Part shown: piece by piece, positions 1-62,190 of the stretch | How positions within the stretch are numbered: position 1 is the first letter of the stretch | Layout of the letters: the number at the start of each line of letters is the position of its first letter | DNA from: Sphingomonadales bacterium | GTDB taxonomy: Bacteria > Pseudomonadota > Alphaproteobacteria > Sphingomonadales > Sphingomonadaceae | NCBI GenBank assembly: GCA_013297725.1 | Contig: JAAFIB010000009.1 | Location: forward strand, 1-62,190 | Direction of reading: 5' to 3' | Length of the DNA stretch: 62,190 nt | Translations under genes and position numbers: made by a program | The notes under the pieces: model-generated | Seen by the model: the letters and a program-made list of their open reading frames with translations, nothing else | Told to the model about the DNA's origin: nothing | Databases searched by the model: none

Positions 1-1144
1 CTTGCCAGAGGATGTCAGTTTCGATGTGCCCGGCAATCCGCTCGACCGGCATCCGACATGGAAGCATGTCAAATGCCCCAATTGCCAAGAACCGGCGCGG
101 CGCGAAACCGATACGCTGGATACTTTTGCCGATTCGAGCTGGTATTTCATCCGCTTTGCCTCGCAACCAAGCGACAAGCCGTTTGATGCCGATGAGGTAA
201 AGGCGTGGTTGCCGGTTGGCCAATATATTGGCGGCATCGAACACGCCATTTTGCATTTGCTCTATGCGCGGTTCTGGACACGGGCGTTGCAAAAGATCGG
301 TAAGCTCGATTTTGCTGAGCCGTTTGCGGCCTTGTTCACGCAAGGCATGGTGACGCACGAGACGTATAAATCACCTGAAGGTGCGTGGCTGTCACCCGAA
401 GAAATCACTATAAATGCTGATATCGTGACAATGCTTGATGGTTCGCCAGTGACGCGCGGCCGCATCGAAAAGATGTCGAAATCCAAAAAGAATGTCGTCG
501 ATCCCGATCCGATGTTTGACCAATATGGTGCCGACGCGGTGCGCTGGTTCATGCTCGGCGACAGCCCCCCTGAACGCGATCTGGAATGGTCCGAAAGCGG
601 GATTGAGGGGACGTGGCGGTTTGTGAACCGGATTTGGCGGTTGGTCGATGGTATGGCCGAGGCGGAAGGCGTGGACAAAGCCCTAGACAAATCCCTGCAC
701 CGGGCAATCGCAGGTATCGGTGCCGACATTGACGCGCTGCATTTCAACAAGGCGGTGGCAAAGGTCCATGGCCTTGTAAACGATATTGAAAAAGCCAGCT
801 CGTCGGCATCGCGCACTGCCGCGATCCGCGCACTCCCGTTGCTCGTCGCGCCCATGCTGCCGCATTTGGCAGAGGAGGCCTGGGCTGCGCTTGGCAATGA
901 TGGCCTGATAGCAGGGCAGCCTTGGCCCACGCATGATCCGGCTTTGCTGGTCGATGATGAAGTGACCATTGCGTTGCAGGTCATGGGCAAGCTGCGTGAT
1001 ACGATCACGATCGCCAAAGGCACACCCAAAGACAGCCTAGAAGCGCTTGCGCTGGCGAGCGAGAAGGTGCAGCGTGTGATGGACGGCGCAATGCCGAAAA
1101 AGGTGATCGTGGTTCCCGACAGACTGGTGAATATCGTATTATGA
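1..1144 (+). CDS. leuS: leucyl-tRNA synthetase, C-terminal part (5' end outside window)
   Basis: Class I aminoacyl-tRNA synthetase that charges tRNA-Leu in the cytoplasm. The visible 380 or so residues begin inside the connective/editing region: a CPNC pair near local residue 25, then the family-typical stretches TFADSSWYF (about 41-49) and [16 protein letters not shown] (about 77-92). The KMSKS catalytic loop lies at about 157-161 and is followed by the anticodon-binding and C-terminal domains. The reading frame is open to base 1, so the gene starts upstream of the window. It ends in TGA overlapping the lptE ATG by four bases (ATGA), which indicates translational coupling. LeuS followed by LptE and HolA is a common alphaproteobacterial order. 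Confidence 0.97.
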
Positions 1145-1746
1145 AACTTGACGCTTCCACCACCAATACCGTTAGTGCTGAGCCTGTCGAAGCACGGTTG
1201 GCAAACCCGTCGTTGGCGCTACGCGCCGCCTTCGGCCCCGACAGGCTCAGGACTAACGGTGTTTTAGGGCTGGTTGCATTGCTATCCTTCACTCTCTCCG
1301 CATGCGGCCTGCAACCGCTCTATAGTGGCGGATCGCAGGGGGCGGTTTCAACCGTTCTTGGCGCTGTCACCGTCGACCCTATCGAGGGCAAGAATGGCTG
1401 GTTGATGCGCAATGCGCTGAACGATCGGCTGACCGCAGGCGGGGCAACAACTGCGCGCTATAGGCTGACCATCAAGCTGGATGACCAGATCGAAGGTTTC
1501 GGCATTCGCGCCGATGATACTGTGACGCGCGAACGGCGCACATTGCGCGCGCGTTATCAGCTGATTGATCTGGAAAGCGGCAAAACGGTGCTGGATGCAA
1601 CGGCTGGTTCCGATGCCGGTATCGACGTTGTCAGTTCGGAATATGCAACGATTGCGGGCGAGAACACCGCGCTGGAAAACCTGACACAGGAAGTTGCCGA
1701 ACAGATTGTTACGCGTATCTCGATTTACGCCCGCGAACCCAAATGA
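1141..1746 (+). CDS. lptE: LPS assembly lipoprotein LptE, with repeat-derived N-terminal extension
   Basis: Outer-membrane lipoprotein that plugs the LptD translocon in lipopolysaccharide export. A hydrophobic core (about residues 42-52) leads into the lipobox LSAC with Cys55, followed by GLQPLYSGG, typical of alphaproteobacterial LptE. The 201-residue ORF is longer than usual because residues about 10-40 are encoded by a palindromic repeat (bases 1168-1260), leaving a signal peptide with an unusually long N-region. No good alternative start lies between the repeat and the hydrophobic core, and the ATG at 1141 overlaps the leuS stop (ATGA). I therefore infer that the extension is translated. 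The gene overlaps holA by four bases. Confidence 0.88.
1168..1260. repeat. Palindromic repeat inside lptE (family A)
   Basis: Imperfect inverted repeat. The left arm (1168-1192) starts ACCGTTAGTGCTGAGCCTG; the right arm (1239-1260) ends CAGGCTCAGGACTAACGGT. The same arm sequence recurs at 33275-33360 and 45562-45647 in intergenic DNA, so this is a dispersed REP-like element. Here it lies in frame in the start of lptE and encodes about 31 residues. Confidence 0.9.
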
Positions 1747-2774
1747 GCGGCGGGAAGCTGCGCGAAGGCGATTTCGTTGCAGCCATTACTAACAGGCCGG
1801 ATATCCGCCTGTTTCTGATCTTTGGCCAAGACGAATCTGCGGCTGCGGCGATGGCAACGGCGATGGCCGCACAAATGGGGCCAGAGGCGGAGGCTGTCGA
1901 TGTCGACAGTGCCAAGCTGCGCGGTGATCCGGCGTTGTTGGCGGATGAGGCGGCTTCGACATCGTTGTTCGGCGATATCCGCTATATCCGGCTGAATTTC
2001 GCGCGTGACGAAGGGCTGGATGCGGTCGAGAATTTGCTGTCGGCGGAACAAGCGGGCAATCCGGTTATCGCAACTGCGGGCAATTTGACCAAAGGTAGCA
2101 AGTTGCGGCGGCTGGTCGAGGGATCGCCGCGCGCGTTGACTTATATCTGCTACCCGCCCAGCGAAGCCGAGGCGACGGACCATGTGTTGGGGTTGGCACG
2201 GAGCGCCGGATTGAAACTGGACCGCGCTTTGGCCGCACAGATTGCGCGCTACACAGGACAAGACCGGCGGCTGGCAGCAAGCGAGGTTGAAAAGCTGGCG
2301 TTGTATCATGATGCTAGCCCTGAACGACCGGTGTTAGTTGAGGCCGCTGCATTTACCGCGCTTGCCGCCGAAACCAGCGAAGAAGATGTCAACGCGCTGA
2401 TCAACCGGGTGATGGCGGGTGAAGTGCGGGCGCTGGGGCGGCAATTGGCGGAGGCGCGGGCGGTTGGCGTTGATGCGGTGCGGATTACGCGGGCGATGCA
2501 AAGGCGCGCAGCGTTGCTTGCAGGATTGCGGGCAAAGGTCGACGCTGGCGCAGCGCCCGGCGCGCTGATCCGCGCGACCAAATCGATTTTCTGGAAAGAA
2601 CAGGGCGAACATGAAGCGCAGCTGAAATGCTGGACTTCGCCAAGGCTGGCCGGATTGATGGGGCATTTGATTGAGGTCGAGCAGAAAGTCATGGCGCTGG
2701 GCGCGGACCTTGGCTCGGTTTTACTGGAGGAAGAATTGGCGCGAATTGCGCGTTCGGCGGCAAGAGCGCGTTAG
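1743..2774 (+). CDS. holA: DNA polymerase III subunit delta
   Basis: Clamp-loader delta subunit, which opens the beta sliding clamp for the replicative polymerase. The 343-residue protein has the family's N-terminal fold with FLIFGQDESAA near residues 21-31, the region SLFGDIRYIRL near 77-87, and the C-terminal helical collar domain. Length fits HolA. The ATG overlaps the lptE stop by four bases (ATGA), continuing the leuS-lptE-holA operon. The gene ends four bases before the convergent DUF4402 gene; no terminator hairpin is seen between them. Confidence 0.95.
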   Translation: MSGGKLREGDFVAAITNRPDIRLFLIFGQDESAAAAMATAMAAQMGPEAEAVDVDSAKLRGDPALLADEAASTSLFGDIRYIRLNFARDEGLDAVENLLSAEQAGNPVIATAGNLTKGSKLRRLVEGSPRALTYICYPPSEAEATDHVLGLARSAGLKLDRALAAQIARYTGQDRRLAASEVEKLALYHDASPERPVLVEAAAFTALAAETSEEDVNALINRVMAGEVRALGRQLAEARAVGVDAVRITRAMQRRAALLAGLRAKVDAGAAPGALIRATKSIFWKEQGEHEAQLKCWTSPRLAGLMGHLIEVEQKVMALGADLGSVLLEEELARIARSAARAR

Positions 2775-2777
2775 GCG

Positions 2778-3269
2778 CTATTCATATTCCGCCGTAATCG
2801 GAATGCGCCCGCGGAAAGTGCCCGCGACGCTGCCTTTTATCTCCAAATCGCCGCCAAAGTTGAATTCCAACCTGCCAAAGCTGTCAAGTTTTGCATTGGG
2901 CGGCAAGTTGGTACGCAGATTGCTGATGTGGATCGCCCCTCCGCTTGACCCCGACATGCGGATCGAGACGGGCAAGTCTATGACGATCGAGCGTCCGGGC
3001 TCTCCGGTAACAACCGCTGATCCGGCAAGCGCAGAACCGCCGAGGTCAACAATATCGCCCGCCAATTGCCGTGAACCGTCATTGGGATTAATACTTATTT
3101 TTCCGCCAGTTGACCCACTGGTTGCGGCTTTGCTGAAATCCAACTGCGTGCGGATTTCGACTTGTAGCGGAATGTCACTCGGTTCATTCGCAAATGACGC
3201 GCTGATGCTGAATGCCAGGAACAGGCAAAATCCAACAATGCAATGCAAAAATTGAGGCAAAAGCTTCAT
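2778..3269 (-). CDS. secreted DUF4402 protein
   Basis: 163-residue protein with a signal peptide (hydrophobic FLHCIVGFCLFLAFSISA followed by SFA). Its mature part is Gly/Ser-rich and beta-strand-like, resembling DUF4402 proteins, which are small exported proteins of unknown function, some linked to pilus-like surface structures. I chose the ATG at 3269 (MKLLPQF) because GGGG lies about five bases upstream; an ATG at 3290 adds seven residues. No pilus, chaperone or usher genes are nearby, so the surface role is only a family-level guess. Confidence 0.7.
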   Translation of the reverse strand: MKLLPQFLHCIVGFCLFLAFSISASFANEPSDIPLQVEIRTQLDFSKAATSGSTGGKISINPNDGSRQLAGDIVDLGGSALAGSAVVTGEPGRSIVIDLPVSIRMSGSSGGAIHISNLRTNLPPNAKLDSFGRLEFNFGGDLEIKGSVAGTFRGRIPITAEYE

Positions 3270-3352
3270 CACCCCATTTTCGCGCATCATGGTGAATTAA
3301 GTGTAAATAAGCGCATCTTGACGTCGGCGCGCCGCAGCTACACATTAGCAAC

Positions 3353-3745
3353 ATGGAAAAACTAGAACTCAACGAAGAAGAATGGCGCGCGCGATTATCG
3401 CCAGTTCAATATCACGTATTGCGCGAAGCAGGCACGGAACGAGCGTTCAGCGGCGCATTGAACGTGGAAAAACGCGATGGCGCATTTCACTGCGGCGGAT
3501 GCGGAACGTTGTTGTTCCAATCGTCCGACAAATTCGACAGCGGTTCCGGCTGGCCCAGCTTTACTACGCCCGCCAGCGCCGATGCAGTCATCGAAGTGCA
3601 CGATCACAGCCACGGCATGCACCGCATCGAAGTCCGCTGCGCGCGGTGCGATGGGCATTTGGGGCACGTCTTTCCCGATGGCCCCGGGCCGACCGGCATG
3701 CGCTATTGCATCAACAGCGTTTCGCTGGATTTCGATCCTGAATAG
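3353..3745 (+). CDS. msrB: peptide-methionine (R)-S-oxide reductase
   Basis: Repairs oxidised methionine by reducing the R-sulfoxide. In 130 residues the full MsrB signature is present: zinc-binding pairs C47/C50 and C96/C99 (CGGC and CARC), the GSGWPSF substrate loop (64-70), [10 protein letters not shown], and the catalytic cysteine C119 in RYCINS. No signal peptide is seen, so it is probably cytoplasmic. The resolving cysteine was not determined. The gene stands alone between the convergent-pair intergenic region and the penicillin-binding protein gene. Confidence 0.96.
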
Positions 3746-3799
3746 CCCTGCGTTATTGTCGCTTGTCGGATTCCAGTCGAAACGGTAACACCACAATCA

Positions 3800-5842
3800 A
3801 TGGCAAAAGCAGCAGAGCACAGTGAAGGGCGGTCGCGTATTGCGCGGTGGTTTTTTGTTTCACTAAAAATCGGGATAGCGGTCGCTTTAATGGGGCTGTT
3901 GATCATCGGAATTTTCGTTGCAATCGCGCGGAACGAGATCAAAGGTTTTGAGGATCTAAAAGCCTCCCCCAATGGTCAGATGATCCGTGTTCGTGCAGCG
4001 GACGGCACCGTTATCCAGACATTGGGGCCAAGCTTTGGCCGCTGGGTTCCGGTAAAACAACTGCCAAAGGATATGAAAGACGCGATGGTCGCGGTTGAGG
4101 ACCGGCGGTTTTATTATCACCCCGGCGTCGATCCGATTGGTATCGTCCGGTCATTTTACGTACGCGCAACCAGCGGCAAATGGTCGCAAGGCGGATCGAC
4201 GATTACGCAGCAATTGGCGCGGACCGTTTACCTGAACAATCGCCGCGAGTTTGGCCGCAAAATCCGCGAAGTTATTCTGTCGATGGCGATGGAGACCAAG
4301 TTTTCAAAGGATCAGATCCTCGAATTGTATCTGAACAAAGTCTATTTCGGCGGCGGTGCATTTGGCGTTGACGCTGCGTCGCGCAAGTTTTTTGATCATG
4401 GTGCCGAAGAACTAACGCTTGCTGAATCTGCGATCATCGCCGGGCTAGTTAAGGCACCGTCGCATTATTCCCCCACAGCCGATGCGCAGGCGGCCATCGG
4501 CAGGGCTGGCGTAGTCATCGAAGTGATGCAGGATGCGGGCATGATCACCGCTGAGCAAGCCGCAACGGTGAAGCCTGCGAAGGTGAAGTTGGCGTCGCAG
4601 AAATCGCAAGACAGCGTGCGCTATTTCACCGATTGGGCGCTGCCACAGCTTGATGGTTTGATCGACGAAACTGAAAAGCCGATCGATGTTTGGACGACAA
4701 TTGACCTGTCGATGCAACGCGCCGCCTCTGCATCACTATCCGCCCATGTCCCGCGCGGATCGCAAGGCGCCGTGGTTACGCTTGATCGCGACGGTGCCGT
4801 TCGCGCAATGGTTGGCGGCACGAGCTATGCAAAGAGCAACTACAACCGCGCGGTCACGGCACTGCGGCAACCGGGATCGTCTTGGAAGGCTTTTGTCTAT
4901 CTTGCCGCGATTGAAGCAGGCTTTCGCCCGGACGATAAAGTCGTTGACGGGCCAGTTACCATCAACGGCTGGTCGCCCAAAAATAGTGGCGGCAGCTATG
5001 CAGGTGAGATCACATTGCGCACCGCATTTGCCTATTCCAAAAATACGGTAGCTGCGAAAATCGGCGAAGAGGTTGGGACCAGCACAATTGCCAATATGGC
5101 GCGGCGTTTTGGCATTTCTACACCGATCAGTACCGGTCCAGCGATGGTGCTGGGATCGTCCGAAACCCGCGTTATCGAAATGACCCGCGCGTTTGCCTCG
5201 ATTGCGGCAAAAGGACGCAGCGTTACGCCGTATGCGATCAGTAAAGTGACCACAATCGACGGCGACGTCATCTATCGCCATAAAGCATCAAGCGGCACGC
5301 AATTGGTGCAGCCTTATGTTGCGGCAGGCGTTACTGACCTGATGCAATCGGCGGTCACGGCGGGCTCTGGCCGTGCTGCACAGATTGGCAGGCCAGTAGC
5401 TGGAAAGACAGGAACAACCTCTAGTAACAAAGACGGCTGGTTCCTCGGCTTTTCCTCTGGCCTGACCACAGGTGTTTGGATGGGCCGCGATGATGCTCGT
5501 GCTGTCGGCAATTTACAGGGCGGCAATGCCCCTGCGACCGCATGGGGAAGCTATATGCGGATCGCGGTCGCCGGTCGTCCAGTTGAGAATTTTGCGACGA
5601 ATGTGACGTTCCCTGAACGGTTGGACGGCGAAGAAATGACACTCGGCCCAGATGGCGAAGAAGTTGTTGTTGATGAAAATGGTCAGCCGATTGAAGGCGA
5701 AGGTCCGGTGGAAGCATTGCCCGGACCAGACGAGGCGATTGAACCAGATGCGGTTGATGAAGAATGGGTCAACCGCGCCATGGGACGCAGCAAACAAGAG
5801 CAAGGCAATGAAGCTGATCCTGAATTGACGGAGCCCAACTAG
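3800..5842 (+). CDS. class A penicillin-binding protein (PBP1A family)
   Basis: Bifunctional peptidoglycan synthase anchored in the inner membrane. Residues 18-42 form the membrane anchor. The glycosyltransferase (GT51) domain shows EDRRFYYHPG with catalytic Glu100 and the motif QGGSTITQQLAR (about 130-141). The transpeptidase domain has S360-x-x-K363, S413-K414-N415 and K536-T537-G538, all intact. The C-terminal tail (after about residue 600) is acidic and probably disordered. At 680 residues it is shorter than typical PBP1A, lacking most of an inserted OB-like region, so I leave the symbol blank. No clear Shine-Dalgarno sequence precedes the ATG. Confidence 0.95.
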   Translation: MAKAAEHSEGRSRIARWFFVSLKIGIAVALMGLLIIGIFVAIARNEIKGFEDLKASPNGQMIRVRAADGTVIQTLGPSFGRWVPVKQLPKDMKDAMVAVEDRRFYYHPGVDPIGIVRSFYVRATSGKWSQGGSTITQQLARTVYLNNRREFGRKIREVILSMAMETKFSKDQILELYLNKVYFGGGAFGVDAASRKFFDHGAEELTLAESAIIAGLVKAPSHYSPTADAQAAIGRAGVVIEVMQDAGMITAEQAATVKPAKVKLASQKSQDSVRYFTDWALPQLDGLIDETEKPIDVWTTIDLSMQRAASASLSAHVPRGSQGAVVTLDRDGAVRAMVGGTSYAKSNYNRAVTALRQPGSSWKAFVYLAAIEAGFRPDDKVVDGPVTINGWSPKNSGGSYAGEITLRTAFAYSKNTVAAKIGEEVGTSTIANMARRFGISTPISTGPAMVLGSSETRVIEMTRAFASIAAKGRSVTPYAISKVTTIDGDVIYRHKASSGTQLVQPYVAAGVTDLMQSAVTAGSGRAAQIGRPVAGKTGTTSSNKDGWFLGFSSGLTTGVWMGRDDARAVGNLQGGNAPATAWGSYMRIAVAGRPVENFATNVTFPERLDGEEMTLGPDGEEVVVDENGQPIEGEGPVEALPGPDEAIEPDAVDEEWVNRAMGRSKQEQGNEADPELTEPN

Positions 5843-5894
5843 GCTTAATCCCTAAGCGTCATGGCTTGATTTATGTCTGTATCTGGCCCACATA

Positions 5895-5923
5895 CCTAAT
5901 CGGAACGATTTTATCTGATTAGG
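5895..5923. promoter_or_regulatory. Inverted repeat before the suf operon, probable Rrf2 operator
   Basis: Seven-base arms CCTAATC (5895-5901) and GATTAGG (5917-5923) are separated by 15 bases and lie 11 bases before the ATG of the Rrf2 regulator. Position and symmetry fit an autoregulatory binding site for the regulator in a single suf promoter. The binding protein is inferred, not shown. Confidence 0.55.
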
Positions 5924-5934
5924 ATTCGGCAGCC

Positions 5935-6336
5935 ATGCGGCTATCCAATATGGCAGATTATGCAGTGGTGGTAATGAGTGCGGCAGCGCGCCATTGCGGC
6001 GGCATGCGCACGTCGGCGACGGAGCTAGCATCCGAAACCGGTATAGCATTGCCGACGGTGCAGAAACTGGTCAGCATATTATCAAAAGGCGGCCTGCTGC
6101 GTTCGGTGCGCGGTGCAGGCGGCGGCATACAATTGGCGCGGCCCGCAGCCGCGATCACTTTGGCCGATATTGTTGAGGCGGTTGAAGGACCGATTGCGCT
6201 GACGGGCTGCGTCAATGAACAGACGTGTCATTGCAGCATAGAACCCGATTGCGCAGTGAAACCCCATATGGGCGCGGCAAATGCTGCGGTGCGCGGCGCG
6301 CTGGCGAACATCACTTTGACGAGCTTGGCACGATGA
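5935..6336 (+). CDS. Rrf2-family SUF-system transcriptional regulator
   Basis: 133-residue winged-helix regulator of the Rrf2/IscR family, probably sensing Fe-S status and controlling the downstream suf operon. The N-terminal helix-turn-helix is followed by the wing ([11 protein letters not shown]). A cysteine cluster in the C-terminal third (CVNEQTCHC then C about five residues later) fits Fe-S ligands, as in the SUF-specific subgroup. It opens a 12-gene overlapping cluster: its TGA overlaps the sufB ATG (ATGA). A palindrome upstream (5895-5923) is the likely operator. Whether it is an activator or a repressor cannot be read from sequence. Confidence 0.9.
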
Positions 6337-7829
6337 CAGACGATATTGCAGTAAAAGACTCCGTCGTGAAGGACCAAGCCGCATGGGATGCTGCCGATAA
6401 GGTTGCCGACTATGAGCATGGCTGGTCGTCGGACATCGAAACCGAATTCGCCGAAAAGGGCCTGACCGAGGCGACTGTTCGCTTTATTTCGGGCAAAAAG
6501 AACGAGCCCGAATGGATGCTCGAATGGCGGTTGAAGGCGTTTGCCATGTGGCAAACAATGACGCCGCCCGATTGGGCGAAGCTGAATGTGCCGCCGATTG
6601 ATTATCAAGACGCGTATTATTACGCCGCACCGAAGCCAAAACCAAAGCTGGGTTCGCTTGATGAGGTCGATCCAGAAATCCTGCGCGTGTATGAAAAGCT
6701 TGGCATTCCGATCGCCGAACAAGAAGTGCTTGCCGGGGTAGAAGGCGCGCGTAAGGTGGCGGTGGATGCGGTGTTTGACAGCGTTTCCGTGGCGACCACC
6801 TTCAGGGCGGAATTGGAGCGTGCAGGCGTTATCTTCCGTTCGATTAGTGAAGCGATCAAGGAATATCCTGATCTGGTGAAGAAATGGCTCGGCAAAATTG
6901 TGCCGATGCATGACAATTATTTCGCCACCTTGAACTGCGCAGTCTTTTCCGACGGGACGTTTGTCTACATCCCCGAGGGCGTCCGCTGCCCGATGGAGCT
7001 GTCCACCTATTTCCGCATCAATGCCGAAAACACCGGGCAGTTTGAACGCACATTAATCGTCGCCGACAAGGGCAGCTACGTGTCCTACCTCGAGGGCTGC
7101 ACCGCGCCGATGCGCGACGAGAATCAGCTGCATGCTGCGGTCGTTGAGCTGGTTGCCTTGGACGATGCAGAGATCAAATATTCGACCGTGCAGAATTGGT
7201 ATCCCGGCGATGCGGAGGGCAAAGGCGGCATCTATAATTTCGTCACCAAGCGCGCCTTGTGTCAGGGACGGAACAGCAAGGTTTCGTGGACCCAAGTTGA
7301 AACCGGTAGCGCGGTGACGTGGAAATACCCCAGCTGCGTCCTCAACGGCGAAAACAGCGTTGGCGAATTTTACTCGGTCGCGGTGACTAATAACTACCAG
7401 CAGGCCGATACCGGCACCAAGATGATCCACAACGGCAAGGGCAGCCGCTCGACCATCGTGTCGAAGGGCATCAGCGCGGGGCACAGCAACAACACCTATC
7501 GCGGGCTGGTCCGCGTCGCGCCGAATGCAGAGGGTGTGCGGAACTTCACCCAGTGCGATAGCTTGCTGCTGGGCAGCGAATGCGGCGCGCATACGGTGCC
7601 CTATATCGAGGTCCGCAACCCTTCGGCCCAGATTGAGCATGAGGCGACCACCAGCAAGATCAGCGACGACCAGATGTTCTACGCGCAAGCACGCGGCCTG
7701 AATGCCGAGGAAGCGGTGGCCCTGATCGTCAACGGCTTTGCCAAGGAAGTGCTGCAGCAACTACCGATGGAATTTGCGGTGGAGGCGCAGAAGTTGCTTG
7801 GCATCTCGCTTGAGGGGTCGGTTGGATGA
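6333..7829 (+). CDS. sufB: Fe-S cluster assembly scaffold SufB
   Basis: 498-residue scaffold subunit of the SufBCD complex on which Fe-S clusters are built. The beta-helix core is recognisable, with the conserved segments [37 protein letters not shown] and ECGAHTVPY and the C-terminal helical domain ending GISLEGSVG. Start at 6333 is chosen because it overlaps the regulator stop (ATGA); the longer upstream reading frame lies inside the regulator gene. The last 16 codons have a diverged second copy at 8300-8347, at the end of the inserted DUF559 gene. The ATG of that gene overlaps the sufB stop by four bases. Confidence 0.97.
7782..7829 (+). repeat. sufB 3'-end repeat, proximal copy
   Basis: 48 bases encoding the last 15 residues of SufB plus the stop. 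They align without gaps to 8300-8347 at 34 of 48 positions; 14 of 15 residues are identical. Almost all differences are synonymous, so the pair is not a fresh target-site duplication. Confidence 0.85.
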
Positions 7830-8347
7830 GTTTCGCCGAACTCGATAAAGGATGGCGACCAGAAGCCCCTCCCCTTCAGGGGAGGGGTTTGGGGTGGGGG
7901 CTGTCAGTTGAGCAAATCCGCTGGCTTCAAGAACGCGCGCACGAAATGCGCCGCAACCCTACTGAGCCGGAAAAGCGCCTATGGCGGAACTTGTCCGGCA
8001 ACCAGGTCGATGGCCTGAAGTTTCGCAGGCAGGAAGTGATCGGTCCTTACATTGCCGATTTCATGTGTCCAGCGCGGTCCCTGATTGTCGAAGTCGATGG
8101 CGATACCCATGACGAAGCCAAAGATCGGCTGCGCGACGATGTGCTAGCGCAGTTCGGATTTCTTGTGCTGCGGGTGGCCAATGCCGATGTGATGACGAAT
8201 GCAGAGGGTGTGGTTGGGGCGATACGTTATGCGGCGTCTGGCCGTTCATCACCCCACAACCCCCACCCCAACCCCTCCCCTGAAGGGGAGGGGCTTAAGG
8301 AGGCGCAGAAATTGCTGGGGATTTCATTGGAAGTGAGTGTGGGGTGA
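7826..8347 (+). CDS. DUF559 endonuclease-domain protein inserted between sufB and sufC
   Basis: 173-residue protein with a DUF559 domain, a Vsr-like PD-(D/E)xK nuclease fold. [15 protein letters not shown] (about 42-56) begins the domain; the likely active site is D78 in YIADFMC with E89-x-D91 in VEVDGDTH. The domain ends near residue 135. Both flanks of the domain are encoded by inverted GC-rich palindromes (residues about 14-26 and 142-156). The last 15 residues ([15 protein letters not shown]) repeat the SufB C-terminus. The ATG overlaps the sufB stop (ATGA), so it is probably translated. DUF559 genes have no agreed biological role. The structure suggests a mobile or REP-associated nuclease rather than an Fe-S factor; that is inference. 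Confidence 0.85.
7865..8294. mobile_element. Palindrome-bounded DUF559 unit (candidate mobile element)
   Basis: Inverted repeats of about 38 bases bound the DUF559 domain. The left repeat (7865-7903) holds CCCCTCCCCT-TC-AGGGGAGGGG followed by a TTTGGGGTGGGGG tract. The right repeat (8256-8294) is its near-exact reverse complement, ending CCCCTCCCCT-GA-AGGGGAGGGG. Each is itself a perfect 10-bp-arm hairpin. The reading frame runs through both repeats. The layout recalls REP elements paired with their transposases, but with a nuclease-fold protein instead. Confidence 0.6.
8300..8347 (+). repeat. sufB 3'-end repeat, distal copy
   Basis: Second copy of the sufB tail, read in the same frame as the end of the DUF559 gene, directly after the right palindrome. 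It uses A/T-ending codons (AAA, ATT, TCA, GAA, AGT) where the proximal copy uses AAG, ATC, TCG, GAG, TCG. This points to a different sufB lineage or an old displaced end. Confidence 0.85.
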
Positions 8348-8565
8348 TGATTCGAATTTTTGTTGATACTGAATGTGGAAAAGTCTCCGATCATTTTGAA
8401 TTTGGAGCAGTTCCGCACCAAGGAGACGTGGTTTTCATCTTGACCGAAAAGGAAGAGATCAAACTTCTGGTGAAGCTTGTTGAGCATTATCCGAACCCAA
8501 AAGGTGACGTAATGCACCCCGTGTCTAGCGTGACGCTCCAATGCGAAGTCATGCCACATGGCTGA
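8347..8565 (+). CDS. small unknown protein in suf operon (72 aa)
   Basis: I do not recognise the family. The 72-residue protein is acidic with alternating beta-like segments (IRIFVDTEC, DVVFILTEK, VSSVTLQCEV). It has no signal peptide, membrane segment or metal-binding cluster; only two cysteines are present. I chose the ATG at 8347, which overlaps the DUF559 stop by one base (TGATG); a GTG at 8344 is the alternative. It overlaps the next small gene by eight bases, suggesting the two are co-translated and perhaps act together. Codons are richer in A/T than in sufB and sufC, suggesting recent acquisition. Confidence 0.65.
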   Translation: MIRIFVDTECGKVSDHFEFGAVPHQGDVVFILTEKEEIKLLVKLVEHYPNPKGDVMHPVSSVTLQCEVMPHG

Positions 8566-8767
8566 AGAGATTTTTGATTGGGATAACGATGACACGATCA
8601 TCATCCGCACCGTGAAGGCAGTAGCAGTCTATCGAAATCAATATAATGAGGTGGTCATTCGGCAAGAAAATGTCGATCCCCAAGATGAAGACTACTTCAT
8701 TCACGTTCCGCAAAACGAATTACGAAAGCTCATCGAAGCTTTGCAAAAGCAGGTCAATACGAACTAA
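8558..8767 (+). CDS. small unknown protein in suf operon (69 aa)
   Basis: Family not recognised. 69 residues, strongly acidic N-terminus (AEEIFDWDNDD), a central beta-like region (TIIIRTVKAVAVYRN and NEVVIRQ) and a C-terminal amphipathic helix (NELRKLIEALQKQV). It starts eight bases inside the preceding small gene and its TAA overlaps the sufC ATG by one base (TAATG). The pair sits between the palindrome-bounded DUF559 unit and sufC. Its function, and whether it matters for Fe-S assembly, cannot be told from sequence. Confidence 0.7.
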   Translation: MAEEIFDWDNDDTIIIRTVKAVAVYRNQYNEVVIRQENVDPQDEDYFIHVPQNELRKLIEALQKQVNTN

Positions 8768-9603
8768 TGCTCCAAATTCATAACCTCCGCGCCACTGTTG
8801 GCGACAAGCCTATTCTCAAGGGTCTCACCCTCACGCTCAATCCGGGCGAGATCCATGCGATTATGGGGCCGAATGGGGCTGGAAAATCGACGCTGGGTTA
8901 TGTGCTCAGCGGGCGACCTGGGTATGAGGTTACGGATGGGTCTGTAACATTTACCCCACCCGTTCGTGTTGAGCGAAGTCGAGACACCCCGCCGTCGGGC
9001 GCGACCGATGGGCCTCTCGACTTCGCTCGAGGCGAACGGATTGAGGGGGGGGTGAATCTACTGGATATGGACCCCCACGAACGCGCCGCTGCGGGCCTGT
9101 TTCTCGGTTTCCAATATCCAGTCGAAATCCCAGGCGTCTCCAACGTCCAGTTCCTGCGTGAAGCTCTCAACGCCCAGCGTAAGCATCGCGGGGAGGCTCC
9201 GCTGTCCGGCGGAGAGTTCCTGAAAATCGCGCGCGAGCAGGCGGATGCGATGGGCATGGATATGGAGATGCTCAAGAGGCCTGTTAACGTAGGCTTTTCG
9301 GGTGGTGAGAAGAAGCGCAACGAGATGGTGCAGATGGGCATCATCAATCCGTGCCTTGCGATCCTTGATGAGACTGACAGCGGGCTTGATATCGACGCGC
9401 TGCGCGTTGTCGGCGATGGCATCAACCGGATCATGCGGAGGCCGGACAAGGCAGTGCTGCTGATCACCCATTACCAACGCCTGCTCGATTATGTGCAGCC
9501 CGATTTCGTCCATGTGCTTGCGGATGGCCGGATCACCCGCACCGGCGGGCCGGAACTGGCGCATGAGCTGGAGCGGGATGGGTATAAGGAGCTGGCGGCG
9601 TGA
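8767..9603 (+). CDS. sufC: Fe-S assembly ATPase SufC with repeat-encoded insertion
   Basis: ABC-type ATPase that drives the SufBCD scaffold. Motifs: Walker A GPNGAGKST (34-42), Q-loop Gln116 in FQYPVEIPG, signature FSGGEKKR (177-184), Walker B CLAILDE (196-202), switch His235. SufC is normally about 248 residues; this one has 278. The excess is residues about 63-94, encoded by a palindromic repeat (8951-9055) lying between Walker A and the Q-loop, just before NLLDMDPHERA. All catalytic motifs are intact and the frame is preserved, so the protein is probably active with an extra surface loop. The stop overlaps the GNAT gene start (GTGA). Confidence 0.95.
   Translation: MLQIHNLRATVGDKPILKGLTLTLNPGEIHAIMGPNGAGKSTLGYVLSGRPGYEVTDGSVTFTPPVRVERSRDTPPSGATDGPLDFARGERIEGGVNLLDMDPHERAAAGLFLGFQYPVEIPGVSNVQFLREALNAQRKHRGEAPLSGGEFLKIAREQADAMGMDMEMLKRPVNVGFSGGEKKRNEMVQMGIINPCLAILDETDSGLDIDALRVVGDGINRIMRRPDKAVLLITHYQRLLDYVQPDFVHVLADGRITRTGGPELAHELERDGYKELAA
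8951..9055. repeat. Palindromic repeat inside sufC (family B)
   Basis: Inverted repeat in the coding sequence. The left arm contains CGTTCGTGTTGAGCGAAGTC (from 8961). The right arm contains CTCTCGACTTCGCTCGAGGC (from 9014), with flanking poly-C and poly-G tracts. It adds about 32 residues (PPVRVERSRD to ERIEGG) to SufC without a frameshift. Its arm sequence differs from that of the lptE repeat, so it is a second family. Confidence 0.85.
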
Positions 9604-10106
9604 GCCTGATTGTTCGCCCTGTTCAGCCTGATGACGTGCCTGAGCTTGCAGAGTTGTTGAACGCCGTTATCTCGCGCGGTGGCACGACGGCATTGGAAGA
9701 GACTTTTACTCACGAACGGCTGGCCGAGACTTATCTTGACGGTCCGAAAGTTCTGGCCTGCCTTGTTGCGGTCGATACCGAAACGGGACGGTTAGAAGGG
9801 TTTGAAACGCTGCTCTGCGACCCAACCCTGCCCGACGATATCGGCGACATCGGGACATTTACGCGTGTGGATGGCATCCAACGCGGCGTGGGTTCGGCAC
9901 TATTCGCGGCGATGGTTGAACGCGCAAAGGCGCTAGGCCTGTCGGCAATCAACGCCACGATCCGCGCCGATAATGTTGGCGGCCTGACATTTTATGGCAA
10001 GCAAGGCTTTGCCGATCATTCGGTGACAGCGGCGGTTCCATTAAAGGATGGAACGCCAGTTGACCGTGTTCACAAACGCTTTGTGCTGGCAATGGTGGAG
10101 GCGTGA
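9600..10106 (+). CDS. GNAT-family N-acetyltransferase in suf operon
   Basis: 168-residue GNAT protein: N-terminal strand IVRPVQPDDVPELAELLN and, in the second half, the acetyl-CoA-binding motif VDGIQRGVGSALFAAM (Q/R-x-x-G-x-G/A type), then INATIRADNVGGLTFYGKQGF, the usual motif B. The substrate is unknown. It starts with GTG overlapping the sufC stop (GTGA) and ends overlapping the next gene, so it is co-transcribed with suf. A link to Fe-S biogenesis is not established; it may be a passenger. Confidence 0.85.
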   Translation: MSLIVRPVQPDDVPELAELLNAVISRGGTTALEETFTHERLAETYLDGPKVLACLVAVDTETGRLEGFETLLCDPTLPDDIGDIGTFTRVDGIQRGVGSALFAAMVERAKALGLSAINATIRADNVGGLTFYGKQGFADHSVTAAVPLKDGTPVDRVHKRFVLAMVEA

Positions 10107-10327
10107 TGAACACCGCTCACCTCCTTTGGCATGTCCGCAAGGATGATGAGTATAAGGAAGACGCCAAGTTGATTGGTGCCTATTCCTCACCCGAAGCTGC
10201 GGCTGCGGCAATTGAGCGGTTAAAGGATCAATCCGGCTTTCGCGAATATGTCGCTGGTTTTGAAATCTGCGCTTACGAAATCGACAAGGACCATTGGACC
10301 GAAGGTTTTGTGGGGAGCGAAGGATGA
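10106..10327 (+). CDS. DUF7336-like small protein
   Basis: 73-residue protein resembling the DUF7336 family: LLWHVRKDDEYKEDAKLIGAY near the N-terminus, a helix with SPEAAAAAIERLKDQ, and a C-terminal YEIDKDHWTEGFV. The function of the family is unknown. ATG at 10106 overlaps the GNAT stop by one base (TGATG); an in-frame GTG at 10103 also exists. It ends overlapping the sufD ATG (ATGA). Soluble, no signal peptide. Family assignment is from memory of the pattern and should be checked by profile search. Confidence 0.7.
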   Translation: MNTAHLLWHVRKDDEYKEDAKLIGAYSSPEAAAAAIERLKDQSGFREYVAGFEICAYEIDKDHWTEGFVGSEG

Positions 10328-11055
10328 ACGCGCTCGCCCTTCCTACGCGCCGCGATGAGGCGTTCCGCTATTCGGATACCGAGGCGCTGGCTGACGTTTG
10401 GCCAGTTGCTGTCGAGCGCATTGTTGTTGCCGCTGGCGAGACATTGGAACGCGAGATCATCAGTGTTGCGGATGCGGATGATGTTGTCGTCCGCGATCTT
10501 GAAATCGTTGTTGAGGCTGGCGCGAAATGTGCGCTGCGCGTGCTGAATGCGGGTGGCCGTTTGGGCCGGATATCGCTGGATGTCACTTGCCATGCAGGTT
10601 CCGATTTCTATCTGGGCGCGGTGCAACTGGGCAGCGGCAAGCAGACGGTGGAGATCATCACAACGGTTCGCCATACAGAGCCGAACGCCACCAGTCATCA
10701 AGTCATCCGCACGATCCTATCAGGCGGTGCGACGGGCAGTTACCTTGGCAAAATAGACGTCGCGCGCGGGGCCGATGGCACCGATAGCAGGCAGGACGCA
10801 AAAGCAATGCTGCTTGATCGGCTGTCGACCGCCAATGCAGTGCCGCAGTTGGAAATTTTTGCCGATGATGTGAAATGCGCACATGGGGCGACGGTTGGTG
10901 AACTAGACCCGATGGGGCTATTCTATCTGATGGCGCGCGGCCTGCCGCCTGCTGAGGCGAAAAAGCTGATGCTGCAGGCTTTTGTTGGTGAGATATTCGA
11001 TGGCCAAGAGGCCTTGCTCCAAGCCGCACTGACCAAATTGGGAGAGATGGTGTGA
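10324..11055 (+). CDS. sufD: Fe-S cluster assembly protein SufD
   Basis: 243-residue SufB paralogue that pairs with SufB in the SufBC2D complex and is needed for iron entry. The C-terminal part carries the family signatures KAMLLDRLSTANAVPQLEIF, DDVKCAHGATVGELD and YLMARGLPPAEAKKLMLQAF. It is shorter than enterobacterial SufD because the N-terminal helical domain is reduced, which is common in sphingomonads. Start at 10324 is preceded by GGAGCGAAGG and overlaps the previous stop (ATGA). It ends overlapping the sufS GTG. Confidence 0.95.
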   Translation: MNALALPTRRDEAFRYSDTEALADVWPVAVERIVVAAGETLEREIISVADADDVVVRDLEIVVEAGAKCALRVLNAGGRLGRISLDVTCHAGSDFYLGAVQLGSGKQTVEIITTVRHTEPNATSHQVIRTILSGGATGSYLGKIDVARGADGTDSRQDAKAMLLDRLSTANAVPQLEIFADDVKCAHGATVGELDPMGLFYLMARGLPPAEAKKLMLQAFVGEIFDGQEALLQAALTKLGEMV

Positions 11056-12287
11056 CCATAATCGCACCGACGAAGCACGCGCTCTCCCGCTGGGAAAATG
11101 AAGGCGGTGCGATGTTGCACGCTTCGCGCCGTGATGAGTTTCCTGGCGTTGGGGCTTGGCATTATCTTGATACCGGCGCGACCGCGCAAAAGCCGCAGGT
11201 TGTGCTTGATGCGATGATGCGTGCGGGCGGTGCGGATTATGCGACTGTGCATCGCGGCGTTTACAAACGTTCCGCCGATATGACGGTTGCTTTTGAAGCA
11301 GCGCGGCGACGCGTTGCACAGTTTATCGGCGGGCAAGAGGACGAGGTTGTCTTTACCAAAGGCGCGACTGAGGGGATTAATCTGGTGGCGCAGTGCTGGC
11401 CCGAGGTTCCCGATAAAGGCCGCCGCGTGCTGCTTAGCCAGTTGGAGCATCACAGCAATATCGTGCCGTGGCAGCTTGCCGGTTGGCAGGTCGATGTCTG
11501 TCCGTTGACGCCTGATGGCCAGATTGATCTGGATGCGGCTGAGGCGATGCTGACCAATAACTTTGACATGATCGCGTTTGCGCATGTCTCCAACGTATTG
11601 GGTTCAGTTCTCGATGTGCCACGCGCCGCCGCATTGGCCCGCAAAGTGGGCGCATGCTTTCTGCTTGATGGCTGTCAGGCTGTGCCACGGCTGCCAGTGA
11701 ACGTCGCGGAACTTGACTGCGATTTCTACGTCTTTTCGGGGCATAAGCTTTACGGCCCCACAGGTGTCGGCGTGCTTTGGGGCAACAAGGCTTTGCTCGA
11801 CCATATGCCGCCCTATCAAGGTGGCGGCGCGATGATTGATCGGGTCAGCTTTTCCGGCACGACCTATGCCCCGGTACCGCAACGGTTTGAGGCTGGGACA
11901 CCCATGATCGTTGAAGTAATCGGCCTGCATGCCGCGATTGATTATGTCGATGCGATCGGCTTGCCTGCGATCCACGCGCACGAAACGGCACTGGTTCAAC
12001 AGACCCGCGAAGCACTACACGCGATCAACTCGATCACGCTTTATGGCCCTGAAAACTCGGCAGGCATTGTCTCCTTTACGATGCAGGGGGTTCATCCGCA
12101 CGATATCGGCACTATATTAGATGAAGAAGGCGTCGCGATACGCGCAGGCCATCACTGCGCACAGCCGCTGATGGACTATCTCGGCGTTCCGGCAACGGCG
12201 CGGGCGAGTTTTGGAATTTATAATGACGAGAGCGACGTTGCGGCTTTGCTGCGCGGACTGGAACGCGTTCAAAGGATATTCGGATGA
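11052..12287 (+). CDS. sufS: cysteine desulfurase SufS
   Basis: PLP-dependent group II desulfurase that takes sulfur from cysteine for SufBCD. Lys232 in VFSGHKLYGPTG is the PLP lysine, and Cys369 in AGHHCAQPLMDYLG is the persulfide cysteine. Other conserved parts include VHRGVYKRSADMT (66-78) and LEHHSNIVPW. 411 residues, normal for the family. Starts with GTG overlapping sufD (GTGA). No sufE or sufU gene is seen in the window, so the sulfur-acceptor partner must be encoded elsewhere. Confidence 0.97.
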   Translation: MTIIAPTKHALSRWENEGGAMLHASRRDEFPGVGAWHYLDTGATAQKPQVVLDAMMRAGGADYATVHRGVYKRSADMTVAFEAARRRVAQFIGGQEDEVVFTKGATEGINLVAQCWPEVPDKGRRVLLSQLEHHSNIVPWQLAGWQVDVCPLTPDGQIDLDAAEAMLTNNFDMIAFAHVSNVLGSVLDVPRAAALARKVGACFLLDGCQAVPRLPVNVAELDCDFYVFSGHKLYGPTGVGVLWGNKALLDHMPPYQGGGAMIDRVSFSGTTYAPVPQRFEAGTPMIVEVIGLHAAIDYVDAIGLPAIHAHETALVQQTREALHAINSITLYGPENSAGIVSFTMQGVHPHDIGTILDEEGVAIRAGHHCAQPLMDYLGVPATARASFGIYNDESDVAALLRGLERVQRIFG

Positions 12288-12739
12288 GCGAAAGTAAGAT
12301 CAAGATCGAGGAAGTCGAAAGCGTGGAAGCGCCGCCCAAAGCACGCGTCGAAAGCGCAGTAGAAACATTTGAGCGTAAGAAGGATTATCTCGAAGGCTTT
12401 CTTGCGCAAAAGCCTGCACCTGTTGCAGCCGAGGGCGACGAGGCACTGCAAGACGCAATCATCGAGGCGATCAAAGAGATTTACGATCCCGAAATTCCGG
12501 TCAACATTTACGACCTTGGTTTGATCTATGGTGTTGAGGTCAATGCGGGGCATGCCTTGGTCACTATGACTTTGACAACGCCGCATTGTCCGGTTGCTGA
12601 AAGCATGCCTAGCGAAGTTGAACTGCGCGTCGGCAGCGTGCCCGGCGTTGGCGATGCAGAGGTCGTGCTTGTTTGGGATCCACCATGGGATCCAGCAAAG
12701 ATGTCTGATGAGGCGCGGTTGGAATTGGGGATGTTATGA
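12284..12739 (+). CDS. sufT: SUF-associated MIP18/DUF59 protein SufT
   Basis: 151-residue DUF59 protein involved in Fe-S maturation or delivery. The first 60 or so residues are a charged, probably flexible extension. The domain itself shows DAIIEAIKEIYDPEIPVNI, YDLGLIYGVEV and TTPHCPVAESMP with the conserved HCP cysteine. Overlaps sufS (ATGA) and sufA (ATGA). This placement at the end of suf operons is typical in alphaproteobacteria. Confidence 0.92.
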   Translation: MSESKIKIEEVESVEAPPKARVESAVETFERKKDYLEGFLAQKPAPVAAEGDEALQDAIIEAIKEIYDPEIPVNIYDLGLIYGVEVNAGHALVTMTLTTPHCPVAESMPSEVELRVGSVPGVGDAEVVLVWDPPWDPAKMSDEARLELGML

Positions 12740-13098
12740 CGACAGACACTAAAACTCGCCGCGCAATCCCAGCTGCCGTCACGCTGACACCGGCATCCGA
12801 AGCGCGTATCGCTGAGCTGATGTCAAAAGCGCCAGCCGATGCCATCGGCGTAAAGCTTTCCACCCCGCGCCGAGGCTGTTCCGGCCTCGCTTACTCGGTC
12901 GATTATGTGACCGAAGCGGTCGCGCTCGACGAAAAGATCGAAACCCCCGGCGGTGTGCTGTATATTGATGGCGGATCGGTGCTGTATCTGGTCGGCAGCA
13001 TCATGGATTGGGTAGAAGATGAATTTGCCGCTGGCTTTGTTTTCAACAACCCCAACGCCACGGGTGCCTGTGGGTGTGGAGAGAGCTTTACGGTATAA
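12736..13098 (+). CDS. sufA: A-type Fe-S carrier protein (SufA/IscA family)
   Basis: 120-residue HesB/IscA-type protein that binds and passes on Fe-S clusters. The three ligand cysteines are present: C48 in RRGCSGLAYS, and C112 and C114 in the C-terminal ACGCGESF. It is the last gene of the overlapping suf cluster (ATGA overlap with sufT). A small possible gene follows eight bases downstream. Confidence 0.95.
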   Translation: MTTDTKTRRAIPAAVTLTPASEARIAELMSKAPADAIGVKLSTPRRGCSGLAYSVDYVTEAVALDEKIETPGGVLYIDGGSVLYLVGSIMDWVEDEFAAGFVFNNPNATGACGCGESFTV

Positions 13099-13105
13099 TA
13101 CAGGA

Positions 13106-13318
13106 ATGGCCGGGAAGAAATTCACACAAAGCGAGTCGCAGCGGGCGCTAGCTAACACTGCTGCTGGAGAACGAGCCCTCGCTCGTCATGCGCGACTTGT
13201 GCGGCGTCGTCCGCCAGAAGACCGCAGGCGCCCACCTGAGGATGGTGAAGCTGTTCCTGCGTCGTCACCCAACAAACCCAAGCCAATTATCGACGGTGCC
13301 GAAGCTCCAGTCGAATAA
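13106..13318 (+). CDS. possible small basic protein after sufA (70 aa)
   Basis: Not recognised. 70 residues, basic and proline-rich, no membrane segment. AGGA lies directly before the ATG, eight bases after sufA. Support for coding comes from a tandem heptapeptide RRRPPED-RRRPPED (residues 33-46) in which all seven codons differ between the two copies (CGG/CGC, CGT/AGG, CGT/CGC, CCG/CCA, CCA/CCT, GAA/GAG, GAC/GAT). This is a pattern expected only if the protein sequence is maintained. Function unknown. Confidence 0.5.
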   Translation: MAGKKFTQSESQRALANTAAGERALARHARLVRRRPPEDRRRPPEDGEAVPASSPNKPKPIIDGAEAPVE

Positions 13319-13376
13319 GGGCGAACAGATGCCGAGAGAGCTTTACGCTCTAGGCTCCAGCCGCTAAGCGCCGCCT

Positions 13377-14051
13377 ATGTCGCCAAAACTTGATCACATT
13401 GAAACCTGGATCTTTGATCTGGACCTGACACTATACGGTCCTGAGCATAACATTATGGAGCAGGTGCGGGACCGGATCGCGCTGTTTGTCGAGGATTATT
13501 TCGATATCGACAGTGAGGCGGCGCACAAGATCCGCCATGCGTATTGGAAAAGCTATGGCACAACGCTGGGCGGGCTGATGGCTGAACATGGTGTTGATTT
13601 GCACAGCTATCTCGATTTCGTCCACGACGTTGACCTGTCGCTATTAAACCCCTCCGACCGGTTGCGGGCAGGGATCGAGGCACTGCCTGGGCGCAAGCTG
13701 ATCTTTACTAATGCTGATGCGCCTTATGCAGAGCGGGTGCTCGCTAAACGTGGGTTGGACGGATTGTTTACAGGTCTGTTTGATATCCACCAGATGGAGC
13801 ACAGGCCAAAGCCAAAGCCGGAAAGCTACGACCGGTTTTGTGGTCATTTTGACATCAACCCAGCGACCGCCCTGTTTGTTGAAGATAGCGCACACAATCT
13901 GGAACCGGCCAAAGCAATTGGCATGACCACCGTCTGGATCAATCACGCGACAGACCATGAAAGCGGAGGAGAAGCCCCGCATTATGTCGATCACGAAATC
14001 ACCGATGTGGCCGATTGGCTGCACTATATCAAAGAACAGGAAGCAGCATGA
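13377..14051 (+). CDS. HAD-family pyrimidine 5'-nucleotidase
   Basis: 224-residue HAD hydrolase of the SDT1-like pyrimidine nucleotidase group, which dephosphorylates UMP/CMP-like nucleotides. Motif I is [12 protein letters not shown] (DxDxT), motif II IFTNAD, motif [12 protein letters not shown], motif [12 protein letters not shown] cap domain lies between motifs I and II. The ATG follows no strong ribosome site. The TGA overlaps the dapD ATG (ATGA), so it is probably in an operon with dapD, although no pathway link is obvious. Confidence 0.88.
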
Positions 14052-14887
14052 CAGGCGCATTACAGGCAGCAATAGAGGCAGCATGGGATGCCCGCGATAC
14101 TCTGACGATCACGACAAAAGGCGAAGCGCGCGATGCGGTAGAGGCTGCGATCGAAGGGTTGGACAATGGCTCTTTCCGCGTTGCCGAGAAACTGGATGGT
14201 AATTGGGCGGTGCACCAATGGCTGAAAAAGGCGGTGCTGTTGTCGTTCCGCCTGAACGACAATGTCGTGGTCGATGGCGGCGCGTCTGGTGCGCCAGCGT
14301 TTGATAAAGTGCCGAGCAAATTTGCCGGTTGGGGCGATAACCGGTTCCGCGCAGCTGGCTTTCGCGTCGTTCCCGGTGCCGTCGCACGGCGCGGCAGCTT
14401 TATCGCGCGCAACGTCGTGCTGATGCCCAGCTTTGTGAATATCGGCGCGCGCGTGGATGAAGGATCGATGGTCGATGCCTGGGCCACCGTCGGCAGCTGC
14501 GCCCAGATTGGCAAGAACGTGCATCTATCGGGCGGCGTTGGCATCGGCGGCGTGCTGGAGCCTTTGCAGGCTGGCCCCGTCATCATCGAGGACAATTGCT
14601 TTATCGGTGCGCGTTCGGAAGTGGTCGAGGGCGTGATTGTCGAGGAAGGCGCGGTGCTTGCGATGGGCGTGTTCATCAGCTCGACCAGCAAGATCGTCGA
14701 CCGCGAAACTGGCGAAGTCTTTGTCGGCCGCGTGCCTGCCTATTCGGTGGTCGTTCCCGGCACGTTGCCGGGCAAGCCATTGGCCGACGGCACGCCGGGG
14801 CCAAATCTCGCCTGTGCCGTGATCGTCAAACGCGTCGATGCACAGACCCGGGCAAAGACAGCGATCAACGAGTTGCTGCGCGATTGA
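14048..14887 (+). CDS. dapD: tetrahydrodipicolinate N-succinyltransferase
   Basis: Succinyl-CoA-dependent step of lysine and meso-diaminopimelate synthesis in the cytoplasm. 279 residues: helical N-terminal domain, then a left-handed beta-helix of hexapeptide repeats (region [19 protein letters not shown] through [21 protein letters not shown]) and the C-terminal trimer region. Family hallmarks [10 protein letters not shown] and [13 protein letters not shown] are present. Start at 14048 overlaps the nucleotidase stop; an upstream start at 14015 would lie inside that gene. Confidence 0.97.
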
Positions 14888-14896
14888 TCGCGTCGC

Positions 14897-15499
14897 TCAA
14901 TCATCACCATGCGAAAGTAGTCCGCGCACCATGCGATCAAAGCCTTTTTGAATCGACATATGCTGTTCAGGCGGGGTCACAAGTTTTCGCATTGTCAGCC
15001 CGTCAAAAAGCAGCATCAATGATTGCGCTGTCGATTTGACCGAGTCCGACAGATCGACTGCGCCGCTTTTTTGCTGCGCCGCCAACTTATTGATGATGGC
15101 CAATTCCAGTGCAGCTTCGCTCGCTTGCAGCTTCTCCCGTATTTTGGGCGATCGGTTGGCCTCTGCCAGAATCTCGCTGGAGACTGCGGCATAATCGGGG
15201 GATGATGCCATATCTGCCCCTTCGATTAGCAGCGTAACCCATGGCGTAACCACTTCGCCTTGGACGGGCAGGGCCGCAATCGCCGCTAACGACGCCTCTT
15301 GATCGCGCTGTGCCACCGCATCGATAATGGCCTCTTTATTGGCGAAATAGCGATAGAGCAGCCCCATGCTAAGGCCCGATGCAGCCGCGATATTTTGCAT
15401 GCTGGTCTGATGAAATCCCCGTTTCAGAAAGCAACCTTCGGCAGCCGAGATTATTTCGGCGCGGCGGCGGCTTTGAAGTTCCGGGTTAACAGTTCGCAT
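14897..15499 (-). CDS. TetR/AcrR-family regulator
   Basis: 200-residue TetR-type repressor. The N-terminal helix-turn-helix reads IISAAEGCFLKRGFHQTSMQNIAAASGLSMGLLYRYFANKEAII, typical in spacing; the C-terminal ligand domain is not assignable. It is divergent from the sterol-desaturase gene. The intergenic DNA holds two matching TetR-type half-palindromic sites (15517-15530 and 15568-15581). It therefore probably represses itself and the desaturase. Confidence 0.9.
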   Translation of the reverse strand: MRTVNPELQSRRRAEIISAAEGCFLKRGFHQTSMQNIAAASGLSMGLLYRYFANKEAIIDAVAQRDQEASLAAIAALPVQGEVVTPWVTLLIEGADMASSPDYAAVSSEILAEANRSPKIREKLQASEAALELAIINKLAAQQKSGAVDLSDSVKSTAQSLMLLFDGLTMRKLVTPPEQHMSIQKGFDRMVRGLLSHGDD

Positions 15500-15516
15500 C
15501 TCGAATCCTTTTTATG

Positions 15517-15581
15517 AGCGAGCGTTCACTTTTTTATAGACTCTCGCGCAGACTTGGTCAATAAATGAGTGATCGTTCACT
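15517..15581. promoter_or_regulatory. Pair of TetR-type operators
   Basis: Two copies of the dyad A-G-(C/T)-G-A-4nt-T-C-A-C-T: AGCGAGCGTTCACT at 15517-15530 and AGTGATCGTTCACT at 15568-15581. They are 51 bases apart start to start, which is about five helical turns. The second overlaps the first codons of the desaturase reading frame. Confidence 0.7.
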
Positions 15582-16464
15582 TAATGATTCGGCCAAGCCT
15601 ATGTTTGATTTTTTAACGCCCCCGACCACGATAACCGGCATGCTGGAATATGCGGCCATGTGGCTGGGCGCGGCGCTTATCATCCTGTTGCCGATTGAGG
15701 TGTGGCGGCAATATCGTGCCAAGACGCTAACACGGCAAAGCTGGCTTGAAATGTTCGCCAATGCCAGCACGCTTGTGCCGACGATCCTTGTTACAGGGGC
15801 TGTCACCGGCTTTGTCATCTGGCTGTTTGCTAGCGCCTCTGCCCTTGCGCTTTGGCATTTGCCCGTAAACATATGGACTGCGGTTGCCGCGATCATCCTT
15901 GTCGATCTGGTGTATTATTGGGACCACCGGATTGGCCACCGCATTCGATTGATGTGGGCATTTTCCCATTCGGTCCATCACAGTTCGCCGGTTTTCAACC
16001 AAACGACTGGCCTTAGGATTTCCTTTGTCGATGGCTTTATTTCACCCTGGTATTACACGTCGATCATCCTGATGGGCTTTGATCCCTTGCTGGTTGCGGC
16101 CGCATTCGGGTTTAACCTTGGGTATCAGCAGTGGATCCATACCGAAACGATTGGCAGACTGGGCCGGTTTGACTGGTGGTTCAATTCACCATCCAACCAC
16201 CGCGTCCATCACGGGTCACAGCAGCAATATCTGGATAAGAACTATGGCGGCGTCCTGATGATTTGGGACCATATGTTCGGCACCTATGAAGCCGAAGGCG
16301 AGAAAGTAATCTATGGCCTGACCGAACCGATCAACAGCGTGAACCCATGGAAGGTCCACTTTGAAGAATTCAGGCGCCTGATCGTGAAATTCAAAACCCT
16401 GAAAACCGGTCGCGCAAAATTGCGTTTGTTATTAACAGGGCCGGAAGTGATTGTGGCAGATTGA
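15565..16464 (+). CDS. sterol desaturase / fatty acid hydroxylase family membrane protein
   Basis: 299-residue di-iron membrane oxygenase. The three histidine motifs are intact: H121-x3-H125 (DHRIGHR), H135-x2-HH (HSVHHS), H212-x2-HH (HRVHHG). Several membrane segments precede and separate them. Substrate unknown; the family acts on sterols, fatty acids, ether lipids or carotenoids. The ATG at 15565 lies inside a TetR operator; the next in-frame ATG at 15601 (MFDFLTPP) would place the operator upstream and may be the true start. Neither has a good ribosome site. Probably controlled by the divergent TetR. Confidence 0.87.
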   Translation: MSDRSLNDSAKPMFDFLTPPTTITGMLEYAAMWLGAALIILLPIEVWRQYRAKTLTRQSWLEMFANASTLVPTILVTGAVTGFVIWLFASASALALWHLPVNIWTAVAAIILVDLVYYWDHRIGHRIRLMWAFSHSVHHSSPVFNQTTGLRISFVDGFISPWYYTSIILMGFDPLLVAAAFGFNLGYQQWIHTETIGRLGRFDWWFNSPSNHRVHHGSQQQYLDKNYGGVLMIWDHMFGTYEAEGEKVIYGLTEPINSVNPWKVHFEEFRRLIVKFKTLKTGRAKLRLLLTGPEVIVAD

Positions 16465-16509
16465 TCCCGAGACGATAACGAAAACCCCGCCACTGTAACC
16501 CGCAGTTTT

Positions 16510-16598
16510 GCGTGAAAGGTCTCACTAAAGTCTCACCTGAGCCTGTCGAAGCCGAAGGCGACCATAGGTCAACGGGCTCACCTGAACTGGTTTCACGC
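16510..16598. repeat. Degraded palindromic repeat related to family A
   Basis: Outer arms GCGTGAAA (16510-16517) and TTTCACGC (16591-16598). Inside are CTGAGCCTGTCGAAG and CCGAAGGCGACC, the arm and loop words also seen at 30097-30143. The second family-A arm is not preserved. Confidence 0.6.
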
Positions 16599-16967
16599 GC
16601 TGTAAAGACACCCCAAAGTTTACCATGACGAACGCAAATGTGTAAACTTGTCAGCATTTGACAAATGAAGCCCTGCTACAGAATTTCTGCGACTGAACGA
16701 TGCTGACAATATCAAAGAACGCAGGAACAATACATGAACATTAATTGAATGTCAAGACTGTAGGTGGTGTAATTTGCAGAACTTAGATGTCCAATGCCGA
16801 CAAGATCGCGGACATTCCGATGAACTTTATCGAGTCGTAAAGCCTGCCGTTCGTTCATCCATCTCACAACCGGTAGTGCTGTTGTATTCCAGAGAATCTG
16901 CCGCCGTCGCGCGCCGATCAGCAACCCAGTTTGCCCAGGAGAGGCAAGAATTGCCGATTTTTGTTGT

Positions 16968-16985
16968 ATATCTCAAATGAGATAT
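16968..16985. promoter_or_regulatory. Palindrome before TspO-like gene
   Basis: Perfect 8-base arms ATATCTCA and TGAGATAT separated by AA, ending 12 bases before the ATG. The position fits a repressor site over the promoter. The TetR-family gene directly downstream (17813-18430) is a candidate binder; this is inference. Confidence 0.5.
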
Positions 16986-16997
16986 TAAAATATTCCC

Positions 16998-17816
16998 ATG
17001 CAAAATACTACATCAGATCATCATACTCGAGAGACCGCTGCAACTGCGGCTGATCGTGTAAGAGCCTTCGCCAACATCGTTTTCGCGGTTGCACAAGCTG
17101 TAGCATCGCAAGTCACTGCTCAAATGGGTGTGACTGATATCGGAACGCGCTCGGCGCAGTCTCCCTCGCTGTTCACACCACCGGACTTCACATTCGCGAT
17201 TTGGGGTCTAATATTTCTCGGCATGTCCGCCTACGCGGTTTATCAGGCGCTTCCGAGTAATCTTGCGAATGCCAGACTGCGACAGATCGGGTGGTGGACC
17301 GCAGCAGCGATGGCGCTCAACGCTGCATGGGAGTTGATCACGGTCGAATATGGTATCGTATTCGCTACTGTCCTTCTGATCTTTGCGATGCTTGCCGCGT
17401 TGATACAGGCATTTTTGTCACTTCATCATGATGCTGTGCTTCTCAAACGCGAGCGCGCGTTCATTGTGTTTCCGATCAGTATCTTTGCCGCTTGGATTAC
17501 CGTGGCGTCGCTCGCCAATAGCGCGAGCTGGCTCGGCAATGCGGGTGGTTTTGATGGAGGTCCCCTGCCTGACGAAGTCTGGGTTGCGATTCTCGTCGTA
17601 ATTGGTGGTTTGGTCGGTGCGCTGATGATCCGGCGGAACCGTGGAAACATTTTTTATGCGGCAGTGTTGGTTTGGGCGTTTGGCGGGATCGCCTACAAAG
17701 GTATCAAGTTAGACCAGCCGCTGATCATAGGCGGTGCAGTGCTGGCCTTGATGATTGCCTCCATTGGCTATCTTGCATTTGGACGGAAAGCACCTCGTGA
17801 TAAGATCCGAGCCTAA
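16998..17816 (+). CDS. TspO/MBR-like polytopic membrane protein
   Basis: 272-residue membrane protein with about seven hydrophobic segments. The stretch SLFTPPDFTFAIWGLIFLGMSAYAVYQ (about residues 54-80) matches the family of long TspO/MBR-related proteins, although it has fewer tryptophans than classical TspO. Role unknown; TspO proteins bind tetrapyrroles or take part in stress responses. A perfect palindrome lies 12 bases upstream of the ATG. The last four bases overlap the convergent TetR gene, suggesting a regulator-target pair. Confidence 0.65.
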   Translation: MQNTTSDHHTRETAATAADRVRAFANIVFAVAQAVASQVTAQMGVTDIGTRSAQSPSLFTPPDFTFAIWGLIFLGMSAYAVYQALPSNLANARLRQIGWWTAAAMALNAAWELITVEYGIVFATVLLIFAMLAALIQAFLSLHHDAVLLKRERAFIVFPISIFAAWITVASLANSASWLGNAGGFDGGPLPDEVWVAILVVIGGLVGALMIRRNRGNIFYAAVLVWAFGGIAYKGIKLDQPLIIGGAVLALMIASIGYLAFGRKAPRDKIRA

Positions 17817-18430
17817 ATTGCGTAAGCCCGAATGAATGCTTCGCTATGCTCAGCCACGAAAACATCGATGTCGAGCGGTCGTATCGTCGCGCCACAGAGT
17901 TCATTCTGGTGCAGGAAAGCGACAAGCACGGGGCTTAACAGCGATATCGCCGCATGATGCAGATTGGCTGGGCGCATTTCGCCACGCGCTTGGTGAACCG
18001 ACAACCGTTCTTCGATGGCCTGTAACGAGGGTTCGAGCAGCGCATCGACATATCCCGGGCCCAGCCGACTATGCCGAAGCCCCTCGCGCAGACCAAGCGT
18101 GTGAATTTCGCCCAAACCAAAAGTAAACCCCGCAGCGCAATGGCGCATATAAGACCTGATTGATGCGGCAAAAGGTTCATCGGCGTTGCGCGCAATCTCG
18201 AGATGCGGGGTGCCTTGCACTCCTATGTCAATCAACAGAGCAAGCACCAGATCGTCCCGCAACCCAAAATAGTGGCGCAAAGTTGGCACGCTGACGCCAG
18301 CCGACTGTGCAAGTTCGCGCATGCTCGGATATGGCTGATCCTTCAAAGCTAGCCGGATGCGGATGCTGGCGAGCAACGCAGCGCGCCGTTCCGAATGTTT
18401 TGGATTTAGTGTGCCGCTTGGTCTGCCCAT
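17813..18430 (-). CDS. TetR-family regulator convergent to the TspO-like gene
   Basis: 205-residue protein with an N-terminal DNA-binding domain (SMRELAQSAGVSVPTLRHYFGLRDDLVLALL) of TetR type. The start MGRPSGTLNPKHSERRAAL at 18430 is chosen as typical of the family; a longer frame to 18466 exists. The first helix is followed by KDQPYPSMREL, so the domain is slightly unusual in its loop. Gene ends overlap with the TspO-like gene by four bases, tail to tail. Its target may be the palindrome at 16968-16985. Confidence 0.8.
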   Translation of the reverse strand: MGRPSGTLNPKHSERRAALLASIRIRLALKDQPYPSMRELAQSAGVSVPTLRHYFGLRDDLVLALLIDIGVQGTPHLEIARNADEPFAASIRSYMRHCAAGFTFGLGEIHTLGLREGLRHSRLGPGYVDALLEPSLQAIEERLSVHQARGEMRPANLHHAAISLLSPVLVAFLHQNELCGATIRPLDIDVFVAEHSEAFIRAYAI

Positions 18431-18720
18431 CTTACGTATTGTGCCACTGCGCCAACGCGCTATCAATTATTTATCTTTTCGAACGATATAAAGAATAGCT
18501 ACGGATCGATTTGACTTATCTTGCTGGCGGTATGTCAGCTATTTGTAGCTGCTCGTGTAAAAGCCGGCTGCCCGCTCCTCCCAACAAACCAGCCCTCTAA
18601 CTACAGCCAAAATCCCTATACCAAACCCTCTTGCAAATCAGAGCGATTTACTCCATAACACAAATGCGGACCGGGCCCCTCTGGCGCTCGCTTTCTTTGA
18701 AAGCACGTGATGTCGGCCGC
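18431..18720. other. Upstream region of the TetR and DUF465 genes, no gene seen
   Basis: About 290 bases, AT-rich near 18460-18640. It should contain the promoters of the minus-strand TetR gene and of the DUF465 gene. No convincing coding frame; the antisense frame over 18638-18853 lacks a ribosome site and overlaps the structured leader. Confidence 0.5.
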
Positions 18721-18810
18721 ATCGGATGTTTCCGGTGCTGGGTCGAGTGGTTCCCTCCCTCCCCCGAAAGCCACTGGCTGAAAAGCTGGGCCTAGCGCCG
18801 GACATCCGAT
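18721..18810 (+). promoter_or_regulatory. Structured leader before the DUF465 gene
   Basis: Long inverted repeat: 18721-18742 (ATCGGATGT then CCGGTGCT) pairs with 18791-18810 (AGCGCCGGACATCCGAT) with a two-base bulge. Inside, AGTGG (18746-18750) pairs with CCACT (18771-18775), and a small GGCTG-AAAA-GCTGG region follows. It ends 31 bases before the DUF465 ATG. It could be a cis-regulatory RNA or attenuator; I cannot match it to a known riboswitch class. Confidence 0.45.
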
Positions 18811-18841
18811 TGAACTTAACGCTGTTCAAGAGGAGAACCTG

Positions 18842-19027
18842 ATGTCGGACCATGATTTCCGTCTATTGCAATATCACCAACGCCTTGATGGAGAGCTGCG
18901 CAGCGAATTGCGCCGCAGCTGGCCTAGCTTTGACCGGATCCAGAAGCTGAAAAAGCTGAAGCTGGTGGTGAAAGACCGGCTGAACCGCTTGGCGTTAAAG
19001 ACGCGAAAGAGGTTGAAGACGGCCTGA
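18842..19027 (+). CDS. DUF465 (YdcH-like) small protein
   Basis: 61-residue basic helical protein. The pattern HQRLDGELRSELRRSWPSFDRIQKLKKLKLVVKDRL follows the DUF465/YdcH family of short coiled-coil proteins (H-x2-LD ... LKK-KL-LKD). Function unknown. A strong AGAGGAG ribosome site lies seven bases before the ATG. The gene is preceded by a structured leader (18721-18810) and followed by a four-unit palindromic repeat that may act as a terminator. Confidence 0.75.
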   Translation: MSDHDFRLLQYHQRLDGELRSELRRSWPSFDRIQKLKKLKLVVKDRLNRLALKTRKRLKTA

Positions 19028-19046
19028 TAGGACTGACCAATCAACA

Positions 19047-19124
19047 GGGACTGTCCCCTTGGGGACTGTCCCTTTTTATAACTGCACGCGTGCACATAGG
19101 GACAGTCCCTAAGGGGACAGTCCC
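19047..19124. repeat. Four-unit GGGACTGTCCC palindromic repeat
   Basis: Left arm 19047-19072 has two GGGACTGTCCCC-type units; right arm 19099-19124 has two units in the inverse orientation, matching at 25 of 26 positions. A separate perfect palindrome TGCACGCGTGCA (19083-19094) sits in the loop. The left arm is followed by CTTTTTATA. It lies between DUF465 and terC and can form a very stable hairpin. It looks like a mobile REP/MITE-like unit. Confidence 0.8.
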
Positions 19125-19153
19125 AACGCCGCGCCTGAAATCGAGATTATAGT

Positions 19154-20143
19154 ATGGAATTTTTTATGATGGACTGGCTGGGAACGCCGGTCTGGTTTTG
19201 GCTAAGTTTTCTTGGCCTAGTCGTTGTACTGACCGCCTTTGACCTTGGTTTCCTGCATAAGGAAGACAAGGAAATGGGCATTGGCGAATCGCTCAAACTC
19301 TCTGTGTTTTATATCAGTATCGCGCTTGCCTTTGGCGTCTGGGTCTGGATGGCCAAGGGTGCCGAAATGGGCATGCAATATTACACCGGCTTCTTTATTG
19401 AAAAGGCGCTGTCGATCGACAACGTCTTTGTCATCAGCCTGATCTTCACCTATTTCGCCATCCCCAATAAATACCAATATCGCGCGCTGCTGTGGGGTAT
19501 CATCGCGGTGATCATCCTGCGCGGGATCATGATTGGCGTGGGTGCGGCGATTGTTCAGCAATATGAATGGGTGCTCTATTTCTTTGCCGCATTCCTGATC
19601 GCAACGGGCATCAAGATGCTGTTCACCGGCGAGCAGGAAATGGACGTGTCCAAAAATCCGGTCGTCAAATTCATGAACAAACATTTCCGCGTGACGCCCG
19701 AACTGCATGGTGAGAAATTCATCGTGAAGGTGCAGGACGAAAAAACCGGCAAAATGGTGCGCGCAATTACGCCATTGTTACTCGCGCTGATCGTTATCAA
19801 TCTGGCGGACCTTGTCTTTGCGGTGGATTCGGTGCCCGCGATCTTTGCGATCACTAAGGACACGTTCATCGTTTACACATCGAACATCATGGCGATCCTC
19901 GGCCTGCGTGCGCTGTATTTCGCATTGGCGGCGATGGTGCATCGTTTCCATTATCTGAAATATGCGCTGGCGCTTGTGCTGGTGTTTATCGGTTCAAAGA
20001 TCTTCGTCGCGGATTTTGTGCTGGGCGGAGAGAAGTTCCCGCCGGTGCTCAGCCTTGGCGTGACCTTTGGCCTGATCCTTGGCGGGATATTCTACTCGCT
20101 TTGGAAAACCCGCGGTGCGGACGAACCGGTGCATCCGGCCTGA
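19154..20143 (+). CDS. TerC-family integral membrane protein
   Basis: 329-residue polytopic protein. Conserved TerC features: FDLGFLHK near residue 30, FFIEKALSIDNVFVISLIF (about 80-98), and the second acidic membrane motif VFAVDSVPAIFAITKD. The family is linked to tellurite resistance and, in Alx/MntP-type members, to manganese export or metal loading of exported enzymes. ATGs at 19154 and 19169 are both possible. The known Mn-sensing yybP-ykoY leader was looked for and not seen. Confidence 0.92.
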   Translation: MEFFMMDWLGTPVWFWLSFLGLVVVLTAFDLGFLHKEDKEMGIGESLKLSVFYISIALAFGVWVWMAKGAEMGMQYYTGFFIEKALSIDNVFVISLIFTYFAIPNKYQYRALLWGIIAVIILRGIMIGVGAAIVQQYEWVLYFFAAFLIATGIKMLFTGEQEMDVSKNPVVKFMNKHFRVTPELHGEKFIVKVQDEKTGKMVRAITPLLLALIVINLADLVFAVDSVPAIFAITKDTFIVYTSNIMAILGLRALYFALAAMVHRFHYLKYALALVLVFIGSKIFVADFVLGGEKFPPVLSLGVTFGLILGGIFYSLWKTRGADEPVHPA

Positions 20144-20182
20144 CCATATCCAAAACACTCAATTACAAACAGGAGAAGTACT

Positions 20183-20665
20183 ATGAAGAAACTTGTTATA
20201 ACCGCCGCTATTGCTGCTTTTGCGATCAGTGCGCCTGCTTATGCAAAGCCTGCAAAGTCGGCGAAATGCGTAACCCCTACAACGCAGCAGGTTGAATCGC
20301 TGTTTGCCGATTTCAACAACGCATGGGCGACCAAGAACCCGGACACTGTGACGGCATTGTTCGCCAAAGATGCGGTTCTGTTGGCTACCGTTTCCAACAC
20401 GCCGCGCACCGACCATGCCGGTATCCGCGACTATTTTGTCGGCTTTCTAAAGCCAAGCCCGGTCGGCACAATCAATACCAGCACCGTTAAGGCCGGATGC
20501 AACATGGCGGCACGCGTTGGCACTTGGACAGTCACAGTGACCGACGCTGCCACTGGTGCCAAAACAGACATCAAAGCGCGCTATTCCTTCATCTATAAAA
20601 TGGAAGGCGGAAAGTGGATGATCGACCATCTGCACAGCTCGATGATGCCAGAAAAAACCGGCTGA
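20183..20665 (+). CDS. secreted SgcJ/EcaC-type (SnoaL-like) protein
   Basis: 160-residue protein with a signal peptide (MKKLVITAAIAAFAISAPAYA) and one NTF2/SnoaL-like domain of the SgcJ/EcaC or DUF4440 type: VESLFADFNNAWATKNPDTVTALFAKDA and a C-terminal YSFIYKMEGGKWMIDHLHSS. Ribosome site AGGAG is well placed. These proteins are often annotated as oxidoreductases on weak grounds. I would call it a periplasmic SnoaL-like protein of unknown activity. Two cysteines (C30 and C97 or nearby) might form a disulfide. Confidence 0.85.
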   Translation: MKKLVITAAIAAFAISAPAYAKPAKSAKCVTPTTQQVESLFADFNNAWATKNPDTVTALFAKDAVLLATVSNTPRTDHAGIRDYFVGFLKPSPVGTINTSTVKAGCNMAARVGTWTVTVTDAATGAKTDIKARYSFIYKMEGGKWMIDHLHSSMMPEKTG

Positions 20666-20681
20666 ATGTTGTCGTGATTGT

Positions 20682-20999
20682 TTAGCGCTTCTTTGTAGGC
20701 GCATCGAAATCGAGCGGTTTGTTGGCGATCCAGTCGACAAACCGCTTGATCGCTTCATGCGCCAGAAGCGCCTCAGCCGTCGAATATCGCTTTTCCAGAT
20801 CGCTGTTGGTGAAATTGGCGTGGATCGTTTTGTTGCAGATCGGATGGACCGGCACTTGATCACGTCCGCCCCGGCTTTTGGGAATCGGATGATGCCATAT
20901 GGTCACTGCGCCTATCGGCCGCGCACATAGCCAGCAGTGCAGAACGGGAGTTTCAACCTCGTCCTCATCATCCCAAAGATTGCGGTTCTTTTTGGCCAT
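20682..20999 (-). CDS. HNH endonuclease-like protein
   Basis: 105-residue protein with zinc-finger-type HNH layout: C22-x2-C25 (CWLC), WHHPIPKSRGG with H36/H37, and VHPICNKTIH with H52, C55 and H60. Downstream, FTNSDLEKRY is a feature of the small stand-alone HNH proteins common in sphingomonads. No toxin-antitoxin partner or restriction gene is adjacent. Likely a chromosomal housekeeping or degenerate homing-type nuclease; activity untested. It is three bases upstream of the next minus-strand gene's end. Confidence 0.85.
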   Translation of the reverse strand: MAKKNRNLWDDEDEVETPVLHCWLCARPIGAVTIWHHPIPKSRGGRDQVPVHPICNKTIHANFTNSDLEKRYSTAEALLAHEAIKRFVDWIANKPLDFDAPTKKR

Positions 21000-21002
21000 G
21001 TT

Positions 21003-21608
21003 TTATCCTGCGCCTTGTGCTGCGGTGAGCGGTTTAAACCGCACATAAAGCTTAATGCCAAGCGCACCTAATAGTATCGGTGTGAAGATCGCCCCGGTTA
21101 AAAACATATCCTTATCACCCAAGCGGCCAGCATAGCTGATTGCAAAAATCAGCCAGGTATAATGGATGCCGATGGTATGCAGCCGCTTCCAATTCTTGCC
21201 GAGTTTGCGCATCGACCAGTTGTTGGAGGTCAGCGCCATCAGATAGATCAGGCCATAAGCAAGGCCGCCGCCAAGCAGAGTAACGTCGGGGCGGAAGTCC
21301 TGAAACACCAACAGGTTTGTTCCAAGGGCGATAAGGTGGATTGTATGCGCCAATGCAAAGCCCAGCCCCCATTGCCGCCTACGCCGCATGAACGCGCGGG
21401 TTACGTCGTTCGGCCAAAGGCGCAGCAGACTGCTGGCAGAATAGGCGATCAGGAAAAATGGCAGCGCGGCTCTGGCTGTCCAGCGCGCAGCCAAGTTCGC
21501 TTTCTCGGCAGACGCTTCGCCCATGACTATACCCAGCCCGACCGCAACCAAACCAGCAGCGAGCGCCAGCCAGATTGGCATTAGGCGCCGGTCAAGAAAA
21601 CTCGCCAC
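21003..21608 (-). CDS. ferric-reductase-like (MsrQ/YedZ-type) haem membrane protein
   Basis: 201 residues with about six membrane segments. Candidate haem histidines are in LAHTIHLIAL and RLHTIGIHYTWLIF, as in the ferric-reductase-like transmembrane domain family that includes MsrQ. No msrP/yedY gene is adjacent, so the specific MsrPQ role is unsupported. Probably a quinol-linked cytochrome b-like electron carrier. It is in a row of minus-strand genes but with no overlap. Confidence 0.78.
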   Translation of the reverse strand: MASFLDRRLMPIWLALAAGLVAVGLGIVMGEASAEKANLAARWTARAALPFFLIAYSASSLLRLWPNDVTRAFMRRRRQWGLGFALAHTIHLIALGTNLLVFQDFRPDVTLLGGGLAYGLIYLMALTSNNWSMRKLGKNWKRLHTIGIHYTWLIFAISYAGRLGDKDMFLTGAIFTPILLGALGIKLYVRFKPLTAAQGAG

Positions 21609-21617
21609 TGCCAGAGA

Positions 21618-22955
21618 TCAGCTCTTTTTGGGAGGTGCCAACAAATCCAGCAACCCTGCAGTCATCGCCTCAACCCCCAAACGCACCGATGGTTCGGGAT
21701 CGATCTTGAACAAGGGCGAATGATGTCCAGAAACCTGCGGCCCGCCATTTTTCGCTGCTTCGCGCCACTCCGGCTTGGTCCCACCAACCGCAAAATAATA
21801 GCCGGGAATGCCGAACGATGGATCAATGAAGAACGCAAAGTCCTCTGCGCCCATACCGGTCTGTTTGAACGGGATAACGACGTCTTTGCCCAGCGCATCG
21901 CCAATCGCTGCGTTGAGGCGGCGGGCTAGCGGACCGTCATTGACGGTGACGGGCGTCGATTCGATCACCTTCACAATCGGCAGTTTATCCTCTGGCAAAC
22001 CATTGGCTGCACCAATGCCTTTGGCAACGCGCTCGATAGAGGCGATCAGCCGGTCGCGCACGGCCTTGTCATTCGAACGGACGGTGACTTGCAGGTCGGC
22101 ATATTCCGAAATGATGTTGTGCTTTGTCCCTGCATGGAATGCACCAACGGTGATAACGCCTGCGTCCAGCGGCCCTTTTTCGCGGCTGATGATGGATTGC
22201 AAGCCGACGACGATTTGTGAGGCGATATAGACAGGGTCTTTGCCGAGATGCGGCGATGCGCCGTGGGTGGCAATGCCGGGCACGCGGATATCGACACTAT
22301 CGGCGGATGAATACTGGATGCCCTCTGATGCGGAAATCTTTCCGGTTTCCAGTTCGGCGGCAACATGGAATGCCAGCGCGTAATTGGGTTTGGGGAAACG
22401 GGTGTAGAGTCCATCCTTGACCATCGCATCGGCCCCGCCCACGCGTTCTTCGGCGGGTTGCACGACAAAGACGATTGTGCCTTTCCAGCGATCCTTCATC
22501 CGAGCCATTTGCCGGGCGGTTCCGACGAGCGAGGTGATGTGGACGTCGTGTCCGCAGGCATGCATCACCGGCATTTCCAGGCCATCGACGCCAACCTGTG
22601 TCACAGTCGATGCATTGGCAAGGCCAGAGCGTTCCTTAACCGGCAGCCCGTCCATATCGGCACGGACCAGCACAACAGGGCCATCGCCATTTTTCAGGAC
22701 ACCGACTACTCCTGTTTGCCCGACCTTTTCGGTGACAACCATACCGGGAACTGCGCGCAATTCCTGCGCCATACGTGCGGCGGTTTTATATTCGCGGAAT
22801 GACAATTCGGGGTTGCGGTGGAAATGATCCCATAATGCGCCCAGCGACTTGTCATAGTCTGCTTTGACGTCGGCGGCATAATCGGGCTGCGCTGAAACCG
22901 GCACTGCCAATATGGCGGCAGCCGCCACTGACAGAATTGTTCTGGTGAATTTCAT
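21618..22955 (-). CDS. secreted M20-family amidohydrolase/peptidase
   Basis: 445-residue protein; start MKFTRTILSVAAAAILAVPVSA at 22955 has a good GGAGGA ribosome site and a signal peptide. The catalytic domain matches M20D hippurate hydrolase/amidohydrolases: LVRADMDGLPV, MHACGHDVHITS, PAEERVGGADAMVKDG, with the dimerisation domain (SADSVDIRVPGIATHG) between. The metal ligands in the HACGHD motif are intact. Probably cleaves N-acyl or amidated amino acids in the periplasm. A longer frame to 23012 would overlap the adjacent beta-lactamase-fold gene and lacks a ribosome site. Confidence 0.93.
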   Translation of the reverse strand: MKFTRTILSVAAAAILAVPVSAQPDYAADVKADYDKSLGALWDHFHRNPELSFREYKTAARMAQELRAVPGMVVTEKVGQTGVVGVLKNGDGPVVLVRADMDGLPVKERSGLANASTVTQVGVDGLEMPVMHACGHDVHITSLVGTARQMARMKDRWKGTIVFVVQPAEERVGGADAMVKDGLYTRFPKPNYALAFHVAAELETGKISASEGIQYSSADSVDIRVPGIATHGASPHLGKDPVYIASQIVVGLQSIISREKGPLDAGVITVGAFHAGTKHNIISEYADLQVTVRSNDKAVRDRLIASIERVAKGIGAANGLPEDKLPIVKVIESTPVTVNDGPLARRLNAAIGDALGKDVVIPFKQTGMGAEDFAFFIDPSFGIPGYYFAVGGTKPEWREAAKNGGPQVSGHHSPLFKIDPEPSVRLGVEAMTAGLLDLLAPPKKS

Positions 22956-22983
22956 AATGTCCTCCGCTGTTGCATGCAGCCTA

Positions 22984-24108
22984 TCATGGGCAGCTTTCAA
23001 GGCAATGGCCAACTTCTGTTCCTTCGGGAACCATCGTTGTATAGCGCATCAACCCTCGCTTACCCTTCATATCCAACCAAAATCCGCCACGAAAGGCATA
23101 GGCTTCGCCCACATGGCCCATCCATAATGTGCCCTTGCTGTCTTTGTGCATGTGGATACCAAGACCATAAGCGGTGAAATAGCCCTTTTCGTCATCGCCA
23201 TTGCTGCCGTTAAACTGCCACTGCACTTTAGTCATTTCGGCAAAGGCCTTGCGCGACAATATCGGCTTTCCGCCTTTCAGCATGACCTGTCCGATCTTGG
23301 CCAACCCCTGCGGCGAAATACGAAGGCCGCCTTGTGGGCTAAAGGACGAACCATGTTTGCCCAGCGTATATGTGGCAAGATTGCAGCTGCCGTCGCTGGC
23401 TTTCAATATGGGGCAGGGGTCAGGTTCGGTTCGCGGCGCATCGACAGCAAGATCGCCATTGGTGCGCAGCAAAGTCACCGCCTGCATCCGCCGCCCGGCA
23501 CTGCATCCGCTGCTCCAGTTGAAACAGCCGTCTATTTTCAGCGGCTCCAGAACGAGTTCGGCGACCAACCGGTCAAAGCGTTTGCCCGTTGCGGCTTCCA
23601 TGGTCGCTGCAATCAATGGCGAGTTGAGATTGGCGTAACTGAAATAGGCGCCTGGTGCGTGCTTTGGCTCCCACGCTTCCGCTTTTGCAAGTACAGTCTC
23701 CAGCCGGCCATCTAGCGGTATGATATAGTCCAGATTGTCGCGGATACCTGTACGGTGCGTCAGCAATTGCCGCATTGTAATCGGCGTATCGGGAAAGGCG
23801 GGGTTCCGTACTTTCCATCCCAAATATTCGGAGATATCACGGTCCAGATTGATCTTACCCTGATCTACTAGCCGCATCACAGCCAATGCACCAACCAGCT
23901 TTGATATCGACGCGACGCGGACAGGATCATCGATACCGACATTTCGGCCAACAACGCCAGCCTCTCCTTTGATGCTGGTCGCGGTTATCGCCCGCGTGCT
24001 GAATTCAATTTTCAGGTCAACAGGCGTTGGCAACCGCGTGGGCGTTTCGGCAGCTAAGGGCGAAGCCAGCAACGTCACCGCTGCTGCGAGATAGGTAAGC
24101 TTGATCAT
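22984..24108 (-). CDS. secreted serine hydrolase, beta-lactamase fold
   Basis: 374 residues; signal peptide MIKLTYLAAAVTLLASPLAA. The class C/esterase-type motif S67-x-x-K70 (SISK) and the tyrosine motif YANLNSP are present; the region TPITMRQLLTHRTGI is typical of this family. It could be a D-aminopeptidase-, esterase- or PBP4*-like enzyme; true beta-lactamase activity is not implied. It overlaps the DUF3617 gene upstream by four bases and is followed by the M20 gene after 28 bases, so the three are probably one transcript. Confidence 0.9.
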   Translation of the reverse strand: MIKLTYLAAAVTLLASPLAAETPTRLPTPVDLKIEFSTRAITATSIKGEAGVVGRNVGIDDPVRVASISKLVGALAVMRLVDQGKINLDRDISEYLGWKVRNPAFPDTPITMRQLLTHRTGIRDNLDYIIPLDGRLETVLAKAEAWEPKHAPGAYFSYANLNSPLIAATMEAATGKRFDRLVAELVLEPLKIDGCFNWSSGCSAGRRMQAVTLLRTNGDLAVDAPRTEPDPCPILKASDGSCNLATYTLGKHGSSFSPQGGLRISPQGLAKIGQVMLKGGKPILSRKAFAEMTKVQWQFNGSNGDDEKGYFTAYGLGIHMHKDSKGTLWMGHVGEAYAFRGGFWLDMKGKRGLMRYTTMVPEGTEVGHCLESCP

Positions 24109-24662
24109 TCATTCCCCTGACATTTGCCGTCGTGCTTGCCGGTCATCTTGCCTGCAAGTTTGATCTTACCAGCAAGCGGCACCGACACAGCCAATTTGGT
24201 ATCAAAGTCGAATTGCGACTCTCCAACCGTGCCGTCCAACTCCATCTCGGCTTTGCCAAGTGTTCCCATGCCGCAGATAACCTGCATCGATGCGCGACTG
24301 CCGGCCAGATCGAACTTTTTATACGTGCAATCCTCGGCGCCTTTACCACCAAAGAAATCCGCACCGGGCTTGGCTGCTTCAGCTTCGCTAAGGCATGAAA
24401 CGCCGGATGCGCCTTCTTCTGCTTCGCGCAGCAAATCCGCTCGTTCCTTTTTGCCCAGTCGGGGAACATCGATTTCGGTAAATTTAAACTCGGTTTTCCA
24501 ACGCCCCGGCTTCACTGGCATATAGCCATCCTGCGCCAGCTCTGTAGCCCGTTCTTCTGCCGAGATTTTGCCATCGCCGTTCGTGTCGCTTTCGCTGCCA
24601 CGGTTACATCCTGCCAAAGCCAGAACTGCCGTCAGCGTCAATAATCCAGTTCGCAATGTCAT
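24105..24662 (-). CDS. DUF3617 lipoprotein with EF-hand-like loop
   Basis: 185-residue lipoprotein: MTLRTGLLTLTAVLALAGC ends in a lipobox cysteine. Immediately after the lipid anchor lies an EF-hand-type loop (DTNGDGKISAEE). The rest matches DUF3617: PGRWKTEFKFTEID, a central VSCLSEAEAAKPGADFFGG, and a C-terminal GKHDGKCQG. Start at 24662 is best placed relative to GGGA; an ATG at 24668 is the alternative. Tandem paralogue of the next gene. Role in the periplasm unknown. Confidence 0.8.
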   Translation of the reverse strand: MTLRTGLLTLTAVLALAGCNRGSESDTNGDGKISAEERATELAQDGYMPVKPGRWKTEFKFTEIDVPRLGKKERADLLREAEEGASGVSCLSEAEAAKPGADFFGGKGAEDCTYKKFDLAGSRASMQVICGMGTLGKAEMELDGTVGESQFDFDTKLAVSVPLAGKIKLAGKMTGKHDGKCQGNE

Positions 24663-24681
24663 ATCCATTCCCGTTTCGCTT

Positions 24682-25200
24682 TTACGCTGGACATTCGCCC
24701 AGTCGCTTCCCGTCAATTTTCCCAGTCGTTATCAAATCGCCTATCGGCGTGCCGCTGGTTTTTTGTTTTATGTCCATGGTGTAGGTATCCGCTGTAAACT
24801 GCCCTGCCATGCTGCTTTCTATAACAGTTTTAGTATCTGGTTTGCAGATCAATTTGACAGCCATTTTCTCAGCAGAAGCTTTCAACTCGCCGACCGTGCA
24901 ATTGCTGCTTTTGGGTGATCCAAAGAACTCGGCTCCCGGCTTTTCAGCCTTCTCCTTGGTTACGCAGGTTTTGATGGTCACGCCTGAGCTCATCGCGGCG
25001 ATCATCTGTTGTTTTGTGGTTTCCGGTAAAGCCTTTGCATCAACAGAATTAAACGTGATTTTGGTTTCCCAAAGCCCGGGATTTACATTGACGGCGTCAA
25101 TCAACTTTTTTGAAGGCTCAGCATTGGATTGTTTATCGCTGTCACTGGAACATGCAGTGACGACCAAAGCGGCGGATGCAAGGATCAAATATTTACGCAT
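24682..25200 (-). CDS. DUF3617 lipoprotein
   Basis: 172-residue lipoprotein with signal MRKYLILASAALVVTAC. DUF3617 features: VNPGLWETKITFNSVDAKALPE, a cysteine-containing motif IKTCVTKEKAEKPGAEFFG, and a C-terminal Gly-Lys-Ile-Asp-Gly segment ending ECPA. GGAGGGG lies five bases before the ATG at 25200. It is a diverged duplicate of 24105-24662: the shared EKPGAEFFG/AKPGADFFGG motif shows the relationship. Confidence 0.82.
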   Translation of the reverse strand: MRKYLILASAALVVTACSSDSDKQSNAEPSKKLIDAVNVNPGLWETKITFNSVDAKALPETTKQQMIAAMSSGVTIKTCVTKEKAEKPGAEFFGSPKSSNCTVGELKASAEKMAVKLICKPDTKTVIESSMAGQFTADTYTMDIKQKTSGTPIGDLITTGKIDGKRLGECPA

Positions 25201-25331
25201 TTTCCCCTCCACCATCAACGCCTATCTGGCCAACACATGTCGCTTTCACACATGAATTGCAATCGTTCATGACAAAGACAGCCAATGTCGTTAATGCACG
25301 GATCAACGAGATTAATGGAGTAAATTCTCTC

Positions 25332-25985
25332 ATGTTTTCAAGGCTAGTTTTAAAAGCTTTTGCGTTCATCGCACTGATAGTGCCGATGCAGATCGCACAG
25401 GCACAACCTGCACCTACGCCTGCACCCGCACCTGCGGCAGTCGATCAGGAAAACATCCTGCATCTTGATCTGTCCACCGGCGGCCGCGTGTCGATAATGA
25501 TGTTTCCAAATGCTGCCCCTGCGCATGTCGAGCGGATTAAAACTTTGGCGCGTAAGGGGTTCTATAATGGGCTGACGTTCCACCGCGTGATTGAGGGTTT
25601 TATGGCCCAAACCGGCGACCCGACCGGGACTGGTACAGGGTCTTCAGACCTACCCGATTTGACTGCGGAATTTAGCGCTGTTCCGCATCTGCGCGGCACA
25701 GTATCGATGGCACGCGCCAATGATCCAAACAGCGCCAACAGCCAGTTTTTCATCTGTTTTCAACCGCGCTTCACGCTCGACAACAAATACACCGTTTTTG
25801 GCCGGGTGATATCGGGTATGCAGTTTGTCGATGCGATCACGCGCGGAGAGCCACCTGCGCAGCCCGACCGGATTCTTCAGGCATCGATTGGGGCAGACAA
25901 TGTGTCAGCGCCCGATTTCGCGAACCTGCCTAAACCAGCGCAAGCGGATCAGCCCAAGTTTGATTTGAACAAGCCGCTGAATTGA
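25332..25985 (+). CDS. secreted cyclophilin-type peptidylprolyl isomerase
   Basis: Proline cis-trans isomerase, probably periplasmic. Start [24 protein letters not shown] at 25332 gives a signal peptide, followed by an Ala/Pro linker ([12 protein letters not shown]). The catalytic domain has [38 protein letters not shown] and [12 protein letters not shown], all standard for cyclophilins. The reading frame extends upstream to 25176, but that part is antisense to the DUF3617 gene. Divergent from the DUF3617 genes; 28 bases upstream of queA, so the two may be co-transcribed. Confidence 0.92.
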
Positions 25986-26013
25986 GGGTCTGACCCCTAA
26001 GCGGCTACTCATT

Positions 26014-27042
26014 ATGCGCGTAGACCAATTTGACTTTGACCTGCCGCCAGAACGCATCGCGTTGCGGCCGGTTTCCCCGCGCGATGCGGCGCGCATGCTG
26101 TGCGTGAGCGGGGGGCAGATTCAGGATGGCCATGTCGCTGAATTGCCAGCGCAGCTTCGCGCTGGTGATTGTTTGGTATTCAATGACACCCGCGTAATCC
26201 CGGCCCAGCTTGAGGGAACCAGAGGCGAGGCACGCATTGGTGCAACGCTGCATAAACGGATCGACCTGCGCCGGTGGCAAGCCTTTATCCGAAACGCTAA
26301 ACGGTTGCGGGCCGGCGATGTGGTTCAGTTTGGCGGCGGGGTTGAGGCGACCGCCGAAGAGAGGCTGCCAGACGGTAGCTTCATCCTGAATTTTCTCGGT
26401 GACGAACCCGTCGAGGTTCTGTTGCACCGCGCTGGCACAATGCCATTGCCGCCCTATATCGCCAGCAAGCGCGGCATCGACGAGGCGGACAAGTCGGATT
26501 ACCAGACAATGTTTGCGCAAGAGGACGGCGCAGTTGCAGCACCCACAGCATCGCTGCATTTCACCCCCGAATTGATGGCGGCTGTGGCGGCGGCTGGCAT
26601 CGGCCACGAAACGCTGACGCTGCATGTCGGGGCGGGAACATTCATGCCGATGAAGGTCGATGACACTAACGATCATGTCATGCACGCCGAATGGGGCCGG
26701 ATCGATGCGGCGACTGCCAACAGGCTGAACACCATTCGCGCCAATGGCGGCAGGCTAATTGCCGTTGGAACCACCGTTCTGCGCCTGCTGGAAAGCGCGG
26801 CCGATAAAGGCGGAATGATCCAGCCCTTTGAAGGCGACACGTCAATCTTTATAACCCCCGGCTATCGGTTTCGGGCGATCGACGGACTGATGACCAATTT
26901 TCATTTGCCCAAAAGCACACTGTTCATGCTGGTCAGCGCGTTGATGGGGCTGGATGTAATGCAGTCAGTTTATGCGCATGCGATCCAGAACAATTACCGG
27001 TTTTACAGTTACGGTGACTCTTCTTTGCTGATCCCCGCTTGA
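26014..27042 (+). CDS. queA: tRNA preQ1(34) S-adenosylmethionine ribosyltransferase-isomerase
   Basis: Makes epoxyqueuosine at tRNA wobble position 34 from preQ1 and SAM. 342 residues with [19 protein letters not shown] at the start, [15 protein letters not shown], the [17 protein letters not shown] motif, [12 protein letters not shown] and [18 protein letters not shown] near the C-terminus. All are family-typical. tgt was not found in this window, although it often follows queA. Confidence 0.97.
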
Positions 27043-27136
27043 CCTAGGGTGGGTTACGCACTGCACTCGCAATGCCAGAAACTCTCGATAAAAGTTGCTG
27101 AAGAGCCGTAAATTGTGGAAGCCCTATGTAGGCAGC

Positions 27137-27607
27137 TTAATTCGGCCCTGAACCGCCGCCCGGTGCCGATCCAGCACCCACAGAACCGATGTTACCGAAC
27201 AGTTCTTCAAAGAAGCTGGTGTTGCGGCCGAGTGTCGGGGTCTTGTCTGATTCAGGGCTGATTCGCGCGATATTTTCCATGCCGGAACGCGTTGCTGCTA
27301 CGACGTTGCCCGAACCATCAAATTGCACATGCAGCACATATTGATCGGTCGGCGTCGGGTTGTTGAACGCCAGCTGCTTAGTATCGCGGGCGTAATAATA
27401 CCAATCGCTATCGCCAAACTGTCCGGTAAAGGTCGGGCGGCCAAGCGAGGCTTGCACCGAATCTTTGTTATCCACGCCGGGTTGTACCGAAGCCAGCAAA
27501 GTCGCATCGCCGATATAGCCCTGATGCGCGCGCAATTGCGTGCATCCTTGCGCCAGAAGGGCAGCGCCTGATAGTGCTGTCAGCATCGCAATCTGTTTGA
27601 ACGTCAT
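27137..27607 (-). CDS. bamE: outer-membrane assembly lipoprotein BamE (SmpA/OmlA)
   Basis: 156-residue lipoprotein of the BAM complex. Signal with lipobox LAQGC (Cys22); then the SmpA/OmlA domain with VDNKDSVQASLGRPTFTGQFGDSDWYYYARD and a beta hairpin VLHVQFDGSGNVVAATR. The C-terminal Gly/Pro/Ser-rich tail after the domain is longer than in E. coli BamE. Divergent from the DUF177 gene and convergent to queA. Confidence 0.92.
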   Translation of the reverse strand: MTFKQIAMLTALSGAALLAQGCTQLRAHQGYIGDATLLASVQPGVDNKDSVQASLGRPTFTGQFGDSDWYYYARDTKQLAFNNPTPTDQYVLHVQFDGSGNVVAATRSGMENIARISPESDKTPTLGRNTSFFEELFGNIGSVGAGSAPGGGSGPN

Positions 27608-27722
27608 CTTTTAGCCCTTAGCTTTCAAATTCGGCTTTGCCATTGCATCATAGCCGCGCAATATCAAGTGGCCCTGATTTGGATCAGGCAAAATGAACGG
27701 CAGATGAGCCGAAGGATGATCA

Positions 27723-28256
27723 ATGACTATACCCAGCATAGCCCCGGAATTTAGCTTAGTTGTGCCGCTATCCGAAATCGGATTGAAAGCGGTGCATCAT
27801 AGCTTGCTGGCCGATGACACGGAGCGTGCGGCATTGGCGAAACGGTTTGGCCTGACCGCGCTTGACCGGTTCTCCGCCGAAGTCGCGTTATCGAGCGACG
27901 ATATCGGTATCATTGCGACCGGCAGCTTGGCGGCAGACGTAATCCAGAGCTGCGTTGTTTCGGGTGTGCCGATTGCGGCCCATATTGCCGAATCCTTCGC
28001 GATCCGATTTTTGCCCGAGCCGGTTTTTGAACCTGATTCCGAAATCGAGCTTGAGGTTGAAGAGACTGATACGATGTTTCACGATGGTCGCGTCATTGAT
28101 CTGGGCGAGGCGGTCGCGCAGACATTGGCATTGGCGATCAATCCGTTTCCGCGCAGCCCAAATGCAGAGGAAGTGCTGCAAGAAGCGGGCATAACGGACA
28201 ACCAACCAACCGGGCCGTTCGCAGCATTAGCGGCTTTGAAAAAGGGTGCGGACTGA
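27723..28256 (+). CDS. DUF177/YceD-family protein
   Basis: 177-residue protein matching the DUF177 (YceD) family, which is linked to 23S rRNA and ribosome metabolism and often precedes rpmF. Motifs: FSLVVPLSEIGLKA at the N-terminus, the single-cysteine IQSCVVSGVPI, and an acidic segment DSEIELEVEETDT. rpmF is not next to it here; the next gene is a CDP-alcohol phosphatidyltransferase starting directly after the TGA. Confidence 0.85.
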   Translation: MTIPSIAPEFSLVVPLSEIGLKAVHHSLLADDTERAALAKRFGLTALDRFSAEVALSSDDIGIIATGSLAADVIQSCVVSGVPIAAHIAESFAIRFLPEPVFEPDSEIELEVEETDTMFHDGRVIDLGEAVAQTLALAINPFPRSPNAEEVLQEAGITDNQPTGPFAALAALKKGAD

Positions 28257-28853
28257 ATGTTCGATATCTGGCTTCGCCGCCACATCGATCCGGCCCTAAA
28301 CCGGATCGGACGCGGGATTGCGAACAGCGGGATAACGGCGAACCAGATAACATTGGCAGGGGCGGTTATTGGCATCGGTGCTGCAGTCTCAATTGCGCAG
28401 CAACAATGGATCACTGGGCTGGCACTTATCGCCCTCAATCGCATCCTTGATGGATTGGACGGCGCAGTGGCAAGAGTGGCAGCACCGACCGCCTGGGGCG
28501 GTTATCTTGATAGCCTTGCTGATAATGTGTTCTACATCGCTGTTCCATTGGCATTTGCTGTGGCCAGTCCAACAAATGTGTGGCCCGCATTATTGTTGGT
28601 CAGCAGCTTCACGCTAACCGCAGTCAGCTTTCTTGCGCTCGCTGCAATTTTGGCAGGGCGCGATATGGGGCATGCGCAGAAATCCTTTACCTATACGACT
28701 GGCTTTATGGAGGGCGGGGAGACGATAGCTGCGTTTATCCTGATGTGCATTTTCCCGAGACATTTTCCGATGCTTGCCACAATATTTGCCGGACTATGCA
28801 TCGCAACGGTTGGTCAGAGGCTATGGTTGGCGCGCACGCTGTTGCGCACGTAA
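28257..28853 (+). CDS. CDP-alcohol phosphatidyltransferase family protein
   Basis: 198-residue membrane enzyme of phospholipid-type synthesis. The catalytic signature D-x2-DG-x2-AR-x8-G-x3-D-x3-D is present as DGLDGAVARV...GGYLDSLAD. At least four hydrophobic segments follow. The acceptor alcohol (glycerophosphate, inositol, choline or other) cannot be read from this. The ATG abuts the DUF177 stop without a spacer, so translation is probably coupled. Confidence 0.9.
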   Translation: MFDIWLRRHIDPALNRIGRGIANSGITANQITLAGAVIGIGAAVSIAQQQWITGLALIALNRILDGLDGAVARVAAPTAWGGYLDSLADNVFYIAVPLAFAVASPTNVWPALLLVSSFTLTAVSFLALAAILAGRDMGHAQKSFTYTTGFMEGGETIAAFILMCIFPRHFPMLATIFAGLCIATVGQRLWLARTLLRT

Positions 28854-28911
28854 AGCGCTTGCACTGCTGGGCTGTATCACATAGGCAATACAGCGAAGAG
28901 GGAGCATGATC

Positions 28912-30096
28912 ATGGCATTTAATCCAGCAGCAGAAACTGCACGCTACATTGACAGCCTAGGGCCAGCGGCACTGCAAAAGGCGGCTGACTATACCACTGC
29001 CAGCCATCGGATGATGCTGTGGGGTTTGCTTGTTTCTGCATTGGTCACATGGATTATCGTCCGGTCGGGCCTATTGGACAAGGTGTCGGCAAAGCTTGAA
29101 AAGCGCGCATCGGCGCTTCGGATCTGGTTGGTGGGCGTCATTTATTTTCTAGTCTCATCAATCATCAGCCTGCCTTGGAGCATTTACGAGGAATGGGGTT
29201 TTGAAAGATCCTATGGCCGCACCGAACAACCATTATCTGATTTCCTGATGCAGAATGCGTTCGGCACTGCGATTACCAGCGTAATGGGCGGTCTGTTTTT
29301 CCTTGGCGTCTATGCACTGATGCGGCGCGCGGGAAAGCGGTGGTGGCTGTGGTCCGGCGGCTTTACTGCCTTGGCAATTTCCGCAATGCTGTTGCTGTCG
29401 CCAATCGTGATTGAACCGATTTTTAACGACTATAAACCTGTGCCCGCTGGCCCCGTGCGCACTGCGTTGTTGGAAATGGCCGATGATGCAGGCATTCCGC
29501 ATGACCGGTTGTTGATGTATGATGGTTCGCGCCAGTCGAACAACTTCACCGCAAATGTATCGGGGGTATTCGGCACTGCGCGGATCGCGATTTCCGATGT
29601 CGCTTTAAAAGAAGCGTCGCTTGACGAGGTAAAGGCTGTGACAGGGCACGAGGTTGGCCATTATGTCGAGGGGCATATCTGGCGCCAAGTCGGCGTGTTT
29701 GCTTTGCTTGCGATGGCCGGGTTTTATCTCGCGGACAGATTGTTTCCCCGGTTTGCCAAGGCATTTGGCAGCAATGCCCGGGTTGATGACCCCGTTGGGC
29801 TGCCCGTGCTGTTGTTTATAGTTGGCCTGTTCGGCATCCTCGCTACGCCTGCGATCAACTATATGGTCCGTCAGGGAGAGCGCGATGCGGACAATTATTC
29901 GCTGCGCACCGCAAACCTGCCCGATGCGTTATCGGCTGCACTGGTTAAGACCGCTGAGTATCGCTATCCGCGACCATCGGCGTTGCAAGAGGCATTATTC
30001 TATACGCATCCATCAGTTGAATGGCGCGTGCGCAATGCGATGGAGTGGAAGAAGAAGCAGCTGGCGAAGGGCGCTCAGGAACCTGTCGCAAAATAA
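28912..30096 (+). CDS. M48-family (Ste24-like) membrane metalloprotease
   Basis: 394-residue integral membrane protease like Ste24/CAAX protease 1. Zinc motif HEVGH within VTGHEVGHYVEGH; the downstream glutamate ligand is probably in QGERDADNYS. Four or more membrane segments precede it; the substrate-binding SRQSNNFTANVSG motif is present. I chose the ATG at 28912 because GAGGGAG is seven bases upstream; the ATG at 28906 is too close to that site. Confidence 0.93.
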   Translation: MAFNPAAETARYIDSLGPAALQKAADYTTASHRMMLWGLLVSALVTWIIVRSGLLDKVSAKLEKRASALRIWLVGVIYFLVSSIISLPWSIYEEWGFERSYGRTEQPLSDFLMQNAFGTAITSVMGGLFFLGVYALMRRAGKRWWLWSGGFTALAISAMLLLSPIVIEPIFNDYKPVPAGPVRTALLEMADDAGIPHDRLLMYDGSRQSNNFTANVSGVFGTARIAISDVALKEASLDEVKAVTGHEVGHYVEGHIWRQVGVFALLAMAGFYLADRLFPRFAKAFGSNARVDDPVGLPVLLFIVGLFGILATPAINYMVRQGERDADNYSLRTANLPDALSAALVKTAEYRYPRPSALQEALFYTHPSVEWRVRNAMEWKKKQLAKGAQEPVAK

Positions 30097-30143
30097 CACC
30101 GTTAGCACTGTGCCTGTCGAGCCGAAGGCGACCGAAGGTCAAC
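30097..30143. repeat. Half family-A palindromic repeat
   Basis: Starts with ACCGTTAGCACTGTGCCTG (from 30098) and continues CCGAAGGCGACCGAAGG. It matches the left arm of the lptE-type repeat and the loop of 16510-16598, with no right arm. Directly follows the M48 gene. Confidence 0.65.
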
Positions 30144-30181
30144 TATGTCCATCGGCAATGAACGGTACTCCTTCCAACATT

Positions 30182-30253
30182 CGTCATCCTGAACTTGTTT
30201 CAGGATAACAAACTACGGTGGGCTCGTTATCCTGAAACAAGTTCAGGATGACG
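30182..30253. repeat. 28-bp perfect inverted repeat (family C), possible terminator
   Basis: Arms 30182-30209 and 30226-30253 are exact reverse complements, beginning CGTCATCCTGAACTTG, with a 16-base loop. It sits between the convergent M48 and glcB genes and could end transcription from both sides, although there is no T-tract. Arm sequence differs from families A and B. Confidence 0.85.
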
Positions 30254-30276
30254 AGGCAGGGGGAATTTAGGTCTAG

Positions 30277-32379
30277 CTAACCCGCCGCTTTCTTCTCCAG
30301 CCGAAATTTGTGCAGCAGTGGCTCGGTATAGCCGCTGGGTTGCGATACGCCTTCATAGACCAACGCGCGTGACGCTTTAAGCGCGATACTATCGCCGGTC
30401 AGCGGCTCGTAAAGCGGATCGCCTGTATTCTGCGCATCAACCTTTGCCGCCATTTTGGCAAACGCGGCATCGACTTGCGCTGGCGTGCAAACACCGTGCA
30501 GCAACCAGTTCGCCATATGCTGTGACGAAATCCGCAACGTCGCGCGGTCTTCCATCAGGCCGATGTCGTGGATGTCGGGCACTTTGGAACAGCCAATGCC
30601 TTGGTCGATCCAGCGAACGACATAGCCAAGAATGCCTTGAGCGTTGTTTTCCAGTTCTTGTGCGACTTCGTCATCGGACCAATTATGGCCGGGGGGTGCG
30701 GCGGGAATGGTCAGCAACGGATCAAGTCCGGGAGTTGGTTTGCCCGCCAGTTCCCTTTGCACTGCAAACACATCAACCTTGTGATAGTGCATTGCGTGCA
30801 ACGTTGCGGCGGTGGGGGAGGGAACCCAGGCGGTGTTCGCGCCCGATTTGGGGTGGCCGATTTTCTGGACCATCATGTCAGCCATCAGATCCGGCATAGC
30901 CCACATGCCTTTGCCGATCTGCGCTTTACCAGACAGGCCACAGGCCAGACCAATCTGCACATTGCGCGCTTCATAGGCGGTGATCCAGCCCGATGTCTTC
31001 ATCTCTGCTTTACGGATCATGGGGCCAGCATGCATCGCGGTGTGCATTTCGTCACCGGTACGATCGAGGAAGCCGGTGTTGATGAAAACGATGCGGTCTT
31101 TAACGGCATGAATGCATGCCGCAAGGTTTGCAGATGTGCGGCGTTCCTCGTCCATCACGCCGACTTTGATTGTGTGGCGAGCAAGGCCAAGCACATCCTC
31201 AACCGCGTCAAACAGATCGTTGGTAAAGGCGCATTCTTCTGGCCCATGCTGTTTGGGCTTTACGATATAGATGCTTGGTTGCCCGCTCTTTGGACGGCTG
31301 TTGCGATGTGTGCCAAGCCCCATCAGGTCGTGCATCGCGCAGAGCGAAGTGAACACTGCATCGAGGATACCCTCGGGCGCTTCGCTGCCATCGGGCAGAA
31401 GCACTGCAGGATTGGTCATCAAATGCCCGACATTGCGCACGAACATTAGGCTACGGCCGGGCAGGGTCAGGTCGCCGTAAACGCGGTCGGGATCCAGCGC
31501 CCGCGTCATCGCCCGCCCGCCTTTGTCAAACGAAGCGACCAGATCGCCGCGCATCAAGCCCAGCCAGTTCGTATAGGCTGCAACTTTGTCCGCGGCATCA
31601 ACCGCCGCGACGGAGTCTTCGAGATCAACTATAGTGGTCAGCGCGGCTTCCAAGATGACATCCGAAATGCCCGAGGGATCGGTTTTTCCAATCGGGTGAT
31701 CGGGTTCAAACATCACCTCGATGTGCAAGCCGTTGTTGCGGAACAGGCGGCCATGTTGGCTTTTGCCGACATATTGCGTGGGGTCTTTGATGGCGATGCC
31801 GCCCGTCGGATTGCCGAGTTCAGTCCATGATCCACTTTCCAACGGCACGGCAGAGTCGAGAAATTCTTTGGCGGCCTTAACCACTGCCGCGCCACGTTCT
31901 GCATCATAGCCGCCGGGCTTGGCAGGCGGGGCGTCGAGAGCATCGGTGCCGTAAAGCGCATCATACAGGCTGCCCCAGCGCGCATTGGCAGCGTTCAGGA
32001 CGAAACGGTCGTTGAGCGATGGCACCACCAATTGCGGCCCTGCCATTGTCGCGATTTCGGCGTCGACATTCTGTGTGCCAATGGCGAATGGCGCAGGTTC
32101 CGGAACCAGATAACCGATCTCGCGCAAAAATGCTTGATAGGCTGCCATGTCCTCAATCGGACCGGGATTGGCTGTGTGCCAAGCATCAAGCTTTGCCTGC
32201 AAATCATCACGTTTGTTCAGCAAAGCGCGGTTCACTGGCACAAAGCGCGCCAGCACATCTGCAAGGCCTTGCCATAAAGCATCGGCGGCAACGCCGGTTC
32301 CGGCCAGCGCCTTTGTTTCCACAAAATCGGCAAGGACGGACGCAATTTGCAATCCGGCGCGGTTCACATAGTTTGACAT
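30277..32379 (-). CDS. glcB: malate synthase G
   Basis: Condenses glyoxylate with acetyl-CoA to malate (glyoxylate shunt). 700 residues, as in the G isoform. Signatures GLNPGD-like region replaced by the normal [20 protein letters not shown] (about residues 260-280), [21 protein letters not shown], and [20 protein letters not shown]. The start MSNYVNRAG at 32379 has GGAG upstream. aceA is not in the window. Confidence 0.96.
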
Positions 32380-32508
32380 ATTCGGCTCCAAAATTTTGCT
32401 GGTGCCTGGGGAGATATTATTGTTGCCGCCGCCCTAGCGCCACTTTGTGCAGCGCAAAAGCGGAATCTTGGTTAGGAATACGAAAGCTGTTGGTGTTAAG
32501 GACGTGCC

Positions 32509-33273
32509 ATGCAGTTGGAACGCCATTTTGTTGAAAAGCCATGGGGACGGACGGACTTGCCCGCGGCCTTTGCTGCGCCGAACGGACAGCGGATTGGCGA
32601 GGTTTGGTATGAAACACCCGATGCTACGCCATTGCCGTTATTGGTGAAGTGGCTGTTCACGTCAGAGAAGCTGTCAATTCAGGTGCACCCTTCCGATGCA
32701 GAGGCGCATGCGCGCGGGCTGGTTTCGGGCAAGGAGGAATGCTGGTATATTGTTTCGGCAGAACCCGGCGCGGTGCTGGGGATCGGAACGATCCGGCCCT
32801 TGGATAGCGACGAATTGCGTGCCGCATCGCTATCTGGCGAGATAGAACACTTGATGGATTGGAAGCCGGTCAAGGCTGGCGACTATTTCTATATTCCGGC
32901 GGGCACAGTACATGCCATCGGAGCCGGGATTACGCTGGTCGAGGTTCAGCAATATGCGGACATTACGTACCGCCTGTATGATTACGGGCGTCCGCGTGAA
33001 TTGCATCTGGATGACGGTGTCGCGGTATCAAAGGCGACGCCCTATGCTGACCCGCGTTCGGGGCGAGCCACGGGCAATGTAAAGCTTGTCGATGGCCCGC
33101 ATTTTAAGCTTTGGTTGGTATCGGATGCGGATGGCTTGGGTGCAATACCGGATGACGCGGTGCTCTGGGTGGTCCCACTGTCGGGTGAGGGCGCGGGTAG
33201 TTGCAGACTATTGAACGCTGGCGAAATGCTTTCGTTTGAAGCGCTCATGCTGGTTGCTTCTGCTCTTTCCTAA
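32509..33273 (+). CDS. class I mannose-6-phosphate isomerase (short form)
   Basis: Interconverts mannose-6-phosphate and fructose-6-phosphate for sugar nucleotide synthesis. 254 residues; zinc-binding cupin motifs LSIQVHPSDAEAHARG (Q-x-H) with E in KEECWYI, and FYIPAGTVHAIGAG. It lacks the large helical insert of E. coli ManA, like many alphaproteobacterial forms. Start at 32509 overlaps no other gene and is preceded by GGACGTGCC rather than a strong ribosome site. Confidence 0.9.
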   Translation: MQLERHFVEKPWGRTDLPAAFAAPNGQRIGEVWYETPDATPLPLLVKWLFTSEKLSIQVHPSDAEAHARGLVSGKEECWYIVSAEPGAVLGIGTIRPLDSDELRAASLSGEIEHLMDWKPVKAGDYFYIPAGTVHAIGAGITLVEVQQYADITYRLYDYGRPRELHLDDGVAVSKATPYADPRSGRATGNVKLVDGPHFKLWLVSDADGLGAIPDDAVLWVVPLSGEGAGSCRLLNAGEMLSFEALMLVASALS

Positions 33274-33274
33274 A

Positions 33275-33360
33275 ACCGTTAGCCCTGAGCCTGTCGAAGG
33301 GTGTCCCACAGGGTAGCGCTATGCTTCGGGACGTGCTTCGACAGGCTCAGCACTAACGGT
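33275..33360. repeat. Family-A palindromic repeat
   Basis: Arms of 25 bases (33275-33299 and 33336-33360) with two mismatches; left arm begins ACCGTTAGCCCTGAGCCTG. The loop shares CAGGGTAGC...GGGACGTG with 45562-45647, so the two are copies of one element. It lies just after the phosphomannose isomerase stop and before the LytTR gene end. Confidence 0.88.
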
Positions 33361-33395
33361 ATTAAATTAGAGTAATGAGAACAACGAGCGCTGGC

Positions 33396-34142
33396 TCACT
33401 TCCCCGCCAGTTTCTTCACATCCGCCAGATATTTCCGCCCGATCCGCAAGGATAGATCGTTTTCCAGCAAAGCATGCCACACGCCGCCGCCTTCATGGCG
33501 CAGGCCGCTGACCAGACTGCGCCTGACGATATGGCTGCGGTGGATGCGTTGGAAATGTGCGGGGTTTAATCGCTGTTCCAATGTTGAAATCGTCTGGTGC
33601 AGCAAATAGCTGCGCCCGCCAGTGTGCAGCCGCATATAATCGCGTTCTGCCTCGATCCGGTCGATGTCTATCGCGGCAACGCGGATCAGTTCTGACCGGT
33701 GCGACACCCAGAATTCACTCGCATAGTCGCCTTGTGCCGCCACATCGTCGTCAACAGGATGATCGCGGGCAGCCACCGCACGGGCCACCGCGCGCTGCAA
33801 TCGTGCAGGGGCCACAGGCTTTAACAGGTAATCGACAATATCCAGATCAAATGCCTCAACAGCAAAATTGTCGAACGCTGTGACCAGAACAATCGCTGGA
33901 CTTGGCTTGATCGACCGCAAAGCGCGCGCCGCCGCGATCCCGTCCATTTTCGGCATTTCGATATCGAGCAACACAAGGTCGGGCGCCAGTTCATCCGCCA
34001 TAGTCAGCGCCTGCAAACCGTCACCTGCATGGCCAATGACTTCAAGCTCTGGGCAACTGGCGCATAAAATCTCCAGCCGCTCAACCGCCAGCGGTTCATC
34101 ATCAACAATCAACGTCCGCAATTTCAGGGGTGCGTCAGTCAT
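33396..34142 (-). CDS. LytTR-family response regulator
   Basis: 248 residues: receiver domain with acidic pocket DDE (14-16), phospho-acceptor Asp60 in LVLLDIEMPKMDG and Lys of YLLKPV; C-terminal LytTR DNA-binding domain (about 150-248) with IEAERDYMRLHTGGRSYLLHQTISTLEQ and FQRIHRSHIVRRS. Overlaps the kinase gene by four bases, so it is its cognate regulator. Target genes unknown. Confidence 0.94.
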   Translation of the reverse strand: MTDAPLKLRTLIVDDEPLAVERLEILCASCPELEVIGHAGDGLQALTMADELAPDLVLLDIEMPKMDGIAAARALRSIKPSPAIVLVTAFDNFAVEAFDLDIVDYLLKPVAPARLQRAVARAVAARDHPVDDDVAAQGDYASEFWVSHRSELIRVAAIDIDRIEAERDYMRLHTGGRSYLLHQTISTLEQRLNPAHFQRIHRSHIVRRSLVSGLRHEGGGVWHALLENDLSLRIGRKYLADVKKLAGK

Positions 34143-35269
34143 GCGAGATCCTCGTCATTTATGGTGATGGTTGCAGCAAAGCCGCCTTTGCCTTGCGCGC
34201 CGGCGACCAGCTGCCCACGTGCGCCATAGCGCGCCTCTATCCGGTCGCGGACACTGGCTAGGCCGATGCCGTTGCCATCATGGCTTTTGCCTTTCGCTGT
34301 GACACTATCGCCATCGTCGGTAACGCTGATCTGGATAGCAGTGCCAACGCGCTGCGCAGAGATTTTGACCGTAACCGGACGGTTTGTGCGCGAAACGCCG
34401 TATTTGATCGCATTTTCAACCAGCGGCTGCAGGATCATTCCGGGCACTTTGGTGTTCTCGACGTCTTTGGGGATGTCGATCACCACGCGCAGCCGGTCTG
34501 GATAGCGCACCATTTCGATCTCAAGATAGCGTTGCTGTAACTCGACCTCTTCGATCAAAGTGACATCTTCCAGTGGATCATTTGACAGGCTGGTGCGATA
34601 AAATCCCGATAGTGATTGGATCATCTCCTCGGCGCGGGCGTTGTCGCCTTTGATGACTAAGGTGGAAAGCGAGTTCAGCGTGTTGAACAGGAAATGGGGG
34701 TTGACCTGATAGCGCAGCGAACGCAGCTCGGCATCTTGTGCCGCCTGAGCATATCGAGACGCAGTCCGCTCCGCCTCTCGCACTTCGCGGGCATAACCAA
34801 GGGTCAGGTACAGCGAGGCCCATGCGATGATAAAGAAATAGCGGGTGACTGTAATTTCGGCGATTTCCTGCCAGAAATCATAGCCGATCTGCGCGCGAAT
34901 TTCCTCAACCTGCTGGTCGATGCCCGGGTCGGCGAACATGCTGATCGGATCATAGACGTTGAACACATAATAATTTGTCAGCGCGATCAGCAAAGCGCAC
35001 GGCATGGACAATGTAAACGCGGTCGCGACGCGAAATCCCAAAGGCTTTCGATCGAAACGCCGCAATACAAGATACAGCAGCCACGTCAGAAACACCCCGA
35101 CGAGCGTCACAAAGATCCGCCGCCACACCAGTTCGGCCGGCTCTGGTAGTTCCAGAACAGTCGCCCGCAGCGACACGATCAGCGCGTGAAACACCCAAAA
35201 GCCGATAATGGTCAAAAACGCCATCTGGTGTCCGACCAATGTCGCGCGCTTGGGTGCCGAAAATTTCAT
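34139..35269 (-). CDS. LytS-type membrane histidine kinase
   Basis: 376-residue kinase of the LytS/YehU (His_kinase) class. About four membrane helices in the first 170 residues, a coiled linker, then the phospho-acceptor region LRYQVNPHFLFNTLNSLSTL and HATPase motifs VPGMILQPLVENAIKYG and GNGIGLASVRDRIEARYG. Paired with the LytTR regulator downstream. No sensor domain beyond the membrane part is recognisable. Confidence 0.94.
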   Translation of the reverse strand: MKFSAPKRATLVGHQMAFLTIIGFWVFHALIVSLRATVLELPEPAELVWRRIFVTLVGVFLTWLLYLVLRRFDRKPLGFRVATAFTLSMPCALLIALTNYYVFNVYDPISMFADPGIDQQVEEIRAQIGYDFWQEIAEITVTRYFFIIAWASLYLTLGYAREVREAERTASRYAQAAQDAELRSLRYQVNPHFLFNTLNSLSTLVIKGDNARAEEMIQSLSGFYRTSLSNDPLEDVTLIEEVELQQRYLEIEMVRYPDRLRVVIDIPKDVENTKVPGMILQPLVENAIKYGVSRTNRPVTVKISAQRVGTAIQISVTDDGDSVTAKGKSHDGNGIGLASVRDRIEARYGARGQLVAGAQGKGGFAATITINDEDLA

Positions 35270-35451
35270 CGCATTTACGCATAGTCACGTTTTTCAAGAA
35301 AAGCGCCCCCGTCGCTGCACCTTGTCGAAAAGCCGTCTATGTTGATCGAAGGCACAGCCTGTGAAAGTGCCGTCTATCGATGTGTTAACAGTCCAGTAAC
35401 CATATTTGTGCAACACCTGCATTGTCAGTTTTGACAATAGGGGCAGTGATT

Positions 35452-36003
35452 ATGGGTGAAACCAAACCATCAGCACCGGGTTTTTCAACCCTGTCAGAGA
35501 TTAAGGAATTTGCGAGCTTCGCCGCTGGTGCGCAGCGTTACATCCGCCGCTCGCTTGATGTCGCCTTTGACCGCAAAGATGCAATCGCGCTCTGGTCGCG
35601 TGATAGTGTCGAGGCGGCAAGTATTCAGGCGCAATATCGGTTTTATGACCGGCTGCCTGAAATCCGCGCCTTAATCCCCGATTCCAGCGCTATCGCCGAT
35701 GCAGAGCCTTTCATGGCGCCGTTGGTATCGGTCGCGGCGTTTGATTTGGGGCAGGGGCGCATCGAAAGCTTCTCCGCGTTCCGGTTTCTGTATGAACGAC
35801 TGATCGGGGCAGAGGCTCGTCCTTGGCTGCCCGCTGTGTTCTGTGCCGCTGCATCAATGCCGCACTTGCAACCCGAACGGCGCAAAATGTTGCTGCAATC
35901 CATCAGCGAAGCCGTCGCAATGGCCCCGGGCTGGTCAAAACGCGCACCTGCATTCTATCCCGAATGGGTGGAAAAGGTCGAGGCGGGAACAGCTGCGCAC
36001 TAA
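35452..36003 (+). CDS. hypothetical protein (183 aa)
   Basis: Not recognised. 183 residues, mainly helical, no signal peptide or membrane segment; only one cysteine. ATG at 35452 has AGGGG ten bases upstream; a TTG at 35422 would extend it by ten residues. Divergent from the LytS-type kinase; ends six bases before the convergent trmB. Upstream DNA 35270-35451 should contain promoters of both this gene and the kinase operon. Confidence 0.7.
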   Translation: MGETKPSAPGFSTLSEIKEFASFAAGAQRYIRRSLDVAFDRKDAIALWSRDSVEAASIQAQYRFYDRLPEIRALIPDSSAIADAEPFMAPLVSVAAFDLGQGRIESFSAFRFLYERLIGAEARPWLPAVFCAAASMPHLQPERRKMLLQSISEAVAMAPGWSKRAPAFYPEWVEKVEAGTAAH

Positions 36004-36009
36004 TTGGAA

Positions 36010-36723
36010 CTACTTTTTGCGGTACCGAAAATACCAGACTTCATGGCCATATACTGTGCGCGCTTTTGTCTCATAGCGCGTTTCCGGCCAGCCACCGGGG
36101 CGGTTTTGAAATTGTGCGGGGCCATCGCATAGCCATTCAAACTGGTCGCGGTGGCGCTGCATCACCATCAACGCGTGGCGGACATAGATATCGTGATCAG
36201 TGCCAAAGCGGAACTCGCCGCCGGGCTTTAGCTTTGCCGCGATAAGGTTCACTGGCCCATCATTCATCATCCGCCGTTTTGCATGGCGTGCCTTTGGCCA
36301 AGGGTCGGGGTGGAGCAGATAGACAAAGCTTAACGAGCCGTCCGGTATCCGCGCCAGCACATCCATCGCATCACCCATATGCAGGCGTATATTAGGCAGC
36401 GGCCCCATGCCCTGCCAATTTTCGATATGCGATAATGCCATGGCGACGCCGTTTACAAATGGTTCGCAACCGATGAATCCATGCTGCGGCAGCATATCGG
36501 CCCGTGCAGCCATATGTTCGCCGCCGCCAAAGCCAATTTCGAAATGCAGGGGGATGTCATCGCCAAACAGGTCGTTGGCGGTCACTGGGCCTTCAGCGGG
36601 CACAGCGATTTTCGGAAGCAAAGTTTCCACCAGATTGGCATGGCCGACGCGCAGCTTTTTGCCTTTAGAACGGCCATATAGGCGGTTCAGTGTAAGCGGG
36701 TCTCCGGATTTATTCGCGGTCAT
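36010..36723 (-). CDS. trmB: tRNA (guanine-N7)-methyltransferase
   Basis: SAM-dependent methylation of G46 in tRNA. 237 residues with the Rossmann signature HFEIGFGGGEHMAARA, IGCEPFVNGVA, MGDAMDVLARIPDGSLSFVYLLHPDPWPKARHAKRRM, matching TrmB. Note HPDPWPK, where Phe is more common for the first His. Lies close to a tRNA-Met gene on the same strand. Confidence 0.96.
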   Translation of the reverse strand: MTANKSGDPLTLNRLYGRSKGKKLRVGHANLVETLLPKIAVPAEGPVTANDLFGDDIPLHFEIGFGGGEHMAARADMLPQHGFIGCEPFVNGVAMALSHIENWQGMGPLPNIRLHMGDAMDVLARIPDGSLSFVYLLHPDPWPKARHAKRRMMNDGPVNLIAAKLKPGGEFRFGTDHDIYVRHALMVMQRHRDQFEWLCDGPAQFQNRPGGWPETRYETKARTVYGHEVWYFRYRKK

Positions 36724-36765
36724 GATTGCGGCAATCGGGTCCAGCTTATGCAGAAAATCGGGTAG

Positions 36766-36842
36766 TGGTAGCGAAGGAGGGACTTGAACCCCCGACCTAT
36801 GGATTATGATTCCACCGCTCTAACCAGCTGAGCTACTTCGCC
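36766..36842 (-). tRNA. tRNA-Met (anticodon CAT)
   Basis: 77 bases including encoded CCA. Cloverleaf fits: acceptor GGCGAAG with CTTCGCT (a G1-T72 wobble), D-arm GCTC/GAGC, anticodon stem GTGGA/TCCAT with loop ATCATAA, T-arm GGGGG/CCCTC with TTCAAGT. The G1-T72 pair and this body resemble alphaproteobacterial elongator Met rather than initiator; Ile2 (lysidine) cannot be excluded. Confidence 0.92.
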
Positions 36843-36968
36843 ATACCCATGCCGTTGGAATATACACCGGCAAGACAGGAGCGCGCCTATAAGCGGGCAA
36901 AACGAGGTGGTCAACTGGCGATTTGGCCGCTAGCGAACGTGCGATGTAGTAAGCAAACAGGATTAGTT

Positions 36969-38198
36969 ATGGCGCAGGTGGGGGTGTTGATCGTTGGGGC
37001 AGGGCATGGCGGTGCGCAGGCGGCGATTGCGTTGCGGCAAAATGGCTATGCGGGGCGGATCATTATGGTCGGACGAGAGCCGGAAATCCCCTATGAACGC
37101 CCGCCGTTATCAAAGGATTATCTGTCGCAGGAAAAACCGTTTGAGCGCATTCAGATAAGGCCAGCGGCTTTTTGGGCCGAAAAGAACATCGAGATGATGT
37201 TGAATGAAGAGGTTGTTGCAGTTGATTCGGCGGCACACATCGTCTCGCTGGCGTCAGGTGAGACGCTTTCCTATGAACATCTGATCTGGGCAACCGGCGG
37301 TGATCCGCGGCGGCTTCACTGCGACGGCGCTGAGTTGGACGGCATCCATGTTGTCCGCACGCGCGCAGATGTTGATGCAATGATGGTTGAGCTGGATAAT
37401 GTGTCGCGTGTTGCGGTGATTGGCGGCGGCTATATCGGGCTTGAGGCAGCGGCGGTGTTGCGCAAGCTGGGCAAAGAGGTCGTGCTGTTGGAAGCATTGC
37501 CCCGCGTGCTGGCGCGTGTGGCGGGCGAGGAACTTTCCGCCTTTTATGAAGCCGAACACCGCGCCCATGGCGTTGATCTGCGCACCGGCGTTGGTGTTGT
37601 TGCCATTGAAGGTCAGTGGCGTGTTTCGGGCGTGACGTTGGGTGATGGTTCAACCGTTGCGGCGGACATGGTCATTGTTGGCATTGGCATTATTCCCTCG
37701 GTCGAGCCTTTGCTGGCAGCGGGAGCCGATGGCGGAAACGGTGTGACCGTCGACGCGCATTGCCGCACGTCATTGCCCGATGTTTTCGCCATTGGTGATT
37801 GCGCGGCGCATGAGAACAGCTTTGCTGATGGTGCAACGATCCGGCTGGAATCAGTGCAGAACGCAAACGATCAAGCAACCGTTGCGGCCAAGACTATTTG
37901 CGGTGTGCCGGTTGAATACAGCGCGACGCCGTGGTTCTGGTCAAACCAATATGACCTGAAACTGCAAACCGTCGGACTATCCACAGGCTTTGATACCGCA
38001 GTAATGCGCGGTGATCCTGTTACGCGCAGCTTTTCGGTGATCTATCTGAAAGACGGCCAAGTCCGCGCGCTCGATTGCGTCAATATGGTCAAGGACTATG
38101 TGCAGGGACGCAAGCTGGTGGAGGCGCGCGCTGTGATCGATCCAGCCATGTTGGCCGACACAAATGTGCCACTGAAAGAAATGCTGGCTGACGCTTGA
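36969..38198 (+). CDS. ferredoxin reductase-type FAD-dependent oxidoreductase
   Basis: 409-residue flavoprotein of the rhodocoxin/putidaredoxin reductase type. FAD motif [14 protein letters not shown] (5-18), the [10 protein letters not shown] loop, NAD(P) motif [21 protein letters not shown] and the second FAD motif [12 protein letters not shown] are all present. It would pass electrons from NAD(P)H to a 2Fe-2S ferredoxin, often for a P450 or Rieske oxygenase; neither partner is adjacent. Start at 36969 ([10 protein letters not shown]) is chosen; the frame is open to 36849. Confidence 0.94.
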
Positions 38199-38318
38199 GT
38201 GCATTAGAGCACCTCCGAACCCAATAGGGTTCGCAAGGCCGACCGGCCGCCCGAGCTTATGCGAGGAAAGCCAAGCCAACGGATGTTGGCGCCCGGCGTT
38301 TGAGGGATTATCAAATAA

Positions 38319-38394
38319 TGGTGCCTCGGGACGGATTCGAACCGCCGACACGCGGATTTTCAATCCGCTGCTCTACCAACTGAGCTACCGAGGC
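38319..38394 (-). tRNA. tRNA-Phe (anticodon GAA)
   Basis: 76 bases with encoded CCA. Acceptor GCCTCGG/CCGAGGC, D-arm GCTC/GAGC, anticodon stem GCGGA/TCCGC with loop TTGAAAA, T-arm GGCGG/CCGTC-type with TTCGAAT. It follows the maf-RNase-yacG cluster on the same strand, a common alphaproteobacterial arrangement. Confidence 0.96.
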
Positions 38395-38474
38395 ATCTAG
38401 AAGCGCTGATTTAGCTGCTGCATTTTGGAGCGCCGCCTATAGGCAAGGGCCGCGCCGCTTGTCCAGTCCCTAAT

Positions 38475-38645
38475 TCAGTATTCTTCTGGCAAATCGGGGT
38501 CAGCAGGCGGGCCTTTCATCCGGTAGCCCTCGCCGAGCCATTGAAGCAGGTCACGGTCTTTACAGCCTTTGCTGCAAAACGGTTTGTGTTCCGGTGCCTC
38601 CGGTTGGTTGCACAACGGGCATTTGGCTTGGCTATTGGCTGACAT
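38475..38645 (-). CDS. yacG: DNA gyrase inhibitor YacG
   Basis: 56-residue zinc protein that binds gyrase B. Zinc ligands CPLC (9-12) and FCSKGC (24-29) followed by the conserved KDRDLLQWL. Ends PDLPEEY, typical of the family. Start at 38645 (MSANSQ) overlaps the RNase gene by 14 bases; upstream in-frame starts lie deeper in that gene. Confidence 0.92.
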   Translation of the reverse strand: MSANSQAKCPLCNQPEAPEHKPFCSKGCKDRDLLQWLGEGYRMKGPPADPDLPEEY

Positions 38646-39699
38646 GGACATGTCCATAACCGTTTTGACTGGAATCGCAACGCAGGGTGACATCGCAGCC
38701 CAGGCTGGTTCGCAGTTCCGCCAACAGCACTGGCCAGCGTTCGATCTGCGCAATGATGTCGGTAGTGGCGACTAGTTCGCGTTTGCCAGTGCCCTGCGAC
38801 CGGGCGGCATCGCGGAGCAACCATAATGCCTCTGTTTCCAGCGACGGTGCTTTCCATTCGGTGCCGCATAACGTTTCAAATACACTGGGACCGGGGCGAG
38901 GAAGGACAAGCTGAGCAAAGCCAAAACCGCTTACAGCGGTGCGTTCGTGCGGTGGTAACACAGCGCAAGCGTTAGCCAATGCTGCATCAATTTCGGCGCG
39001 TTCAGCTTTGTTTACGCTAGCGAGAAAGTCGATACCGACCTGTCCGCCAATTCCGTATAGGCGCAGCAGCCACGGGATCGCGCGCGCTGCGGCAAGGTTG
39101 ACCGCATGCGCCGCCCCAAACCCGTCAATGTCGATCATTGTCATCGCGCGTGTGCGTTCGATGCTTAGCAAGCCGCCTTCGATAACAAACTCGCCAGTGA
39201 TCCCGCGTTCGCACCAGATGTCTGATTGCGCATCACCAATTACAGATTTGTCGATTTGGACTTCGGGGCAGGTATTGCCAAGTATCGAGTGGATTCGCAC
39301 AGCCTCTGTCGGCCCCGCGCAGACAACCGCATTCAGGTCGGGCCAATGCGTCTGAATATAATTGCCAAGCCCAAACTCCCGTGCCTCGGCCTGCCGGAAT
39401 ACCGGGCGTTTCCAACGGCCGGGTTCAGGAAACGGCGCGCGGATCAGCTCTGCGGTCAGCCAGCTGCCTTCGCTGTAATCCGGGATTGGGGAAATCTCGC
39501 CTTCGCCGCTGCCATATTCGACCAATGCCCGGCGCGCGCCAATCTTCGCGCCAAGGCGGACTTGTGTAGTAACGCCCGGCAGCAACAGCTGCGCATCATC
39601 CAATAATCGCAACAGCCGTAGTTCAACCAGCTTGTCATTTTCATACAGCATCAACCGGATTTCACCCGGTGCAGCATCCCACAATAGAACGCGCTTCAT
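38632..39699 (-). CDS. ribonuclease E/G family protein, short
   Basis: 355-residue protein related to RNase E/G by position (between maf and yacG) and by LGAKIGARRALVEYGSGEGE and the catalytic-domain-like segment MTMIDIDGFGAAHAVNLAAARAIPWLLRLYGIGGQVGIDFL. It is shorter than full RNase G and lacks an obvious zinc-link CPxC motif, so the tetramer interface may be absent. Start overlaps the maf stop by four bases. Function in RNA decay is inferred. Confidence 0.82.
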   Translation of the reverse strand: MKRVLLWDAAPGEIRLMLYENDKLVELRLLRLLDDAQLLLPGVTTQVRLGAKIGARRALVEYGSGEGEISPIPDYSEGSWLTAELIRAPFPEPGRWKRPVFRQAEAREFGLGNYIQTHWPDLNAVVCAGPTEAVRIHSILGNTCPEVQIDKSVIGDAQSDIWCERGITGEFVIEGGLLSIERTRAMTMIDIDGFGAAHAVNLAAARAIPWLLRLYGIGGQVGIDFLASVNKAERAEIDAALANACAVLPPHERTAVSGFGFAQLVLPRPGPSVFETLCGTEWKAPSLETEALWLLRDAARSQGTGKRELVATTDIIAQIERWPVLLAELRTSLGCDVTLRCDSSQNGYGHVHVSQ

Positions 39700-40265
39700 T
39701 CGACCGGATAACCGGCGGAGCGAAGCAACGCGCGGGTTTCATACAGCGGCAGGCCAATCACACCCGAATGGCTTCCTGCCATCCAGTCAATCAATGCTTC
39801 GGCGCGGCCTTGAATAGCATAGCCGCCCGCTTTGCCTAACCCTTCGCCAGTGGCAATATACGCGTCCATTTCAGCATCACTCAGCCGTTTGAAACGAACG
39901 ATGCTGTCGCTTAACCTGCTGCGTGCTGTGCCGTCAGCGCCGATCACGCAAACAGCACTGAACACATGATGCCGCCGCCCGCTAAGGAGTTTCAGGAACC
40001 CCCGTTGCATCTCGGCATCGGCTGCTTGCGGCAAAATCCGGCGTCCAACAGCAACAGTTGTATCACCCGCAATCACAATCTCGCCGGTTGAGCGGCTAAC
40101 CGCATGCGCCTTTTCCACGGCCATACGCAGTGCATAGACACGCGCCACTTCGCCTTTATGCGGCGTTTCATCGATATCAGGCGAAGCAATTCGGTCGGGT
40201 GTGACGCCGATCTGATTCAGTAAGTCACGGCGACGCGGGGATGAAGAGGCGAGGATAAGTTGCAA
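39696..40265 (-). CDS. maf: Maf-family nucleoside triphosphate pyrophosphatase
   Basis: House-cleaning NTP pyrophosphatase (dTTP/UTP or modified nucleotides). 189 residues: N-terminal LILASSSPRRRDLLNQIG, catalytic VIAGDTTVAVGRRIL, and GYAIQGRAEALIDWMAGSHSGVIGLPLYE near the C-terminus. Start has no strong ribosome site but matches the family. First of maf-RNase-yacG-tRNA-Phe. Confidence 0.95.
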   Translation of the reverse strand: MQLILASSSPRRRDLLNQIGVTPDRIASPDIDETPHKGEVARVYALRMAVEKAHAVSRSTGEIVIAGDTTVAVGRRILPQAADAEMQRGFLKLLSGRRHHVFSAVCVIGADGTARSRLSDSIVRFKRLSDAEMDAYIATGEGLGKAGGYAIQGRAEALIDWMAGSHSGVIGLPLYETRALLRSAGYPVE

Positions 40266-40500
40266 AGATTAGTATCCGTTCCGCGAACAAAAATGCGATC
40301 CGACTGCTGCCAGTATATCGTCGCTATGCCTTGATGGTTTATGCCTAATTGCGAAAACCTGTGCGGCGTTTAACGGCAACAACGTGAAATGAAAAGATGC
40401 GCCGTCGCGTGACAAAATGCGACAAAAATTGACGTGCATATTGGCGCTGCGCTTCGCATAAGCGTGTAACATAATAATAATGAACAATGGAGCCCCTCCC

Positions 40501-43206
40501 ATGACGCTGAACCGGACCTCCCGCCGCATTAGCACCAGCCATTTCTGTCTTGCCTTCGTCCTTGTTTCAAGTCCGGCTTTGGCCGTTGAAGAGGTTGTTT
40601 TCGAGGAACAAACTGTAGAGGAAGAGGGCACGCCAAAGGGCGAAATCCTTGTTATTGGCACGCGCATCGCGGGTTCAGTTGAAACCGACGTTCCGCCGAC
40701 AGACACTCTAAATGAAGCCGACATTGCAGCAGTCGGTGGATCTTCGGTTGCTGACGTGCTGGCTGCCATCGCGCCGCAAACCGGGTCAGGTCGCGGCCGG
40801 GGCAGCGGACCTCCGATAATTCTGCTGAATGGTCAGCGCATTTCAAGCTTCCGTGAACTACGCGACCTGCCGCCAGAGGCGATCAAGCAGGTGCAGATTT
40901 TCCCCGAGGAAGTCGCGCTGCAATATGGTTTTCGTCCTGACCAGCGCGTTGTCAATTTTATCCTGAAAGATAACTTCGCCAGTTTTAGTGCCGAGGTTGA
41001 TTATTCAATTCCTGAAAAAGGTGGCTTCTCCACCAAGGAGTTTGAAAACACACTGACACGGATTGGCAAAAGCACGCGACTAAACATTGATATCGAATTT
41101 GAAAGTTCCAGCCGCCTGACCGAAGATGAGCGTAATGTCTTAAGCAGCGGCACTTCCGCGCCATATGCGCTGGCCGGTAACGTAACCGGCCTTGGCGTTG
41201 GTGGAGAGATTGATCCTGCACTAAGCGCACTTGCAGGCAGGACGGTAACGATCGCAGCTGTCCCCGGTAGCGCGACACTCGCCGGATTTGCAGCAAATGC
41301 TAATCAGATTGCATCGGGCGACATCGGTGAATTCCGTACCTTGCTACCATCGCAGCAACGTTTCGAAGTAAACACTAGCTGGAGCAAAATGCTAGCTCCG
41401 CAAACGAACATGTCGTTCAGTGCGTCATTTGAACAACAGGATCAACAAAGCCAGTTGGGCTTGCCCTTTGCTAGTCTGATCGTGCCGGGGGGAAGCGCGT
41501 TTAGCCCGTTTGCCAGCAATGTACGGCTGAACCGTTATTTCGATAATCCGCGCCCATTTTCGCGCACCAGTTCAAACCGGTCGCTGCAATTTGGCGCTGG
41601 TTTTAACACTGTCATCGCTGACTGGAAGCTGGCGCTGACTGCCGATTACCAGTTGAGCAAATCCGAAAGCCGCACGTTTACCAACGCTGACACCAGTGCC
41701 CTGAATGCTGCGATAACTGCCGGAACAGTCAATCCGTTTGCCGCCAACCTTGGCAGGGACTTGTTGTTTGCCGCGCCCGACACAACCAAGGGCACCGCCG
41801 CCCCCATCGAATTGCGCGGCACATTGTCGGGCAAGCCATTCACATTACCGGCAGGGCCAGTCTTGCTGACACTACGCACCGGTTTTGATCGCAAGACTTT
41901 CGACACCAGCGCTTTCCGGCGCGGGATCACCACCGATGTTTCGCTGCGCCGAAACAATACGAACGCTGCGTTCAATCTTGAGGTTCCGCTGATCGAGCGC
42001 GGACTGGGTGCTTTGGGCGGTATCGGAAGCTTGTCGATCAACGGCAACATGGGCTTTACCGATGTGTCCGATGTAGGAATGCTGATTGAATATGGCGCAG
42101 GGCTGCGCTGGTCGCCCATCGAAAGCCTGTCGCTGTCGGCCTCGATCATCGGTGATGAAAATGCGCCTAGCCTGTCGCAGCTTGGCAATCCATTTCAGGT
42201 GACACCCAATGCCGCTGTCTTTGATTTTACGCGCGGTGAAAGCCGCTTTGTCGATTTGGTATCGGGTGGCAATCCAGCCTTGGTTGCTGAAAGCAGGCGC
42301 GATTTCAAAGTGTCGGCGGATTGGACTCCGAAATTCGTCGAGGGGTTGAGCCTTCAGCTGGAGTATTTCAAAAACAAAAGCCGTAATACAACGGCAGCGT
42401 TCCCGTTGCTGACATCGGAAATAGAGGCGGCTTTCCCGGGCCGCGTGACGCGTGATCTGAACGGGCAATTAGTCCGTGTCGATCAGCGCCCGGTTAATTT
42501 TGACCGCGAAGAATCGCAGCGTATTCGCTGGAGCTTTAACATGTCCGGCGGAATCGGTAAGCAACCGCAAGGAGGCTTTGGTGGCGCTCCGGGCGGAGGG
42601 CGTCCGCCTGGTGCTGGTGGTCCTGGTGCTGGTGGCCCCCCCGGAGCTGGTCGCCCTTCAGGTGCAGGCGGTGGTGGAGGTGGTCGCGGACCGATGGCGA
42701 TGATGGCAGGCGGTGGCCAACCAAGTCGCTGGTCGTTGGCTCTATCGCACACAATCCGCTTGCAGGAAGAAATCCTGATCCGTCCGGGTGTGCCGGTTCT
42801 CGATTTGCTGAACGGTTCTGCAACTAGCAGCCTTGGTGGAGCACCACGGCATGATTTGACGCTAAGCGGCGGCGTGTTCGCAAAGGGCATGGGTATGCGG
42901 CTAGAGGGCAGCTATCGCAGTGCCACCCGGGTTGATGGCAACAGCCTGACGGGAACCAGCGATCTGCGCTTTAGCGATCTTGCGTCGCTGAATGCGTTTT
43001 TCTTTGTCAGCCTTGATCAGCGGGGGAAGCTGACGCAAAAGTTGAAATGGCTGAGGGGAAGCCGCATCGCATTCCGCATCCAAAATGTCTTTGCCGATGT
43101 TATCGATGTGCGTGATGATGCAGGCCGGGTGCCATTAAGCTATCAGCCCGGCTTGCTTGATCCGCAGGGACGCGTTTTTGAATTCAGTTTCCGCAAACGT
43201 TTTTGA
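40501..43206 (+). CDS. TonB-dependent receptor with Gly/Pro-rich insert
   Basis: 901-residue outer-membrane receptor. Signal peptide ending SSPALA, TonB-box-like acidic region (EEVVFEEQTVEEE), plug domain with EADIAAVGGSSVADVLAAIAPQTGSGRGRGSGPPIILLNG and VNFILKDNFASF, then a beta barrel ending in the Phe-terminated FEFSFRKRF. Residues about 690-740 are a Gly/Pro/Ala low-complexity stretch unusual inside a barrel. The start at 40501 has GGAG eight bases upstream. Ligand unknown; no transport genes adjacent. Confidence 0.92.
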   Translation: MTLNRTSRRISTSHFCLAFVLVSSPALAVEEVVFEEQTVEEEGTPKGEILVIGTRIAGSVETDVPPTDTLNEADIAAVGGSSVADVLAAIAPQTGSGRGRGSGPPIILLNGQRISSFRELRDLPPEAIKQVQIFPEEVALQYGFRPDQRVVNFILKDNFASFSAEVDYSIPEKGGFSTKEFENTLTRIGKSTRLNIDIEFESSSRLTEDERNVLSSGTSAPYALAGNVTGLGVGGEIDPALSALAGRTVTIAAVPGSATLAGFAANANQIASGDIGEFRTLLPSQQRFEVNTSWSKMLAPQTNMSFSASFEQQDQQSQLGLPFASLIVPGGSAFSPFASNVRLNRYFDNPRPFSRTSSNRSLQFGAGFNTVIADWKLALTADYQLSKSESRTFTNADTSALNAAITAGTVNPFAANLGRDLLFAAPDTTKGTAAPIELRGTLSGKPFTLPAGPVLLTLRTGFDRKTFDTSAFRRGITTDVSLRRNNTNAAFNLEVPLIERGLGALGGIGSLSINGNMGFTDVSDVGMLIEYGAGLRWSPIESLSLSASIIGDENAPSLSQLGNPFQVTPNAAVFDFTRGESRFVDLVSGGNPALVAESRRDFKVSADWTPKFVEGLSLQLEYFKNKSRNTTAAFPLLTSEIEAAFPGRVTRDLNGQLVRVDQRPVNFDREESQRIRWSFNMSGGIGKQPQGGFGGAPGGGRPPGAGGPGAGGPPGAGRPSGAGGGGGGRGPMAMMAGGGQPSRWSLALSHTIRLQEEILIRPGVPVLDLLNGSATSSLGGAPRHDLTLSGGVFAKGMGMRLEGSYRSATRVDGNSLTGTSDLRFSDLASLNAFFFVSLDQRGKLTQKLKWLRGSRIAFRIQNVFADVIDVRDDAGRVPLSYQPGLLDPQGRVFEFSFRKRF

Positions 43207-43333
43207 GGCAAGCGTTTTTGAGGCAGGCGGTAAGGCATGCACTTTTAGCCAAGAAAAGGCTTGGCATCGGCTTTCAGGCGCATATAGGCTTCAGTCTTGC
43301 CAACCATGATGCGTAATTCCGAAAGACGATTTG

Positions 43334-44326
43334 ATGACTGACATTCCAAACATCCAGCCTGATGCCCGCGGCACGACTGTGCTTGATGCCCCCGACACTA
43401 AAGTCAATGTGCGTGAAATGTTTGGCATCGACGTCGATATGGAATGCCCCGCCTTTTCGGAAGCTGACGAACGCGTTCCAGATTTTGATGCGTCCTATGT
43501 GTTTGACCCAGACACGACGCTCGCGATCCTTGCAGGCTTTGCCCACAACCGCCGCGTGATGGTTCAGGGGTATCACGGCACAGGCAAATCGACACATATC
43601 GAACAGGTTGCCGCGCGCCTGAAATGGCCATGCATCCGGATCAACCTGGACGCACATATCAGCCGTATCGACCTGATCGGGCGCGACGCGATTGTCCTGC
43701 GCGATGGTCAGCAGGTGACTGAATTCCGCGAAGGCCTGTTGCCATGGGCGCTGCAAACACCGACCGCGTTGGTCTTTGACGAATATGATGCGGGCCGCCC
43801 CGATGTCATGTTTGTGATCCAGCGTGTTTTGGAAACCGAGGGCAAGCTGACCTTGCTTGACCAAAACCGCGTCATCCGTCCAAACCCGTGGTTCCGCATG
43901 TTTGCAACGGCCAATACGGTTGGTCTTGGCGATACCAGCGGGCTGTATCACGGCACGCAACAGATCAACCAAGGCCAGATGGACCGGTGGAACATCGTCG
44001 TTGGCCTCAACTATTTGCCCGCGCAAGTGGAGGCACAGATTGTGCTGGCTAAGGCTGAAGGTTCAGGCAGCGAGGACGTGACCAAAATGGTCAAGGTTGC
44101 CGAGTTGACCCGTCAGGGCTTTATCAACGGAGATATCTCAACCGTGATGAGCCCGCGTACGGTTATTACCTGGGCGCAAAACACCGCGATCTTTAAAGAC
44201 ATCGGTTTTGCCTTCCGCCTGTCATTCCTGAATAAATGTGACGAGGCCGAACGGATGCTGGTCGCGGAATATTACCAGCGCGTTTTCGGTAAGGATCTGC
44301 CCGAAAGTGTAGTTGGCAAAAGCTAA
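43334..44326 (+). CDS. cobS: cobaltochelatase subunit CobS-like AAA ATPase
   Basis: 330-residue MoxR-type AAA+ ATPase, the small ATPase subunit of aerobic cobaltochelatase for vitamin B12. Walker [10 protein letters not shown], Walker [11 protein letters not shown], sensor region [27 protein letters not shown]-type (here INQGQMDRW). Matches CobS throughout. The expected partner cobT is not adjacent: the next gene, overlapping by one base, is a DUF900 hydrolase. cobT may be elsewhere. ATG at 43334; a TTG at 43331 precedes it. Confidence 0.93.
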
Positions 44327-45525
44327 TGCGCGCGCCGTTTATCCTTGCGCTGGTGCTTTTGCTCAGCGCGTGTGGAGCGGGTGTTAAATATGGGCCGGTG
44401 CGCCATTCCGAATTGTCGGCCGGCCTGAATTGCAATCCAACGAGCACCGATGCGAATGCCATTGCTGGCAAGGATTATTTCATCATAACCAGTCGCCTGC
44501 CCGATTGTCGCGGTGCTAACGTTCGCTTGACCAATCACCGGTCCGATGTAGTTCGCTATGCCCGCTTTGCGCCGCCGCAAAAGCAAAAAAAGCTGGCAAA
44601 GGGTGAAGCGCAGATCGTTGTGCCAACGGCGTTTCAGCCTGAGGCGGACTGGTGGTCAGGGCTTAGAGATGCCGCCAATCTGCGCCAAGGCCGTGTGCTG
44701 TTATATGTCCACGGCTTTCGCGAGGATATTGATTCCAGTAGCAAAGATACTGTTCAAATCGGCGCGATGACCGGCTTTGACGGGCCGATTATCCAATATA
44801 GCTGGCCGTCGCAGGGAAAGCTGTTGAGCTATGCCGTTGATGAAACCAACATGTACTGGGATGAGCGTAACTTCCGCAAATTCCTGCAAAAGCTGGCGAC
44901 ACAGGATTGGGTTAAAGAGATTGTGATCGTTTCGCACTCCATGGGTGTGCGACTTGTGATCCCGGCGGTGGAATATGTCGATCGCAGCTCAACGAAAGCT
45001 GATTCAAGCAATATTTCCAATATAATATTGGCGTCACCTGATGTTGATCGTGAGGATTTTGAACGCGATATTATCGAGGAAGTGTTATCAATGCGCCGCG
45101 TGAATAATGATCGGCGGATCACGATATATGCATCGGCAAAGGACAAGGCGTTGGCCGTATCGCGGTCAATCCACGGCTATCCGCGGCTTGGCTCGCCCTA
45201 TTGTTTTGACCCGAACGAGGCGCGCGAATTGAAGGCCGCGGGCCTGCCAGAACGCTGTTTTGCAGCTAAAGGGCGCTATACTCAGCAGCCGTCGAAAAGC
45301 GGCCTGACAATTATCGACACCACAGAAGTCAGCACCGGCAGTACCGGCCATAGCGACTATCTACGCAGCCCCGCTGCATGCCGTGATTTCATCGCCACCA
45401 TACAGGGGCAGCGTGAAGGCGTCGCCGGACGAGAGGCAACGCATTTGCCACATGTGTTCCGGCTTCCGGCTGAGGCAAAGAAGCCAAAGGGTGAGGTTGA
45501 TACGGTTTGTCAGTTGGTGAAGTGA
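44326..45525 (+). CDS. DUF900 alpha/beta-hydrolase lipoprotein
   Basis: 399-residue lipoprotein; signal [16 protein letters not shown] with lipobox LSAC. The hydrolase domain has the oxyanion region GRVLLYVHGFREDID, a nucleophile elbow VIVSHSMGVRLV (Ser in SHSMG), and ILASPDVDREDF with the likely acid. DUF900 proteins are lipase/esterase-like, often found in outer membranes. Its ATG overlaps the cobS stop by one base (TAATG), so it is co-translated, although no functional link is known. Confidence 0.88.
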   Translation: MRAPFILALVLLLSACGAGVKYGPVRHSELSAGLNCNPTSTDANAIAGKDYFIITSRLPDCRGANVRLTNHRSDVVRYARFAPPQKQKKLAKGEAQIVVPTAFQPEADWWSGLRDAANLRQGRVLLYVHGFREDIDSSSKDTVQIGAMTGFDGPIIQYSWPSQGKLLSYAVDETNMYWDERNFRKFLQKLATQDWVKEIVIVSHSMGVRLVIPAVEYVDRSSTKADSSNISNIILASPDVDREDFERDIIEEVLSMRRVNNDRRITIYASAKDKALAVSRSIHGYPRLGSPYCFDPNEARELKAAGLPERCFAAKGRYTQQPSKSGLTIIDTTEVSTGSTGHSDYLRSPAACRDFIATIQGQREGVAGREATHLPHVFRLPAEAKKPKGEVDTVCQLVK

Positions 45526-45561
45526 GCAAAAATCACTTCCAAAACATCATTTGCCTAAAAC

Positions 45562-45647
45562 ACCGTTAGCACTGAGCCTGTCGAAGTGCGTCCGGCAGGG
45601 TAGCACAAAGCCTTGGGACGTGCTTCGACAGGCTCAGCAGCAACGGT
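45562..45647. repeat. Family-A palindromic repeat
   Basis: 25-base arms 45562-45586 and 45623-45647, starting ACCGTTAGCACTGAGCCTG. The loop shares the words CAGGGTAGC and GGGACGTG with 33275-33360. Between the convergent DUF900 and amidohydrolase genes. Confidence 0.88.
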
Positions 45648-45701
45648 TTCAATAAGCGCCGATTTTTCTCTGAATTCTAACGTGAATCCTGCGCGACCGC
45701 A

Positions 45702-48700
45702 TCAATCGCTATGCGTTGCCATGCCGCCAGTGGTTGCAGCACCAGCGCTGCCTTTATCGTTTTCCCAATAATAAGCTGGTCGTTTGCGGTTGCCTGACAC
45801 TTCTTCATTCAGCGTTGCGGCATCATACAAGCGGCCGTTGATCATCACTTTGTTGACCTTATCCGAATTGCGAATGTCTTTGGTCGGGTCAGCATCCAGC
45901 ACCACAAGGTCAGCCAACTTACCTGCCTCTAGCGAACCGATATCGGCATCATAGCCAAGCGAGCGGGCGGATTCGATTGTGCCAGCGCGCAGTGCCTCAA
46001 CCGGCGTCATCCCGCCGCGGACAAACGACCAAAGCTCCCAATGTGCCGCAATACCCGGTTCTTGCCCATGCGCGCCAATCGAGACTGGCACACCAAGCCG
46101 CGCGAGTTTTGCAGCCTCGCGAGCACTGTTATCGTCGACATAATTATCCTCTGGCGCAATGGCGCGCCGCGCGTTGTTCGCTGTCAGGATCGATGCGGGC
46201 TGATGCTTTTGCAGTAACGGATGTTTCCATACATCGGTATGCGCGCGCCAATACGGGTCGCCCGCAAGCCCGCCATAGGTGACGACCAATGTCGGGGTAT
46301 AGCCAACTTTTGACCCCGAATAAAATTGCAGCACGTCATTGTAGAACACATCAAGCGGGATGTTATGTTCCAGCGTGGTGTTACCATCGGCGATCAAGCT
46401 GATGTCCATGCCGTATAGTGAACCACCCTCTGCAACCGAACGCATGCCCTCTTCGATAGCAGCGGCCACAACTTGTTGCCTTTGTTCGCGGCGCGGTTGG
46501 TTATAGTTTTTGATGCTATGCGAACCTTGCGCTTTCAACCGCCTTATATGCGCGCGGGCATCATCCAGGCTGTTAATCTCGGCATAGACGCCGGGCGATT
46601 TGGCACCATAAACGATTTCGCCCGTGGAAAAACTGCGCGGGCCAATGGTTGCACCTGTGCGCACCATTTCCAGCGCGGGATAGACTAAGGCAGCACGGCT
46701 CGACGGATCATGCCGCGTGGTTACGCCCAAAGCGAGGTTGATCATTTCGGACCAGTTTGCCTGTAGGGTCAGTTCATCAACACCGTAAGGGCCGTGTGCG
46801 TGGGCATCAATAAGGCCGGGGATGATGGTCTTGCCGCTGACGTCGACAACCGATGCGCCCGTTGGAATAGCGACATCGGCTTTGCTGCCAACGGCTTTGA
46901 TTCGGTTGCCCTCAATCAACACCACTGCGTCATCCAGTGCCCCCCCATCAGCGCCAACCATTGTCACAACGCGCGCGCCGACAAGTGCAATCACACCCTT
47001 TGGCTTGTCAGTCGGTACAGTCATTGACAACGACAGCCCCGTTTTGGGCGGATCAAACTTTGCAGGCGTTGCGTCCTTGGCGAGTGGCGCGTTGGCGAAT
47101 AATGCAGCGCGATCGGCACTAAACAGCGTCGCGCCAAGCGACCAATGCACCTTTGCACCATTGCCTGACCAATGGATCCAGTCTGCGCCATCGCCGCTCA
47201 CTTTGACCGATGGCAAAGACCCGCCACCTGCGGAAACGGATTGCGAGCCCGGGAGCATCGGCATGACGAATGCCTGATAGTTCTGACGATAGGCGAAATA
47301 TTGGCCATCGGTAGACACACTGTATCCTGTGACCAAATCACCCTCGGCATGGGTGCGTTGCGCTTCGCCGTTCATGTCGCTGCTGACCAGCTTGCTGCCA
47401 GAGACATAAAATACACGGTCGCTGCTTGCGCCAAATTGCGGGTTCGATCCGTCACGGGTGATGCGCGTTGCGGCCCCGCCGGTCGCAGCTATGCGGTAAA
47501 TGCCGGGTTCGGTCGAGCCGCGCGGGCTAACCAGATATCCGCCCTCGTGCTTTTCAAAAACGATGGTTTTGCCATCCGGGGCAAAGCGCGGGCTGGCATA
47601 ATGGCCGGATGCTTTGGTGATTGCTGTGGCTGCTCCACCGGTCGCCGCAACAGCGCGGATTTCTCCAAGCCCCGCATCGGTCCAGCGGACAAAGACGATG
47701 CGCTTTCCATCGGGGCTCCAGCTTGGATAAGCCTCCATCGCCTCTGCATCAGCAGTCAGGCGTTTTGCCGCCCCGCCCGATGCGGGTTTGACCCACAGCT
47801 TGCCCAATGTTTCAAACACAACCTTGCTGCCATCGGGCGACATTGATGCGCCGCGCGGCATCGAGGTTTGTATCGAATCTGGTGCGATGCTGACTGGCGG
47901 ACGCGGCGGGTCGATGACACTGCGGCTGTCGCTGATCTTGAACGGTATGACTTCCGCCTGTCCGCTTGCCAGTGTCAGCTTGCGCAACTTGCCGCCAGCC
48001 CAAAACACTATCGCTGCGCTGTCGGGGGTCCAATCCATATTGGGATAAACGCCAGTGATGGCCCAGGTTTCCTGCACGTCCTGATCCAGCGCGTCGTAAA
48101 TCTTGCGATCTTCGCCGGTGGTCAGGTCGCGCAAATAGAGCTTTGACTTGGTCGCTTCGCGGCGCACATAGGCCAGTTTTTTGCCATCGGGCGATGGGGT
48201 AGGGCGCACCGCCCCGCCTTCGCCGCCGACGATCTGTTCGGTTTCTCCGGTTTCGATATTATAGCGTTCGATTGCAAAAATCTGATTATTTGAATCCTGC
48301 GCATATTCAAAAATCGGGCCCGATGTGGTGTTGCGGGTGAACCAGATATGTTTGCCATCAGCGTCAAAGATCGGCTCGCCCAATTCCTTTTGATGCGCCT
48401 CGCTCGGCTTTTTGACTAAGGCCACGCCTGATCCGCCGGACACGTGGTACAGCCATACTTCGCCAGTCCCCAGCGACCGCTGCGTTGTGAAATGCTTCTT
48501 TGCCGCAATAAAGCGCCCGTCGGGGCTCCAGCTTGCCTGATTGGTCAGGCGGAAATCTTCTTTTGTCAGCTGGCGTTTGTCACCGCCATCGGCATTCATG
48601 ATCCAGATATTATCACCGCCGCCGCGATCCGATGTGAATGATATGCGCTGTCCATCGGGGGAGAAACGCGGTTGGCTTTCATAAGCCAACCCCTCTGCAA

Positions 48701-48974
48701 TCCGCGTTGGTGTGCCGCCTGATACAGGCATGACATAGATATCGCCCAGCATGTCGAACGCCATCATCTTGCCATCGGGGCTAAGGTCGACATTCATCCA
48801 GCTGCCTTCATCAACAGCGATGGGCACTTCGCGCGTTGTCATTCCGGGAGGAGCCGAGACATCCCATTTGGCTGGGTCTTTGCTTTCCTCGGCAAAGGCT
48901 GATGCCGGAAATACAGCGCAGGCCAAAAGCGATGCTAAGGCAATACGCGAAGTCGAATCTATCAAATGACGCAT
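45702..48974 (-). CDS. secreted beta-propeller amidohydrolase (1090 aa)
   Basis: Periplasmic protein with signal MRHLIDSTSRIALASLLACAVFPASAFA (start 48974, GGGAG eight bases upstream). Residues about 40-650 contain many PD40/TolB-type repeats (SPDGKKL, SPDGQRISFTSDRGG, SPDGRFIAA). The C-terminal part is an amidohydrolase (imidase/dipeptidase-like) with IIPGLIDAHAHGPYG and metal-dependent core motifs, ending VLDADPTKDIRNSDKVNKVMINGRLYDA. Probable peptide or xenobiotic hydrolase; substrate unknown. Confidence 0.93.
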   Translation of the reverse strand: MRHLIDSTSRIALASLLACAVFPASAFAEESKDPAKWDVSAPPGMTTREVPIAVDEGSWMNVDLSPDGKMMAFDMLGDIYVMPVSGGTPTRIAEGLAYESQPRFSPDGQRISFTSDRGGGDNIWIMNADGGDKRQLTKEDFRLTNQASWSPDGRFIAAKKHFTTQRSLGTGEVWLYHVSGGSGVALVKKPSEAHQKELGEPIFDADGKHIWFTRNTTSGPIFEYAQDSNNQIFAIERYNIETGETEQIVGGEGGAVRPTPSPDGKKLAYVRREATKSKLYLRDLTTGEDRKIYDALDQDVQETWAITGVYPNMDWTPDSAAIVFWAGGKLRKLTLASGQAEVIPFKISDSRSVIDPPRPPVSIAPDSIQTSMPRGASMSPDGSKVVFETLGKLWVKPASGGAAKRLTADAEAMEAYPSWSPDGKRIVFVRWTDAGLGEIRAVAATGGAATAITKASGHYASPRFAPDGKTIVFEKHEGGYLVSPRGSTEPGIYRIAATGGAATRITRDGSNPQFGASSDRVFYVSGSKLVSSDMNGEAQRTHAEGDLVTGYSVSTDGQYFAYRQNYQAFVMPMLPGSQSVSAGGGSLPSVKVSGDGADWIHWSGNGAKVHWSLGATLFSADRAALFANAPLAKDATPAKFDPPKTGLSLSMTVPTDKPKGVIALVGARVVTMVGADGGALDDAVVLIEGNRIKAVGSKADVAIPTGASVVDVSGKTIIPGLIDAHAHGPYGVDELTLQANWSEMINLALGVTTRHDPSSRAALVYPALEMVRTGATIGPRSFSTGEIVYGAKSPGVYAEINSLDDARAHIRRLKAQGSHSIKNYNQPRREQRQQVVAAAIEEGMRSVAEGGSLYGMDISLIADGNTTLEHNIPLDVFYNDVLQFYSGSKVGYTPTLVVTYGGLAGDPYWRAHTDVWKHPLLQKHQPASILTANNARRAIAPEDNYVDDNSAREAAKLARLGVPVSIGAHGQEPGIAAHWELWSFVRGGMTPVEALRAGTIESARSLGYDADIGSLEAGKLADLVVLDADPTKDIRNSDKVNKVMINGRLYDAATLNEEVSGNRKRPAYYWENDKGSAGAATTGGMATHSD

Positions 48975-49173
48975 GGTGATGTCTCCCTTTGCGGCGATAT
49001 TCCGGTGGATGCGCGCGAAGTCAATCATACCTCGACAAACGCCCCGGCTTGCCAGCCGCTCGCTTTGCCCCGGCATGATGGGGTTCGTTCATCTGGCGGA
49101 CATGCAACTGGCCTTTGGTGCGTTGGACAGGGAAGATCGAGTCGCAGCATGACGGGGGTTATGGAGAAGCAAC

Positions 49174-49608
49174 ATGGTAGGAGTTTTTCGTGAAGGGCAT
49201 AATAAGCGCCCCGGACGCAACCGTGGGCCGATAAACTTCGGGCCGCCGCCAAGCCCTTGGCGTAAACGCGTACCGCTGGTTGCAGCAGTTGCCGTAGCGG
49301 TTGTTCTGGCAGCCGGGGTCGCCATCAAAGTTAATGCACATCCCGGGCGTGAAAACCATGTGCATGTTCTGAAAGCTCCGCTTGCCGGTGTCATCAACAA
49401 TTATTGGTATGATTACCGCTCGGATATAGAGGAAGCCGATAACGAGCTACGCAAGGATTTGCGCCGGGCAAAGACTGAACAAGACAGGCGCGAGGCTTGG
49501 GCGGAATATAATCAGGAACTGCGCGATGCGCGTAAGGATTATACCCAAGAAATGGTCGAGAAAGGCTATATCACACGGTCGCGCGGCGAAGTGATTGTCG
49601 GCGATTAA
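49174..49608 (+). CDS. hypothetical single-pass membrane protein (144 aa)
   Basis: Not recognised. Basic N-terminus with FGPPPSPWRKRVP, one membrane helix (VPLVAAVAVAVVLAAGVAI, about residues 33-51), then a highly charged helical region (DYRSDIEEADNELRKDLRRAKTEQDRREAWAEY) probably in the periplasm. GGAG lies seven bases before the ATG. Overlaps the convergent rsh stop by four bases. Confidence 0.7.
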   Translation: MVGVFREGHNKRPGRNRGPINFGPPPSPWRKRVPLVAAVAVAVVLAAGVAIKVNAHPGRENHVHVLKAPLAGVINNYWYDYRSDIEEADNELRKDLRRAKTEQDRREAWAEYNQELRDARKDYTQEMVEKGYITRSRGEVIVGD

Positions 49609-51698
49609 TCAAATACTCTGTCCGCCTGCGCGACGGCATCTGACGCGCGCAGAGCGGATAATATACGCATCAGGTGATGAAGATCATGCACCTCGATATC
49701 CGCCTCGAACGTGTGGAACGATGTATCGCGCGCGGTCATGCGCAAATTGATGATGTTCGCTTTATGAAAGCCGAATATGCCTGCCATGTCAGCAAGAGTG
49801 CCTGGGCGGTTGTGGACGATGACCCGCATTCGGGCTGCACCGCCATCGCTGTCTTGGCCCCAGCTAAGGTCGACCCAGTCGGCATCGGCTCCTGTCACCA
49901 GTTGCTCGCAGTGGATCGTATGCACCTCAACCGGCTGGTCGGGCAGGCGCAGGCCAACAATGCGGTCGCCGGGGATCGGGTGGCAACATTCGCCAAGCTG
50001 ATAGGCAACGCCGGGGGTCAATCCGCGAATGGAAATCGCGCGCTCTTGTGTTGGCCAGTCAATTTCTGGATTGTCTGCATCAAAGCCGGGGACCAGTGCC
50101 TCCATCAATTGCCGGTCGCTGACTTTACCTATGCCGACGGCATGCATCAGATCATCGGCGGACTTTAGCCCAAGCCGTCCAAACGCGGCATTAAGTGCTT
50201 TTTGCCCCAGCTTGCCGGGCATGCGTTCGCATACTTCATCGAACAGTTTCTTACCAATCAGGATCAGCTCGTCGCGTTCGCGGTGCCGGACATGGCGGCG
50301 GATTGCGGCGCGGGCTTTGCCAGTGGCAACAAAGTTCAGCCAGCCTTGCTGTGGCTCATGCGCCTTTGACTGCAAAATCTCGACCATATCGCCGTTGTTC
50401 AAAACCGTGCGCAGCGGCACGTGACGACCGTTCACTTTCGCTCCAACGGCGCGGTCGCCAAGATCCGTGTGCACAGCATAGGCGAAATCGACGGGTGTTG
50501 ACCCTTTGGGTAGCTGATGCAGCACGCCTTTGGGAGTAAATGCAAAGATGCGATCCTGATACATCGCCATCCGCGTGTTTTCTAACAGCTCTTCGGGATC
50601 GTGGCTGGTCTCTAGAATTTCAATTAGGTCGCGTAACCAGCCCGCTTGTCCATCGGGCGCATCATCCTGTTTATAGGCCCAGTGCGCGGCTAGCCCATAT
50701 TCGGCGGCTTGGTGCATGTCGGCACTGCGAATTTGCACCTCGACCCGTTTGTTCTGCGCAAACATGATTGTGGTGTGGATCGACCGATAGCCGTTGCGTT
50801 TTGGCGTCGAGATAAAATCCTTAAACCGCCCGGGCACCATCTGCCACCGGCGATGCAATGCGCCGAGCGCCCAGTAACAGGCATCGCCATCTTCAACGAC
50901 TACCCGGAACGCATTGATATCGGTCATTTGTTCGAACGCAACATGGCGTTCCTGCATCTTTTTCCAGATCGAATAGGGATGCTTTTCGCGGCCGGAAACC
51001 TTGGCCCTTATCCCTGCGCGCTCCATCGCGGTCGCGATCGACTGGCTGATCTCCTCGATCTTAACATCGCCCTCTGCGCGGATCTGTGCCAGCCGCCCGG
51101 TGATCGTTTCAAACGCCTCCGGCTCCAGCTGTTGGAATGCCAGCAGCTGCATCTCGTGCATATATTCATACATGCCGATGCGTTCAGCCAGTGGCGCATA
51201 GATATCCATCGTTTCTTTGGCGATGCGGCGGCGCTTTTCCGGGCTTTTGATATAATGCAGCGTGCGCATATTGTGCAGCCGGTCAGCAAGCTTGACCAAC
51301 AGCACGCGGATGTCGTCCGAAATCGCCAGCAGGAACTTGCGCAGATTTTCCGCAGCGCGCTCATCCTCGGTTTGTGCTTCGATCTTTGACAGCTTGGTCA
51401 CGCCGTCGACCAGCCGGGCAACTTCCGGCCCGAACTTGGCTTCGACATCCTCGATGCTGGTCAGCGTGTCTTCGACTGTGTCGTGCAGCAACGCTGTAAT
51501 GATGGTGTCTTCATCCATTTTCAGGTCAGTCATCAACCCAGCGACCTCGACAGGATGGCTGAAATATGGATCGCCCGATGCGCGTTTCTGCGTGCCATGC
51601 ATTTGCACGGTATAGACATACGCCTTATTCAGCCGATCTTCATCGACTTCCGGGTGATAGGCTCTCACCCGCTCAACAAGTTCATACTGGCGCATCAT
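49605..51698 (-). CDS. rsh: bifunctional (p)ppGpp synthetase/hydrolase
   Basis: Controls the stringent response. 697 residues in order: HD hydrolase domain with ALLHDTVEDTLTS (catalytic HD intact), synthetase domain with RFKDFISTPKRNGYRSIHT and EVQIRSADMHQAAEYGLAAHWAYK, TGS domain (LPKGSTPVDFAYAVHTDLG), zinc-finger-like and C-terminal ACT domain. Both activities look possible. The start MMRQYELVERV corresponds to the usual alphaproteobacterial MLRQYEL start. It is the only Rsh visible. Confidence 0.97.
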   Translation of the reverse strand: MMRQYELVERVRAYHPEVDEDRLNKAYVYTVQMHGTQKRASGDPYFSHPVEVAGLMTDLKMDEDTIITALLHDTVEDTLTSIEDVEAKFGPEVARLVDGVTKLSKIEAQTEDERAAENLRKFLLAISDDIRVLLVKLADRLHNMRTLHYIKSPEKRRRIAKETMDIYAPLAERIGMYEYMHEMQLLAFQQLEPEAFETITGRLAQIRAEGDVKIEEISQSIATAMERAGIRAKVSGREKHPYSIWKKMQERHVAFEQMTDINAFRVVVEDGDACYWALGALHRRWQMVPGRFKDFISTPKRNGYRSIHTTIMFAQNKRVEVQIRSADMHQAAEYGLAAHWAYKQDDAPDGQAGWLRDLIEILETSHDPEELLENTRMAMYQDRIFAFTPKGVLHQLPKGSTPVDFAYAVHTDLGDRAVGAKVNGRHVPLRTVLNNGDMVEILQSKAHEPQQGWLNFVATGKARAAIRRHVRHRERDELILIGKKLFDEVCERMPGKLGQKALNAAFGRLGLKSADDLMHAVGIGKVSDRQLMEALVPGFDADNPEIDWPTQERAISIRGLTPGVAYQLGECCHPIPGDRIVGLRLPDQPVEVHTIHCEQLVTGADADWVDLSWGQDSDGGAARMRVIVHNRPGTLADMAGIFGFHKANIINLRMTARDTSFHTFEADIEVHDLHHLMRILSALRASDAVAQADRVFD

Positions 51699-51848
51699 GG
51701 TTTTGTCAGCATGTGGGATTTACGCTGCGATGCAACAGGAAAATTAAATCAGGCATCGATTTTTGTGGGGTTCGTACGCAGGACGAACACGGCATTGTGT
51801 CGCACTGATAACTGAAATAAGCTGCTGTCAGCAAAGGAGAGATCAGAA

Positions 51849-54017
51849 ATGGGCGTTCATCTAATCCGTAAATCAAACCTATCTGCATGTGTCGCATTGG
51901 GGGCGCTTGCACTCGCCATGCCTGCTTATGCGACCGATGCCGAGACGAGCAAAATGGAAACCGCAATGACCACAGCCAACAGCGACGACGCCCATCTTTA
52001 TCTAGAGGAAGTGCTGGGCGACAAAGCCATAGCGGAGGTCCGCAGCTGGAATGATCGTACCCTGAAACGGCTAACCAGCGATCCCCGCTTTGCAAAGATG
52101 GAGGCTGATGTGCTGGCCATCGTCAATTCAAAAGACAAGATCCCCTATGGCTCTTACCGCAACGGCGTGGTGCAGAATTTCTGGCAAGATGAAACGCATG
52201 TGCGGGGCATCTGGCGGCGGACTACTCTCGACAGCTATATGAGCGCCACTCCGGCATGGGAAACAGTGCTCGATGTCGATGCGCTGGCAAAGGAAGAAGG
52301 CAAGAATTGGGTGTATCAGGGCGGAGGCCAGTGTCTGGAGCCTGAGCTGGAATTGTGCATGGTAACGCTCTCCGACGGCGGCAAGGATGCGTCGCTGATG
52401 CGCGAATTCAACGTCAAGACGAAAAGCTTCGTTAAGGACGGCTTTATCACGCGCGAGAGCAAGGGTGGTACAGGCTGGCTGGATAAAGACACGCAGATTG
52501 TCGGCATCGACTTTGGCGAAGGCACAATGACTGAATCCGGCTATCCGATGACCGCGCGGCTTTGGAAGCGCGGACAACCTCTCGACGAAGCTGTTGAATT
52601 TTTCCGCGGGGAAAAAAGCGATGTTTCAGCTGGCGCTAGCTCGTTTGAACGGGCCGATGGCAGCAGGGAAGTCATCGCCTATCGCGGGCTGACTTTCTAT
52701 GACAGTGAAACCTATTGGATTCCCCGCAAGGACGGCGCTTTTGGTGCACCTGTCAAATTCCCCATCCCAACCAAGGCAGCCCTAGGCGCCGAATTCAAAG
52801 GGCAGATGTTGCTGAGCCTCAACGAGGATTGGCGCGAGTTCAAGAGCGGCGACCTGCTTAGTTTTTCTTTTGATGCCTTTATGAAGACCGGCAAGATCGA
52901 GACTGTGCATCTGGTTATCCGGCCCGACGAACGCTCTTCATTGGGCGGCTATGGCGTCACTAAAGACCAGATATTGATGAGCGTGATGCGCGATGTGACT
53001 AGCACTGTCTTTGCTTATGATTGGGACGGCGGCAAATGGACATCAAAGCCGCTCGATTTCCCCGCCAATGGCAGCGTCGGCGTCGCTAGCAGCGATAACA
53101 AGGAGTCGCTCACGTTTGTAAGCAGCACTTCTTTCCTGACGCCTAGCACATTGTGGGCTTACGACACAGCGACAGGCAAGAAGACTAAGGCTAAGGCATT
53201 GCCCGACTGGTTCGATGCTAGCCAGATGGTCGCCGAGCAGAAATTTGCGAATTCCAAGGACGGTACGAAGGTGCCCTATTTCATCGTGCGGTCCAAAAAG
53301 ACCAAGATGGACGGCAAGAACCCGACGTTGCTTTATGGTTATGGCGGTTTTGAGGTCTCGATGACGCCCGGCTATTCGGCCTCGATGGGCAAGCTCTGGC
53401 TGGAACAGGGCGGCGTATATGTGCTCTCCAACATTCGCGGTGGTGGGGAATATGGGCCGAAATGGCATCAAGCAGGGCTGAAAACTAAGCGGCAAGTCAT
53501 CTATGACGATTTCATCGCGATTGCTGAAAAGCTGATCGCTGACAAGGTGACGTCGCCCAAGCATCTGGGGATTGAGGGCGGTTCCAATGGCGGGCTGTTG
53601 ACTGGCGTAATGTTTACACAGCGTCCCGATCTGTTTGGCGCGGTAATTAGTTCGGTGCCGCTGCTTGATATGCTGCGCTATGACAAGCTGCTCGCAGGGG
53701 CAAGCTGGGTGGGCGAATATGGCAGCCCGGCTGATCCTGTAGAAGGCGCGTTTCTAAAGAGTATTTCGCCCTATCATAATGTGAAGACAGGGGTGAAATA
53801 TCCAGAGATATTCCTGCTCACGTCAACCAAAGATGATCGCGTCCACCCCGGGCATGCCCGCAAAATGGCGAAGCGGCTGGAGGATATGGGCTACAGCTTC
53901 CTGTATTATGAAAACATCGACGGTGGCCATAGTGCGGCGGCAAATCTGAAAGAAACCGCTCGGCGGCTGGCGTTGCAATATACCTATTTGTTGCAAAAGC
54001 TAAAAGACGCCGAATAA
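51849..54017 (+). CDS. secreted prolyl oligopeptidase-family serine peptidase
   Basis: 722 residues, signal peptide ending AMPAYA. N-terminal seven-bladed beta-propeller, then S9 catalytic domain: nucleophile in GIEGGSNGGLLTG, Asp in STKDDRVHPGHARK, His in IDGGHSAAANL. AGGAGAG precedes the ATG. Hydrolyses short peptides, often after proline, in the periplasm. Ends just before a hairpin that terminates the convergent gene. Confidence 0.95.
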   Translation: MGVHLIRKSNLSACVALGALALAMPAYATDAETSKMETAMTTANSDDAHLYLEEVLGDKAIAEVRSWNDRTLKRLTSDPRFAKMEADVLAIVNSKDKIPYGSYRNGVVQNFWQDETHVRGIWRRTTLDSYMSATPAWETVLDVDALAKEEGKNWVYQGGGQCLEPELELCMVTLSDGGKDASLMREFNVKTKSFVKDGFITRESKGGTGWLDKDTQIVGIDFGEGTMTESGYPMTARLWKRGQPLDEAVEFFRGEKSDVSAGASSFERADGSREVIAYRGLTFYDSETYWIPRKDGAFGAPVKFPIPTKAALGAEFKGQMLLSLNEDWREFKSGDLLSFSFDAFMKTGKIETVHLVIRPDERSSLGGYGVTKDQILMSVMRDVTSTVFAYDWDGGKWTSKPLDFPANGSVGVASSDNKESLTFVSSTSFLTPSTLWAYDTATGKKTKAKALPDWFDASQMVAEQKFANSKDGTKVPYFIVRSKKTKMDGKNPTLLYGYGGFEVSMTPGYSASMGKLWLEQGGVYVLSNIRGGGEYGPKWHQAGLKTKRQVIYDDFIAIAEKLIADKVTSPKHLGIEGGSNGGLLTGVMFTQRPDLFGAVISSVPLLDMLRYDKLLAGASWVGEYGSPADPVEGAFLKSISPYHNVKTGVKYPEIFLLTSTKDDRVHPGHARKMAKRLEDMGYSFLYYENIDGGHSAAANLKETARRLALQYTYLLQKLKDAE

Positions 54018-54036
54018 GCTCTACACCCAGCAAAAA

Positions 54037-54066
54037 ACGCCGGAAGGCACATTGTCCTTCCGGCGT
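54037..54066 (-). terminator. Rho-independent terminator (minus strand)
   Basis: 11-bp perfect arms ACGCCGGAAGG (54037-54047) and CCTTCCGGCGT (54056-54066), eight-base loop. On the minus strand it is followed by a T-run (the AAAAA at 54032-54036). Serves the CC_3452-family gene. Confidence 0.85.
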
Positions 54067-54073
54067 CTAAGGC

Positions 54074-54136
54074 TTTCGGCTCCGGTCCGCCAAAGCTTTA
54101 GCGAAGGCGGATTGGGGGTAGAGAGGAGAGCCGAAA
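54074..54136. other. Nested hairpin element after CC_3452-family gene
   Basis: Outer arms TTTCGGCTC (54074-54082) and GAGCCGAAA (54128-54136) enclose TCCGCC (54086-54091)/GGCGGA (54106-54111). Lies between the gene end and the terminator hairpin, so it would be in the 3'-UTR. Could be a small repeat unit or RNA stability element. Confidence 0.5.
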
Positions 54137-54152
54137 TTCAATCAGGTTATGA

Positions 54153-54527
54153 TCAATCCTTAGCGATATTGATCTTTTTCTTTTGGTTGCAGGTCGAAAG
54201 ATCGGCGGCATCCAAAACGCGGTCGCCGGCTTTAAAGCTTAGCACTTCGCCAAATTCCTTAGCCACGCTGACGCAAACATTGCGCGGTGCGGAGCCAACC
54301 ACTGGCGCGCGGCAGCTGGTGCCTTCGCATTTGAACATCACGCCGCGGATGATTGCTTGTTTTTCAACAGCAGGCTGCGCCAGTTCAACGGTGTAATAGC
54401 GAGCGGCAGCGGCCTGAACCGGTGCAGCAGGGATTGCCATTACGCCAGCGGTTACGGCAAGCGCGCCTGCGAATGCGCCGAAGCGCGAGAAAGCCAGATT
54501 TTTCGAGAAAGACGGGGAGAGGGTCAT
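54153..54527 (-). CDS. CC_3452-family secreted protein
   Basis: 124 residues; signal peptide with FAGALAVTAGVMAIPAAPVQA. Mature part RYYTVELAQPA ... RGVMFKCEGTSCRAPVVGS ... VCVSVAKEFGEVLSFKAGDR ... LSTCN matches the CC_3452 family common in sphingomonads, with paired cysteines likely in disulfides. Function unknown. Start at 54527 has AAGGAA eight bases upstream; a longer frame to 54605 lacks support. Confidence 0.82.
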   Translation of the reverse strand: MTLSPSFSKNLAFSRFGAFAGALAVTAGVMAIPAAPVQAAAARYYTVELAQPAVEKQAIIRGVMFKCEGTSCRAPVVGSAPRNVCVSVAKEFGEVLSFKAGDRVLDAADLSTCNQKKKINIAKD

Positions 54528-54630
54528 TTCACATTCCTTATAAAGTTTAGCCAGACGGGTTCCTACCAGTCCTTTTTGGACCTTTTGTGGCGGGCGATCC
54601 GGCAACCGAATTTTTCAGTTGCGAATCACT

Positions 54631-54660
54631 ACCTATTCAAATAGGTTTTAAGTTGCAACT
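54631..54660. promoter_or_regulatory. Two adjacent palindromes between CC_3452-family and hxlR-type genes
   Basis: ACCTATTCAAATAGGT (54631-54646, 7-bp arms, CA centre) and AGTTGCAACT (54651-54660, perfect). A further CAGTTGC occurs at 54616-54622. Placed in the divergent promoter region; likely binding sites, possibly for the HxlR regulator. Confidence 0.5.
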
Positions 54661-54715
54661 AAAAACTGAATTTCATCTGGTTTTTTTTGGAAAGGCATAT
54701 AGGACAGTAATCGAG

Positions 54716-55225
54716 ATGGGGAAATTACGGGAACCTTTGGCGGAAATCGCCCAATGCGGCCTTACAGGTGCGCTAGAAGTGATTGGCGAGCGCTGGTCAT
54801 TTATGATTGTCCGCGCGGCATTTAATGGCGTGCGCCATTTTGAAGAGTTCCTGACCGAGATTGGTATTGCGCGCAATATCCTTGCCAACCGGCTTACACG
54901 ATTGACCGAGAGCGGTATTTTGCATCGCACGCCTTGCCCCGATGACCGGCGCAAAGTCGAATACAGGTTAACGGCAAAGGGACTGGATTTCCTTCCCGCG
55001 ATGATTGCTATGCGGCAATGGGGCGAACGTTGGGAGACCGGCGTGCCAACCAACCCGGTGCTCGCAGATCAACGCGATCGTAAACCGATCTTGCCCGTTA
55101 CATTGCGCGGTCATGATGATCGCATCCTGACGCACATGGATTTGTGCTGGATTGACGAGTCGGAAGCGGCGCTTGCCAGTAGGTCGGATGACAACGCGGT
55201 GGTGCGGAAAATCGGTTCTGCTTAA
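54716..55225 (+). CDS. HxlR-family transcriptional regulator
   Basis: 169-residue winged-helix regulator: CGLTGALEVIGERWSFMIVRAAFNGVRHFEEFLTEIGIARNILANRL, LTESGILHRTPCPDDRRKVEYRLTAKG. A conserved Cys near residue 13 is in the position used for sensing by some HxlR/DUF24 proteins. Start at 54716 (MGKLREPLAEIAQCG); the frame extends upstream over the palindromes. Divergent from the CC_3452-family gene, which may be a target. Confidence 0.9.
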   Translation: MGKLREPLAEIAQCGLTGALEVIGERWSFMIVRAAFNGVRHFEEFLTEIGIARNILANRLTRLTESGILHRTPCPDDRRKVEYRLTAKGLDFLPAMIAMRQWGERWETGVPTNPVLADQRDRKPILPVTLRGHDDRILTHMDLCWIDESEAALASRSDDNAVVRKIGSA

Positions 55226-55448
55226 CGCGATAGTCGCTCTTTTCATCGCGATGCAATGCAACATTGTAATTTTGTTGCGAATCTGTTATAAACTCGTCGT
55301 TAAGGGCATACTGCCCCTCTGTAACTCCGATTGGAGCTTGGATAGATTCAATGCGGGACTAGGCGCGCTGGCCAATAAATCGGAAAACGATTGCCAAAAA
55401 CTGGCACTCCAGAGCAGCCGTTAAAAATAATCAGAAAGGGTCAAAGTT

Positions 55449-55976
55449 ATGACGTCCACCGCGGTGTCGTTTGAAGTCGGCGATTATGTTGTTTACCCAA
55501 AGCACGGTGTAGGCCGCGTGATTGAGCTGCAAAATTCGGAAATCGCAGGCATGCAGTTGGAACTGTACGTTCTGCGCTTTGAAAAAGAGAAAATGACGCT
55601 TCGCGTGCCCTTTAACAAGGCCGAAGGTGTTGGCATGCGTAAGCTATCGTCAGACAAAACGCTGAAAGAAGCGATGCACACGCTGACCGGAAAGCCCAAA
55701 GTGAAGCGCACCATGTGGTCGCGCCGTGCGCAGGAATATGAAGCGAAGATCAATTCTGGCGACCTTGTGTCGATCGCCGAAGTGACTCGCGACCTGTTCC
55801 GTCCGGAAGATCAGCCGGAGCAAAGCTATTCGGAACGTCAAATCTTTGAAGCTGCATCAAGCCGCCTTGCGCGCGAGCTTGCCGCAATGGAAAAGACTGA
55901 CGAGAAAGCAGCGCTTGGCAAGATCCTCGACATCTTGAAAGTCGAGGCTCCGCAATATTACGAAAAAGCCGAATAA
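55449..55976 (+). CDS. carD: CarD-family RNA polymerase-binding regulator
   Basis: 175 residues: N-terminal RNAP-interaction domain FEVGDYVVYPKHGVGRVIELQ and a C-terminal helical DNA-binding domain (MWSRRAQEYEAKINSGD...). CarD stabilises open promoter complexes, notably at rRNA promoters. The AGAAAGGG site precedes the ATG. A clear rho-independent terminator follows (56001-56027). The 223 bases upstream contain TTGTTGCGA...TATAAA, a possible promoter. Confidence 0.95.
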   Translation: MTSTAVSFEVGDYVVYPKHGVGRVIELQNSEIAGMQLELYVLRFEKEKMTLRVPFNKAEGVGMRKLSSDKTLKEAMHTLTGKPKVKRTMWSRRAQEYEAKINSGDLVSIAEVTRDLFRPEDQPEQSYSERQIFEAASSRLARELAAMEKTDEKAALGKILDILKVEAPQYYEKAE

Positions 55977-56000
55977 CTCCGGTTAAAATCGAACATGAGA

Positions 56001-56027
56001 GGGCGCCGTAACTGGCGCCCTTTTTTT
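56001..56027 (+). terminator. Rho-independent terminator after carD
   Basis: GGGCGCC (56001-56007), loop GTAACT, GGCGCCC (56014-56020), then seven T residues. Textbook intrinsic terminator 24 bases after the carD stop. Confidence 0.95.
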
Positions 56028-56086
56028 GTGCTTGTGACGTGCGTTCTCTTGCTGTATTAGTGACGTAATACACACAGGAGGATTTC

Positions 56087-56833
56087 ATGCGCCATTCGTT
56101 TTTACTCGCAGCGATCATTGCCACCGTTCCGCTTTCAGCCTGTGGCTATTCGGTCTTTGACGCAGCCGAAGACATACAAAGCGGCGGTTTTGAAGGCGGC
56201 AAAGCGATCACCACTGCGGCGCAATCCACCGATGCTTACACCGAAGTTGAGGCGATGGGGCCAGACACTGTTGTTCTGGTAACTGGCGATACATTCTCGA
56301 TCAAAGCAGAGGGCAATGCCGAGGCGATTAAGACTCTGCGCTATAAAATTGATGGCTCAGCGATCCAGATCGGCCGGACCAAAGGCAAATGGTATGGCGA
56401 AAGTGCAAAGGGCGTAACGATTACGATCACCGCGCCGAAGGTTTCTGCAGTATCGCTGGCGGGTTCAGGCGATTTCAAAGGTGACAAGCTATCTGGCGAT
56501 AAAGTTGTCATCGACCTTGCAGGGTCCGGCAATGTCGATGTCGCAGCCGTCACCGCCCCGGCTGTCGAGGGCAATGTTGCTGGATCTGGCAATATCAAAG
56601 CCAGTGGCACAGCCGCAAAAGCGGAATGGTCGATTGCCGGATCGGGCAATGTCGATGCGGCCGCAATCACCAGCGATGACGTTGAAGTCTCCGTTGCCGG
56701 CTCAGGCGATGTGCTTGTGAATGCTACCAAAACTGCAGATGCCAGTATCGCTGGAAGCGGTGATGTCACGGTCACAGGCGGTGCCAAGTGCACCAAATCA
56801 GTTATCGGGTCGGGCAAAGTCACTTGCAGCTAA
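56087..56833 (+). CDS. GIN-domain (DUF2807) lipoprotein
   Basis: 248 residues, signal with lipobox LSAC. The mature part is a repetitive right-handed beta-helix-like GIN domain: recurring AGSGN/D (for example SLAGSGDFKG, DLAGSGNVDV, SIAGSGNVDA, SVAGSGDV), ending in GGAKCTKSVIGSGKVTC with two cysteines. ACAGGAGG precedes the ATG. Predicted outer-membrane or periplasmic surface protein; function unknown. Followed by a second GIN-domain gene. Confidence 0.88.
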   Translation: MRHSFLLAAIIATVPLSACGYSVFDAAEDIQSGGFEGGKAITTAAQSTDAYTEVEAMGPDTVVLVTGDTFSIKAEGNAEAIKTLRYKIDGSAIQIGRTKGKWYGESAKGVTITITAPKVSAVSLAGSGDFKGDKLSGDKVVIDLAGSGNVDVAAVTAPAVEGNVAGSGNIKASGTAAKAEWSIAGSGNVDAAAITSDDVEVSVAGSGDVLVNATKTADASIAGSGDVTVTGGAKCTKSVIGSGKVTCS

Positions 56834-56918
56834 ATCCGCTTGTCGTTTGACGACTGCACCGACAACCGTCATAACCCCTAAATACACCGCAATTGCGGAA
56901 AAATAGGGGATTTGGTTA

Positions 56919-57620
56919 ATGGCGTTCCGGTTGATTATAGCGACTTTTGCGCTGTTCGCAGCGGCATCGGTATCGGCCGCAGACGAGCGTTTCACCGTTG
57001 GAAGCTTTGACGAACTTGTCGTTGAGGGCGACATCATCGTCAATCTGGAAACGGGCAAAGCGCCATCGGCCAAAGCGCAAGGGCCACGAGAAAAACTCGG
57101 CGCGCTGCGGATAGAACAGCAGGGCAGAGTCGTGCGGATCCGAAGCGTTGCCCTGCAAAGCGGAAAGGCCGACAAAGGGCCGGTGACAATCGCAGTTACT
57201 GGCCGGGACATAAAGCGCATTGCACTTATTGGTTCCGGCAAAATCACGGCCAATGCCTTGAATGTTGATACAACGCGGATTGAATTACGCGGGTCGGGAA
57301 GCATTGATGTGGCTAGTCTTAAAGCCTTTAAGCTTGTTACAATTATTGCAGGCAATGGCCGTTTGAACATTACCAAAGGTGACGTGGTGAACACCGAGCT
57401 TGCCATTGATGGCAGCGCAAGTTTTGGTTCCTCTGGGCTAGTGACGCAAAACCTTAAACTGGTGCACAATGGCCCTGCATCGACACTGATCACGGTCACG
57501 ACCACTGCAGAGATCAATAACACCGGCGCGGGCAGCATTACTATCGAAGGCAGCGCCACCTGTCTGGTTCGCAAAGCGGGCAGCGCTACGATCAACTGTA
57601 AAAAAGAGCAGAAGAAATGA
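56919..57620 (+). CDS. second GIN-domain (DUF2807) secreted protein
   Basis: 233 residues; signal MAFRLIIATFALFAAASVSA, no lipobox. Same GIN layout as the preceding gene: FTVGSFDELVVEGDIIVNLETGK, IALIGSGKITAN, ELRGSGSIDVASL, NTGAGSITIEGSATCLVRKAGSATINC, with the same terminal pair of cysteines. It is a diverged paralogue (lipid anchor lost or gained). The TGA overlaps the DUF192 gene ATG (ATGA). Confidence 0.88.
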   Translation: MAFRLIIATFALFAAASVSAADERFTVGSFDELVVEGDIIVNLETGKAPSAKAQGPREKLGALRIEQQGRVVRIRSVALQSGKADKGPVTIAVTGRDIKRIALIGSGKITANALNVDTTRIELRGSGSIDVASLKAFKLVTIIAGNGRLNITKGDVVNTELAIDGSASFGSSGLVTQNLKLVHNGPASTLITVTTTAEINNTGAGSITIEGSATCLVRKAGSATINCKKEQKK

Positions 57621-58117
57621 AACGCACAGCCCATCTTTTTGCCATCCTTGCTCTTATAGGGCTGTCGTCTTGCGCGTCGGCATCGGGCAGTGGATCTGAT
57701 GCAGCTGGTTGTGCTGCAGGTGCTGAGCAAGAAGTTAGCGCTGCGGATCTTAAACAGGTTCAGCTTTGCATCCGCAGCAAAGCCAAGACGCATAGTTTCA
57801 TCGTGGAAATCGCAGAAACGTCGCAACAACAGGCAAAGGGCATGATGTTCCGTACCGAACTGGCGGATAATCGCGGCATGCTGTTCCCGTTTGTTGAGGT
57901 CCGTATGGCCAGTTTCTGGATGAAAAATACCGTCATCCCGCTCGATATCATTTTTGTACGTGCGGACGGCGTGATCGAGAATATCGCTGAAAACACTGTG
58001 CCCTATTCGACCATTCCGGTTGAATCGACCGCGCCTGTAACAGCTGTGCTTGAACTGCGTGGTGGTTTGACTGCGGAAATGGGGATCGCAGCGGGCGACA
58101 AAGTTGAATGGAAATAG
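57617..58117 (+). CDS. DUF192 lipoprotein
   Basis: 166 residues with lipobox LSSC. DUF192 domain: FIVEIAETSQQQAKGMMFRTELADNRGMLFPF, FWMKNTVIPLDIIFV, and a terminal VLELRGGLTAEMGIAAGDKV. Small exported protein of unknown function. Overlaps the GIN gene by four bases and is followed 59 bases later by the NDUFA12 gene. Confidence 0.9.
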   Translation: MKRTAHLFAILALIGLSSCASASGSGSDAAGCAAGAEQEVSAADLKQVQLCIRSKAKTHSFIVEIAETSQQQAKGMMFRTELADNRGMLFPFVEVRMASFWMKNTVIPLDIIFVRADGVIENIAENTVPYSTIPVESTAPVTAVLELRGGLTAEMGIAAGDKVEWK

Positions 58118-58176
58118 CCGCGTGATTGCCGCCTTTTTCATTGCACCCTACTGCACTTGGCTCTAATCGCCTCGAT

Positions 58177-58578
58177 ATGGGTCTGTTAGGCAAAATTTTT
58201 ACGTGGTGGGACGGTGCGACCATCGGCACAATGCTGTACAGCAGCCGTAAAGGCGAGCTTGTCGGCGAGGACAATCTGGGCAACCGGTATTACCAATCGC
58301 GCGCAGATAAATCCGGCACAGCGCAGCGTCGCTGGGTGATGTACAACGGATCAAACGATGCTGCCCGTGTGTCCCCCGATTGGCACGGTTGGCTGCATAA
58401 TACTTTTGATGGCCATCCCGACAGCTATTTGCCACCTGCTCGCGTGTGGGAGCTGGAAAGTCCCGGCAACCCGACCGGTTCGGATGCGGCCTATCGCCCT
58501 GCTGGTGCGATTGAGAAGGGCGGTGTGCGCGCAAAGGTGACAGGTGATTATCAGGCGTGGAGCCCGGACGCTGCATGA
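58177..58578 (+). CDS. complex I NDUFA12-family subunit
   Basis: 133-residue accessory subunit of NADH:quinone oxidoreductase found in alphaproteobacteria and mitochondria. Motifs FTWWDGATIGTMLYSSRKG, VGEDNLGNRYYQ, RRWVMYNG, VSPDWHGWLHNT and a C-terminal YQAWSPD. Start at 58177 (MGLLGKIF) is preferred to the longer frame. TGA overlaps the DUF2155 gene ATG (ATGA). Confidence 0.93.
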   Translation: MGLLGKIFTWWDGATIGTMLYSSRKGELVGEDNLGNRYYQSRADKSGTAQRRWVMYNGSNDAARVSPDWHGWLHNTFDGHPDSYLPPARVWELESPGNPTGSDAAYRPAGAIEKGGVRAKVTGDYQAWSPDAA

Positions 58579-59243
58579 AACGCGCTGGTTTGATCTGCTT
58601 GGCCGGGGCCATATTGGCACTGTCTGCCTGTGATCAACTGAACACGCCGTCGGCAGAGAAAACCGCGCAATCCAAAAAAGAGAAATCGGCTGCTGCGGCT
58701 GCGAACATTCCAGCTGCTGTTGGCGAACAACTGGGCACACCAATGGCAGAGCGCATTGCTGTCGTCAGCCTGTTGAACAAACGCAATGGCCAAACCCGCG
58801 ATTTTGAAATCAAGCCCGGCGAATCGGTTCGTTTTGGCAAAGTCGTATTATTGGTGCGGGCTTGCGAACGCACTGCACCTTGGGAAACCTATGCCGACCA
58901 AGGCGCATTTGTCCGGGTAGCGGTGCGCGAACGCCCACCGGGAACCAATGACAGCGAACGCTGGCGCTGGGTTTTCTCGGGCTGGTTGTTTAAGGATAAT
59001 CCGGCACAGAATATCATGCAGCATCCGGTTTATGACGTCTGGGTCAAAGCCTGTAAGATGAGCTTCCCCGGCGAAGAGCCCACTCCGGGTGAACTTGCGC
59101 CCCCATCCGATGACGACAATAAGCCGTCCAACGCGCCCCAGTCGCCCGGTAAGCCAAAGGCAGATGCGGCACCTGCTCCCGCGCCTGAACCAGAGCCAGA
59201 TGAAGCCCCCGAGGGCGACGGCGAAGCGACGGTTGAGACTTGA
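58575..59243 (+). CDS. DUF2155 lipoprotein, 3' end overlapped by aat
   Basis: 222 residues, lipobox LSAC. DUF2155 core: ERIAVVSLLNKRNGQTRDFEIKPGESVRFGKVVLLVRACERTAPWE, WRWVFSGWLFKDNPAQNIMQHPVYDVWVKAC. After about residue 155 a Pro/Ala/Glu-rich tail (PAPAPEPEPDEAPEGDGE) follows. The tail lies wholly within the convergent aat reading frame (59030-59243). NDUFA12-DUF2155-aat is a known alphaproteobacterial order. Confidence 0.9.
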   Translation: MKRAGLICLAGAILALSACDQLNTPSAEKTAQSKKEKSAAAAANIPAAVGEQLGTPMAERIAVVSLLNKRNGQTRDFEIKPGESVRFGKVVLLVRACERTAPWETYADQGAFVRVAVRERPPGTNDSERWRWVFSGWLFKDNPAQNIMQHPVYDVWVKACKMSFPGEEPTPGELAPPSDDDNKPSNAPQSPGKPKADAAPAPAPEPEPDEAPEGDGEATVET

Positions 59244-59821
59244 GCAGCAACGCTTAGTGCTTGATTGAGTTGCTTAAGATACGCTGCTTGGGTGATTTCT
59301 ATAGCACCCAAAGACGCAAGATGGTCGGTCATGAACTGACAATCGAGTAATTCAAACCCGCCGACCTTCATCCTCGCGACTAGCCAAGCCAGTGCCACTT
59401 TTGATGCATCAGTCGCGCGCGAAAACATGCTTTCACCGAAAAAGGCACGCCCCATAGCAAGGCCATAAAGCCCGCCCACCAATTCGCCATCGCGCCAACA
59501 TTCCACGCTATGCGCCAGACCATTGGCATGAAGGTTGATAAACGCTTCTTCGATATCGCCATTGATCCATGTTTCGTCCCGGTCAGGGGCAACCGCTGCG
59601 CATGTGTCGATCACTTGCGCAAATGCGGTATCGGCGGTGACACGGAACCGGTCTTTTCGGATGGTTTTGGCTAGCGACTGCGACACGAGAAATTCCGATA
59701 GCGGTAATATCGCCCGCCGTTTCGGTTCAACCCAATAGGCGTTGGCGTCATCGCGCGTATCCGCCATCGGAAACACACCGTTCGCATAACCGCGCAGCAA
59801 CAGATTGATGTCGATCGGCAC
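59030..59821 (-). CDS. aat: leucyl/phenylalanyl-tRNA-protein transferase with read-through C-tail
   Basis: N-end rule enzyme that adds Leu/Phe to N-terminal Arg/Lys. Start GTG at 59821 (PIDINLLLRGYANGVFPMAD) has GGAG five bases upstream; the frame is open further upstream. Core motifs GYANGVFPMAD, VEPKRRAILP, TWINGDIEEAF, FFGESMFSR and DCQFMTDHLASLGA are present. The recognisable enzyme ends near NQALSVAAQ; the last 68 or so residues (Ser/Gly/Ala-rich) are antisense to the DUF2155 gene, suggesting a lost stop codon. Confidence 0.9.
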   Translation of the reverse strand: MPIDINLLLRGYANGVFPMADTRDDANAYWVEPKRRAILPLSEFLVSQSLAKTIRKDRFRVTADTAFAQVIDTCAAVAPDRDETWINGDIEEAFINLHANGLAHSVECWRDGELVGGLYGLAMGRAFFGESMFSRATDASKVALAWLVARMKVGGFELLDCQFMTDHLASLGAIEITQAAYLKQLNQALSVAAQVSTVASPSPSGASSGSGSGAGAGAASAFGLPGDWGALDGLLSSSDGGASSPGVGSSPGKLILQALTQTS

Positions 59822-59954
59822 GCGGTCTCCGTTTTGTTTTACCTTGGTTCCTAACTTCAATTGCACGATATCGGGTGTTGGGCTATAGCGCAGATAAGCC
59901 CCGGCACACGTCGCCGGGGTTATTTGTTTTCGCCGTTTGAGAATGGACACGCCC

Positions 59955-60734
59955 ATGACCCGCCGCCGCAAAGTTTATGAAGGCAAAGCCAAAATCCTTT
60001 ATGAAGGTCCAGAGCCGGGCACGCTGATTCAGTATTTTAAGGACGATGCGACCGCGTTTAACGCGCAGAAAAAGGGCACGATTGCTGGCAAAGGCGTGGT
60101 CAACAACCGCGTGTCCGAACACGTCTTTACCCGTCTGGCGCATATCGGCATTCCGACGCATTTCATCCGCCGCCTGAACATGCGTGAGCAATTGATCCGG
60201 CAAGTAGAAATCATCCCGATCGAAGTCATCGTCCGCAATGTGGCGGCTGGCACGTTGTCGAAACGTCTTGGCATCGAAGAAGGCACGCCATTGCCGCACA
60301 CTTTGCTTGAATATTGCTATAAGGATGATGCGCTTGGCGATCCGTTGGTGGGCGAAGAGCATATTGCCTGCTTTGGTTGGGCGACGCAGGAGGAAATGCA
60401 GGACATTTCATCGATGGCGATCCGCATCAATGATTTCATGTGCGGCATGTTCGCCGCAATTGGCATCCGCCTGATCGATTTCAAACTTGAGTTCGGCCGT
60501 TTGTTCGACGGTGATTTCAGCCGCGTCATTCTGGCTGACGAGATCAGCCCCGATGGCTGCCGCTTGTGGGATATCGAAACCGGTGAGAAACTGGACAAAG
60601 ACCGTTTCCGCCGCGATCTGGGCGGAGAAGCCGAGGCGTATCAAGAAGTCGCCCGCCGTCTTGGGCTGTTACCCGAAGAAGGCGAGGGTGCTGTGCTCGA
60701 TCTGGTCAGCCACAGGCTACGTAAAGGCAAATAA
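59955..60734 (+). CDS. purC: SAICAR synthetase
   Basis: Purine synthesis enzyme joining aspartate to CAIR. 259 residues: [76 protein letters not shown]. The ATG at 59955 is preferred (family start), with an upstream in-frame ATG at 59943. The final 22 bases (60713-60734, including the stop) recur exactly at 61330-61351. Confidence 0.97.
60713..60734 (+). repeat. 22-bp direct repeat at purC 3' end, left copy
   Basis: Starts CAGGCTACGTAAAGG and ends GCAAATAA, covering the last purC codons and stop. Identical to 61330-61351. Together they flank 595 bases holding one gene, like attachment-site or recombination repeats of a small insert. Confidence 0.9.
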
Positions 60735-60823
60735 ATCAAAACGCATCACAACAAAAAAAGAGTTTGCTAAAAAATTAGAGTTGTTCCACTTTTGCTATCA
60801 ATAGAAAATAGCTGGAGGGCAAC

Positions 60824-61321
60824 ATGTCGGATTCGGAAGCACCAAATAATACAACAAAAAAACGTGGCTGTGTATTTTGGGGTATTATTATAGTTGTTGT
60901 GTTAGTGATTTTGGCGGTTTTGTTCGGACCTAGTAAGGAAGAAATCGCGCAGCAAAAAGCCGATTCTGTGAAGCAGGAAGCATCGGATACGCAAGCTGAG
61001 CGAGCCAGTGCAATCAATGTCACTGCACGTGACTTGTCGCGTGAAATGAAGGCAAATGAAATTGCAGCTCTCAAGAAATACGATGGTCAGCTGATTGAGG
61101 TAAGCGGAACGATCAAATCAATAGACGCTGATTTCAGTGATGATCCAGTTCTACAACTTGATTCAGGTGAAATGTTTGAATTCGTTGCTGTGAACCTTGG
61201 AGGCGGGCAAACGGACTATGCGGCCAAGCTTCAAAAAGGTCAAAAAGTCGTCATGCTTTGTAAGACATTGCGTGAAGCAATCGGCTCCGTTCAACTTTCG
61301 GATTGCACACCCGCCGAGTGA
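60824..61321 (+). CDS. membrane-anchored OB-fold-like protein in a repeat-flanked insert
   Basis: 165 residues. N-terminal KKRGCVFWGIIIVVVLVILAVLF is a membrane anchor; a charged coiled stretch follows, then a domain beginning VTARDLSREMKANEIAALKKYDGQLIEVSGTIKSI that fits the tRNA_anti-like OB-fold family, often found in lipoproteins. TGGAGGG is well placed before the ATG. A/T-richer than neighbours and lies wholly between the 22-bp direct repeats, so it was probably acquired as a unit. Confidence 0.75.
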   Translation: MSDSEAPNNTTKKRGCVFWGIIIVVVLVILAVLFGPSKEEIAQQKADSVKQEASDTQAERASAINVTARDLSREMKANEIAALKKYDGQLIEVSGTIKSIDADFSDDPVLQLDSGEMFEFVAVNLGGGQTDYAAKLQKGQKVVMLCKTLREAIGSVQLSDCTPAE

Positions 61322-61329
61322 CAGCATTG

Positions 61330-61351
61330 CAGGCTACGTAAAGGCAAATAA
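61330..61351 (+). repeat. 22-bp direct repeat, right copy (displaced purC end)
   Basis: Exact copy of 60713-60734, no longer attached to a gene. Downstream flanking bases differ immediately (ATT versus ATC), placing the repeat limit at the purC stop codon. Confidence 0.9.
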
Positions 61352-61401
61352 TTTCGACGAGCGTTGTTTGAAAGCATACTCACATCAGGCATAAGTGGCT
61401 G

Positions 61402-62190
61402 ATGGGGAAAGCAATCAAACCGGGAATTTTCGCGCTGCCGTTATTGGCAATCGCGATTGCAACGTCGACGCCAATTCTGGCCAAGCCGCATGCTGCGCCG
61501 CCTTCTGGAGTCGAGCGCACTGCGCCTTGGAATAGTGATAAGTCCGATTTGCCTGCGGATGAAAGCATCATCTATGGCCGCCTGCCCAATGGTCTGCGCT
61601 ATGCAATCCGCCCCAACAATCGTCCGCAGAATCAGGTTCTGGTGCGGATGGCGTTTGATTTTGGGTCTGCGGCCGAGGCGGAGGACGAGCAGGGGCTTGC
61701 GCATTTTATCGAGCATATGGCGTTTAACGGTACGACGAACGTTCCCGAGGGCGAAATGGTGAAGATGCTGGAGCGGCTGGGGCTAGCCTTTGGCGCTGAT
61801 ACCAATGCCTCAACCGGCTATACGATGACCGATTACCGGCTGGACCTGCCAAAGTCTGATCCAGCGTTGATTGAACGCGCACTGTTTTTGATGCGGGAAA
61901 CAGCCAGCGAGATTATTTTTGATCCGGCAGCAGTTGACCGCGAACGCGGCGTTGTGATCGCCGAAATGCGGCAACGGGAGAATTATCAGTATCAGCAAAG
62001 CCGGGCATTGCAGGAGCTGTTTTATCCCGGCAGTTTTTACTCCACGCGCTACCCGATTGGGAAAAAAGAGGTGCTGGAGACGGCTCCTGCGGAACGGCTG
62101 AAAGCGCTCTATCGCAAATATTATACGCCCGATCGTGCAAGGATTGTTGTCGTGGGGCCAATTGATCCGGTTGCGATTGAACGCGAAATT
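61402..62190 (+). CDS. M16-family zinc peptidase, N-terminal part (3' end outside window)
   Basis: Secreted pitrilysin/PqqL-like protease. The 263 visible codons start MGKAIKPGIFALPLLAIAIA with a signal peptide, then IIYGRLPNGLRYAIRPNN, the inverted zinc motif HFIEH (in GLAHFIEHMAFNGT) and the downstream Glu in RGVVIAEMRQRE. The frame is open to the end of the window. Separated from purC by the repeat-flanked insert. Confidence 0.94.
   Translation, partial: MGKAIKPGIFALPLLAIAIATSTPILAKPHAAPPSGVERTAPWNSDKSDLPADESIIYGRLPNGLRYAIRPNNRPQNQVLVRMAFDFGSAAEAEDEQGLAHFIEHMAFNGTTNVPEGEMVKMLERLGLAFGADTNASTGYTMTDYRLDLPKSDPALIERALFLMRETASEIIFDPAAVDRERGVVIAEMRQRENYQYQQSRALQELFYPGSFYSTRYPIGKKEVLETAPAERLKALYRKYYTPDRARIVVVGPIDPVAIEREI

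Follow-up and report, generated by a model that had tools for sequence, protein, structure and literature searches.

A palindrome-framed DUF559 nuclease gene beside a duplicated sufB end: a probable homing element of sphingomonads

Organization of the sufB locus

The window analysed here is a stretch of 62,190 nucleotides from a Sphingomonadales bacterium (contig JAAFIB010000009.1 of assembly GCA_013297725.1), and all features described below lie on its forward strand. The sufB gene (6333–7829), taken from the ORF list and recognized by its SufBD core (PF01458, Pfam 1.1e-79), ends in the copy of its 3′ end that is in use, the proximal tail or tail 1 (7782–7829). A DUF559 ORF (7826–8347), whose ATG overlaps the sufB stop codon as ATGA at 7826, encodes a predicted PD-(D/E)XK or Vsr-like nuclease (Pfam PF04480 at 2e-31, PDB profile and Foldseek matches). 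From this start, the ORF runs through a left palindrome, the DUF559 domain, a right palindrome and, finally, the distal tail or tail 2 (8300–8347), a relic sufB end identified in the tail alignments, which forms the C-terminus of the DUF559 protein. The inverted repeats, located by repeat search at 7863–7899 (with the palindrome CCCCTCCCCTTCAGGGGAGGGG at 7866–7887) and 8260–8296 (with the palindrome CCCCTCCCCTGAAGGGGAGGGG at 8272–8293), are 92% complementary over 37 nt, flank the DUF559 domain and were absent from the initial annotation. Tail 2 begins 6 nt past the right 22-nt palindrome core, the intervening junction being CTTAAG (8294–8299).

A small ORF (8344–8565, from the ORF list) starts on the tail-2 stop codon and is followed by a second one (8558–8767), both without a Pfam or NCBIfam match in profile searches, and then by sufC (8767–9603, ABC_tran 5.2e-15). 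By tblastx, a relative of the first small ORF lies directly behind sufB in an element-free Sphingopyxis (L314, 65% over 65 aa), and the second shows weak similarity to the small ORF that follows the element in L035 (31% over 59 aa).

The two tails form a 49-nt direct repeat of 71% identity with a spacing of 518, and their alignment score is 62, compared with a maximum of 35 for shuffled tails. Over 48 nts, 34 bases are equal, while 15 of 16 codons have the same meaning (the stop and 14 of 15 residues), the codon changes being 10 silent and 1 replacement. The coordinates and counts of the initial annotation were thus exact on recount, and the TCG/AGT pair of serine codons that it had pointed out is present in the two tails.

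Distribution of the second tail among sphingomonads

Junctions downstream of sufB were collected from the genus of the window (40 loci, 45 genomes searched), from Sphingopyxis (75 of 80 genomes with a match), from 40 members of the family, from two sets of congeners (6 and 14 genomes) and from loci found via the nuclease. The 40 family junctions were chosen from plus-strand places among the matches listed and are not a random sample. Before counting, one locus at a contig edge without any part of sufB (L092) and loci without a usable sufB match were dropped; the 225 loci represent 207 distinct junctions, including those fetched for carrying DUF559. To detect a second tail, the final 18 codons of sufB together with the stop codon were aligned locally to all three frames of the spacer, and a score of at least 40 was required. 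The 207 junctions comprise 56 element-bearing and 151 element-free ones, of which 148 could be tested, about three with almost no gap being left out. Two loci (L149 and L316) were classed as palindrome loci by eye, a worn palindrome escaping the pattern, and two others (L093 and L115) count as palindrome-free for the tails but stand among the element rows in the DUF559 tree.

A second sufB tail was found in 19 of the 207 distinct junctions, all of which carry a palindrome element or its remnant: 16 have a DUF559 gene, L334 has a palindrome doublet only, and L149 and L316 have a single worn palindrome. Hence 19 of the 56 element-bearing junctions have tail 2, and 37 lack it at the threshold used. 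None was detected in the 148 testable palindrome-free junctions (best score 31 against a threshold of 40), and shuffled sufB tails aligned with the same spacers never scored above 35 in 1,827 alignments. In Sphingopyxis, a genus chosen for its known carriers, an element or remnant is present in 14 of 75 genomes with sufB and tail 2 in 11 of 75; in the genus of the window, the element occurs in 3 of 40 junction loci, 2 of them with tail 2. Carriers were partly searched for and these counts give no prevalence. In a nuclease-led search of named genomes, 38 of 80 loci among the matches listed have a sufB gene ahead of the nuclease in the same orientation, with 0–545 nt between the end of sufB and the start of the DUF559 match. 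An assembly artefact was discarded as a source of the structure, which is present in many separate assemblies, including the complete genome NZ_CP104207 (L195).

Insertion site and element-free relatives

The right edge of the element lies at one place in sufB, F|AVEAQ, 17 codons before the stop. From the end of the palindrome arm, CTT (or CTA), to the Glu codon of V-E-A-Q, there are 12 bases in 15 of the 19 loci and 6 bases in three, including the window; the distance is not measurable in L183. Where the junction is best preserved, the last bases of the arm are CTTGA, followed directly by one base at the third position of the Phe codon and then by GCG GTC GAG. A single fixed insertion site in a conserved gene is a property of homing endonuclease elements. 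A fixed junction would also be expected from ordinary homologous recombination of an old allele, which counts against homing. The short identical target-site duplication of insertion sequences is not seen, the flanking repeat being 49 nt long and only 71% identical.

Several element-bearing loci have behind tail 2 the spacer of an element-free relative. In Sphingopyxis sp. PET50 (L195), positions 1–620 behind tail 2 align with the complete 620-nt spacer of L326 (83%); similarly, positions 21–398 in L305 align with the 398-nt spacer of L330 (89%) and positions 3–255 in L321 with the 255-nt spacer of L322 (89%). In one genome of the genus g95 (G205; loci L095 and L164), the order is tail 1, DUF559, the relic LEGSVG and an ORF, a homologue of which lies directly behind sufB in another genome (G323, L163).

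The end of sufB is closely tied to the gene behind it. In all 19 loci with tail 2, the next ORF (at least 40 aa) begins at position −4 or −1 relative to the stop codon of that tail. Of 111 element-free junctions whose spacer measures at least 150 nt, 107 have a next ORF that overlaps the sufB stop codon. The sufB end thus doubles as the region where the following gene starts, a role that would preserve a relic tail. In the 19 loci with tail 2, sufC lies 226–1190 nt behind this tail; of the 32 element loci that lack tail 2 but have sufC in reach, 14 have sufC at most 43 nt from the last palindrome.

Silent divergence between the two sufB ends

The initial annotation had excluded simple duplication on the basis of conserved protein and diverged synonymous sites, and this exclusion is firmly supported both for the window and for the whole set. 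When copy 1 was randomly mutated with 14 substitutions in 20,000 draws, none had only 1 replacement codon (minimum 3, mean 8.4). Across the 19 tail pairs, which differ by 216 bases, silent changes make up 109 of 144 changed codons (0.757), compared with a neutral expectation of 0.213 (sd 0.030; highest of 500 simulations, 0.295); the 19 include L183, whose tail-2 slice is out of register at its start. Such a silent excess implies that, for most of the time since they separated, both copies served as functional ends of sufB. On this comparison of codons, the conclusion that both tails evolved as real sufB ends is firmly supported.

If the end of sufB had simply been duplicated in tandem inside one genome and had then mutated, two copies equal in length and in reading-frame meaning would be expected, as is the case here. 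This explanation is nevertheless hardly credible, given that 0 of 20,000 neutral simulations had as few replacement codons as the pair of the window and that the same silent excess recurs across the 19 pairs. For the window, the neutral simulation rules it out unless copy 2 was itself selected for the SufB sequence.

A predicted nuclease of the DUF559 family

The ORF of the window exceeds the curated cut-off of PF04480 (DUF559) by far (108.5 bits compared with 20.6), and Pfam thus gives DUF559 rather than a LAGLIDADG or GIY-YIG endonuclease. Its best two PDB profile matches are 3hrl (2.8e-24) and 3r3p (0.0011). A Foldseek search with the AlphaFold model (mean pLDDT 80) retrieved 3hrl at 1.8e-8, 3r3p, the homing endonuclease I-Bth0305I, at 1.1e-4 and the Vsr structure 1vsr at 0.07. 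PADLOC gave only weak partial matches. All nine aligned element copies share the D of the IADF motif and, in EVDGxTH, the residues E, D and H. Of the 40 family members chosen, 16 have in the same gap a relative of the nuclease without palindromes. These 16 proteins form one clade (SH-aLRT 100) and, as read by eye, all lack the His of EVDGxTH.

The same palindromes also frame DUF559 proteins at places other than sufB, and the family is thus not confined to this gene. At 87 DUF559 loci away from sufB (91 rows minus L001, L048, L049 and L092), no duplication of a gene end was recognized by eye, and high scores at these loci came from low-complexity frames, from palindromic peptides or from repeats that run across stop codons. 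The idea that DUF559 elements generally duplicate the end of the gene in front of them was discarded accordingly.

Mobility of the nuclease lineage

In a tree of 156 DUF559 proteins, which is based on a short alignment and has many open forks and some long branches, the 53 sufB-linked proteins require 5 label changes compared with a shuffled mean of 44.4. In a tree of 74 Sphingopyxis sufB bodies, the 14 element rows require 13 changes, equal to the shuffled mean of 13.0, and at least 7 are forced by well supported branches. Together, the two trees indicate that the nuclease lineage follows the site and not the host.

Sequence identities point in the same direction. Between the window and UBA4766 (L181), the nuclease core has 83.1% DNA identity, and the sufB bodies have 78.7%. 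At such sufB identity, the core averages 65.3% (sd 3.4) in 474 pairs, and core identity exceeds sufB identity in only 3 of 1,176 pairs. The excess between the window and UBA4766 is read as transfer. Trees and identities thus agree with the horizontal spread relative to the host that is typical of homing endonucleases.

Which tail is native?

The initial annotation proposed that the insertion had put a foreign end on sufB, and that comparison of the tails with sufB of related genomes would identify the native copy. Differences of the proximal and distal tails were counted against an element-free relative sharing the spacer. The distal tail is clearly closer in L195 (11 differences proximal, 4 distal) and L305 (11/2), and weakly closer in L311 (13/8 and 13/9, against relatives of other genera) and in the window (11/9, against a relative of another genus). 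L321 gives conflicting results, with the proximal tail closer to L322 (1/10) and the distal tail weakly closer to L268 (10/8). By contrast, the proximal tail is slightly closer in L334 (4/6), L199 (9/10 and 8/9) and L095 (2/6 over 21 bases, by eye). In a second comparison, the nearest element-free Sphingopyxis was identified from sufB bases −1000 to −500; here 7 loci had the closer match in the distal tail and 3 (L185, L321 and L334) in the proximal one, 10 of 11 element loci being scored with L149 left out. In the same genus, tail 1 differs from the genus consensus by a median of 10.5 of 48 bases in the 14 element loci compared with 3 in 61 element-free ones (Mann-Whitney p 2.4e-4).

These comparisons suggest, as a tendency with exceptions, that the distal tail is native and the proximal one foreign. 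The proposal of a foreign end thus has the support of L195, L305 and the 7 of 10 Sphingopyxis loci, but L321, L334, L199 and L095 depart from it, and for the window the lean towards it is weak. There, the margin of 11/9 comes from a relative of another genus, while the element-free congeners L010 and L012 match the proximal copy in 23 of the last 24 bases. The sufB segments of 39 other loci of this genus are mostly 75–90% identical to the window, none near enough to call the native tail. A tail intermediate between the two copies was not seen in the element-free relatives sampled, which for the window are not close strains.

By distance, no extra silent recoding of tail 1 beyond the divergence of lineages was found: silent differences between the two tails stand at 5.6 codons, compared with 5.4 between random element-free Sphingopyxis tails, and 41% of draws are as high. 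The motif CTTGAGGGGAG[CT]GT, similar to one half of the palindrome, was picked after inspection, and the rows compared are related to one another. Only 6 of 56 element loci have it in tail 1, compared with 54 of 151 element-free tails (Fisher p 2.7e-4). This difference is found in Sphingopyxis (1 of 14 compared with 32 of 61 element-free; p 0.002) and is smaller in other genera (5 of 42 compared with 22 of 90; p 0.11). The same motif is frequent in tail 2 (11 of 19).

A probable homing element carrying a replacement sufB end

The structure is best read as a homing element of sphingomonads that carries a replacement sufB end, of which the 518-base interval of the window is probably one copy. 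Such an element would consist of a replacement for the last 16–18 codons of sufB, a DUF559 gene starting on the sufB stop codon and two inverted palindromes, with its site after the Phe codon. It is favoured by the architecture, the fixed right junction, the spacers shared with element-free relatives, the silent divergence of the tails, a nuclease lineage that tracks the site across scattered hosts, and a nuclease core in the window that resembles that of another lineage more than the sufB bodies do. In an element-free cell that has received element DNA, the DUF559 protein would cut the intact sufB end, and repair would copy the element, with homology in the sufB body to its left and in the sufB tail to its right, leaving the old ending of the recipient behind as tail 2. 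SufB, as a part of the SUF pathway, is presumably essential here, and it would remain whole because the element brings its own ending. The silent differences of tail 1 could also shield the host from its own nuclease, a protection that is proposed because the body and tail 1 again form a continuous sufB end and that is the least supported step of the scheme. Where the next ORF begins at the stop codon of tail 2, this tail would be retained for the start region it provides to that ORF.

A further, more tentative proposal, which we consider possible though somewhat short of probable, is that this is a natural selfish element of the cut-and-rescue kind. Its Vsr-like DUF559 nuclease would destroy the intact 3′ end of the Fe-S assembly gene sufB in newly entered cells and survive by means of the silently different copy that it carries. 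The His-less relative in the same gap of other sphingomonads might then be a domesticated descendant. No published cleavage by a sufB-linked DUF559 protein was found in the open-licence literature.

Much of the pattern could also arise without any cutting, if a palindrome-flanked DUF559 gene had landed once by illegitimate recombination and then spread as a passive allele by homologous recombination, the sufB–sufC gap being a slot of fast turnover. Ordinary recombination would equally produce the patchy distribution and the fixed junction, many different genes are found in this gap, some of them between sufB and the element, and the tails differ no more than random homologues do. This explanation is nonetheless rather unlikely. 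The nuclease clade tracks one site while its Sphingopyxis hosts are scattered like shuffled labels, and the D, E, D and H of the two nuclease motifs are invariant in the nine aligned element copies. Furthermore, the spacers behind tail 2 match different element-free relatives, so that insertion into different backgrounds would be needed more than once.

An improbable alternative is transposition, in which DUF559 mobilizes palindrome-ended units, sufB is a favoured target and the tail repeat is a very long target-site duplication. The genome of the window does contain 40 copies of the palindrome (at most 2 mismatches), compared with 0 for a reversed control. These form 16 doublets 72–117 nt apart, the pair of the window 406 apart and 6 singles, and the sufB site of L334 holds a doublet without DUF559 and with tail 2. 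However, a target duplication starts identical and decays neutrally, whereas the tail pairs differ mainly by silent changes. In addition, by eye, the bases between tail 1 and the left palindrome of the window do not recur behind tail 2 (in G205, however, eleven bases after the two tails agree), and the 87 DUF559 loci away from sufB revealed no recognizable gene-end duplication.

Relation to known systems

The closest parallel comes from fungal mitochondria, where mobile endonuclease ORFs (mORFs) are found at the 3′ ends of atp6, atp9, cox2 and nad3 in Glomus and of atp6 in Allomyces (PMC3630166). According to the passages on mORFs in that paper, their insertion leads to the expression of a foreign C-terminus with the host gene, the native C-terminus lying downstream, and the two C-terminal copies of Glomus atp6 share 63.5% DNA identity compared with 91% protein identity (PMC3630166). 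The window similarly has an endonuclease-like ORF directly behind the core of the host gene, and the gene end stands on both sides, conserved as protein and diverged as DNA. However, the mORFs described there encode LAGLIDADG or GIY-YIG enzymes in organelles (PMC3630166), while the present element has a DUF559 (Vsr-like) gene, flanking palindromes and a place at sufB on a bacterial chromosome. By analogy, the sufB element is filed as one that may work like the mORF kind without belonging to the same enzyme lineage.

Judging from the model, I-Bth0305I (3r3p) is the nearest characterized fold of the predicted nuclease, as the second match (profile 0.0011, fold 1.1e-4, TM 0.74 to the target) behind the uncharacterized 3hrl. 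Their identity is about 20%, and the PDB record describes a mobile intron protein, whereas no Rfam intron was matched in positions 6300–9700 of the window. An element borne by an intron or intein was rejected, as Rfam families including introns gave no match up to E 1 in positions 6300–9700 of the window and the sufB stop codon precedes the nuclease ORF.

Closer in family are 3hrl and VsrA of Caulobacter, which share DUF559 (PF04480) with the ORF of the window. VsrA was found to be responsible for the SOS response in cells without a methylase and was proposed to be a mismatch-repair enzyme, suggesting that the DUF559 family can act on DNA in vivo; the passage on VsrA gives no link to the end of a host gene (PMC12907096). 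This was the only paper on DUF559 among the matches listed in a broader search of the open-licence literature. Within the same literature, no papers joining DUF559 with sufB or sphingomonads were found, nor, judged by title, any joining it with palindromes or with homing in this sense.

REPINs are tied to RAYT transposases. Like the REPIN or REP doublets (PMC3116915), the palindromes of the window genome are short, numerous and arranged as inverted pairs with narrow spacing. The difference is that here a DUF559 gene lies between a wider-spaced palindrome pair.

Replacement of a gene end by a mobile endonuclease gene, known from fungal mitochondria, would here be represented by a bacterial chromosomal set of many copies. 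Besides empty sites, this set includes both well preserved and worn copies, with a single gene as target, and it gives a concrete and testable role to a nuclease family of unknown function. It also suggests that the end of a core gene can be swapped between lineages with the protein almost unchanged. If the cut-and-rescue proposal holds, the element would be a natural counterpart of engineered cleave-and-rescue designs. At a practical level, trees and annotation that use sufB ends or the spacer downstream can go astray, the relic tail being read as the end of the nuclease.

The sufB end may not be reserved for this element. In L180, a short relic LEGSVG (score 30, below the threshold) ends a gene other than DUF559 and lies ahead of the element, and in L185, an extra ORF lies between tail 1 and the nuclease. 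Both arrangements suggest that the site also takes up other genes.

Genes in the sufB-sufC gap

In many relatives the gap between sufB and sufC acts as a gene slot, and the small genes it holds differ among related species. At element-free junctions with a spacer of at least 150 nt, these genes start on the sufB stop codon in 107 of 111 cases. In 16 of 40 sphingomonad relatives (loci L121-L160), which were chosen and not drawn at random, the gap holds a DUF559 relative that is free of palindromes. This relative is without the histidine of the EVDGxTH motif, and many of its copies contain KKKGRGWEISEKRL. Its N-terminus is similar to the peptide that the element's left palindrome codes for, and from this likeness it looks as if it had been domesticated from the element. 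In genome G063 (L101), a single ORF behind sufB contains both an element DUF559 and the palindrome-free relative.

Remnants and possible further insertions

Palindrome-only remnants followed by a second sufB tail were observed at the element's sufB site in L334 (genome G301) and L149/L316, one of them being a doublet with a spacing of 91 nt. In the spacer behind sufB in L180 (genome G345), a non-DUF559 gene located before the element has the C-terminal end KAQVLNKLEGSVG, possibly a sufB-tail relic left by another insertion. In the G051 assembly, two separate sufB match stretches lie ahead of the element (L093), as if sufB were frameshifted.

Further DUF559 subfamilies occur in the genus (L051, L052, L060, L061, L076 and others), flanked by different repeat-like peptides (..PPAGGRGWGWA / PTPNPSRLREG..), which suggests that the pairing of a DUF559 gene with its own palindrome type may be general.

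In the window, sufC (8767..9603, forward strand) measures 837 nt versus 741 nt in many congeners. At 8960-9039 it carries an insert that keeps the reading frame, adds about 32 residues and is built from a further inverted repeat (CCGTTCGTGTTGAGCGAAGTCGAGA...).
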